From a virus: 30,355 nucleotides of DNA. Location: positions 1-30,355 of IMG/VR virus record IMGVR_UViG_3300036791_000272. The stretch is one strand, 5' to 3'. The notes under the pieces were generated by a model. It was not told the origin of the DNA, ran no database searches, and saw nothing but the letters and a program-made list of their open reading frames with translations. The translations under genes were made by a program, and so were the position numbers. This document shows, piece by piece, positions 1-30,355 of this stretch (its first letter is position 1; each line of letters begins with the position of its first letter).

Positions 1-312
1 CATGTCGGGGAAGACTCCGGTCGTAGCGTAGGCCAGCATGGGCGCAAGATCGAGCAGCATTCGCGCATCGACGTTGTCTTCGACCCACTCCTGCGTGAGA
101 TCCGGCTGCTTCGTCTTCAGCCCGTAGAAGAGCATGACGGCCAGCTTCTCCGGGTCGCGGAGGGACTCCCCCAGTCCCTCGCCGGATAGCACGCTGATGT
201 GGTGATCGACGCTCAACGCCTTGAGGATCTTCAGCGGGAAGCGCAATTCGAGCTTGCGCTCCGCGATGTCGAGGATGATCGGTTCGCCGGGGTTCGGTTT
301 GGTGTATGGCAT
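1..312 (-). CDS. Tail assembly chaperone, C-terminus cut by window edge
   Basis: The first 104 codons are visible; no stop is reached before position 1. The start ATG (312-310) lies 4 bp after the tail tube gene. The sequence is short-helix and charged (motifs LELRFPLKILKAL, EWVEDNV, LAPMLAYATTG) and lacks membrane segments. Its position directly after the major tail protein gene and its general character fit the tail assembly chaperones of siphoviruses, which bind the tape measure protein during tail assembly and are often extended by a programmed frameshift near their end. That frameshift region would lie outside the window. The tape measure gene would be expected next. The assignment rests mainly on synteny. 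Confidence 0.7.
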   Translation of the reverse strand, partial: MPYTKPNPGEPIILDIAERKLELRFPLKILKALSVDHHISVLSGEGLGESLRDPEKLAVMLFYGLKTKQPDLTQEWVEDNVDARMLLDLAPMLAYATTGVFPDM

Positions 313-316
313 GACG

Positions 317-1078
317 TTAGGTTCCGACCTGCGTGATGTTGAAGACGAGGTTAAGACCCGTGATCGTGATCGAGCCGCTGCGCGGCGTCCCCGGCGTGCC
401 CGCCGCGACCGCGTAATCGACCGCGCCGTCGCCCGTCTGCGGAGCCGTCGGGCTGGTGATCGTGATCCACGGGTCACTGGGGACCGCAGTCCACGGAGCG
501 TTGTCGCCGCCCGTCTTGACGGTGAACGTGCCGGATGGTGCGCCCGCGTTGGGCACGTTGAGGTCTTGCGCGGGCGTCAGGCTGATCGGCGAAGCGACGT
601 CGAGCATCGGGCTGGTGATGCGGATCGCGACGTTGCGCGTACAAACGCCCGCGACTTTGTAGTCCTCGCCCATCGTCTTGACGAAGCCCTGAAACTGGCG
701 CGTGCGGTGCGATTCGTTCGGCATCACCAGTTGAAACTTGGTCACGATGCGATTGAAGAACAGATACTCCATGCCGTAGGGCGAGCTGATGTTCTGCGTC
801 GGATCGTCTGGATTCCAGAAGCACGGGAACGCGAGATCGCCCAAGTCGATCAGGCCGGGGACGGTGCGCTTGATGGGAGCGCCGGAAGAGTGCGAGGTCA
901 CATCGACTTCGGCCATCGCGTTCGACGGACCCGTGATGTCGCCCACGCCCGCGATGGTCGTGTACGTTTCCGTCGGCGTGCTGCCGGATAGAACCTGAAC
1001 GAGCGTCCCGAATGCCGGGATGCCATCAATCGTTACGCCCGCCGCTGCTTTCGGCGTGGCTTGTTTGGTCGGCGTCAT
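317..1078 (-). CDS. Major tail tube protein with C-terminal BACON-like domain
   Basis: This 253-residue protein is the probable tail tube subunit. Residues about 10-165 look like a phage tail tube fold (TLVQVLSGS, motifs around GPSNAMAEVDVTSHSSG, a conserved LGDLAFPCFWNP stretch). Residues about 175-253 form a separate module with WTAVPSDPWITI, GDGAVDYAVA, TPRSGSITITG and a final ITQVG. That is the pattern of a BACON domain (W-x-W spacing, RSG-x-ITI, closing TQ), a beta-sandwich often linked to carbohydrate or surface binding. Such decorations sit on the outside of the tail tube and may aid adhesion. AAGGAG precedes the ATG, which overlaps the upstream stop by 4 bp. The domain order is clear; the role of the BACON part is inferred. 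Confidence 0.88.
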   Translation of the reverse strand: MTPTKQATPKAAAGVTIDGIPAFGTLVQVLSGSTPTETYTTIAGVGDITGPSNAMAEVDVTSHSSGAPIKRTVPGLIDLGDLAFPCFWNPDDPTQNISSPYGMEYLFFNRIVTKFQLVMPNESHRTRQFQGFVKTMGEDYKVAGVCTRNVAIRITSPMLDVASPISLTPAQDLNVPNAGAPSGTFTVKTGGDNAPWTAVPSDPWITITSPTAPQTGDGAVDYAVAAGTPGTPRSGSITITGLNLVFNITQVGT

Positions 1079-1554
1079 ATTGCATTACTCCTTACGGGTT
1101 GTCTTGCGGTGCGTCTTGCGGTTGTTGGTGTTACGGGTGGTGGTGCGGGATTCAAGTAGTTGAACATGATCTGATACTCCTGAATCACTTGATAGAGCAG
1201 CGTGTCGCTCTCCCATGCGAATGTCTGGGTCATGTAAAACGAGTGACCGAAGTGGACGTTCTCGAAGTCGCCCGAGAGCGTATCGAGGTACATGCGCAGC
1301 GAGTCGCCGATGGCGAGGGCGCGGGATTGCGACGTGTCGAAGATGGAGATCTGATACAGCCGTTCGATCTGATCGAGCGGTCCCGTCTGCGTCTTCAAGA
1401 GAATCGGCGAGACGGGCGCGACCATGAAGAACACGATGTAGGGAATCGTCGCCTTCGCGTTCGGCACTTGCGGAGCACGTATCAGGAAGACGCGATCCGC
1501 CACGAGATTCGTCTGAATCAGCAGGTCGCGGAGTGTCTGCTCGAAGATCACCAT
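1075..1554 (-). CDS. Tail terminator / tail completion protein
   Basis: This 159-residue protein lies between the gp10-like gene and the tail tube gene, the usual place of the tail terminator (DUF3168/gp17-like family). It opens with a helix (FEQTLRDLLIQTNLVADRVFLIRAPQ), then strands typical of the family (IPYIVFFMVAPVSP, LYQISIFDTSQSRALAIGDSLRMYLDTL). The C-terminus is Pro/Arg rich and probably disordered. The family forms the ring that ends tail polymerisation and joins tail to head. The stop overlaps the next start by 4 bp (ATGA). There is no direct sequence proof beyond pattern and position. Confidence 0.75.
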   Translation of the reverse strand: MVIFEQTLRDLLIQTNLVADRVFLIRAPQVPNAKATIPYIVFFMVAPVSPILLKTQTGPLDQIERLYQISIFDTSQSRALAIGDSLRMYLDTLSGDFENVHFGHSFYMTQTFAWESDTLLYQVIQEYQIMFNYLNPAPPPVTPTTARRTARQPVRSNAI

Positions 1555-1555
1555 G

Positions 1556-2017
1556 TCATGTCGGCGGATGGTAGGCGTTCGCGCTCACGGCCCCTTCGAC
1601 GATGCGCTTCACGTCGGGCGCGATGTCGTTCACGTACGTGCTCATGAATTGCAAGAGCGCGGGCCGGAAGAACGGCTTCGGCGACATCTTCGACGTGCCG
1701 AACTCGACCCACGCCGCGTACGGCGCGATGCGCTTCCGCGCCACGATGAAGACGCCGCGCTGCTTGGCGGGACCGACAGTCGCGATCATGCTGCGCTTCA
1801 GCGTTCCCGGTGGATACTTCGCCGCCGCCTTGCCCTCGACCTCCCGCGCGACGGGCGCGAGATTCTGCGCGTTCGCGACCATCGCCGATGCGGGTTTCAG
1901 AATCGCCGCCTTGATCTCCGGGTCCGTGTCGTCGAGCTTGATGCCCGCCGCCGCAAGCGTCTTTTTGATCTCCGCGATGCCTTCCCACTTGAAGCCGACC
2001 TTTGGTCCGCGTGCCAT
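1556..2017 (-). CDS. HK97 gp10-like tail-joining protein
   Basis: This 153-residue protein matches the HK97 gp10 family: N-terminal GFKWEGIAEIKKTLAAAG, the central basic stretch around NLAPVAR, KYPPGTLKRSM, then the hallmark YAAWVEFGTSKMSPKPFFRPAL near residues 109-131. Members sit at the head-tail interface and help tail completion. I chose the ATG at 2017 (protein begins MARGPKVGF). It has AGGG just upstream and starts after the preceding stop; a longer frame exists but runs into the previous gene. The product name is secure, the precise step less so. Confidence 0.88.
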   Translation of the reverse strand: MARGPKVGFKWEGIAEIKKTLAAAGIKLDDTDPEIKAAILKPASAMVANAQNLAPVAREVEGKAAAKYPPGTLKRSMIATVGPAKQRGVFIVARKRIAPYAAWVEFGTSKMSPKPFFRPALLQFMSTYVNDIAPDVKRIVEGAVSANAYHPPT

Positions 2018-2022
2018 TTGCC

Positions 2023-2484
2023 CTACGTGTGCAGGCTGATGTTGACCGTCGCCCATGCTTGCTGCCCGCTCAACGTCGCGGTCAACAGATCGGTTGACCC
2101 CGCCGCGATGGTCGCGGGCGCGGTATAGAGTCCGGTCGAACTCACCATGCCGAGCGATCCGCCGCTCAAGCTCCAGTCGAACGTCGGCGAGGCGACGGCG
2201 CTTCCGTCGGGATTCGTCGCCGTCGCCGCGAACTGCTGCGTCTCGCCGGGACCGAGCGATGCCGTCACCGGAGTAATGGACACGCGCACGCCCGCCTCAC
2301 GTTCCGTATACGTGAAGCTGTTGCCTTGCTTGTCCTGGCAGTTCATCGTGTGCGTGGTGCCGCTTCCGTCGAGCGTGACGGCGGCGTTCGACGTGGTGTA
2401 CGACGTGCCCGAGATGTACGTGTCGAGCGCGTCGAAGACGGGCTGCGGATCGTTGACCATCGCTCTCGTTTTGGGTGGTGTCAT
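2023..2484 (-). CDS. Virion protein with bacterial Ig-like domain
   Basis: This 153-residue protein starts in a 4-bp ATGA overlap with the adaptor gene. Residues about 1-65 (FDALDTYISGTSYTT, TLDGSGTTHTMNC) are not recognised. Residues about 68-153 form a Big_2-like immunoglobulin fold: VSITPVTASLGPGETQQF, then TFDWSLSGGSLGMVSSTGLYTAPA, ending in ATVNISL. The SxTGLYTAPA motif is typical of phage and cell-surface Ig modules. Its place between adaptor and gp10 suggests a neck or head-tail joint protein carrying a surface-exposed Ig decoration. That role is inferred from gene order. Confidence 0.8.
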   Translation of the reverse strand: MTPPKTRAMVNDPQPVFDALDTYISGTSYTTSNAAVTLDGSGTTHTMNCQDKQGNSFTYTEREAGVRVSITPVTASLGPGETQQFAATATNPDGSAVASPTFDWSLSGGSLGMVSSTGLYTAPATIAAGSTDLLTATLSGQQAWATVNISLHT

Positions 2485-2816
2485 AGAACCTCTTCGCAAG
2501 TGAGTTGAAGCTGCACGCGCCGACGCGCGATGTCGGCGATACCCCGGATCTGGTACGTGTGCTCGTGATCGACGATCTGCCAGCGCGGATCGACGTCGGT
2601 GCGATAGCGGATCGTGACCTCGACCAGCTTCGTCGCGACGGTGCGCCCGCCCTCGTTGATCTCCTGGCTGAAGCCGGGATCGACCGCAGCCCACACGTCG
2701 GAGACGGCCTGATATCCGGTGATCTCATCGTTGGTCGCGTTGTAGAGCGGCTGCATCAGCGTCACACGCTTGTCGAGTTCACCCGCGCCGAGTGTGGGGT
2801 CCGCCATCCGTGGCAT
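2481..2816 (-). CDS. Head-tail adaptor (head closure) protein
   Basis: This 111-residue protein has the classic layout of the Phage_H_T_join family: GELDKRVTLMQP at the start, a VWAAVDPG strand, a middle EVTIRYRTDVDPRWQIV, then YQIRGIADIARRRVQLQLTCEEV at the end. Members close the portal channel after packaging and dock the tail. The start at 2816 gives MPRMADP; a second ATG three codons on is equally possible because neither has a strong ribosome binding site. Its stop overlaps the start of the Ig-like gene. Confidence 0.87.
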   Translation of the reverse strand: MPRMADPTLGAGELDKRVTLMQPLYNATNDEITGYQAVSDVWAAVDPGFSQEINEGGRTVATKLVEVTIRYRTDVDPRWQIVDHEHTYQIRGIADIARRRVQLQLTCEEVL

Positions 2817-2817
2817 G

Positions 2818-3516
2818 TCAGTAGTTCGGGTAGTCGCGTTCGCCCGAGAGCAGCACTTGATAGGCGAGAGGCATCTCGACGCCGACGCTCGTCTTGCCCG
2901 TGGTCACCGCTTCGCGATTGCGATACCAATGCGCGATCAGCATGAGCATCGCTTGCTTGATGTTCTCGCCCATCGTGTCGTCGATTTGGTAGCGCAGATA
3001 GTTTTCGGTGTGCAGCCGCGCGGCCATTTCGTACTGCTCCAGCAGCGAATCGTCGGCGGTCTGATCCGGCTCAATCTTGCATTGCAGCTTGATCTCGGGG
3101 AGCATGAGCACGGGCGGGCGGCTCTCTGCGGAGCCGGATGGCGTGACGGGCGGCGGCGGCGAAGACGCGTCCGTCTGATTCGCCCAGTCCCACGCGATAG
3201 TCGAATCGAGCATCGCGCGGATCGTCACTTGATTGGTGATGAAGTTGTCCTGATCCTCGTATCCTCCCGGCTCGAAGCTCCGCGCCGGGAACGGATCGGT
3301 CGGCACGCGCACGAAGGGCACTTGCGGCGGCAACGGGTCGCCGGGATTGAGAAGCGGATCGACCTTCTTCTCGGTCGGTCCCGGCAAATTGCGGAGCCGC
3401 GCGGCACCTTCCTTGATGAGCGCGGCTCCGACGGCATCCGGCACGCTCAACACCGCCCCGGCGCGGACGCGGCTCCCTCCGGGGAACGCGATGTCTTTGA
3501 GTGTCTGGATGATCAT
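2818..3516 (-). CDS. Head-tail connector (gp6-like) with extra N-terminal domain
   Basis: This 232-residue protein is longer than the usual ~100-residue connector. Residues about 130-232 (LPEIKLQCKIEPDQTADDSLLEQYEMAARLHTENYL, then helices and HWYRNREAV, ending AYQVLLSGERDYPNY) fit the gp6-like connector family that forms the ring under the portal. Residues 1-42 (TLKDIAFPGG, VRAGAVLSVPDAVGAALIKEGAARL) are a small beta domain seen as a stand-alone protein in many phages. A Pro-rich linker (residues 55-130) joins the two. The fused small domain resembles the separate protein at 8907-9050. Confidence 0.82.
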   Translation of the reverse strand: MIIQTLKDIAFPGGSRVRAGAVLSVPDAVGAALIKEGAARLRNLPGPTEKKVDPLLNPGDPLPPQVPFVRVPTDPFPARSFEPGGYEDQDNFITNQVTIRAMLDSTIAWDWANQTDASSPPPPVTPSGSAESRPPVLMLPEIKLQCKIEPDQTADDSLLEQYEMAARLHTENYLRYQIDDTMGENIKQAMLMLIAHWYRNREAVTTGKTSVGVEMPLAYQVLLSGERDYPNY

Positions 3517-3522
3517 GGCGTA

Positions 3523-4872
3523 TTACTTCTTCGCGGGCGCTGCTCCCGGCAAGGCACCGCCGTTCGCGCCGACGAGGAACGGCCCACCACCCGCGCACGG
3601 CGGGCACTGGAACGGGCCGCACACGAATGCGGTCGGCACGAAGACGGCGAAGGCGACGCGCTCTTCACCGCGCAGCGTGACCAAGTTGCGCACGAAGTCG
3701 TCTTCGTTCTGGAAGGCGATCTCGACGGTCACCGTCTCGCGGTCGAATAACGCGCACTGGCCGGGGAATGCGCCGACCAGAAAGTCGCCGACGGTGATGT
3801 TCGGCGTGGTGATGACGGGTAGGCCCCAGAGCCGCAACAGACCGTCCTCGCGCGGAGAGCGGTCGGCCAGCACGTAGCTGCCATACGTCGTCTTCAGCAT
3901 TTCGATCTTCGCTTCATCCGTCGGGTTGAGGATGATCGCGGTCGGGTAATAGAACAGATTCTCGATGTGAGTCGCCGCGATGTTCAATTCGTCAATCGAC
4001 GTGAAGGTATTGCCCGTTCCGGGTGGCGTCCAGAAGGTCGCGATCTTCGTCGCTTGCGGCATCAGGCCGAAGAGATGCCCCGCCGTGTTGTCGCCGTAGA
4101 GAATCTCCCTGTCCTCTTTGAGCAGCACGAACTGGCTCAGTCTCTGCTCGATGGTCGCCATGATGAACGCGACATCCTGCGCCATCTGCCGCGATACTTT
4201 CACGTAGTTCGCGATGGTGCGAACGTTCGCCGTGTGATCGGTGTAGGTGACGCCCGTCTGTAGCTTCTTGTCGCCTTCGAGCACCTGATAGTCCGCCGTC
4301 GGCGCGGTCCAGACTTCGCTAACGTACTCGACGGCGTTGGTTCCGTCCAAAGGGATCACGGGCACCACGTCGCGCATCACGAGCGGAGCGAAGCGCTGCG
4401 GGATCAGGCCGACGCGATACGGGAAGATCGGATAGTTGCCGACGGGCGGCGTGATCACGGTCGGCCCGCCTTCGACGATGGTCGTCGCGGCCTTCGTGAC
4501 GTCGGGGCGCAGCCGCGCCTTCACCGTGGTCTGCATGTTGAAGCGCCCGTTGAAGTTGCACGCCTTGAAGCCATCAGACTCCACGATCTGATGTGCCAGC
4601 GTCTTGGCTTCGATCAGCCCCGGCCCGCCGCTTCCGGGTAGCCGGGACGTGCGCTGCGCGAGAGCGGTCATCTGCGTGACGATCTCGCTGTACTTGTCGT
4701 CGAACTTTTTGTTCATGTCCGCGTCGAGCTTCGCTACCTTCTCCCGTAGTTCGGGATCGACGTAGCCCTTCGTGTCGCGGTCGGCGATTCCCTGCTTCAC
4801 CGTGTCGATCCATTCGGTGCGCAGCTTCTGGATAAGCGCCTTGTCTTCTGGCGTCATCTGTGGTTCAGGCAT
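3523..4872 (-). CDS. Major capsid protein, HK97 fold
   Basis: This 449-residue protein follows the prohead protease and carries HK97-type capsid features: a charged helical N-terminal delta region (residues 1-80), then EGGPTVITPP leading into the E-loop and P-domain, VKVSRQMAQDV for the spine helix, and LLRLWGLPVITTPN with GDFLVGAFPGQCALFDRE near the end, a strongly conserved stretch in this family. The extreme C-terminus is unusual, with three cysteines (VCGPFQCPPCAGG) and a Gly/Ala tail. GGAGAAA precedes the start at a good distance. The delta region is probably removed by the neighbouring protease. Confidence 0.95.
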   Translation of the reverse strand: MPEPQMTPEDKALIQKLRTEWIDTVKQGIADRDTKGYVDPELREKVAKLDADMNKKFDDKYSEIVTQMTALAQRTSRLPGSGGPGLIEAKTLAHQIVESDGFKACNFNGRFNMQTTVKARLRPDVTKAATTIVEGGPTVITPPVGNYPIFPYRVGLIPQRFAPLVMRDVVPVIPLDGTNAVEYVSEVWTAPTADYQVLEGDKKLQTGVTYTDHTANVRTIANYVKVSRQMAQDVAFIMATIEQRLSQFVLLKEDREILYGDNTAGHLFGLMPQATKIATFWTPPGTGNTFTSIDELNIAATHIENLFYYPTAIILNPTDEAKIEMLKTTYGSYVLADRSPREDGLLRLWGLPVITTPNITVGDFLVGAFPGQCALFDRETVTVEIAFQNEDDFVRNLVTLRGEERVAFAVFVPTAFVCGPFQCPPCAGGGPFLVGANGGALPGAAPAKK

Positions 4873-4875
4873 TGG

Positions 4876-5526
4876 CTATTTCTCCGGCTGCGCGAGTAAG
4901 CCGCGCAGCAGTCTGTTGCCATTGGCGTCGTCGGGCATCCCGCACGGCGACAGATTCAGGCTGGCAACGCAGCGCAGAATGCGCTTCGCATCGGCCCGTG
5001 AGAAGTTCTCTGCCTCCCGCAGATATTTCTCGAAGTCGCGGAACGTCTTCACGTCCGCGATGTAAGCCTTCGGTTGTGCCGGAAAGGGCGTGATCGACAC
5101 TTCCCACAAATTGATTTCCTTGATCGTGCGCCCGTCGTCGCCCCAGTCCCAGTCGAGCGCGTCGAAGCCGATGCTCATGCCCATGCGGAAGTCGGCGTCG
5201 GCGGCGGCTTGCAGAAGCTGAAACATGTCGTTGCCCGCCGACGTGCTCGTCGCCAGTTGCCCGTTGAGCAGCAGCCCCTTGCCGTCCTCCGCGAGTGATG
5301 TCGAGAAGCCGACCATCTGATCGGGATCGTGGTTCATCAGAATCGGCACCTTGCCGCGCCGATCCTTGATCGACTGCGCGAACGCTCCCGGCGCGATCTG
5401 ATCGCCTTGCAGATCCTTCGTGTACGCCGACGCGTAGCCGCTGAACGCGCCCGTCTTGCCGTCGTCGGCCTTCAGATCGAGCAACGGGAACGTCTTGTGT
5501 TCCCGCTCCAAATGAATCGCTGGCAT
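4876..5526 (-). CDS. Prohead protease, peptidase family S78
   Basis: This 216-residue maturation protease trims the capsid protein scaffold region after prohead assembly. Visible family marks are FSGYASAYTKDLQGDQI (residues 28-44), PILMNHD with the probable catalytic His66, MSIGF with the probable catalytic Ser118, and LWEVSITPFPA (140-150). The order portal-protease-capsid is the standard one. A clear AAGGAG lies upstream of the ATG. Nothing in the sequence suggests loss of function. Confidence 0.93.
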   Translation of the reverse strand: MPAIHLEREHKTFPLLDLKADDGKTGAFSGYASAYTKDLQGDQIAPGAFAQSIKDRRGKVPILMNHDPDQMVGFSTSLAEDGKGLLLNGQLATSTSAGNDMFQLLQAAADADFRMGMSIGFDALDWDWGDDGRTIKEINLWEVSITPFPAQPKAYIADVKTFRDFEKYLREAENFSRADAKRILRCVASLNLSPCGMPDDANGNRLLRGLLAQPEK

Positions 5527-5532
5527 CGTTAG

Positions 5533-6867
5533 CTACTCCTTCCCCGTGCTCACGGGCGCGGGCTTCGGCGGCATCGGCGGCGGCGGCACTTGCCCCACCG
5601 GGACCGCGACCATGTTGAGCGGCGAGAGGTAATCGTCGCCGCCCTTCACCGTGTTCATGTCTTCCTTCGTCCGCACGTCGTTCGTGGAGAGCCAGCCCCA
5701 CTGGCGACCGACGGCGTACGCCGCATAGCGCGATGCGATGTCGCCGCGCTCGAAGGCGTCGAGGTTGAAGCGCCACGAATTCTCTGGATCGAGCAGCGCT
5801 TTATCGACGCCTTGCTCCAACGCACGCACGTAGGGATACAACGTGTAACGCACGAACTCGATGGACTGCTGCTCCACGGACGCATACGTCGGCTTGTCCA
5901 TCGCGCCGATCAGATGCGGCGGCACGCCGAAGATGCGGGCGATCTGCTCGACGCTGAAGCGCTGCTCTTGGATGTACTGCAACTGCTCCGGGGGAATGCC
6001 GATAGCCGAGTACTTCGTGCCCTCTTCGAGAATCGCGATCTGCCCCGCGTTGCCGGGACCAGCGTGCAGATCGGTCCACGATTGCCGGATGCGATCCACC
6101 TGTTCCTTTTTCAGAATGCCGGGATATTCGAGCACGCCGGAAGGTTGCCCGCCGTTGTTGTAGAGCGCGGTTGCGTAGCTCGTCGATGCGTTGGCGAGTC
6201 CGATGGTCATCTGGTGATAGATCAGTACGGGCAAACCGAAGTAGCCGTCCATCGTGAACACGCGATGATGGATGATCTCGTCTTCGGAGAAGATGTTGAA
6301 CTTGCCGCGAAAGTCCGAATAGTAGTAGCTGAACGTGCCGTCGAGATTGAGCACCATCGACACGCGTGCCGGATTGAGCGGCCAGACGCCGACCACTTCG
6401 CCGTTGAGCCGATCTACCCATGTGTAGCCGTTGCCGTAAAGCAAGAGGCCGAGCAGCGTCGGTTGCAGCCACTGCTGCATGGTCATCATCGGATTCGGCG
6501 ACTGCGTGAGCAGACCGAAGAGCGGATGATTGACGTCGGCCACTTTGCCGTCGGGCGTGATCTTGAACAGTTGCGTCGGGAGCGCGGAGAGCGACGTCGA
6601 GATCAGTCGGCAACAGGCCCACACCGCCGCGCTGGCGAGGGCCGCATTCGCGGCGGGCGAGATGCCGACGACTCCCGGCATCGTGTTCACGGGCGTGCCC
6701 GCCGAGCGGAAGCCGCTATCGCCCGTCGTCTGGATCGGCGTGCCGTGAACCGCCTTCAGCACGTTCGGCTCGTGGGCCTTGCCGCCGTTGCCGTTGTTGC
6801 CGCCGTTGCGGTTGCGACCGAAACGGATCGGCAAGTTCGGAAAGAATCGCTGGATCAGATCGACCAT
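5533..6867 (-). CDS. Portal protein, HK97 gp3-like
   Basis: This 444-residue protein is the portal dodecamer subunit through which DNA is packaged. Hallmarks are SAAVWACCRLISTSLSALP, the LLLYGNGYTWVDR stretch, NPARVSMVLNLDG, FSEDEIIHHRVF, then EQIARIFGVPPHLIGAMDKPTYASVEQQ, and SWRFNLDAFERGDIASRY with WLSTNDVRTKEDMN near the end. The N-terminus has an Asn/Gly-rich spacer (RNRNGGNNGNGG). I start it at ATG 6867, which overlaps the terminase end by 13 bp; the longer frame upstream is antiparallel noise in the terminase gene. The C-terminus is Pro-rich. Confidence 0.95.
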   Translation of the reverse strand: MVDLIQRFFPNLPIRFGRNRNGGNNGNGGKAHEPNVLKAVHGTPIQTTGDSGFRSAGTPVNTMPGVVGISPAANAALASAAVWACCRLISTSLSALPTQLFKITPDGKVADVNHPLFGLLTQSPNPMMTMQQWLQPTLLGLLLYGNGYTWVDRLNGEVVGVWPLNPARVSMVLNLDGTFSYYYSDFRGKFNIFSEDEIIHHRVFTMDGYFGLPVLIYHQMTIGLANASTSYATALYNNGGQPSGVLEYPGILKKEQVDRIRQSWTDLHAGPGNAGQIAILEEGTKYSAIGIPPEQLQYIQEQRFSVEQIARIFGVPPHLIGAMDKPTYASVEQQSIEFVRYTLYPYVRALEQGVDKALLDPENSWRFNLDAFERGDIASRYAAYAVGRQWGWLSTNDVRTKEDMNTVKGGDDYLSPLNMVAVPVGQVPPPPMPPKPAPVSTGKE

Positions 6868-8594
6868 AAGCCACGGTTCTCGTAATCGGCTCTCGCGCCA
6901 GAGCGGTACATGCCCCGGTGAATGCACATGAGCAGCGCGACGACGCCGTCGATCTTCTTCTCGTCGGAGTCCTTCGTCGGCTTCATCAGATCGCCGGAAC
7001 GCTGCACCTTGACGTTCGACATCATCCACGCGAGAACGGGATCGCCATCGTGCCGGATCTTGCCCGAAAGGGCCAGGCCCTCCAGTTCGACCATCGCGGG
7101 CGACAGATTCGGCGCGGTCTGACGCACCTCGACGGGCTTGCGCAGTCCCGCCTTCTCGATGTCCACGATCAGCGGTCCCGCGTCGAACGGGTCGAGCGCG
7201 ATCTCGCGCGTGTCGAACTGCGCGGCGAAGTCGGCCAGCGTGCCGATGATGTAGTCGAAGTCGGTGACCACTCCGGGTGTCGCCGTGAGCCGCCCCAGTG
7301 CTTCCCATGTTTGGTAGTGCCCGTTCTCGGCGCGGTTGACCGTGTCTTCGGGCAGATAGTAGCGACCGAAGACGGCCCAATAGTCGCGGGCGGTTTTCGA
7401 CCATCGCGGCGACTGCTCTGTCGTGGCCGTCGGTGGGAACGCGATCACGAGCGCGGCGATATCGTTGCGCAGCGCGAGGTCGATCCCGATGAAGCACTCC
7501 TGCCCCGCGAAGTCGGCGATGTCGAGCTTCGGGTCGGCGCACTTGTCCCACACGCCAGCCGGAAGCCACGTAATCGCGGCGTTGACCCAGATGTTCAGAT
7601 GCTTGTTGAAGAACGCGCTCTGCTCCGACGGCATCTGCATCGCGCGTTTCGCCATGCTGCGGAAGCTCTCCGGGTAGATCGAGACGCCGTAGTTCGGATT
7701 CGCCTTCATCCAGGTGCGCTCGTCGAACGGGTCGTCGTCGTCGTCGCGCGTGTAGATGATGCCGAAGTACGTGTCGTCTTCGACCGTGCCGTTCAGGATG
7801 TCGACCACATGCCCGCGTTGGTCGTAGCAGATGCCCGCGCGGTTCAGGCCCGCCGTGGTGATCGCCCAGATGAGCGGCTGCGCCCGCGATCCGGTGGCGG
7901 TCTGAAGCACGTCCCAGAGTTGGCGATTGGGATGCGCGTGCAGTTCGTCGATCAGCGCGGCGTGAACGTTCAGGCCGTCGAGGCTCGAATACTCCGCGCT
8001 CAACGCCTCGAACTTGCTGGCCGTTTCGGGCACCGCGATCACATGCGCGAGAACCTCGACGCCGAAGCGCGAACGGTAGCCCGCCTCGCGTCTCGCCATC
8101 AGTTGCGCGTCGGTGAAAATTACCTTCGCCTGATGGAGCGCACTCGCCGCGCTCACGATGTGCGCTCCCTGCTCCCCGTCGCACGCCAGCAGATACAGAC
8201 CGATCGCGCTCGTCAACGTGCTCTTCGCGTTCTTGCGCGGGATCTCGATGTAGACGATGCGGAACCGCCGCGTCTTCGTCGCCGTGCATTGCCAGCCGAA
8301 GACGACCACGATGATGAAGCACTGCCACGGCTCCAGTTCGAGCCGCTTCCGCGCGTTCGCCCAGACGCCCCGGATGTGCGGGAACCGCTGCACGATGTCG
8401 CACACGCGGTTGCCTTGCGCGGCGTCGAAGTAATACGGCGAGTCCTTGCCCTTGAAGCGCTCCAGATCGTCGAGTTGCCGCTGACACGCGCGGCGGACCC
8501 AGAGGCACGCGGGGATCTCGTCGGCGACGACGGCGCGGGCATACTCCAGCGCACGCTCGACGAACGGCAATGTCGGCGCGGCGGTCTTCGACAT
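6855..8594 (-). CDS. terL: Large terminase subunit, Terminase_1 family
   Basis: This 579-residue packaging ATPase-nuclease cuts and translocates phage DNA into the prohead. The ATPase half shows the degenerate Walker A IPRKNAKST (residues 118-126), Walker B ALIDE (213-217), and the coupling motif around WAITTAGL (243-250). The nuclease half carries FIGIDLALRNDIAAL with Asp372, an aspartate region near IALDPFDAG and KKIDGVVALLM toward the end, as in the HK97 gp2-like group. Length and motifs fit a full-length enzyme. It begins 7 bp after the small gene upstream. Confidence 0.96.
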   Translation of the reverse strand: MSKTAAPTLPFVERALEYARAVVADEIPACLWVRRACQRQLDDLERFKGKDSPYYFDAAQGNRVCDIVQRFPHIRGVWANARKRLELEPWQCFIIVVVFGWQCTATKTRRFRIVYIEIPRKNAKSTLTSAIGLYLLACDGEQGAHIVSAASALHQAKVIFTDAQLMARREAGYRSRFGVEVLAHVIAVPETASKFEALSAEYSSLDGLNVHAALIDELHAHPNRQLWDVLQTATGSRAQPLIWAITTAGLNRAGICYDQRGHVVDILNGTVEDDTYFGIIYTRDDDDDPFDERTWMKANPNYGVSIYPESFRSMAKRAMQMPSEQSAFFNKHLNIWVNAAITWLPAGVWDKCADPKLDIADFAGQECFIGIDLALRNDIAALVIAFPPTATTEQSPRWSKTARDYWAVFGRYYLPEDTVNRAENGHYQTWEALGRLTATPGVVTDFDYIIGTLADFAAQFDTREIALDPFDAGPLIVDIEKAGLRKPVEVRQTAPNLSPAMVELEGLALSGKIRHDGDPVLAWMMSNVKVQRSGDLMKPTKDSDEKKIDGVVALLMCIHRGMYRSGARADYENRGLWSI

Positions 8595-8601
8595 CAGTGC
8601 A

Positions 8602-8910
8602 TCAGTTTGTGGCGAACACGATCAGCGAGAATCGGGCATCGGCGACTGATCCGGCGGTGAACATGCCGACCGTGATCGTGTTCTCGTCGTAGCTCTGAAT
8701 CGCGCCTTCCGAGAGATTCGCGCCCGTGAGTCCCGCGATCACCGCGACGTAGTGGACGTGGCCGAGATTGTGCGTGATGACGTATGTGCCGGGAGCGGTC
8801 CGCTCGACCGACCAGTCGTCCGGTCCCACTTCGTAGACGCCGTTGCTTCCGATGTACGACGCGTAGATGTAGTTGCACCGACTGGGTCGATAGGTCTGTT
8901 GCGGCGTCAT
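8602..8910 (-). CDS. Hypothetical beta-rich virion-associated protein
   Basis: This 102-residue protein sits just before the large terminase. I do not recognise a family. It is predicted beta-rich with aromatic residues (RCNYIYASYIGSNGVYEVG, WSVERTAPGTYVITHNLGH, VADARFSLIVF). The GTYVITHNLG and SLIVF strands resemble those of small lectin-like or fibre-tip domains, so a head decoration or fibre role is possible but unproven. The start ATG (8910) overlaps the upstream stop by 4 bp, which favours this start over a longer one. Confidence 0.75.
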   Translation of the reverse strand: MTPQQTYRPSRCNYIYASYIGSNGVYEVGPDDWSVERTAPGTYVITHNLGHVHYVAVIAGLTGANLSEGAIQSYDENTITVGMFTAGSVADARFSLIVFATN

Positions 8911-9050
8911 GCTTCGTCCTCTTCCTCGACGGCGACGGCGAGTTCCTGCTCGATCAGCGATTGCCCATCCTCCGTCGAGCACTGGAAGATCTCGCCCACC
9001 TTGTACTCCTCGACGCCGACGACGATGTCATGCAGAGCTTTGACTTTCAT
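8907..9050 (-). CDS. Small phage protein (47 aa), SH3/KOW-like
   Basis: This 47-codon gene has an excellent ribosome site (GGAGGAAAC directly before ATG). The protein reads MKVKALHDIVVGVEE, then KVGEIFQCSTEDGQSLIEQELAVAV and an acidic tail. This K-V-x-A-L-x-D ... G-E-x-F ... L-I-x-x-x-x-A-V pattern is a very common stand-alone phage domain near structural genes, and the same fold appears fused to the connector (2818-3516). Function is unknown; a virion accessory role is likely from position. Confidence 0.8.
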   Translation of the reverse strand: MKVKALHDIVVGVEEYKVGEIFQCSTEDGQSLIEQELAVAVEEEDEA

Positions 9051-9060
9051 GTTTCCTCCG

Positions 9061-9198
9061 TTACGCGATCATCATCGCGAGTGTCACCAAAAACAGGCCC
9101 GCCGCGATCAGATTGCCGTGCGTCCACGAGACGTTCAGCGCGGCGATCAGAAAACAGACCAGAGCCAGGATCATCAGAATCAGCTTCAGGCTAATCAT
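9061..9198 (-). CDS. Small two-helix membrane protein (45 aa)
   Basis: This 45-residue protein consists of two hydrophobic segments, residues 2-20 (ISLKLILMILALVCFLIAA) and 28-45 (NLIAAGLFLVTLAMMIA), separated by a short polar turn (LNVSWTHG). A GGGGGA stands 4 bp before the ATG. No family is recognised. A holin-like role is conceivable because no other lysis gene is visible, but it lies inside the packaging block and has no endolysin partner, so I leave it as a membrane protein. Confidence 0.7.
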   Translation of the reverse strand: MISLKLILMILALVCFLIAALNVSWTHGNLIAAGLFLVTLAMMIA

Positions 9199-9210
9199 GC
9201 GTTCCCCCTT

Positions 9211-9675
9211 TCATGCGCTCTCGACGTTCTCCCAGTCGCCAGCCGGGGACATCGGCGCGTTGCCGCTCTCGATGCGGGCGCGGCTGCACGGCGTGAAGCC
9301 AAGCTCCGACGCACCGCGCAGCATGAGTTGGTATTGGCGGTTGACGATGGGCAGGTACGGATTCTGCATCGGCAGTTCCTGCTTCGGACTCTTCACGAGA
9401 AGCGTGGTCTGCTGCATCGCCACCGACGCCTTCTGATGCACGTCCTCCGCGACGATGAACGCGGCCAGCACGGCCTTGTCGATGCGCTTGAGCACGCCGC
9501 GCGGTGCGTTCTCGATGGCGTACTTCCAGGCTGTTTTCTGGTCCGCGCTGAACCAGTCGGGCGGACTCATCAAGTCGCCGGGAGTCGGGATCTGCTTCTT
9601 CGCCAGCTTCACCGCTTCCTTGCCCCCGGCACGCAGAATCTTGAGCGTCGTTGGCATCCGCTTGCGTCCCGTCAT
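9211..9675 (-). CDS. terS: Small terminase subunit, P27 family
   Basis: This 154-residue protein recognises phage DNA and recruits the large subunit. The P27-type pattern is clear: GRKRMPTTLKILRAGGK at the start (basic, DNA-facing), PGDLMSPPDWFSADQKTAWKYA, then the conserved YLPIVNRQYQLMLRGASELGFTPCSRARI (residues 107-135). It starts at ATG 9675 with GGGGGA upstream. Its 5' end lies 23 bp from the opposing ASCH gene start, so the two starts face away from each other. Confidence 0.9.
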   Translation of the reverse strand: MTGRKRMPTTLKILRAGGKEAVKLAKKQIPTPGDLMSPPDWFSADQKTAWKYAIENAPRGVLKRIDKAVLAAFIVAEDVHQKASVAMQQTTLLVKSPKQELPMQNPYLPIVNRQYQLMLRGASELGFTPCSRARIESGNAPMSPAGDWENVESA

Positions 9676-9698
9676 GCGATCCCCCTACGCTGGAAGGC

Positions 9699-9956
9699 GT
9701 GCTGCTCTTGATCAAGAAGAAATACTTCGACCAGATTGTCGCGGGCACGAAGACCTACGAGATCCGCGCCGGATCGCGTTACCGGAACATCAAAGCCGGG
9801 GATCGGCTGAGTCTCAACGGACGCGCCCGCTTCCCGGTGGTGCGCGTGCAGGAGTTCAGTCACGCCGAGCAACTGCCGGAAGACGTTTCCGATTGCTACG
9901 CCGCCGATCATCCGGGTCCGTTCTTCGTGTTTCATCTCGGTCCTCAAATCACGTAG
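9699..9956 (+). CDS. ASCH-domain protein
   Basis: This gene runs against all its neighbours. From the GTG at 9699 the protein is about 85 residues: LLLIKKKYFDQIVAGTKTYEIRAGSRYRNIKAGDRLSLNG. That is the ASCH fold signature (hydrophobic-KK-x-F-x-x-I-x-x-G-x-K-x-x-E-I-R ... I-K-x-G-D). ASCH proteins belong to the PUA-like superfamily that binds RNA or modified bases; the E. coli member YqfB hydrolyses N4-acetylcytidine. An ATG further upstream (9651) would overlap the terminase start and add unrelated residues. Its 3' end overlaps the CoA-transferase end by 13 bp, tail to tail. A role as reader or eraser of a modified base is inference. Confidence 0.85.
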   Translation: MLLLIKKKYFDQIVAGTKTYEIRAGSRYRNIKAGDRLSLNGRARFPVVRVQEFSHAEQLPEDVSDCYAADHPGPFFVFHLGPQIT

Positions 9957-10630
9957 CGCCCGTCGCGATGCCGCAAATGCTCTGCCCGCCATGCGTCGTC
10001 GCGCGGCGTCTCCCGGTAGACCACGTCGCGGTACTCGATGACGACGCCGTTCTCTTCGCTGTAGTCGTAGAGATCGCGGTCCCACGGCACGCGCTTGCCA
10101 TCGCGCTCGACGGCGACGACCATCTCGCCCTCGACCAGCTTCGCGAGACACGTCGCCTGGAAGAGCGTGAAGTGCCCGCACTCTTTGCTGGCGAGTAGCT
10201 TGAACGCCAGCCACAGGCCCGCGCTCGTGTCGCCGATGTAGAAGGGCATGTACGGCGCATGATCGCCCCACGCCCGCATCTGCGCCAGCGCGTCGAAGCT
10301 CACCTCGCCCACGTCGGCCCGCATACTGACCCATCGCACGCCGAAGGTCGCGGCGAGATGCGCCGGATCGAGGCCGAAGCGTTCCAGCGTCGCGGGCCGG
10401 AAGTTGTCGATCACGGCGTCGAACTGATCGAGCGCTTCGGGCACGAATCGCGCACTGTGCTTGACCAGCGCCTTGCCATGATTGATCCACTCCCAGAGCG
10501 CGGCCCCGTGGTTCAGCCCCTGAATCGGATCACTGTCGCCGACCCACTTCACGATCTCGTGCCCTTGCTCCGCGAGGATCATACCCGCGTAGGCTGGCAC
10601 CACGTAGTTGCCCAGTTCCAGAATTCTCAC
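9944..10630 (-). CDS. Short CaiB/BaiF-type (family III) CoA-transferase
   Basis: This 228-residue protein starts with GTG 10630, overlapping the PanD-like stop by 4 bp (GTGA). It carries the family III CoA-transferase N-terminal pattern: RILELGNYVVPAYAGMILAEQGHEIVKW, then NHGKALVKHSA, DAVIDNFRPATLERFGLDP, and later YIGDTSAGLWLAFKLLAS. Asp134 in YIGDTSAG is where I would place the catalytic aspartate, by analogy with formyl-CoA transferase, from memory. Full enzymes are about 400 residues and interlock as dimers, so this is a compact version. The family moves CoA between carboxylic acids. Finding it inside a phage packaging block is unusual. Substrate unknown. Confidence 0.87.
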   Translation of the reverse strand: MRILELGNYVVPAYAGMILAEQGHEIVKWVGDSDPIQGLNHGAALWEWINHGKALVKHSARFVPEALDQFDAVIDNFRPATLERFGLDPAHLAATFGVRWVSMRADVGEVSFDALAQMRAWGDHAPYMPFYIGDTSAGLWLAFKLLASKECGHFTLFQATCLAKLVEGEMVVAVERDGKRVPWDRDLYDYSEENGVVIEYRDVVYRETPRDDAWRAEHLRHRDGRYVI

Positions 10631-11028
10631 GGCAATACCAGATCGTCGGTCGGCTCGAACACTTCGAGATCGACGTCGCCTTGCCCGCTGATCACCTCGC
10701 ATGACGTGATCTGGTTCGACTCGTTGACGTGAACCACGCGCGTCTTCGGGCGTCGGCCCGCCGTCTCGAACGTCATCAGCAAGCAGCGGTCGTTCACCTC
10801 GCCGAGCCGCGCGGCTGCGCCGTTCAAGCGAAACTCTCCCGGTGCGCCGACGATGATGTACGTCCACCATCGCTGGCCGTTGTTCAGATTCGCGACGAGC
10901 ACGCGCTCGTACGGCTCCATGCCCGCCGCCTTGAGCAGTTCCGGCGAGACGCCGACGGAGCCGTGATACTCGACGCTCTTGTCGGTCACGCGCAGCCCGT
11001 GAATCTTGCCGCAGAGAAACGTCTTCAT
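10627..11028 (-). CDS. PanD-like aspartate 1-decarboxylase
   Basis: This 133-residue protein resembles PanD, the pyruvoyl enzyme that makes beta-alanine from aspartate for pantothenate and CoA synthesis. Visible matches are FLCGKIHGLRVT at the start (Lys8), YHGSVGVSPELLKAAGM with the Gly23-Ser24 self-cleavage site, NNGQRWWTYI with Arg53, Thr56 and Tyr57, and LNGAAARLGEVNDRCLLMTF. Each counterpart is functional in cellular PanD. Residues 95-133 are a divergent tail. ATG 11028 overlaps the ABC-GNAT stop by 4 bp. The sequence therefore looks capable of self-processing. Whether it acts on aspartate or a related amino acid cannot be told. Confidence 0.87.
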   Translation of the reverse strand: MKTFLCGKIHGLRVTDKSVEYHGSVGVSPELLKAAGMEPYERVLVANLNNGQRWWTYIIVGAPGEFRLNGAAARLGEVNDRCLLMTFETAGRRPKTRVVHVNESNQITSCEVISGQGDVDLEVFEPTDDLVLP

Positions 11029-12155
11029 GCGATTGCCTCCTGAAGAACGGCCACGGGGCAGTACTCGAAGCTCAACGTGTTGAGCCGCCGCGTCTGCAAT
11101 TGCGCGTGTGCCCGTCCCTTGTTCGCGCCTTTGCCCGCGCGGATCGCGGGCCGTCCGTTGCCGCTCGTGTGGTCCGCGTAGAGACGCCGCCAGCGCGGAG
11201 AGCGCAGATAGTACGCGATGATCGCCGGATGCGCCACCGTGTTGTGGTAGCGGAATCCGCGGTCATGCAGCCACTGCCCGATGAAGTCGTCGAAGCGCCC
11301 GCCGAGTCCGACGCCTTGCCAGTCGGGCAGCACGACCAGACGGTGCCCCATCTTGATGTTGCGGGTGTACGCGTGGGGCAGATGCAGCACTGAGTTGAAC
11401 GCGACGGGCTGGCCGTCGATGGTCGCGACGAAGCACTTGGCCGCGCTCTGGAGTTCGGTGCTCAGATAGTGATGACTCCTAAACATCGGCCAGAGTTCGC
11501 GGCCACACTCGCGGATCTCGAAACGAAGCTCCGGGTGTCGCTGAAGCTCCCTCCACTGAAACGCGCCCGTGGCTGGCTCGTACACCCAGTCGGGCTGCAA
11601 CCAATCGACGATGTCGAAGTGGCACGAGACGGCGATGAACTGCCGCCCGCGTCGGCGGATGGTCTTCTGGATCGCGTGCGCGGCCACCTTCGCGACTTGC
11701 CTATCGACGACGCTCGTGAACTCGTCGAGCACCACGAGCGCGGGATTCTCGGCGAGAGCGCGGGCGCACGTCACGCGGAATTGTTCGCCGTTCGAGAGCA
11801 CATGAAACGGGCGCAGCCATGCGGGCGGCGAGTTGAAGCCCACGCTCGAAAGCGCTTCGACGACATCGCGCACGGCCATCGCTTCGGGGAAACTGTCGAG
11901 CACCGAATGATCGCGCGGCCAGTCGAAGCCCGCGACCATCGACGGGCCGAAGAGTTCGCTAGCGATGCTCGTCTTCCCGCAGCCCGACGGACCCACGATC
12001 AGGCCGACGTTCCACTCGCGCTGCTCGATGGGCAGATCGGCGTCCCATTCGAGACGCATGTGCTTCTCGGGCGCGATGTCGAAGAGCGCCGAGAGTTGCA
12101 TCACGCGCGGCGAACGCGTCAACGTGGCTTCGCGGACTACATGAGTGCGCGGCAT
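11025..12155 (-). CDS. ABC-type ATPase fused to GNAT acyltransferase
   Basis: This 376-residue fusion has a soluble ABC ATPase domain (residues 15-200): Walker A GPSGCGKT (55-62), signature LSNGEQ (120-125), Walker B LVVLDE (140-145), D-loop SVVDR, and switch His179. There are no membrane segments, so it is not a transporter. Residues 211-325 are a GNAT domain with the acyl-CoA binding motif VLPDWQGVGLGGRF (275-288) and HHYLS (228-232). The latter recalls the HHYS region of Mom-type DNA modifying GNAT proteins, a tentative likeness. GAGG precedes ATG 12155, and the gene overlaps ParB by 19 bp. Likely role: ATP-driven, DNA- or protein-directed acyl transfer. Confidence 0.9.
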   Translation of the reverse strand: MPRTHVVREATLTRSPRVMQLSALFDIAPEKHMRLEWDADLPIEQREWNVGLIVGPSGCGKTSIASELFGPSMVAGFDWPRDHSVLDSFPEAMAVRDVVEALSSVGFNSPPAWLRPFHVLSNGEQFRVTCARALAENPALVVLDEFTSVVDRQVAKVAAHAIQKTIRRRGRQFIAVSCHFDIVDWLQPDWVYEPATGAFQWRELQRHPELRFEIRECGRELWPMFRSHHYLSTELQSAAKCFVATIDGQPVAFNSVLHLPHAYTRNIKMGHRLVVLPDWQGVGLGGRFDDFIGQWLHDRGFRYHNTVAHPAIIAYYLRSPRWRRLYADHTSGNGRPAIRAGKGANKGRAHAQLQTRRLNTLSFEYCPVAVLQEAIA

Positions 12156-12811
12156 TGCAGACCTCGCGTGGCGAATTCCTTCAACAGCCCGATTTGCTCC
12201 GTCTCGTCGGCGCACTCGATGATCACGCCGAAGGCAATTCGCGCTTCCTCGATGGGCGCGTCTCCCGGCGCGGCCAGCGGATCGCTGCGCATCAGTCGGT
12301 CGATCTCGGCGACGTCGAAGCCCGTGAGCGACAGATCCACGATGCCCTTCAGTTCGCCGACCTCGACGGCCAGAAGCGCGTCATCCCATTCGGCTTCGAG
12401 GTGAGAGCGGTTGTCCATCAGCCGATACGCCTTGATCTGCGCGGGCGACAGATCGTGAGCCACATGCACGGGCACTTCGGTCATGCCGAGTTGCTGCGCG
12501 GCGAGAAGCCGCGCGTGCCCGCACACGATCACGCCGTCGGCATCGACCACAATCGGTTGCCGCCATCCGAATTCGCGCAGCGATGCCGCGACCTTCGCGA
12601 CGGCGGCGGGCGGAATCTTCCGCGCGTTCCTCGCGTACGGGATCACGCGCGTGATGGCCCAAAGCTCGACGCGCAGAATGCCGTTTAAAGCGTCGGTGGT
12701 GACGGGTAAACGGCTCACCACTGGGTCGGTCGGCATCGGTTCGAGTGTTTGAGCGGTGGAACGGGCCGCGCGGCTCACAGACGTCTCCCTGAGTTGGTTT
12801 GGCGGGCGCAA
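12137..12811 (-). CDS. ParB-like nuclease-domain protein
   Basis: The protein is up to 224 residues. Residues about 47-135 form a ParB/Srx fold: VELWAITRVIPYARNARKIPPAAVAKVAASLREFGWRQPIVVDADGVIV, then CGHARLLAAQQLGM (the GHxR box) and PVHVAHDLSPAQIKAYRLMDNR. No helix-turn-helix CTP-type partition domain and no methylase follow. I use the TTG at 12811, which has GGAAGA upstream; an ATG at 12736 is the alternative but has no ribosome site. Stand-alone ParB-like proteins in phages often sit beside DNA modification or packaging genes. The 19-bp overlap with the ABC-GNAT gene suggests a shared job. Confidence 0.87.
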   Translation of the reverse strand: MRPPNQLRETSVSRAARSTAQTLEPMPTDPVVSRLPVTTDALNGILRVELWAITRVIPYARNARKIPPAAVAKVAASLREFGWRQPIVVDADGVIVCGHARLLAAQQLGMTEVPVHVAHDLSPAQIKAYRLMDNRSHLEAEWDDALLAVEVGELKGIVDLSLTGFDVAEIDRLMRSDPLAAPGDAPIEEARIAFGVIIECADETEQIGLLKEFATRGLQCRALM

Positions 12812-13084
12812 AAATTCTTCCGCGCACGCCTCCCGGCCAGTCGCTGGAATGTTTTGGACGTCCCCCTACCGGGGCGGACGGTGTGAATGTGAAGAGCGCG
12901 GCAAGCGGATGAAGCCCGCCGCGCCCGATCCCACCTCCCGACGACGGCAACTGTGCGCGAGGCAGGTAGCATTGCCGACGACCGCAATAGAGCAAGCGGA
13001 TCGTGCGGCAAGAGCGGTGATGCAGTCGGCATCGGATATAAAAATCGGGGCGGACTATAAATTTTCTGGCCCGTCGCCGGAATG
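12812..13084. other. Gap between HNH and ParB-like genes
   Basis: No convincing reading frame with a ribosome site is visible in these ~273 bases. The stretch contains two AT-rich patches (near 13036-13065, tataaaaatc and ctataaattttc) that could hold a leftward promoter for the cassette, and a small imperfect hairpin near 12860-12880 (gtccccctaccggggcggac). A cohesive-end or packaging site is possible here because of the adjacent HNH gene, but nothing proves it. Confidence 0.4.
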
Positions 13085-13432
13085 CTACGCGCCGTGACCG
13101 AGCACTTCGCGATGGGTCTTGACGGCGTGACAGTGAACGCACAAGCCTTGCCAGTTGCGCTGATTCCAGAACAGCGACGCGATGCCGCGATGCGGGATGA
13201 CGTGATCGAGTATGGTCGCGGCCTCGCGCTTGCACATGTTGCACACCGGATGGCGTACGAGGAACGAGTGACGCTGGCAGCGATAGAGTGCGCTCGACGG
13301 ATTGACGGTGCGGTCTGCGCTGAGAAACTCAGGCCGTGCAGTGCGTGCGTTGTGCGCTGCGCAGAATCCGCCATGCGTGGCATACTCGCGGCAGGTTGGA
13401 TGAGAGCATTCACGGTGTGCGCCATCCGGCAT
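13085..13432 (-). CDS. HNH endonuclease
   Basis: This 115-residue protein has the HNH layout: paired cysteines VCNMCKRE (64-67), the catalytic ILDHVIPHRG (His77), the WNQRNWQGLC asparagine region and CVHCHAVKT (98-104). The N-terminus carries another CxxC-rich stretch (CSHPTCREYA). AGGA lies upstream of the ATG. HNH proteins next to terminase genes are known partners of cos-type DNA packaging. Here it is separated from the small terminase by the acyl-transfer cassette, which probably inserted between them. Confidence 0.92.
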   Translation of the reverse strand: MPDGAHRECSHPTCREYATHGGFCAAHNARTARPEFLSADRTVNPSSALYRCQRHSFLVRHPVCNMCKREAATILDHVIPHRGIASLFWNQRNWQGLCVHCHAVKTHREVLGHGA

Positions 13433-13444
13433 CTCGTCCTCGTG

Positions 13445-13711
13445 CTACTCACTGCGGTCATACGTGCATCGCGGGTGGTGCTCGATCACGCGGCACGCGC
13501 TATCGTCGAGCCGCTGCCAGCGCGTGAAGCGCACGCTCAGACCGCCGTCGGTGGGCGGGCCGATGCGCTGCGCGAAAGAAGAAACGGGACGGGACAATAA
13601 AATTCCCCGTACACGGCCAACGGATTGGTCGAGCGATGCCGCACCCGTGACGACGAGGGCTTGCGCCATTGCGCTAGGAACGTAGCGCAGATGCTCACCC
13701 GTCGTCGTCAT
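13445..13711 (-). CDS. Hypothetical phage protein
   Basis: This protein is 88 residues from the ATG at 13711 (an in-frame GTG at 13744 would add 11). The sequence is orderly and looks conserved: GEHLRYVPSAMAQALVV, then SSFAQRIGPPTDGGLSVRFTRWQRL and VIEHHPRCTYDRSE. I do not recognise the fold. It lies between the Pro/Gly repeat protein and the HNH gene, all in one direction, so co-transcription is likely. No membrane or signal segment. Confidence 0.7.
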   Translation of the reverse strand: MTTTGEHLRYVPSAMAQALVVTGAASLDQSVGRVRGILLSRPVSSFAQRIGPPTDGGLSVRFTRWQRLDDSACRVIEHHPRCTYDRSE

Positions 13712-13747
13712 GAGCGCAACACGTTGATGGAAAGCGCGGCTCACTTG

Positions 13748-14392
13748 CTAGAAGCCTTTAGGCTGCGCGTCCGGTGGTTTGGAGCCGACATCGGGCGGCT
13801 TGGGCGCGTCGATGATGCCCCACTTGTAGCCGACGCCGATCACCCAGAGCAGCACGGCCAGCTTGTTGGGCGGCACAATGTCGGGCGGCTTGATCGGATC
13901 GCCGGGATCGGGCGGCTTGGGCGGCCAGAGTCCGGGTACTGGCGGCCAGATCTGGTCGGGCGGAAGTGAAGATCCTGGCGGCAACGTGATCGGATGCGAC
14001 GGGCGTTCGATGCCGACGCCGTAGCCGGGATCGACAGGGCCACCCGGATAGACGGGGCCACCGCCGATGTGTCCAGGCCGTCCCGGCATCGGCCCACCGC
14101 CGATGTAGTCGGGAGGAGTGCCACCCCAGTAGCCGGGGGGCGGAACGGGAACTCCGTAGCCGGGATCGACAGGACCACCCGGATAGACGGGTCCGCCGCC
14201 GACGTGTCCAGGCCGTCCCGGCATCGGCCCACCTCCGAGATGAGGCGGCATCGGATGACCTTGTCCGTAACCCGGATCGACAGGGCCACCCGGATAGACG
14301 GGTCCGCCGCCGACGTGTCCAGGCGGGAAGTAGATGGGCGGCGTAGGCGTGCCGCCGCCCGATGAGACGAACTCAATCCAGCAAAGTTGCAT
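13748..14392 (-). CDS. Pro/Gly repeat protein with C-terminal membrane segment
   Basis: This 214-residue protein starts at ATG 14392 with GAGGAA upstream. After MQLCWIEFVSS comes a tract of three near-identical blocks (GHVGGGPVYPGGPVDPGYG and variants), separated by GRPGH or PPPGYW spacers, to about residue 130. It is not a strict Gly-X-Y collagen. The C-terminal part is ordered and Pro-rich (LPPDQIWPPVPGLWPPKPPDPGDP), then a hydrophobic stretch NKLAVLLWVIGVGYKWGII, then a Pro-rich end. Function unknown; a surface or spacer role is possible. The gene opens the leftward packaging block. Confidence 0.8.
   Translation of the reverse strand: MQLCWIEFVSSGGGTPTPPIYFPPGHVGGGPVYPGGPVDPGYGQGHPMPPHLGGGPMPGRPGHVGGGPVYPGGPVDPGYGVPVPPPGYWGGTPPDYIGGGPMPGRPGHIGGGPVYPGGPVDPGYGVGIERPSHPITLPPGSSLPPDQIWPPVPGLWPPKPPDPGDPIKPPDIVPPNKLAVLLWVIGVGYKWGIIDAPKPPDVGSKPPDAQPKGF
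14023..14330 (-). repeat. Three direct DNA repeats coding the Pro/Gly blocks
   Basis: Three copies of a ~65-85 bp unit begin near 14028, 14156 and 14268 (shared core atcgacaggrccacccgga, then tagacggg, ccgccg and tgtccagg). The first two continue into the same ccgtcccggcatcggccc. Copies differ at a few bases, some of them synonymous, so the repeat number may change by recombination. They lie wholly inside the repeat protein gene. Confidence 0.85.
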
Positions 14393-14564
14393 TTTCGTGT
14401 TGTTCCTCGCGAGTTGAACGAACGATGTGTTCACGCGCACCGCTGGCACGCGCAAAGGGTAGGCGGGATGCTATCGCTTGCTTTCAGAGCCTGTCCCACA
14501 CGGCTCGAAGGGTTGCCGACTCATGATACCCGCGCCCGTGGTGGCTGGCAAGTGTGCCGGATCG

Positions 14565-14598
14565 CCCGTTTCGGACGGGGTGGCTCACCGGATGAGCC
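14565..14598. repeat. Two adjacent small hairpins
   Basis: cccgt-ttcgg-acggg (14565-14579) is followed at once by ggctca-ccgga-tgagcc (14582-14598). Both stems are perfect, 5 and 6 bp. No T-run follows on either strand, so they are not simple terminators. They lie in the 5' leader or promoter region of the repeat protein gene and may act as an RNA structure or protein site. Confidence 0.45.
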
Positions 14599-14719
14599 TG
14601 AGATGTAAATTCTGCGTTGGCGACGGCCTGTAGAATGCCGCGCTTTGCGATTTTGGCGGGCTACAGCGCATCCAGAGCCGCTTGCGCGTGGAAACGCGCC
14701 GGAAAACGGCCCCAGACGC

Positions 14720-14752
14720 AAAAAAGCCGCGCTCCCCGAAGGAAGACGCGGC
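14720..14752 (-). terminator. Intrinsic terminator after the exported protein gene
   Basis: On the minus strand GCCGCGTCTTCC pairs with GGGAGCGCGGC around a TTCG loop and is followed by six T. It lies 27 bp after the stop at 14779 and separates the second leftward block from the packaging block. Confidence 0.88.
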
Positions 14753-14778
14753 GGATGAGGCGGAGAACGCGGGATGGC

Positions 14779-15222
14779 TTACTTGCCCTGTCGGAGCGCT
14801 TCGAGATTCGGCATTGGTGCCGACTGGCTCAGGATGTCGAGCGGAGCATCGTCGAGCGTGCCCGCTGCAAGCGCGGTCGGCGGAATCAGGTACAGCTTCT
14901 GCCCCAACACCGCGTAGCTCACGTCGGAGCGTGCGTCCCAAACGCGCGTAGGCCGAGCTTGGCCGACGGCGTAGGTAGCCTCGACGCCACACACCGAATA
15001 GGCGGCGAACGGAATCCGCACTTCGGGCACCGTGCCGTGGCTGTAGATGAATTGCGGATCGCCTTGTCCCTTACTCGCCATCAGGATGAAGCCGCTCCGC
15101 ACTTCGGCACTCGTGTACAGCGGCTTGTGCTTTTTGTCGAAGCCCGTGCGGATCTTGATCGTCGGCGTCGGCGGCTGCGCGATGGCGCTTGCGAGGATAG
15201 CGAAGAAAACAAAAAGTTTCAT
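14779..15222 (-). CDS. Exported protein of unknown function
   Basis: This 147-residue protein starts at ATG 15222 with a typical signal peptide (MKLFVFFAILASAIAQ, probable cleavage after AIA). The mature part is beta-rich: PTIKIRTGFDKKHKPLY, SAEVRSGFILMAS, RIPFAAYSVCG, RPTRVWDARSDVSYAVLGQKLYLIPP. It has two cysteines in total, so it may lack disulfides. It is bracketed by two terminators and so may be its own unit. An exported single gene in a temperate phage suggests a lysogenic-conversion or superinfection-exclusion gene. No family recognised. Confidence 0.78.
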   Translation of the reverse strand: MKLFVFFAILASAIAQPPTPTIKIRTGFDKKHKPLYTSAEVRSGFILMASKGQGDPQFIYSHGTVPEVRIPFAAYSVCGVEATYAVGQARPTRVWDARSDVSYAVLGQKLYLIPPTALAAGTLDDAPLDILSQSAPMPNLEALRQGK

Positions 15223-15276
15223 ATTTTGATTCGACGATGCGAACTTCCGTTTCCGTTGCGGCCATGACGTGAAACG

Positions 15277-15308
15277 AAAAAAGCCGCATCCCGTGCGAAG
15301 GATGCGGC
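15277..15308 (-). terminator. Intrinsic terminator after the small zinc-ribbon gene
   Basis: On the minus strand GCCGCATCC, a TTCGCAC loop, GGGATGCGGC and TTTTTT form a strong hairpin plus T tract. It closes the leftward block that ends at 15389 and isolates the exported protein gene downstream. Confidence 0.88.
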
Positions 15309-15388
15309 ACTCGAAGGGCATCGAGTCTCAAAACCGAAAAAGTGACCGGATTCAGGATATCATCCGTCGTCGCCGGGAAGTGCGATCT

Positions 15389-15568
15389 TCATGCCGCATC
15401 CATCCTCGCGCAGAATTCGCAGGGGCACTTGCCTTCACGCCAGCCGTGCCAAGTCGTCTCGCGGATTTTGCTTTTGCACTTCCACGCTGCGCGTCCGCGC
15501 TTGTGATTCTTTTTTGTCTCGCCGCAATGAATGCAGCGGTCGGGTCGCGTTGTCGCTTTGGTTCTCAT
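15389..15568 (-). CDS. Small zinc-ribbon-like protein (59 aa)
   Basis: The start ATG 15568 has a strong GGAGGGG six bases upstream. The basic protein has cysteine pairs RCIHCGETKKNH and CPCEFC, with a lone KCK between, typical of small zinc-binding phage proteins. The 5' 134 bp overlap the end of the preceding gene in another frame. The overlap is unusually long for this window, so either the upstream protein really ends later than needed or this gene is an overlapping addition. Function unknown. Confidence 0.65.
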   Translation of the reverse strand: MRTKATTRPDRCIHCGETKKNHKRGRAAWKCKSKIRETTWHGWREGKCPCEFCARMDAA

Positions 15569-16079
15569 GATCACCCCTCCAAATCACGTCTTCAATTCGC
15601 GTCTCGCCCGTGAGCAGCGGATAGTGCGCCCACGGTGTGTCGAGCACGCTGTAAAGTCTCTGTCGCCCGCTGGCTTTGTACATGGAGCGGACGAAGTCGG
15701 GCCGGAACGGAATCCCGAGATACGTTGTGTCGTCGCGCGTGCCTTCTTCCCACGCGAGATCGACGGCTTGCGTCGGATCGTCGTCGCGGACGACCCACGC
15801 GTGATGAACTGCGGTCCCGAGAGAATGCGGAGTAAGCGCATAGCCCTCGCAATAGATCCAGCGTCTGATGCGCTGGCTCAAAACGTAGGACTGGTAGAAA
15901 CATGCTTTCGGGAGCGGCGGAATCGGCGGCTGCTCACGAGATCGCTCGAAAGCGACCCCGTGACGCAGCACGAAGTCTTCGATTGAGACGAACGGATACG
16001 GCCAGTCGAGAGGCTTGCCTTTGCGCTGGAAGCTCACAAAGAACTCTAGTTGCTGGCGTAGTGATTCGAGCGGCGTCAT
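15435..16079 (-). CDS. Putative C-H-D triad protein (transglutaminase-like)
   Basis: This 214-residue protein starts in a 4-bp overlap with the upstream gene. Its core shows KACFYQSYVLSQ (Cys60), WIYCEGYAL, VHHAWVVRDD (His93) and QAVDLAWEEG (Asp107), then YLGIPFRPDF. A Cys, then H-A-W, then D-x-x-W is the arrangement of papain/transglutaminase-like folds, and this pattern recurs in uncharacterised bacterial and phage proteins. Function is not established; peptidase, acyl transfer or deamidation are possible. The last ~45 residues overlap the zinc-ribbon gene and look less ordered. Confidence 0.75.
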   Translation of the reverse strand: MTPLESLRQQLEFFVSFQRKGKPLDWPYPFVSIEDFVLRHGVAFERSREQPPIPPLPKACFYQSYVLSQRIRRWIYCEGYALTPHSLGTAVHHAWVVRDDDPTQAVDLAWEEGTRDDTTYLGIPFRPDFVRSMYKASGRQRLYSVLDTPWAHYPLLTGETRIEDVIWRGDHENQSDNATRPLHSLRRDKKESQARTRSVEVQKQNPRDDLARLA

Positions 16080-16387
16080 CTCGGCAGTTTTCCTTTCATG
16101 TCTTCCAGAACGCGCTCGTGTTGCTGCTCCGCTTCGAGCCACGTCGCGCAGCGGTCGCAAAATACAATCTCGCTGTCGGTCCAGATCATCGTCTCGAATA
16201 AGAGCGGCGGACCTTCCATCCGCCAGTTGTGATCAATTCCGAGAAACACGGTCGAGACGAAACTCGTGCCGATCTTGTCCTGACGCACGATGCGGTCCGC
16301 CGTCGAGCGCCATTCGGCGTAGCGCAGCGGATCGTCTTCCGGCACGGGTGTCTGTCCGACGAGTATGTAGGTCATCGGGCGGTTCAT
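16076..16387 (-). CDS. Conserved phage hypothetical protein
   Basis: This 103-residue protein starts with ATG 16387 (AGAGGA upstream) in a 4-bp overlap with the preceding gene. It shows the pattern TYILVGQTPVPEDD, SFVSTVFLGIDHNW, GPPLLFETMIW and FCDRCATWLEAEQQHERV, which I recognise as a widespread phage/prophage family without known function. The CxxC near the end may bind zinc in a dimer. Gene order and overlaps place it in a replication-linked accessory operon. Confidence 0.85.
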   Translation of the reverse strand: MNRPMTYILVGQTPVPEDDPLRYAEWRSTADRIVRQDKIGTSFVSTVFLGIDHNWRMEGPPLLFETMIWTDSEIVFCDRCATWLEAEQQHERVLEDMKGKLPR

Positions 16388-16590
16388 CGGTCCTCTAGGC
16401 GAATGTCGCGAAGCAGCGGGCACGCTTCCATGTCGGGTTCGAGTCCGTCGATCTTCATCCGGCACGGCGAGTGCGACCCCGTGACGATGCCGCACTGGTT
16501 GCCGTGCGTCGGAATCAGAACGAACGGGTACGACGGCCCATCACGCGCCATGTTGACGAACATCGAATAGCCATAGAACCAACAAGGCAT
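16384..16590 (-). CDS. Small hypothetical protein (68 aa)
   Basis: The gene starts with ATG 16590 preceded by GGAGGA and ends in a 4-bp overlap with the next gene, so it belongs to a coupled chain. The protein (MPCWFYGYSMFVNMARDG, YPFVLIPTHGNQCGIVTG, LEPDMEACPLLRDI) has four cysteines and no recognised family. Function unknown. Confidence 0.7.
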   Translation of the reverse strand: MPCWFYGYSMFVNMARDGPSYPFVLIPTHGNQCGIVTGSHSPCRMKIDGLEPDMEACPLLRDIRLEDR

Positions 16591-16808
16591 CAGTCATCCT
16601 CCGGTCGTTCCCGCTCGTAGCATGTGGGACAGAAGCAGACCCCGCCGACTCGTGGATCGGGACCACCCATAAGCAATGGTTCATGACCGCACTCCAGCCC
16701 CACTTCGTGGACATTCTCGACGAACGCAATTGGGCGACGCACCCACAGAATTCGTCGTTGAAACCGCGCGTCCCGACATGGCGTCTCGTTGCTGCGATAG
16801 AGCGGCAT
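16590..16808 (-). CDS. Small zinc-binding protein (72 aa)
   Basis: This 72-residue protein has a CGH...CFCPTCYE arrangement (VGLECGHEPLL, GVCFCPTCYERER) that fits a treble-clef or zinc-ribbon site. It starts at ATG 16808, GGAGGA upstream, and shares one base with the next start (TGATG). The same CGH ... CxxC pattern recurs in the paralogues at 22448-22678 and 22675-22899. Role unknown. Confidence 0.72.
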   Translation of the reverse strand: MPLYRSNETPCRDARFQRRILWVRRPIAFVENVHEVGLECGHEPLLMGGPDPRVGGVCFCPTCYERERPEDD

Positions 16809-16810
16809 GT

Positions 16811-17089
16811 TCAGTAATCCTCCGGTAGCAAGATAGTCGTCGCCGAGCGGTCGGCTTCGGTGATGATGTAGATCTTCGTTCCGTCGGCGAGATGATACGC
16901 CGAGAATAGTCGCCCGCCGTTCTTGAGCGCGAGATGATTCAGCTTTTTGTCGTGATGATCGAGATCGCCCCAGTCGCCCGTCAGATGACGACGAATGAAC
17001 ACGGTCGCCTCGTCGCCACTGACGGAAAGCGCAAGCAAAGCGCCGGGAGTCGCGGTGATCACGCCGAACTGAAATTGAAGCGTGCTCAA
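16811..17089 (-). CDS. Conserved phage/plasmid hypothetical protein
   Basis: This 92-residue protein starts at TTG 17089, chosen because AGGAG stands at the right distance and the codon overlaps the upstream stop by 4 bp. The sequence STLQFQFGVITATPGALLAL, IRRHLTGDWGDL, LFSAYHLADGTKIYIITEADRSATTILLPEDY is that of a very common family in plasmids and phages, sometimes mislabelled as a restriction subunit. The true function is not known. Confidence 0.85.
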   Translation of the reverse strand: MSTLQFQFGVITATPGALLALSVSGDEATVFIRRHLTGDWGDLDHHDKKLNHLALKNGGRLFSAYHLADGTKIYIITEADRSATTILLPEDY

Positions 17090-17388
17090 TTGACGCACTC
17101 CTTCACTTTGCGCCGATTCGGCAATTTGAGAATGCTCTTTTGAGCGTTCGTGATCTCGCGCCACAGAGCGGCGTTACCCATGATCGCGGCGAGAGTGTTC
17201 ACCCCGGTAAGTCTGTCGATCTCTTCGAGAGTGCGGAATTGTTTGAGGTTGAGGTCGATAATCAACAGACTCGCGCACCAGCCGCAGAGATACGGCGCGA
17301 AGCGCGGAATCTCTTTCGGAGGATTGCCCCACGGCGAAGAGACGAGAGCGTCGATCTCGCCATCGCATTTTGGACAGTTGATCGTCAC
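17086..17388 (-). CDS. Zinc-ribbon protein (100 aa)
   Basis: The protein starts at GTG 17388 in a 4-bp overlap (GTGA) and has AAGGGGG upstream. An N-terminal INCPKCDGEI and later YLCGWCASLLIID give two CxxC knuckles. The second half is helical (TLEEIDRLTGVNTLAAIM, WREITNAQKSIL). It is a plausible DNA- or RNA-binding accessory protein of unknown function. Confidence 0.75.
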   Translation of the reverse strand: MTINCPKCDGEIDALVSSPWGNPPKEIPRFAPYLCGWCASLLIIDLNLKQFRTLEEIDRLTGVNTLAAIMGNAALWREITNAQKSILKLPNRRKVKECVN

Positions 17389-17705
17389 GCCGCCCCCTTT
17401 TGCATCTCATGAACGACGCGCTTCGGCTTTAAGTCGTAGGCCGTCGCGTCGAAGTAAGCCGTCAGTGGCAAAGTCGGGTTCTTCCGAGCAATGTCGGTCG
17501 TTAGGAACTCGTGCAGTGCCGCCTTGCCTTCTTTCGTGATGTGGAAGCCGTACTTCGGTCGATACGCGCACCAACGCCGGATGAGCATCGAGCGGAAAGG
17601 TCGCTGATCCCACTGTTGCGCGTCTTCGATAGTCATGTAGCCCTTCGTGTCGTTGTCGTAAAGCATTCGGAGCATCGGATATTGTCGGTTGCTCAGTCGC
17701 GTCAT
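17385..17705 (-). CDS. Hypothetical protein, possible winged-helix fold
   Basis: This 106-residue protein has an outstanding ribosome site (AGGAGGTGG) and overlaps the upstream stop by 4 bp. The pattern RQYPMLRMLYDND, TIEDAQQWDQRPFRSML, RPKYGFHITKEGKAALHEFL resembles small winged-helix proteins (helix-turn-helix then GFHITKEGK wing). A regulatory role is possible. The C-terminal third is Pro/Lys rich. Not assigned to a family. Confidence 0.75.
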   Translation of the reverse strand: MTRLSNRQYPMLRMLYDNDTKGYMTIEDAQQWDQRPFRSMLIRRWCAYRPKYGFHITKEGKAALHEFLTTDIARKNPTLPLTAYFDATAYDLKPKRVVHEMQKGAA

Positions 17706-18196
17706 GCAGCCACCTCCTGATTCGCGTTAGGTTGAAGTTTGACGAGCGGCTTCTTCGACTTCTTTGCTGCCGCCCTCTGCTTCGCTCTGCCCGCTTCCAT
17801 CGCCGCGAGACGTTCCCGGCGTTTCTGGGGCGACAGTGCCGCCCACTCGCGCTTTCTTTGCCGAGTAATCTTCGCGACCCACTTCGCGTGATCGGGATGA
17901 GCTTTGCTCGACACGGGAATGTGAGCCACTCGCTTCTGCTCTCGAATCTTCATCCGCCGCTGCATTTCGAGCTTGCGCTCTTCGGGATCGTCCGACCAAC
18001 TGCTCTTGATCTTGCGCGGGCGTCCGACGACGCGCTTATCTTCAAGTACGGTCGGCTGTTCTTGCAAGATGCCGAGCATCGTCTTCATCTCGTCGATTTG
18101 CTGTTGCATTTTCTCAAGCATAAAGTTCATTCCAGGCAAGAGCGCGGCAACACCCATCTTTGCGTAGCTAGTCGTCTCTTCGTCTCGTTTCATCAT
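17702..18196 (-). CDS. Basic coiled-coil hypothetical protein
   Basis: This 164-residue protein starts at ATG 18196 with GAGGAG upstream. Residues 10-48 (MGVAALLPGMNFMLEKMQQQIDEM) form an amphipathic coiled coil. Then comes a short VGRPRKIK (58-64) resembling an AT-hook, then a strongly basic helical half ending in KKSKKPLVKL. It probably binds nucleic acid. It is the first gene after a 131-bp gap holding a palindrome, so it may begin a transcript. Confidence 0.75.
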   Translation of the reverse strand: MMKRDEETTSYAKMGVAALLPGMNFMLEKMQQQIDEMKTMLGILQEQPTVLEDKRVVGRPRKIKSSWSDDPEERKLEMQRRMKIREQKRVAHIPVSSKAHPDHAKWVAKITRQRKREWAALSPQKRRERLAAMEAGRAKQRAAAKKSKKPLVKLQPNANQEVAA

Positions 18197-18296
18197 TCGT
18201 TTAGTCTCCTCTTAAAGCACAACATGCTGTTTCATGACAGAAGCACGTCGTATTTAAACTACATGAACTCAATGCATCGACTTCACGCAAATGATA

Positions 18297-18308
18297 TCGG
18301 AATTCCGA
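18297..18308. promoter_or_regulatory. 12-bp palindrome, candidate operator (copy 1)
   Basis: TCGGAATTCCGA is a perfect palindrome in the gap upstream of the 17702-18196 gene. An identical 12-mer stands at 28571-28582 in the other main control region. Placement of both in gene-free DNA suggests a repressor or activator site. No well-spaced promoter is clear here. Confidence 0.5.
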
Positions 18309-18327
18309 CACGTATGTGCCTAAGCTC

Positions 18328-19176
18328 TCATGCAGCATGGGAGTATTGCTTCACGAGCAGCGGCAAGAGTCCCCAAGAGCGCATGTCCCTGAACTTCTGC
18401 CGATGCGAGAGCGCGACTAGCAAGCCGTGGATCGCGCGTCCGTCCATGCCCCGGCCCGCATCGAGGATTTGCCTGATGATCTCGTCGTCGGGCGGCGGTA
18501 GTCCGCATTGCTTGCCGAGTTCGCCGAGCGACTCGCGAAGGATGCTCACGTCTTCCGGGTTGTGCGGCCAGAAGTCCGTCGGCGCGGCCCTCGCTCTCGA
18601 CGGCGTTTCTTGGGGACCGTCGTCGGCGCGTTGCCGCGTCTCCCTCGCGGGCGGCTTGCGCTGCGTTTTGTGCTCCGCCGAAGGCGTCGGCGGCGAGGCG
18701 CGTTTCGCCGACGAAGGAGGCGCACCGGAAGACCCTGAAGATCCTGAAGATCCTGACGGGCTAGGCCGTGCCTTAGCATTGCCTTGTACGTGCCTAGATT
18801 CTGCTTGCTCTGAAGTGGTTGACGCGTGGGCACTTGCGCCGTTCATTTCAGGGATCACGCTATCGGCTTCGCGGGGGTGCGGGTGTTGGTGCTTGTGCCA
18901 GTTTACAATTTGCAGGTAGCACTTGCCCTCGATCTCGTACCTGTGGATAAAGCCGCTTTCGCACAGTTTTTCAACCAAAGTTTCCACAGTCTTAAAAGTC
19001 ACATCTTCCCAGAGCGGCATCGCCTCTGCCTTGATGCGTTTCGGGCGGTCTTCGAGTCTGCCTTCGCGATCCGCCAGCATCCAGAGTCCGGTGAACAGAA
19101 TGTACGCGGGCATTCCGAGATCGCAGAGTTCCTCGTTCGTCATGATTCCAGGTTTGATGGAGCGTGCTCTCGCCAT
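18328..19176 (-). CDS. Phage replication initiation/organiser-like protein
   Basis: This 282-residue protein has an N-terminal domain (residues 1-105) with RARSIKPGIMTNEELCDL, FTGLWMLADREGRLEDRPKRIKAEAMPLW, ETLVEKLCESGFIHRYEIEGKCYLQIVNW and HKHQHPHPREADS. This is the pattern of winged-helix replisome organisers in many temperate phages. A long Ser/Gly/Pro/Arg linker follows (residues ~120-195, with SGSSGSSGSSG). The C-terminal ~85 residues (EDVSILRESLGELGKQ to WGLLPLLVKQYSH) are helical and could contact a helicase. The start at ATG 19176 follows AAAGG. A separate helicase is not visible in the window. Confidence 0.85.
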   Translation of the reverse strand: MARARSIKPGIMTNEELCDLGMPAYILFTGLWMLADREGRLEDRPKRIKAEAMPLWEDVTFKTVETLVEKLCESGFIHRYEIEGKCYLQIVNWHKHQHPHPREADSVIPEMNGASAHASTTSEQAESRHVQGNAKARPSPSGSSGSSGSSGAPPSSAKRASPPTPSAEHKTQRKPPARETRQRADDGPQETPSRARAAPTDFWPHNPEDVSILRESLGELGKQCGLPPPDDEIIRQILDAGRGMDGRAIHGLLVALSHRQKFRDMRSWGLLPLLVKQYSHAA

Positions 19177-19178
19177 AG

Positions 19179-19538
19179 CTATTGTGCCTTTCGGTTGATG
19201 TCGAGCCACGCGACGAGCGCGTCGATGGAATCGACGGTCGCGACGGCGAGGCCGTATAGCCGAAGCTCGACGTGTTTCTGCTCTTGCTCTGGCGTGGGTA
19301 CTTCGCCGGGGCGCTTGACCTCCAGGTAGAACGCGGGAAAATCCGGGTGCGCCACGATGTAGTCGGGCGTGCCTTTCGGATGCGCCTTGATGAAGCGCCG
19401 ACCGTCGAGCGACTTGAACGTGCCCGAGTGCAGACGCTCCGGTCGGTAGCGTTTGAGATGCAGCACGTCGAGGCATAGCTTCTCGACGTCGTTCTCGACG
19501 AGACGCGGCTTAGGCGGATGTAGTCGGAAGTGTCTCAC
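19179..19538 (-). CDS. VRR-NUC domain nuclease
   Basis: This 119-residue protein has the VRR-NUC signature: an N-terminal ENDVEKLCLDVL helix, KGTPDYIVAHP (Asp59), FYLEVKRPGEVPTPEQEQ (Glu73, Lys75, Gln85) and LYGLAVATVDSIDALVAWL. These stand-alone phage enzymes act on DNA junctions or flaps in replication and recombination. The start is GTG 19538, overlapping the upstream gene by 29 bp. Confidence 0.92.
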   Translation of the reverse strand: MRHFRLHPPKPRLVENDVEKLCLDVLHLKRYRPERLHSGTFKSLDGRRFIKAHPKGTPDYIVAHPDFPAFYLEVKRPGEVPTPEQEQKHVELRLYGLAVATVDSIDALVAWLDINRKAQ

Positions 19539-19713
19539 CGACGATTACCTCGACATGGTACGTTTCGCAGACGCCGAGAAACTTGAGCCATTCCGGCTCC
19601 GTCAGAACGCAGACGCCGCACACATGCCAGTGACCCAAGCGACGGCTCCACAGGGTCGCGTGATAGTGCAGCGATCCGGCGATGACCTGAGTCTTCACCA
19701 TTACGCGGAACAT
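19510..19713 (-). CDS. Small hypothetical protein (67 aa)
   Basis: A very good ribosome site (GGGAGG) precedes ATG 19713, and the protein overlaps both neighbours (13 and 29 bp). It reads MFRVMVKTQVIAGSLHYHATLW, HWHVCGVCVLTEPEWLKFLGVCETYHVEVIVG and is well ordered, with a CGVC pair and several histidines. I recognise no family. It is real by spacing and codon use. Confidence 0.72.
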   Translation of the reverse strand: MFRVMVKTQVIAGSLHYHATLWSRRLGHWHVCGVCVLTEPEWLKFLGVCETYHVEVIVGETLPTTSA

Positions 19714-20042
19714 TTGGCAACCTCCCGCAAGAGCGCGGCGATCTGGTGCTGGCACTTCTCGCACACGCGCTCGTCGTAGGCGAGGTAGTTGTCGAGCGGC
19801 GTGGCTCCGCGTCGGTGGTACGCCTCGATGGGCTGGTAGCAGAACGTGCGCTCGACGCCGACCATCTGCGCGTGGCGCACGCCGTCGAAGTGGCGCACGG
19901 TGAGCATGGAGCGGTGCGCCATCATCTGCTGCAACGGGTGAAGCTGAAGGTTGAGCGCGGCTCCGTGGCTGCGCTCTTCGAGGCAGTAGGAGCACGCGAG
20001 TTTGCCGTTGGGAATATCGCGCGGGCACGTCGGGCACTTCAT
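19701..20042 (-). CDS. Zinc-ribbon protein (113 aa)
   Basis: This protein begins MKCPTCPRDIPNGKLACSYCLEE, a rubredoxin-like pair of CxxC knuckles, and has a second pair near the end (ERVCEKCQHQIAALL). The middle includes GVERTFCYQPIEAYH. ATG 20042 follows GGAGG closely and overlaps the upstream stop by 4 bp. Likely a nucleic-acid-binding accessory protein; function unknown. Confidence 0.75.
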   Translation of the reverse strand: MKCPTCPRDIPNGKLACSYCLEERSHGAALNLQLHPLQQMMAHRSMLTVRHFDGVRHAQMVGVERTFCYQPIEAYHRRGATPLDNYLAYDERVCEKCQHQIAALLREVAKCSA

Positions 20043-20224
20043 GCCGACCTCCACGCGTCGAGCTTGTCGAGGCACGCTTGCGGAAGCGCCGTCGCCAGAA
20101 CTTTGTACGGTGTACAAAAATCCTGATCTTCCGCTGCTTCTGCTGCTTCTACGGCCTTGATACCATAAGCAAGTGGTTTGCTTTCAATCCCACCGGGAAA
20201 AGACCTTCTAGTCCCTGAACGCAT
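20039..20224 (-). CDS. Small hypothetical protein (61 aa)
   Basis: This is the first gene of the leftward block. ATG 20224 has a perfect AGGAGG eight bases upstream. The protein (GTRRSFPGGIESKPLAYG, KAVEAAEAAEDQDFC, ATALPQACLDKLDAWRS) has no known family. Its coding region contains the inverted repeat at 20102-20118, so the DNA may have a second role as a binding site. Confidence 0.7.
   Translation of the reverse strand: MRSGTRRSFPGGIESKPLAYGIKAVEAAEAAEDQDFCTPYKVLATALPQACLDKLDAWRSA
20102..20118. promoter_or_regulatory. Inverted repeat TTTGTAC-GGT-GTACAAA
   Basis: A perfect 7-bp inverted repeat with a 3-bp spacer lies inside the first gene of the leftward block. Its TTTGTACGGTGT half recurs on the other strand at 20278-20289. 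It is a candidate operator or recombinase arm site. Confidence 0.5.
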
Positions 20225-20277
20225 TTTTGTACCCTCCTAATCGCTTCATTCTTCAGTACTTCCTTCCAGCACCCAAA

Positions 20278-20301
20278 ACACCGTACAAAATCCCGTACAA
20301 T
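20278..20301. promoter_or_regulatory. Tandem GTACAA sites between the divergent genes
   Basis: ACACCGTACAAA followed by CCCGTACAAT places two like-oriented half-sites 12 bp apart, just before the plus-strand genes. Together with 20102-20118 and the TTTTTGTAC at 20224-20232 they form a cluster within 200 bp of the integrase module. TACAAT at 20296-20301 could serve as a -10 box, but no good -35 is visible. Confidence 0.5.
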
Positions 20302-20319
20302 AGTGTTCGGTATTCTTCT

Positions 20320-20577
20320 ATGACGAACAACAACGAACGACAAACGATGAACGGTGCGATCTGCGCACCCGAGACGACGCACCTCGTCGCGATCACCTAC
20401 GACGACGCGATGAAGCTGTACCGCGAGAACGGACGCAAGCCCTTCTCGTTCGTCGCCGCGCCCTACGGCATCCTGAAGACGATCACAATCCAGAGCAACA
20501 ACGTCGTCGCCTCGCCGCCGGATGCAGCCCGCGCTCACTACGAATGGTTGACGGCGAATCGCCGCAGCCGCCGATAA
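20320..20577 (+). CDS. Hypothetical protein upstream of integrase
   Basis: This protein is 85 residues from ATG 20320 (a second ATG at 20347 is possible; neither has a Shine-Dalgarno, so it may be leaderless). It reads ETTHLVAITYDDAMKLYRENGRKPFSFVAAPYGILKTITIQSNNVVASPPDAARAHYEWL. It is compact and soluble, with no recognised family. It lies 24 bp before the integrase and in the same direction, so it may be co-transcribed with it. Confidence 0.68.
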   Translation: MTNNNERQTMNGAICAPETTHLVAITYDDAMKLYRENGRKPFSFVAAPYGILKTITIQSNNVVASPPDAARAHYEWLTANRRSRR

Positions 20578-20601
20578 CGAAAAAAGACTAAGGGAACCGA
20601 A

Positions 20602-21834
20602 ATGACCAAAAAACAAAACAACCTGACGATGTACAGACGGCACGCCGCATCCTGCGAAGTGAGCAAGCCGAAGATCCTCGACAAGTGCGAGTGCCCACTC
20701 TGGGTTCACGGCAAGTTGCGCGGAAAGTTCATCCGCGAGTCGCTCGAAACGCGCGGCCAGATCGCCGGATTGCTCAAAGTGCAAGCCATGCTCGACGGCA
20801 AGGGCGGCGACGATCCGACCCCCGGTGGCGGCATCGCGCTGATCGGCAACGTGCCCAATAGCGAGAGGACGCTCGAATCCGCCGTCGAAGTGCTGATGAG
20901 CGGCAAGAAGAAGAGAGCGTCGAATACCAAGAAGCTGTACACGAACGCCTTCGGCCACTTCCGCGCCTACGCCGAAGCCCACGAGCGCGTGCTGCTCTCG
21001 CAGATCGACACGGACTTCATGCACCAGTACTTCGCCGAGTACGACGCCGGATGGAAGCAAGCGACGGCGCAGGGGCGGCTCACCCACCTTCGCGTGCTCT
21101 TCAACTTCTGCAAGAAGAAGAAGTGGATCACCGATGCGCCGACCGCTGATGCGGACCTCAACTACACGAAGGGCAAGATCGGCACGGGGAAAGTGAAGCG
21201 CGTGCCCTTCAAGCCGCACGAAGTGACGGCCATTCTCGCCGCCATCGAGCAGTTGCCCGAAGAGATCCGCGACCGCGCCAGAGCGCTGATCTACCTGATG
21301 CTCTACACCGGATGCCGCATCAGCGATGCGACCTTCTTCGAGCGCGAGTACCTCACGGCGAGTAACACCGCGAACTACTACGTCATCAAAACGCGCAAGC
21401 TGATCAGCCTCGCGCCGGAAGTGCAGCAAGCCGCTCTCGACGCGCTGAAGCGCTTGCCCGAGTCGGACGTGTACTTCTTTCAGCCCGACGCCGACGACGA
21501 CTACAGAGCGGCTCGTACGGCCCTCCGCGACGGCGCGGAGTTCTCGACGCTGATGCCGGATTACGAAGCCCGAGTGCGCGAGACGACCGCGCTCGTTGTG
21601 AAAGTGCTCCGACTCGCGAAGCTCGACGGCGCGTGCCACCGCTTCCGCGACACGTTCGCCGTCAACGCGCTCACCACGGGCTGCGACATCTTCAGCCTGT
21701 CGCAGATGTTGGGGCACTCCGATGTCCGCATCACGCAAGATCATTACCTCAAGCTCGTCGATGGCTACCAAGTTCAGATGAGCCAGAAGACGCGCGGACT
21801 AGCGTACATCTTCCCGATGACCGTCGCGTCATAG
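20602..21834 (+). CDS. int: Tyrosine recombinase integrase
   Basis: This 410-residue enzyme inserts and excises the phage genome. Catalytic residues are visible: Arg239 in YTGCRISDA, Lys263 in VIKTRK, His346 and Arg349 in CHRFRDTF, His372 in LGHSDVRIT, and Tyr382 in HYLKL. Residues 90-175 form the SAM-like core-binding domain (NTKKLYTNAFGHFRAYAEAH). The N-terminus has MYRRHAASCE, DKCECPLWVHGKLRGKFIRESL, a Cys/His-rich segment I associate with acidobacterial integrases. It ends by overlapping the opposing HTH gene by 6 bp. Confidence 0.95.
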   Translation: MTKKQNNLTMYRRHAASCEVSKPKILDKCECPLWVHGKLRGKFIRESLETRGQIAGLLKVQAMLDGKGGDDPTPGGGIALIGNVPNSERTLESAVEVLMSGKKKRASNTKKLYTNAFGHFRAYAEAHERVLLSQIDTDFMHQYFAEYDAGWKQATAQGRLTHLRVLFNFCKKKKWITDAPTADADLNYTKGKIGTGKVKRVPFKPHEVTAILAAIEQLPEEIRDRARALIYLMLYTGCRISDATFFEREYLTASNTANYYVIKTRKLISLAPEVQQAALDALKRLPESDVYFFQPDADDDYRAARTALRDGAEFSTLMPDYEARVRETTALVVKVLRLAKLDGACHRFRDTFAVNALTTGCDIFSLSQMLGHSDVRITQDHYLKLVDGYQVQMSQKTRGLAYIFPMTVAS

Positions 21835-22083
21835 CGGCGGATTCTTTCCGGTGCGTTCGCGGTACACACGCCGCGCGACGCTTTCAGGGACGCGAAGCGA
21901 GACGTACACTCGCTTGCGTCCCTTTTTTAATTTCCCCGTGCCGAAGCGGATCACCCCGGCTTCATCGCGGAACCATTCGACGAGCGTCGTCCGCGACATG
22001 CGCCATGCGGTCGCGAGTTCCGAGATGAGATAGTGCCGCTCCAGAAAATCCGGTCGGCGTTCCTGTACTTCGCCGCGCTCCAT
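21829..22083 (-). CDS. Excisionase-like HTH protein
   Basis: This 84-residue protein has HYLISELATAWRMSRTTLVEWFRDEAGVIRFG, the helix-turn-helix and wing pattern of MerR/Xis-like DNA-binding proteins, then KKGRKRVYVSLRVPESVARRVYRER. It lies tail to tail with the integrase and could direct excision. The ATG 22083 shares one base with the upstream stop. The terminator of the integrase transcript is encoded inside this gene, on the other strand. Confidence 0.82.
   Translation of the reverse strand: MERGEVQERRPDFLERHYLISELATAWRMSRTTLVEWFRDEAGVIRFGTGKLKKGRKRVYVSLRVPESVARRVYRERTGKNPPL
21886..21928 (+). terminator. Integrase terminator inside the opposing gene
   Basis: AGGGACGC(g)AAGCGAG pairs with CTCGCTTGCGTCCCT around a 7-base loop and is followed by six T on the plus strand. 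The stem has about 15 pairs with one bulge. It lies 52 bp after the integrase stop and within codons of the HTH gene. The minus strand has no matching T-run at its end of the hairpin. Confidence 0.85.
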
Positions 22084-22451
22084 CACTGCGCCCTCAGATC
22101 TTCCGACTTTGGCGGCTCCAGCCAGCGGACGCGCTTGCCTTGCGCCCGCGCATACTTCAGTTCGGCCCGCGTGCTCTCGCCGATGTACTGGTTGCGATTC
22201 AAGATCAGCACCTCGTCGGCGATGTCGATCTTGCGCAAGTGCAGTTCGTCGAGCTTCTGCTTCTGCTCCCTACTCGCCTCGACGCGCATGTAGAAGGGCA
22301 CGGCGACGTCGTCGGTGATGAAGCCGCCGACCGTGATCACGATGTTGCCCGCCAGCGTGAAGAGAATGTTCTGCTCGATGTAGTCGCGCCAGAAGCGGTT
22401 CGAGCCGCATAGGCAGACTACCGTTGGCCGTGTATTGTTCGTTGCGTTCAT
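22083..22451 (-). CDS. Nucleoside 2-deoxyribosyltransferase-like protein
   Basis: This 122-residue protein shows PTVVCLCGSNRFWRDYIEQN, NIVITVGGFITDD, LHLRKIDIADEVLILNRNQYIGESTRAELKYARAQGKRVRWLE. The CGSNRF, the KIDIADEVL strand and the GESTRAE box (probable catalytic Glu) match the deoxyribosyltransferase-like fold often found in phages and DNA-damage or nucleotide-scavenging loci. The family swaps or removes bases from nucleosides. The substrate cannot be read from sequence. Confidence 0.82.
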   Translation of the reverse strand: MNATNNTRPTVVCLCGSNRFWRDYIEQNILFTLAGNIVITVGGFITDDVAVPFYMRVEASREQKQKLDELHLRKIDIADEVLILNRNQYIGESTRAELKYARAQGKRVRWLEPPKSEDLRAQ

Positions 22452-22678
22452 TCGTTATCCACCTTCTCGGATCGCATCCATTCAGACGCGCATTGGTCGC
22501 ATGAGCGAAGCTCCTGCCCCCGCCCTTCGAGCGGACGCATATCGAATACCTCATGCCCGCAGTCGAGCGCCAGTGAATCCATGTGCAGATTGTGTGGCGT
22601 CCGCGTCGCAATCCGCCGATTGAAGTCGCCCGCGTCACGCTTACGTCGCGCTTCGGTGATGATCTCTGGTCGCGTCAT
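22448..22678 (-). CDS. Zinc-binding protein, paralogue 1 (76 aa)
   Basis: Residues include TPHNLHMDSLALDCGHEVFDMRP and LRSCDQCASEWMRSEK. The CGH ... CxxC site matches the next gene upstream, whose LECGHRAYKNRM ... CWDCCEEWLKSRRE has the same order and spacing. The two are adjacent and overlap by 4 bp, so a tandem duplication is likely. Function unknown. Confidence 0.75.
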   Translation of the reverse strand: MTRPEIITEARRKRDAGDFNRRIATRTPHNLHMDSLALDCGHEVFDMRPLEGRGQELRSCDQCASEWMRSEKVDNE

Positions 22679-22899
22679 TTTTCGTTTTCCCTCCTGCTCT
22701 TAAGCCACTCTTCGCAGCAGTCCCAACACAGAAGCGAATCGCCCAGTGCCCGCAGCATTCGATTCTTGTATGCGCGATGGCCGCATTCCAGAACGGCCTC
22801 ATCCGTCCAGCGGTCCTGCTGTTTACGCGAAAGCACACGCCGCCAGAATTCGCCCGCTTCGAGCTTACGGCCAAATTCGACGAACATCCCCCCGGTCAT
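22675..22899 (-). CDS. Zinc-binding protein, paralogue 2 (74 aa)
   Basis: This protein shares the layout of the gene at 22448-22678: an N-terminal helical FGRKLEAGEFWRRVLSRK, then AVLECGHRAYKNRML, SLLCWDCCEEWLKS. ATG 22899 overlaps the upstream stop; an ATG four codons later has a poly-G tract upstream and is possible. Metal binding is inferred from Cys/His spacing. Confidence 0.72.
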   Translation of the reverse strand: MTGGMFVEFGRKLEAGEFWRRVLSRKQQDRWTDEAVLECGHRAYKNRMLRALGDSLLCWDCCEEWLKSRRENEK

Positions 22900-23282
22900 G
22901 TCGCACCGCGCTCTTCGTCCCCGTCGTCCACGCGAAAGCCGAAGCTCCCTTGCATCTCCGCGCTCGTCATCGCCTCGAAGCGCACAACCTCGTTGTTGTC
23001 CACGCGCACCAGCGCCTTCATGCCGGGGCGCGGGTTGTCGAGCATCGCGATCACTTCGACCGCGATCATCTCGCATCGGTTGTTGATCTTGCCCGTCAGT
23101 TCGCCGACGGACTGCTCGACGCTTTTGATCTGCGCCGAGAGCGCAGCCAGCGTACTGCTCTTCTCCACTCGAAGGTCAATGAGGTTTTGGGTCTGCTGCG
23201 CGAGATCCTCGCCGAGCTTGCGGATTTCCTCATCGGTAAAAACGCGCCGTATTTGCTCATAAAGCCGCCTGTCCGTTTCCAT
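22896..23282 (-). CDS. Coiled-coil phage protein
   Basis: This 128-residue protein is mostly a long coiled coil (VFTDEEIRKLGEDLAQQTQNLIDLRVEK, SAQIKSVEQSVGELTGKINN), followed by a compact end: NPRPGMKALVRVDNNEVVRFEAMTSAEMQ. I know the general pattern as a widespread phage early protein without function. ATG 23282 lies within the end of the PD-(D/E)XK-like gene (26-bp overlap). Confidence 0.78.
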   Translation of the reverse strand: METDRRLYEQIRRVFTDEEIRKLGEDLAQQTQNLIDLRVEKSSTLAALSAQIKSVEQSVGELTGKINNRCEMIAVEVIAMLDNPRPGMKALVRVDNNEVVRFEAMTSAEMQGSFGFRVDDGDEERGAT

Positions 23283-23799
23283 TCGTTTTTCTCCGTTGAA
23301 TTGACCGCGTTGCCTCTGGTGGAAGTTCGGCAATCGGTCGCAACTGCGACTTCGGAACAAAGAAGCCGAACTCATCACTCCCGTCGGGGTTGTTCCACCA
23401 TTCCGGCTGCTTCGCATCGTGACCATAGATCCAGCCGTGGACGCGGTATCCCTCCCATGCCTTGCCCGTCACGAGCAAAAAGATCGTAGTGTCGGGATCG
23501 GTGTCCCGCACGCGCAAGTCGTAATGATGTTCGCGCCGTGTTTTGACTTCGACGCCGCCGACATCCGCGTCACTGAACGAATTAGTTGGATTGGAGTAGT
23601 AGCAGTTCAACACTCTCGCCGCCGCGATCTCGCCGCCGCGACCGTCGATGTTGTAATCCCAGATGGACGCCGCTCGACGCGCCACGCCGCCGCGATGCTT
23701 CAATCCTTGACGTCGCGATTCGCGGATGTCGTGGAAGGCGTTAAAGAACGCCAGCGCGACTTCGTGAGGTTCGAGCTTGATCTCGATGTAATCAGCCAT
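23257..23799 (-). CDS. Putative PD-(D/E)XK-fold protein
   Basis: This 180-residue protein contains IDGRGGEIAAARVL (Glu57), FSDADVGGVEVKTRRE (Asp79, Glu84, Lys86), and later HGWIYGHDAKQPEWW with YxxxxLxP-like ends. The E, D, E-x-K order is that of restriction-endonuclease-like nucleases. The family is common in phage early regions and probably cuts DNA, but activity is not shown. Confidence 0.78.
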   Translation of the reverse strand: MADYIEIKLEPHEVALAFFNAFHDIRESRRQGLKHRGGVARRAASIWDYNIDGRGGEIAAARVLNCYYSNPTNSFSDADVGGVEVKTRREHHYDLRVRDTDPDTTIFLLVTGKAWEGYRVHGWIYGHDAKQPEWWNNPDGSDEFGFFVPKSQLRPIAELPPEATRSIQRRKTNGNGQAAL

Positions 23800-24022
23800 C
23801 CAGCCCCTCGAACAATGGCGGCACGCGGTCGCGCTTCAGTACGCGCTTCACGGGCACCCGCTTCGGCTTCGCGTGATGCGGATCGTCGCGCGGCAAGCCC
23901 TTGAAGAACTCCGCGTCGTCGCCGCGTAGCTTGCCGTGCAGCAGCCCGCCGCATCGGCACTTGCATCGCTTGGTTGCCGCCGTCTCGCATCGTCTCGCCG
24001 CCGACAGTGACAACCGCTTCAT
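23792..24022 (-). CDS. Small Cys-rich basic protein (76 aa)
   Basis: This protein begins MKRLSLSAARRCETAATKRCKCRCGGLLHGKLR and continues GDDAEFFKGLPRDDPHHAKPKRVPVKRVL. The clustered CKCRCGG could bind one metal. It is strongly basic and likely touches nucleic acid. The start overlaps the upstream stop by 4 bp. Function unknown. Confidence 0.7.
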   Translation of the reverse strand: MKRLSLSAARRCETAATKRCKCRCGGLLHGKLRGDDAEFFKGLPRDDPHHAKPKRVPVKRVLKRDRVPPLFEGLDG

Positions 24023-24225
24023 TTCGGCATCTCCAGATTGAACTGTGCCGCGTAGCTCTTCCCGTGCTGCGTGCAGAACGAGCGCTGAGTCGTCACCGGA
24101 TGAAAAAGCCCGAAGCGATTCTTCCTCACCGACGTCACGAACGCGACGTACGCCCGCCGCAATCCGCAGTGGCACATGCCCGTATCGCCGCCCTCGACGC
24201 GATGCATCACGCGTTCGGTCCTCAT
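24019..24225 (-). CDS. Small hypothetical protein (68 aa)
   Basis: The protein reads MRTERVMHRVEGGDTGMCHCGLRRAYVAF, HPVTTQRSFCTQHGKSYAAQFN. A CHCG plus CTQHG pair suggests a zinc site. ATG 24225 overlaps the upstream stop by 4 bp. No family recognised. Confidence 0.7.
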   Translation of the reverse strand: MRTERVMHRVEGGDTGMCHCGLRRAYVAFVTSVRKNRFGLFHPVTTQRSFCTQHGKSYAAQFNLEMPK

Positions 24226-24464
24226 GCTTCCCCTCTCTTCACGCGCTCCGCGAACTCGCGCATCTCGGCGTCGAGCGCGGCCATGATTTCGAGATCCCGT
24301 GCGGTCGCTTCCTCGCCCACGTCGAGAACGTTCATCACGAGCGCGTAGTACGCCCATGCGCCCGCGAAGAACGCACGCCGCATCTCGATTAGCTGCACGT
24401 CGCCCGCATCCTTCGGCATCACTCGCCGCCGGAACTCGTGCCACTGCGTCTCGATCAGTTTCAT
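24222..24464 (-). CDS. Small hypothetical helical protein (80 aa)
   Basis: The protein is MKLIETQWHEFRRRVMPKDAG, IEMRRAFFAGAWAYYALVMNVLD, DLEIMAALDAEMREFAERVKRG: three helices. The MRRAFFAGAWAYY segment recurs in many small phage proteins of this kind. It is not a clear membrane protein because the hydrophobic part is short. Function unknown. Confidence 0.73.
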   Translation of the reverse strand: MKLIETQWHEFRRRVMPKDAGDVQLIEMRRAFFAGAWAYYALVMNVLDVGEEATARDLEIMAALDAEMREFAERVKRGEA

Positions 24465-24622
24465 GCCATCTCCCGATACGGCGACGGACACGCCGCGTGC
24501 TGCGCGTCGATGCGCGTGAAGTAGTATTCGCCGCTCAACGTCACGATGCGGAGTAGTCCGCATTTCTCGCACGTCTCGACGCGCGAGGTCAGTCCAAGCG
24601 CGGTGAAGGTCCACTGATGCAT
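24461..24622 (-). CDS. Small CxxC protein (53 aa)
   Basis: This 53-residue protein (HQWTFTALGLTSRVETCEKCGLLRIVTL, YFTRIDAQHAACPS) has one CxxC and a distant Cys, consistent with a single zinc knuckle. It is linked by a 4-bp overlap to the next gene and by 1 bp to the gene upstream. Function unknown. Confidence 0.68.
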   Translation of the reverse strand: MHQWTFTALGLTSRVETCEKCGLLRIVTLSGEYYFTRIDAQHAACPSPYREMA

Positions 24623-24831
24623 CACGCGCCTCGCTTCGCCGCCAGCGTCTCGCGGGCGTCGATCTTCCGGCCCAGATCGAGGATCGCGTCCCACGGCACG
24701 GCGTGGAACTCGCGCGTGCCTTTCACGCGCACGCCGACGTAGAACGGGAACAGTTCGACGATGATCGGGCGCAGCCGCACCGTCGCCGCCGTCTCGCGCT
24801 TCAGCCGCTTCTCTTTGGTGATCTTCGTCAT
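24622..24831 (-). CDS. Small hypothetical protein (69 aa)
   Basis: The start ATG 24831 has GGGGGA upstream and overlaps the neighbour by 4 bp. The protein (TKEKRLKRETAATVRLRPIIVELFPFYVGVRVKGTREFHAVPWDAILDLGRKI) is a compact alpha/beta fold without known family. Confidence 0.7.
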   Translation of the reverse strand: MTKITKEKRLKRETAATVRLRPIIVELFPFYVGVRVKGTREFHAVPWDAILDLGRKIDARETLAAKRGA

Positions 24832-25022
24832 GCGTCCCCCCACGCCACGTTGTGTTCGATCTGTTCGATTGCTCGCTCCAAGTTGCGGATGCCGTCGCGC
24901 AGATGCTCGACGGTTGCATTCGACGGATATTCCTGTGGCGCACACGCCGCGTTGATATCGGTCACTGCCGCGAGAGCAGTCTGTCGCCAGCTGTAGATTC
25001 TTCCTTCCTTTAGATCAGGCAT
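24828..25022 (-). CDS. Small hypothetical protein (64 aa)
   Basis: The protein begins MPDLKEGRIYSWRQTALAAV and ends in a helix VEHLRDGIRNLERAIEQIEHNV. It is probably an alpha-helical dimer. It overlaps its neighbours by 4 and 8 bp. No family recognised. Confidence 0.68.
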   Translation of the reverse strand: MPDLKEGRIYSWRQTALAAVTDINAACAPQEYPSNATVEHLRDGIRNLERAIEQIEHNVAWGDA

Positions 25023-25299
25023 CGGGTTTCTCCAACGGCGCATGGCCGTGCTTCTCAAATTGCAGTTCTTTGGTTTCGTGAGTGAATGTCTGCCCGTCGT
25101 CCCACGTCACGACCGCGCGGCCCATGCCACGTACGCGGATAACCGTTCCCCATGTGGCATAACGCACCGCCGAATACGTCAAGTGACGGCGCATCTGCAC
25201 GCGGTCGCCGATGACCACGAGCGGGCCGAGATATCCGGCGCGGTAATAGCCCGAGATGCTCGTCTGGCCGATATCGTCGCCGCTGCTCCGTTTGGACAT
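25015..25299 (-). CDS. Small beta-rich hypothetical protein (94 aa)
   Basis: This protein contains GPLVVIGDRVQMRRHLTYSAVRYATWGTVIRVRGMGRAVVTWDDGQTFTHETKELQF. Repeated V-x-x-W-D-D-G turns resemble a small SH3/Tudor-like barrel of the kind that handles nucleic acids. The role is unknown. Start ATG 25299 shares one base with the next gene. Confidence 0.7.
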   Translation of the reverse strand: MSKRSSGDDIGQTSISGYYRAGYLGPLVVIGDRVQMRRHLTYSAVRYATWGTVIRVRGMGRAVVTWDDGQTFTHETKELQFEKHGHAPLEKPDA

Positions 25300-25526
25300 C
25301 ACTTCCCCTTGCACTCGTGGCCGCTCTTCTTCACCCAGTCGGCGCACGCTTTGCAGTACTCCTGACACCAGACGCACGGCACCAGCACGTCGTATCTTTC
25401 GTCGTCGATGCTCTCTGGGATCGAGCCAGAGCCGCCACAATGCGGGCACGCCCCCTTTGGCGCGTCGAGCGGCGACTCGCAGAGGAACGCCGGAACGTGC
25501 TTCCGCCCCATTCGGATGTATCTCAT
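25299..25526 (-). CDS. Small double zinc-knuckle protein (75 aa)
   Basis: GACPHCGGSGSIP and VPCVWCQEYCKACADWVKKSGHEC give two CxxC pairs plus further cysteines, the DnaJ-type CxxCxGxG pattern. Such small proteins are common in early phage operons. The function is unknown. The start ATG (25526) overlaps the neighbour by 4 bp. Confidence 0.75.
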   Translation of the reverse strand: MRYIRMGRKHVPAFLCESPLDAPKGACPHCGGSGSIPESIDDERYDVLVPCVWCQEYCKACADWVKKSGHECKGK

Positions 25527-25720
25527 GCTTCCGGCACCTTGTAGGGCGTGAAGTTCGGATTGCCCCGGTTGATCGCGTTGACGAATCGAAGCAGCGTCAA
25601 TAAGATCCCCTTATCGCCCGCCGCCGCGCCCGTAGCATAGCCGAGAAGGATCATCAACCTGTCGTACTCGTCGCGCGTGAACGTGACGCGGACGCAGTCC
25701 TGCTCGAACGTCGTCTGCAT
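25523..25720 (-). CDS. Small hypothetical protein (65 aa)
   Basis: The protein is MQTTFEQDCVRVTFTRDEYDRLMILLGYATGAAAG followed by LLRFVNAINRGNPNFTPYKVP, a conserved NAINRGNPNFTPY stretch seen in other small phage proteins. It lies 6 bp after the RecT stop and may act with the recombination pair, but this is only position. Confidence 0.72.
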   Translation of the reverse strand: MQTTFEQDCVRVTFTRDEYDRLMILLGYATGAAAGDKGILLTLLRFVNAINRGNPNFTPYKVPEA

Positions 25721-25726
25721 GTCGTC

Positions 25727-26683
25727 TTACTCCGCTTTGGTTGTCGGCGCGTCGGCGGGCTGCGCGGGATCGGCCCCGGCGTCATGCGCGAAACTGGGCG
25801 CGTTCATGATCGTGTCCCGCGCGGTGAGGCGCTTCTGTGGCTCGTCGCCCGTCATCAGTTCGCTCCAGCCGCTGATATCGACGGCCTCGTCGTCGCGCTC
25901 GACCGCATCGCGCACTTCGGGCGAGAGCGGCAACCACTTCGAGTGGCGGCGGAACGCGCTCTTCTTGCCCATCTCGTCGTAGTCGGTCGCCCACGGGCCG
26001 TTATCCGGCGACTTGCTCCGCTGGCGGATCTTCTCGACTTCGGTCGGCGTGAGCACGATGAAGTCTTCGCTCCCGTCCTTCAGCTTGACGAAGCTGTAAT
26101 ACGCGATCTTCTTCGTGCCGCGATCCACGCCGATCTTGTGCTTCAGATGCGCGTCGGTGCCGTAGCTGTAGCTCCATTCGTCCTTGTCGTAGACCACGTC
26201 GGCGTGAATGTAGCTCACGTCGCCGGATCGGCGCACGAGTTCAGCCAAGCCCTTGTAGTCGATGATCAGCGTGCATTCGACCAGCGTCCGCCGCTGCTTA
26301 CACTCGCACTTGCTGCACTGCTGGCCCTTGTGCGTGTCCATCTCGTGGCCGCACTGGCACATTTTGTTGTTTCTGAACGGGATCAGATGCGCCCGCCGCC
26401 CGTCGGGTTCCAGGCCGTATGCGCTGAGATCGAGCAGACATCGGAAGACAGTTTCCTTCGAGCAGTCGGCGAGAGCGGGCGTGCGCAGCATGGCCGTAAG
26501 CGTGACGCGCACGAAGCGTTCCGGCGTGATCGTGCGCGGCAACACGGCCTTTAGGGCGCCCTTGAATTCCGGCCCCTGAATCAGATCGCGCAGCGTGCGG
26601 GGCTGGCGGGCGAGTTGCTCCGTCGCGGCGTCGATCAGTTCCTTCTTCACGCCGGGATCGCTGATGGGTGCTTGCGGGTTCAT
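25727..26683 (-). CDS. recT: RecT-type single-strand annealing protein with zinc insertion
   Basis: This 318-residue protein shows the RecT layout: LRDLIQGPEFKGALKAVLPRTITPERFVRVTLTAML, then LLDLSAYGLEPDGRRAHLIPF, TLIIDYKGLAELVRRSGDVSYIHADVVYDKDEW, and DEMGKKSAFRRHSKWLPL. Between the two halves, residues 108-132 hold CQCGHEMDTHKG and CSKCECKQRR, a Cys/His-rich insert not present in standard RecT. It anneals phage DNA ends for recombination. The Pro/Ala C-terminus is flexible. It overlaps the exonuclease gene by 4 bp. Confidence 0.93.
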   Translation of the reverse strand: MNPQAPISDPGVKKELIDAATEQLARQPRTLRDLIQGPEFKGALKAVLPRTITPERFVRVTLTAMLRTPALADCSKETVFRCLLDLSAYGLEPDGRRAHLIPFRNNKMCQCGHEMDTHKGQQCSKCECKQRRTLVECTLIIDYKGLAELVRRSGDVSYIHADVVYDKDEWSYSYGTDAHLKHKIGVDRGTKKIAYYSFVKLKDGSEDFIVLTPTEVEKIRQRSKSPDNGPWATDYDEMGKKSAFRRHSKWLPLSPEVRDAVERDDEAVDISGWSELMTGDEPQKRLTARDTIMNAPSFAHDAGADPAQPADAPTTKAE

Positions 26684-27660
26684 GCCGCGACCTCTTTCGC
26701 TTCCGCCGCCGCTTCCGCGAGTGACGGATGGCTGATGTGAATCCGGCGTACGTTCGGCTTCGGGTGCGTGTAGAACTCCTCGCGCTCCTGACGCTGCGCC
26801 GGATCTTTCACGAACTCGTGCAGAAGCCCGATCGCCATCGGCTTGTAGTCGATCACGCTGGAGTCCTTCGGCTTGCGCCAAGTGAATCGACCGCGCTCTC
26901 CCCATCGCAGCCCCTCGTCGTCGCCGATGGCTTGCTTGATCAGGTTCTCGTACGTGTCGCGCTCCGTGGCGAGCTTCTTCTCCGCGATCCGTACCACAAG
27001 GTAAGCGTTGAGCAGTTGCGCCTCTTCGGGGGTCGCCTCGCGGATCGGCGGAAAGTGCATCGGGTGCATCCGCTGGAGCCACTGCGCGGCTTCGCGGCTG
27101 GCTCCCATCGCGGGCATCTCGTCGCCGATGATGTACCGCTCCCACCATTCGCCGACCCGCGCCACCATGACCTTCTCGACTTCCTCGTCGCGCGTGAACG
27201 TGTAGAAGCGTAGCCAGCCGCCGACGAGCGCGGCGACGAGACACTTGCTGAAGCCGAGCAGCAGCATGTACCAGATGCACTGAAGCTGCACGAAGAGCGG
27301 AGCCTCGTCGGCTTCGTGGCCCCAGTCCTTCCAGCGATCCGAGCCGACGACCTTCACCTCGACGACGGTATCGTCGCCCTTGACCCATCCGTCGGGCGTG
27401 CCGCCGACGAGCGGAAGCGTCGGATGGCGCAGCGTGGCGCGATTCGGGATGATCTCGCATCCGAGAATGCGCCCCGCCGCGTCGATGATCCCCGGCTCCA
27501 GGCACGTTCCCAGAATCATGTGCGAATCCGGCGTATCCTCGATCTCGCCGCCGCCCTTGTAGTGATTCCAGACATCCCACGCCGTCATGAACGGATGCAC
27601 GCCGAAGATCGCCGGAACGCGCGATCCGGTCATCAGACTATTTCGGACTCGATGATCCAT
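26680..27660 (-). CDS. YqaJ-type viral exonuclease
   Basis: This 326-residue exonuclease partners RecT. Its YqaJ features are TGSRVPAIFGVHPFMTAWDVW, ILGTCLEPGIIDAA (Glu55), PLVGGTPDGWV (Asp90), and VVEVKVVGS (Glu101, Lys103). It resects DNA 5' ends so that RecT can anneal them. The C-terminal half is helical and longer than in small lambda-type exonucleases. The start at ATG 27660 overlaps the upstream gene by 23 bp. Confidence 0.92.
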   Translation of the reverse strand: MDHRVRNSLMTGSRVPAIFGVHPFMTAWDVWNHYKGGGEIEDTPDSHMILGTCLEPGIIDAAGRILGCEIIPNRATLRHPTLPLVGGTPDGWVKGDDTVVEVKVVGSDRWKDWGHEADEAPLFVQLQCIWYMLLLGFSKCLVAALVGGWLRFYTFTRDEEVEKVMVARVGEWWERYIIGDEMPAMGASREAAQWLQRMHPMHFPPIREATPEEAQLLNAYLVVRIAEKKLATERDTYENLIKQAIGDDEGLRWGERGRFTWRKPKDSSVIDYKPMAIGLLHEFVKDPAQRQEREEFYTHPKPNVRRIHISHPSLAEAAAEAKEVAA

Positions 27661-27847
27661 TGCTTCTCCTCCCCTTTAACTTGCTGATCCCCATTTGCTC
27701 TGCGGTCAGTCGATCCGACAGTACGACGGCGCAGTCATTGCAGACCCACACGCCGTCGAAGAGCCGCACGCCGGGGACTCTTCGGCACTGATCGCAGCGC
27801 ACGCCGAAGAGTTCCCGCTCGAACGCGCTCTGGATATACGCCGTCAT
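27638..27847 (-). CDS. Small zinc-ribbon protein (69 aa)
   Basis: The protein shows GVRCDQCRRVPGVRLFDGVWVCNDCAVVL, a tidy CxxC...CxxC zinc ribbon, with a Lys/Arg/Ser tail. It sits between the ribbon-helix-helix gene and the exonuclease. Function unknown; a nucleic-acid-binding cofactor of recombination is possible. Confidence 0.75.
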   Translation of the reverse strand: MTAYIQSAFERELFGVRCDQCRRVPGVRLFDGVWVCNDCAVVLSDRLTAEQMGISKLKGRRSNGSSSPK

Positions 27848-28137
27848 GCCGAGAGCGCCGTCTCCGCTTTTGCCGCCTTCTCCGTCTTCGGCGGACGACC
27901 GCGCTTGACGGCGATACTCTTCGGTGCCTTCTTGCGCGGCGGCACCTCCGCGAACTCCGCATCGGCGGGCGCGGGCGGCAGATGCTCCGCGATGAGTTCG
28001 ATCAGAATCGTACCTTGCGGGCAACTGCGCGGCTCCCGCTTCTCGCGCATCTGACACGCGTAATTCAGCCGCGCCAGAGTGTCCGCCGTAATACGGGTAT
28101 TCACCCGTGGAAATTTCTCGTCAATAGTTCGAGCCAT
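27844..28137 (-). CDS. Ribbon-helix-helix-like DNA-binding protein
   Basis: This 97-residue protein is the first gene after the early promoter. It has PRVNTRITADTLARLNYACQMREKREPRSCPQGTILIELIAEHLP, the strand-helix-helix of RHH regulators, and ends with VKRGRPPKTEK, an AT-hook-like motif. ATG 28137 has AGGAG upstream, and the leader is about 95 bases. It may autoregulate the operon. Confidence 0.78.
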   Translation of the reverse strand: MARTIDEKFPRVNTRITADTLARLNYACQMREKREPRSCPQGTILIELIAEHLPPAPADAEFAEVPPRKKAPKSIAVKRGRPPKTEKAAKAETALSA

Positions 28138-28238
28138 GAGACACACATCTCCTGTGTTAGTTCTGCGCTTCGTTGTCTGGGTCATCCTCGCGCCTGGAAG
28201 GTGTTTGCCGTCTGTCGGCGCGTCCCGTTGCAATTGAG

Positions 28239-28267
28239 AATATACGCCCGCCCAAAAAAGCCGTCAA
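28239..28267 (-). promoter_or_regulatory. Strong early leftward promoter
   Basis: On the minus strand TTGACG is followed by 17 bases and TATATT, close to sigma70 consensus. Transcription would start near 28232, upstream of the ribbon-helix-helix gene, and could run to 21829. A direct repeat GCAC-TAA-GCAC lies just upstream of the -35. Confidence 0.82.
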
Positions 28268-28570
28268 GTGCTTAGTGCCCTGTTTTCAGGTAGTTGGCAG
28301 TAACTCAGTAACGACGCACTTGTAGCGGGCTATGCTCGCGGAATGATGTTAGTAAGTGTATTGTCGATGCAGTGAAGATGTGGCGGCTGAATGTCGCGAT
28401 TTGTGGCAGCTATGGGGGAGGATGGCAATAACATCCGCAAATCAACTACATGTGTCGCCCGCGTACGCGGCGGGCCGCGCTCTTCTACTACCCGCATGAC
28501 GCATCAAGCGTATCCGAAAATTCACCGATTCGAGCCGCAATTCATAGCGGAAATCCGTCAATGCAGACCG

Positions 28571-28582
28571 TCGGAATTCCGA
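28571..28582. promoter_or_regulatory. 12-bp palindrome, candidate operator (copy 2)
   Basis: TCGGAATTCCGA, identical to 18297-18308. The near-copy CGGAAATCCG at 28548-28557 lies 24 bp away centre to centre, which would suit a cooperative pair on the same face of the helix. Confidence 0.5.
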
Positions 28583-28594
28583 TACGAATTCTTT

Positions 28595-28954
28595 TTATCG
28601 GCCCTTGCCGCGCCTCAACGTATCGGACGGTTTTTCACCGAATAGCGCAAAGTAATGCTGCGCGAACTCGCCGCCGTGGAAGAGGCCGTACTTACAACGA
28701 GCCGCCTTCACGTTGATCGCGTGATCTGGATTCAACAGCTTCTCGCGGATCTTGATCAGCCGCTTCTCGCGCAGCGCGACGGTCGGCGACTTGCCCAGAC
28801 ACATGCTAAACGCCTCGTAGACGCGCCGATCATTGCTCACGTCCATCGCGTTCGCGAGATGCGCCAGTGTGATCGTTTCTCCTAAATGCGCGTCCATGTA
28901 CTGCATCGCCCGAGCACATCGGGCCACCATCATCGGGGACGGCTGCTGGTTCAT
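28595..28954 (-). CDS. Stand-alone AraC-type DNA-binding domain
   Basis: This 119-residue protein is just the double helix-turn-helix of AraC: RAMQYMDAHLGETITLAHLANAMDVSNDRRVYEAF, then KSPTVALREKRLIKIREKLLNP, and CKYGLFHGGEFAQHYFALFGEKPSD. The usual effector-binding part is absent. The ATG has GGGAGATG upstream. A 10-bp inverted repeat covers its leader and start, which suggests autoregulation. It could control late or lysogenic genes. Confidence 0.9.
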   Translation of the reverse strand: MNQQPSPMMVARCARAMQYMDAHLGETITLAHLANAMDVSNDRRVYEAFSMCLGKSPTVALREKRLIKIREKLLNPDHAINVKAARCKYGLFHGGEFAQHYFALFGEKPSDTLRRGKGR

Positions 28955-28955
28955 T

Positions 28956-29000
28956 TCTGTACATCTCCCATATGTTACGCCGGGGTAATTGATGTACAGA
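28956..29000. promoter_or_regulatory. 10-bp inverted repeat at the AraC-like gene start
   Basis: TCTGTACATC and GATGTACAGA are perfect inverted copies 25 bp apart, and the first overlaps the ribosome site. A dimeric regulator could bind both. As RNA, they could fold into a hairpin that hides the ribosome site. Confidence 0.6.
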
Positions 29001-29085
29001 CGACGGCGCAGCCATACAATGTAACCAGCCGTTATTCTTTTGGTGTAAATTCATTTATCGACGTCATGCGTCGAACGGTGGCGGC

Positions 29086-29373
29086 TTACAACAACTTATT
29101 CACAGTCGCCTCCACGGAGCCTTGAAGGGCCTCGTCGGAGATCGCGGAGCCGTCGGCCTGAACGGCGGCGTCCATGCAGACGGGCGGCTGAAGTTGTGTC
29201 GCGGTCATGTCGGGATTCTGCATACAGTTGGTTGCCCATCGCACCCGCGTGTTATGCGCGGGCGTTGCCTCCGTCTCGCCCATGATACTGTCCGCGTATT
29301 TCAACGCGCTCACTTTGACTCTGCCCCTGAAATCCAGATCCGTCATCAGGGCCGCGCTTTCTTCGTAAGTCAT
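29086..29373 (-). CDS. Conserved tail-associated hypothetical protein
   Basis: This 95-residue protein follows the fibre gene and starts after a strong GGGGAGG. The sequence TYEESAALMTDLDFRGRVKVSALKYADSIMGE, NTRVRWATNCMQNPDM, VCMDAAVQADGSAISDEALQGSVEATVNKL is known to me as a small family found beside tail fibre genes. It may be a fibre assembly or baseplate factor. Position supports this; function is not proven. Confidence 0.8.
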   Translation of the reverse strand: MTYEESAALMTDLDFRGRVKVSALKYADSIMGETEATPAHNTRVRWATNCMQNPDMTATQLQPPVCMDAAVQADGSAISDEALQGSVEATVNKLL

Positions 29374-29390
29374 GAACGGTAACCTCCCCT

Positions 29391-30355
29391 TTATAAATTC
29401 GCTTCGCGCAAACGCGCGTCGATCTCGCGCAGCGCGTTGAGCATCATCCATTGCAAGTCGCTCGTGTTGAGCGCGAGAACTTCCGTCTCTTCGCCGCGTA
29501 TGTGCGCCACGATCTTTTGCACGCAGCCAGGAATCACGTCGGCGACATCCTGCGCCACCAGCCCGACACGCTCCAGCCCTTCCGGCGTTTCCGCCTCGCC
29601 GTTGTACTCGAACACGGTCGGGTGCAACTGCAAGAGCGTGTTCAGCCCTTCGAGATAGGGCCGTATGTTGCGCTTCGTGCGTACGTCGGAAGTTACCGTC
29701 CAGTTTGCGGAGGGCTTGCCCGCCGAGTCGTTCGCGAGTTGCAGATTGTAGGATGGCCCGCTCTGCATCCCGATGCCAACGCCGCCGCCGATAGGTTGCA
29801 GGAGGATGTTATAAAGTGATCCGTTGGCGTCGTCGCGCTGCGATTGAAACCACGTATCGCCCGCCGGATAGTGGCCGATCTGCAAGCCCCATCCTCCCGG
29901 CGTGAAGTAGACGCTGGCGTGATTCTGGCCCGCCACCGGACTGGCATAGCCCGTCGTGCTGACCGTGAAGCGTGCGGTCGTGTTCGTGGTGTTAATCGCA
30001 AGATTGTTATTAACAATGCTGACGACTATGTTGCTGCTGGCCTGATTGTAGATAAAGAAATCGTTCGCGTCGTTGTTATTCACAGAGCGCCCGATCATCC
30101 AGCCGCTGGCCTGAGCGGCACTCTCAAACCTCAGATAACTTTGGCTTGGGCCATAAATGGAGACGACCCCGTTCACGGTAAGAGCGGTATTGGGGGCGAT
30201 CATGTTGACGCCGACATTACCGCCGTTCGGATTGAGGCAGAGCGCGTTGACAGCGTTCGCTTGATACGTCTGAATGTAGCCCTTAAAGACACTGGTAGCG
30301 CCGTCCAGGAAGTATCCGAGAATCATCCGATATGCAGCGTTGTTGGTCGCTTCGC
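29391..30355 (-). CDS. Tail fibre/spike C-terminus with S74 chaperone, N-terminus beyond edge
   Basis: The frame stays open to the last base, so the N-terminal part is missing. The visible 321 codons contain beta-helix-like repeats (GGNVGVNM, LTVNGVVSIYG, NTTARFTVSTTGY, GVGIGMQSGPSYNLQL) and end in a peptidase S74 intramolecular chaperone: SDVRTKRNIRPYLEGLNTLLQLHPTVFEYNG, RVGLVAQDVADVIPG, LNTSDLQWMMLNALREID. The Ser and Lys of SDVRTK are the self-cleavage pair. The chaperone trimerises the fibre and then releases itself. It is the host-range determinant. Confidence 0.93.
   Translation of the reverse strand, partial: EATNNAAYRMILGYFLDGATSVFKGYIQTYQANAVNALCLNPNGGNVGVNMIAPNTALTVNGVVSIYGPSQSYLRFESAAQASGWMIGRSVNNNDANDFFIYNQASSNIVVSIVNNNLAINTTNTTARFTVSTTGYASPVAGQNHASVYFTPGGWGLQIGHYPAGDTWFQSQRDDANGSLYNILLQPIGGGVGIGMQSGPSYNLQLANDSAGKPSANWTVTSDVRTKRNIRPYLEGLNTLLQLHPTVFEYNGEAETPEGLERVGLVAQDVADVIPGCVQKIVAHIRGEETEVLALNTSDLQWMMLNALREIDARLREANL

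What the first reader, a model, noticed from the sequence alone, without database searches (positions are those of the whole stretch)
9944..12811. Translationally coupled ParB / ABC-GNAT / PanD / CoA-transferase cassette: a possible new acyl-transfer or DNA modification system
Four genes overlap by 19, 4 and 4 bp and run as one unit inside the packaging block. They encode a ParB-like protein, an ABC ATPase fused to a GNAT acyltransferase, a PanD-like decarboxylase and a short CoA-transferase. Together these look like a pathway: PanD makes an amine building block (beta-alanine or a relative), the CoA-transferase activates an acid, the GNAT transfers the acyl group and the ABC/ParB parts supply ATP and DNA targeting. 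Phage DNA modification by a GNAT enzyme has a precedent in Mu Mom. I recall no characterised system with this set. The DNA target is inference; protein or RNA targets are possible.
Basis: partly seen in the sequence, partly recalled or inferred. Interest (0 to 1): 0.93.

Follow-up and report, generated by a model that had tools for sequence, protein, structure and literature searches.

The report
Phage acyl-DNA modification operon with donor genes
A phage carries a four-gene operon that probably makes beta-alanine, loads it onto coenzyme A and attaches it to phage DNA bases as protection; the same set recurs in unrelated phages, so it predicts a DNA base nobody has yet seen and says which phage to test.

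Summary
The four overlapping minus-strand genes (ParB-like, ABC ATPase-GNAT, PanD, short class III CoA-transferase) are real, under purifying selection, and form a conserved cassette. In viral and bacterial contigs, 24 of 24 distinct short CoA-transferases with enough upstream sequence sit behind an ABC-GNAT gene, 20 with PanD between. Rhodococcus phage Jace has all four at 38-57% identity. Catalytic residues are kept in PanD and in the CoA-transferase (Asp134 = Frc Asp169), although the latter is only the front half of the usual enzyme.

The DNA target gains support: in Arthrobacter and Porphyromonas phages ABC-GNAT and a true Mom gene replace each other at the same locus, and both pair with ParB. 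ABC-GNAT is not detectably a Mom relative by sequence. Other ABC-GNATs carry different helper genes (formyltransferase fold, class I CoA-transferase), suggesting exchangeable donor modules. A convergent ASCH-domain gene follows the operon in 20 of 123 loci, about one expected.

Best reading: PanD makes beta-alanine, the CoA-transferase makes beta-alanyl-CoA, the GNAT acylates a DNA base. ABC-GNAT as a DNA acyl-modifier was predicted before (Iyer 2013, cited in PMC7824862); I found no report of the donor module. No chemistry is shown.

The parts
12137..12736 (-). ParB/Srx-like protein (199 aa) with a C-terminal motif GVxVxCxxExEQxxLLxxFxxxGLxxRAL shared with ParBs that precede ABC-GNAT genes
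   Evidence: phrog_620 5e-47; C-terminal motif; motif as a stand-alone protein before ABC-GNAT in Porphyromonas phage 007a and Komp_PAO1_1
11541..12155 (-). ABC ATPase domain of the ABC-GNAT protein (residues about 1-205): Walker A GPSGCGKT, signature LSNGE, Walker B/D-loop VVLDEFTSVVD, H-loop CH
   Evidence: invariant columns; model pLDDT 90.5; Z 15.9, rmsd 2.7, 180 aligned to MJ0796 1l2t
11025..11540 (-). GNAT acyltransferase domain (residues about 206-376); acyl-CoA loop QGVGLG (Q280, G281 invariant, G283 nearly so); HHYLS (H229, Y230 invariant)
10627..11028 (-). PanD-type aspartate 1-decarboxylase (133 aa); Gly23-Ser24 self-cleavage pair and Lys8, His10, Tyr21, Arg53, Thr56, Tyr57, Asn69 kept
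   Evidence: PF02261 1.3e-28; position by position against E. coli PanD
9944..10630 (-). Short class III (CaiB/Frc-type) CoA-transferase (228 aa, N-terminal part of the usual ~400 aa enzyme); Asp134 corresponds to Frc Asp169
   Evidence: PF02515 1.6e-9; Z 17.6, rmsd 2.6, 170 aligned to Rv3272 5yit; Z 16.7 to Frc 1t4c
9699..9956 (+). ASCH-domain (PUA-like) gene, convergent with and overlapping the 3' end of the CoA-transferase gene; same arrangement in 20 of 123 ABC-GNAT loci
   Evidence: (PF04266 21.7 bits, cut-off 21.2)
9211..9675 (-). Context: terminase small subunit
   Evidence: PF05119 1.3e-12; phrog_83
13085..13432 (-). Context: HNH endonuclease upstream of ParB

Best explanation
The operon is a phage DNA acyl-modification system with its own donor-supply module. 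PanD decarboxylates aspartate to beta-alanine. The short class III CoA-transferase moves CoA from a cellular acyl-CoA onto the beta-alanine carboxylate, giving beta-alanyl-CoA. The GNAT domain transfers the beta-alanyl group from CoA to an exocyclic amine of a DNA base, most likely adenine N6 or cytosine N4, leaving a positively charged amide. The ABC ATPase domain, bridged to a ParB-like protein through that protein's C-terminal motif, couples ATP use to loading on or moving along DNA. The likely purpose is protection of phage DNA from host nucleases, as with Mom. The ASCH protein encoded convergently may read the modified base. Shown: gene content, conservation, intact catalytic residues, strict linkage, swaps with Mom, ASCH enrichment. 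Inferred: substrate identities, DNA as target, role of ATP, ASCH role, purpose.
For: Strict linkage: 24/24 distinct short CoA-transferases follow ABC-GNAT, 20/24 with PanD, 23/24 with ParB; junctions mostly -4 bp; Jace carries all four. PanD active-site residues all kept. CoA-transferase Asp134 aligns with Frc Asp169 (hhalign E 8e-7) and GDT is invariant. GNAT CoA-loop QG and ABC motifs invariant, model pLDDT 90.5. DNA target: Arthrobacter StevieBAY (ParB, Mom) versus EastWest (ParB, ABC-GNAT) in a syntenic locus; Porphyromonas 012a (Mom) versus 007a (ABC-GNAT) between flanks 91.7% and 83% identical; Appa ParB-Mom. Donor-module idea: a different CoA-transferase (class I, PF01144 2e-34) follows another ABC-GNAT (L066); formyltransferase-fold genes follow a distinct ABC-GNAT clade. 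ASCH next to the operon: 20 found, 1.0 expected, all convergent. Beta-alanyl-CoA transferase is a known activity (PMC4619459). Prior prediction for ABC-GNAT: PMC7824862.
Against: No experiment shows any step. The CoA-transferase lacks the C-terminal part of known class III enzymes, so its activity and acid substrate are unproven. Four of 24 cassette loci carry it without PanD, and none turned up elsewhere on those contigs; beta-alanine would then have to come from the host, or the acid is another one. PanD scores under NCBI's panD equivalog cut-off (74.1 vs 106). ABC-GNAT shows no sequence relation to Mom. Most ABC-GNATs have no donor genes, so the core may use an ordinary acyl-CoA. An RNA or protein target is not excluded.
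Confidence: 0.47

Rival explanations
1. Same DNA acyl-modification system, but the transferred group is not beta-alanyl: PanD acts on another amino acid, or the CoA-transferase charges another acid, and PanD supports CoA supply.
For: CoA-transferase occurs without PanD in 4 of 24 loci, with none found elsewhere on those contigs; class III CoA-transferases accept many acids (own knowledge); PanD falls below the equivalog cut-off.
Against: PanD active-site residues match the aspartate enzyme at the catalytic positions tested; PanD overlaps or abuts the CoA-transferase gene in most loci, which fits a direct product-substrate relation.
Confidence: 0.23
2. The GNAT acylates RNA or protein of host or phage, for example tRNA (as the ATPase-GNAT enzyme TmcA does, from my own knowledge), a host polymerase or a capsid protein; ParB and the terminase neighbourhood are incidental.
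For: Phage GNATs that modify host proteins are known (Rac, PMC7824862); ATPase-GNAT architecture has an RNA-modifying precedent; in Jace the operon is not beside the large terminase gene.
Against: Replacement by Mom, a DNA-modifying enzyme, in the same locus in two phage groups; near-constant pairing with ParB (121 of 131 loci), which also pairs with Mom.
Confidence: 0.18
3. A metabolic cassette: PanD and the CoA-transferase raise host CoA or rewire acyl-CoA metabolism, and the GNAT acts as a PanD maturation partner like PanZ/PanM.
For: PanZ is a GNAT that activates PanD (own knowledge); PanD is a CoA-pathway enzyme.
Against: More than 100 ABC-GNAT loci have neither PanD nor CoA-transferase, so the GNAT's main role is independent of PanD; other viral PanDs sit beside ATP-grasp and amidoligase genes, again conjugation chemistry.
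Confidence: 0.07

Closest known systems
Mom of phage Mu (PF25680, N6-carbamoylmethyladenine)
   Same: GNAT-fold enzyme in a phage; pairs with a ParB-like gene in Appa and StevieBAY; occupies the same locus as ABC-GNAT in related phages; an invariant His-Tyr near the start of the GNAT domain in both.
   Different: No sequence relation by Pfam or profile comparison; ABC ATPase added; dedicated donor genes; the ParB partners differ at the C terminus (CPxC knuckle-like with Mom, GVxVxC-type motif with ABC-GNAT).
ABC ATPase-GNAT predicted DNA acyl-modification system (Iyer et al. 2013, cited in PMC7824862; Tenacibaculum phage pT24)
   Same: Same protein family: pT24 is found by the window protein (H46).
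   Different: PanD + CoA-transferase module, ASCH partner, alternative donor modules and the Mom swap are not in the passage I could read; the 2013 paper itself is not held, so I cannot say it omits them.
Bacterial PanD (aspartate 1-decarboxylase)
   Same: Pyruvoyl-enzyme cleavage site and active-site residues kept.
   Different: Phage-encoded, in one operon with a CoA-transferase; NCBI equivalog cut-off not reached; W47 replaced by A/V.
Class III CoA-transferases Frc, CaiB, YfdE
   Same: N-terminal fold and catalytic Asp.
   Different: 228 aa instead of about 380-430; the rest of the usual chain is missing; no close solved relative by sequence.
YqfB (ASCH N4-acylcytidine amidohydrolase, PMC6972931)
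   Same: ASCH domain; Lys21 and Arg26 positions kept.
   Different: Catalytic Thr24 is Glu in all 49 motif-bearing ASCH sequences, so a hydrolase of this type is not supported.

Membership tests
Mom family (PF25680) | Match to the family's sequence model | tested here: not met
   PF25680 not among matches of P0002 at E<=1, whereas Mu Mom (2.4e-75) and StevieBAY Mom (1.6e-60) match; hhalign A5 vs Mom alignment probability 0.1%
Mom family (PF25680) | Modifies DNA bases with an acyl-type group | not testable with these tools
   needs nucleoside analysis; swaps with Mom at one locus are indirect support
ABC ATPase-GNAT phage family (Iyer 2013 / pT24) | ABC ATPase and GNAT domains in one protein or adjacent genes, homologous to pT24 | tested here: met
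   (pT24 77% covered, 35.8% identity)
ABC ATPase-GNAT phage family (Iyer 2013 / pT24) | Acyl modification of DNA | not testable with these tools
   a prediction in the literature too
PanD aspartate 1-decarboxylase | Pfam PF02261 above gathering score | tested here: met
   99.6 bits vs 25
PanD aspartate 1-decarboxylase | Gly-Ser self-cleavage site and catalytic Lys9, Tyr22, Arg54, Thr57, Tyr58, Asn72 | tested here: met
   in the window and, where the sequence covers the site, in all 16
PanD aspartate 1-decarboxylase | NCBI TIGR00223 equivalog cut-off | tested here: not met
   74.1 bits vs 106
Class III CoA-transferase (CaiB/Frc) | PF02515 above gathering score | tested here: met
   37.8 vs 23.3 bits
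Class III CoA-transferase (CaiB/Frc) | Catalytic aspartate (Frc Asp169) | tested here: met
   Asp134, hhalign E 8e-7; invariant in A6
Class III CoA-transferase (CaiB/Frc) | Full-length large + small domain chain of about 400 residues | tested here: not met
   228 aa; structural match covers residues 1-176 only
YqfB-type ASCH amidohydrolase | Thr24 nucleophile in K-x-x-T-x-R | tested here: not met
   Glu at that position in all 49 with the motif; residues from PMC6972931
ParB/Srx N-terminal domain | PF02195 above gathering score | tested here: not met
   23.9 vs 26.3 bits; phage ParB-like family phrog_620 matches at 5.4e-47
Known anti-phage defence systems (PADLOC) | Match of the operon to a defence-system model | tested here: inconclusive
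   only a ParB part of a methyltransferase model and an ABC part of mad3 match

The most novel reading that the evidence does not exclude
Phages carry an interchangeable 'acyl-donor' toolkit around one DNA-acylating core (ParB + ABC-GNAT): beta-alanyl-CoA synthesis (PanD + class III CoA-transferase), a class I CoA-transferase, or a formyltransferase-fold enzyme, giving different new DNA bases, with an ASCH protein reading them. The window's phage would contain N-beta-alanyl-adenine or -cytosine.
Probability: 0.33. Interest if true: 0.93.

Novelty: new variant of a known kind. Interest (0 to 1): 0.8.

Why it matters
If right, it adds a DNA modification whose donor is made by phage genes, so the chemistry can be read from the genome: beta-alanine as an amide on a base. 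It also bears on an old open question, the donor of Mom-type enzymes, by offering an analogue with its donor pathway attached. It is directly testable because Jace, an isolated phage, carries the whole cassette. A cationic DNA base and its enzymes would be useful as tools and would explain one more way phages evade restriction.

Tried and rejected
Sequence homology of ABC-GNAT to Mom: none (Pfam; hhalign of whole protein and GNAT part), so the Mom link rests on locus swaps and shared ParB partners. Structure search of the ABC-GNAT model: the ABC domain fills the PDB list; viral hits include GNATs and one Mom at E 1.8e-4, which shows only the common GNAT fold; the GNAT part alone was not folded. 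Profile A6 against PDB sequences: no hit. ASCH as an eraser like YqfB: considered and dropped because the catalytic Thr is Glu. PanZ-like role for the GNAT: rejected because most ABC-GNATs lack PanD. AdoMet decarboxylase after one ABC-GNAT (L178): single case, not used. COG2401 literature search: nothing held; Iyer 2013 not held. RNA families and tRNAs in the window: none. Enterococcus/Listeria/Staphylococcus 'phage' PanD hits look like host contamination (inference) and were ignored.
Full report
OBSERVATION. The window is a 30,355-base virus record with an HK97-type head block on the minus strand: HNH, [operon], terminase small subunit, terminase large subunit, portal, capsid, plus an integrase and a RecT gene. 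The ParB start is better placed at ATG 12736 than TTG 12811. Against the similar contig L003 (89-95% protein identity), dN/dS is 0.25 (ParB), 0.14 (ABC-GNAT), 0.27 (PanD) and 0.25 (CoA-transferase), so all four are maintained proteins.

IDENTITY. PanD: PF02261 at 1.3e-28. The catalytic positions that I checked against E. coli PanD are kept in the window: K9, H11, Y22, the G24-S25 self-cleavage pair, R54, T57, Y58, N72. CoA-transferase: PF02515 at 1.6e-9; the predicted model (mean pLDDT 74, residues 1-100 at 85 or above) matches class III CoA-transferases over residues 1-171 to 1-176 (Z 17.6, rmsd 2.6 A, 170 aligned, 5yit; Frc 1t4c Z 16.7, rmsd 2.5, 171 aligned); Asp134 falls on Frc Asp169. It has only 228 residues, so the rest of the usual chain is missing. 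ABC-GNAT: model pLDDT 90.5, intact Walker A/B, signature and H-loop, invariant GNAT CoA-loop residues Q280-G281, invariant H229-Y230. ParB-like: PHROG 620 at 5e-47.

CO-OCCURRENCE. Among isolated phages, Rhodococcus/Gordonia phage Jace has the four genes in the same order, gp85-gp88, at 38, 53, 45 and 57% identity. In IMG/VR and GTDB contigs I found 32 distinct short CoA-transferases; of the 24 with at least 1.8 kb upstream, 24 have ABC-GNAT directly upstream, 20 have PanD between, 23 have ParB. Junctions are mostly -4 bp. The core is wider: ABC-GNAT is in 65 phage records and at least 553 viral stretches; of 131 distinct full-length loci sampled, 121 have a ParB hit, 23 the CoA-transferase, 19 PanD. 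The sample favours relatives of the window and of L066. On the ABC-GNAT tree (120 rows, quick method) PanD/CoA-transferase is confined to one 41-row group (SH-aLRT 95) plus L009, and comes and goes inside it: 12 changes for three labels against 19.2 in shuffles. The core often precedes terminase genes (P335, Pmp13, LE4, SL25, AnClar; PHROG terminase hits to downstream genes). In P335 and Oenococcus phages ABC and GNAT are separate adjacent genes (similar two-piece hits in Streptococcus phages).

LINK TO DNA MODIFICATION. Mom and ABC-GNAT replace each other. Arthrobacter phage StevieBAY has gp69-ParB-gp71-Mom-HTH-clamp; EastWest has gp73-ParB-ABC-GNAT-...-HTH-clamp; the flanking proteins are 63, 83 and 46% identical and the ParBs 53% over residues 5-137. 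Their ParB C termini differ: CPNC... with Mom, the GVxVxC-type motif with ABC-GNAT. Porphyromonas prophage 012a has Mom where 007a has ABC-GNAT plus a formyltransferase-fold gene, between flanks of 91.7% and 83% identity. Before ABC-GNAT in 007a, the 42-residue 'acr candidate' is just the ParB C-terminal motif; Komp_PAO1_1 has the same as a 49-residue gene. So that motif, rather than the ParB domain, seems to be the part tied to ABC-GNAT. Mom-ParB pairing is also seen in Appa. By sequence ABC-GNAT is not a Mom. PMC7824862 states that an ABC ATPase-coupled GNAT was earlier predicted to carry out an uncharacterised acyl modification of DNA, naming pT24, which belongs to this family.

DONOR MODULES. 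Other ABC-GNATs carry other helper enzymes in the same closely coupled position: a formyltransferase-fold gene in AnClar, Porphyromonas 007a and Komp_PAO1_1 (PF00551 3e-17 to 5e-10) and, by similarity, L063; AnClar, 007a and L063 form one clade with support 100. A class I CoA-transferase subunit follows in L066 (PF01144 2e-34); a hexapeptide-repeat transferase in L068, whose ABC-GNAT is 74% identical to that of L066. Two unrelated CoA-transferase families in the same place argue that these genes serve the acyl-CoA donor. PanD next to a CoA-transferase points to beta-alanyl-CoA; CoA transfer to beta-alanine is a known activity (PMC4619459; PMC13042692), but of other enzymes. Separate viral PanDs sit beside ATP-grasp, amidoligase or TauD-like genes.

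ASCH. A convergent gene with an ASCH domain lies at the 3' end of the operon in the window and in 20 of 123 distinct loci; the background in the same contigs predicts 1.0 (P about 1e-19 under a simple binomial), and all 20 are on the opposite strand; 9 of 21 cassette loci against 11 of 102 core-only loci (P 0.001). Pfam puts ASCH above its cut-off in 7 of 10 tested (L024 just below, two without a match). PUA-superfamily domains, ASCH among them, inspect modified bases (PMC12707154, PMC11037411). E. coli YqfB hydrolyses N4-acylcytosines with Thr24 as nucleophile (PMC6972931); here that position is Glu, so reading rather than erasing is more likely. This hints, no more, at an acylated base.

MECHANISM. 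Aspartate to beta-alanine (PanD), beta-alanine to beta-alanyl-CoA (CoA-transferase), beta-alanyl to an exocyclic amine of a DNA base (GNAT), with ATP-driven DNA loading by ABC and ParB. Only the gene facts are shown; the rest is inference. Where PanD is missing (4 of 24) host beta-alanine or another acid must serve; no PanD was found on those contigs, which may be incomplete.

VERDICT. The modification model is the best reading, at roughly even odds for the beta-alanyl version. It is a new variant of a predicted but uncharacterised kind. The first experiment is nucleoside LC-MS of Jace DNA.

Noticed in passing
L113:2312-2962 (AnClar gp3), L115:5128-5601, L063:2301-2825, L266:4574-5191: Formyltransferase-fold genes follow a separate clade of ABC-GNAT; in AnClar annotated 'tRNA-methyltransferase'. 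They may formylate an installed amine or change the donor.
   Followed up: partly
L115:3873-4001 and L266:3316-3465: 42- and 49-residue proteins (one labelled 'acr candidate') are stand-alone copies of the ParB C-terminal motif preceding ABC-GNAT; probably an adaptor, not an anti-CRISPR.
   Followed up: partly
L066:4708-5274: Class I CoA-transferase subunit overlapping the ABC-GNAT gene; the contig ends at what looks like the start of a partner subunit.
   Followed up: partly
L068:1909-2382: Hexapeptide-repeat transferase overlapping ABC-GNAT, followed by a convergent ASCH gene.
   Followed up: no
L018:3035-4138 and near-identical contigs: A second ABC-GNAT gene 44 bp after the CoA-transferase: two acyltransferases in one cassette.
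   Followed up: no
L232, L239, L240, L241, L245, L247, L249, L250, L252, L253, L259: Another group of viral PanDs, without ABC-GNAT, coupled to ATP-grasp ligase, amidoligase or TauD-like genes; possibly other beta-alanine conjugation systems.
   Followed up: partly
L005:8211-8563 (Jace gp89): Annotated helix-turn-helix protein appears to be an ASCH protein whose annotated start is too late.
   Followed up: partly
L087, L128, L132, L133, L136, L181, just after ABC-GNAT: Recurrent gene of about 145 aa following ABC-GNAT; no significant Pfam or PHROG match in the two tested (L087, L136).
   Followed up: no
L178:4840-5211: S-adenosylmethionine decarboxylase, another pyruvoyl enzyme, just after an ABC-GNAT gene.
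   Followed up: no
window 20602-21834 (+), 25727-27580 (-), 29391-30326 (-): Integrase, RecT and an endosialidase-chaperone (S74) protein: a temperate tailed phage.
   Followed up: no
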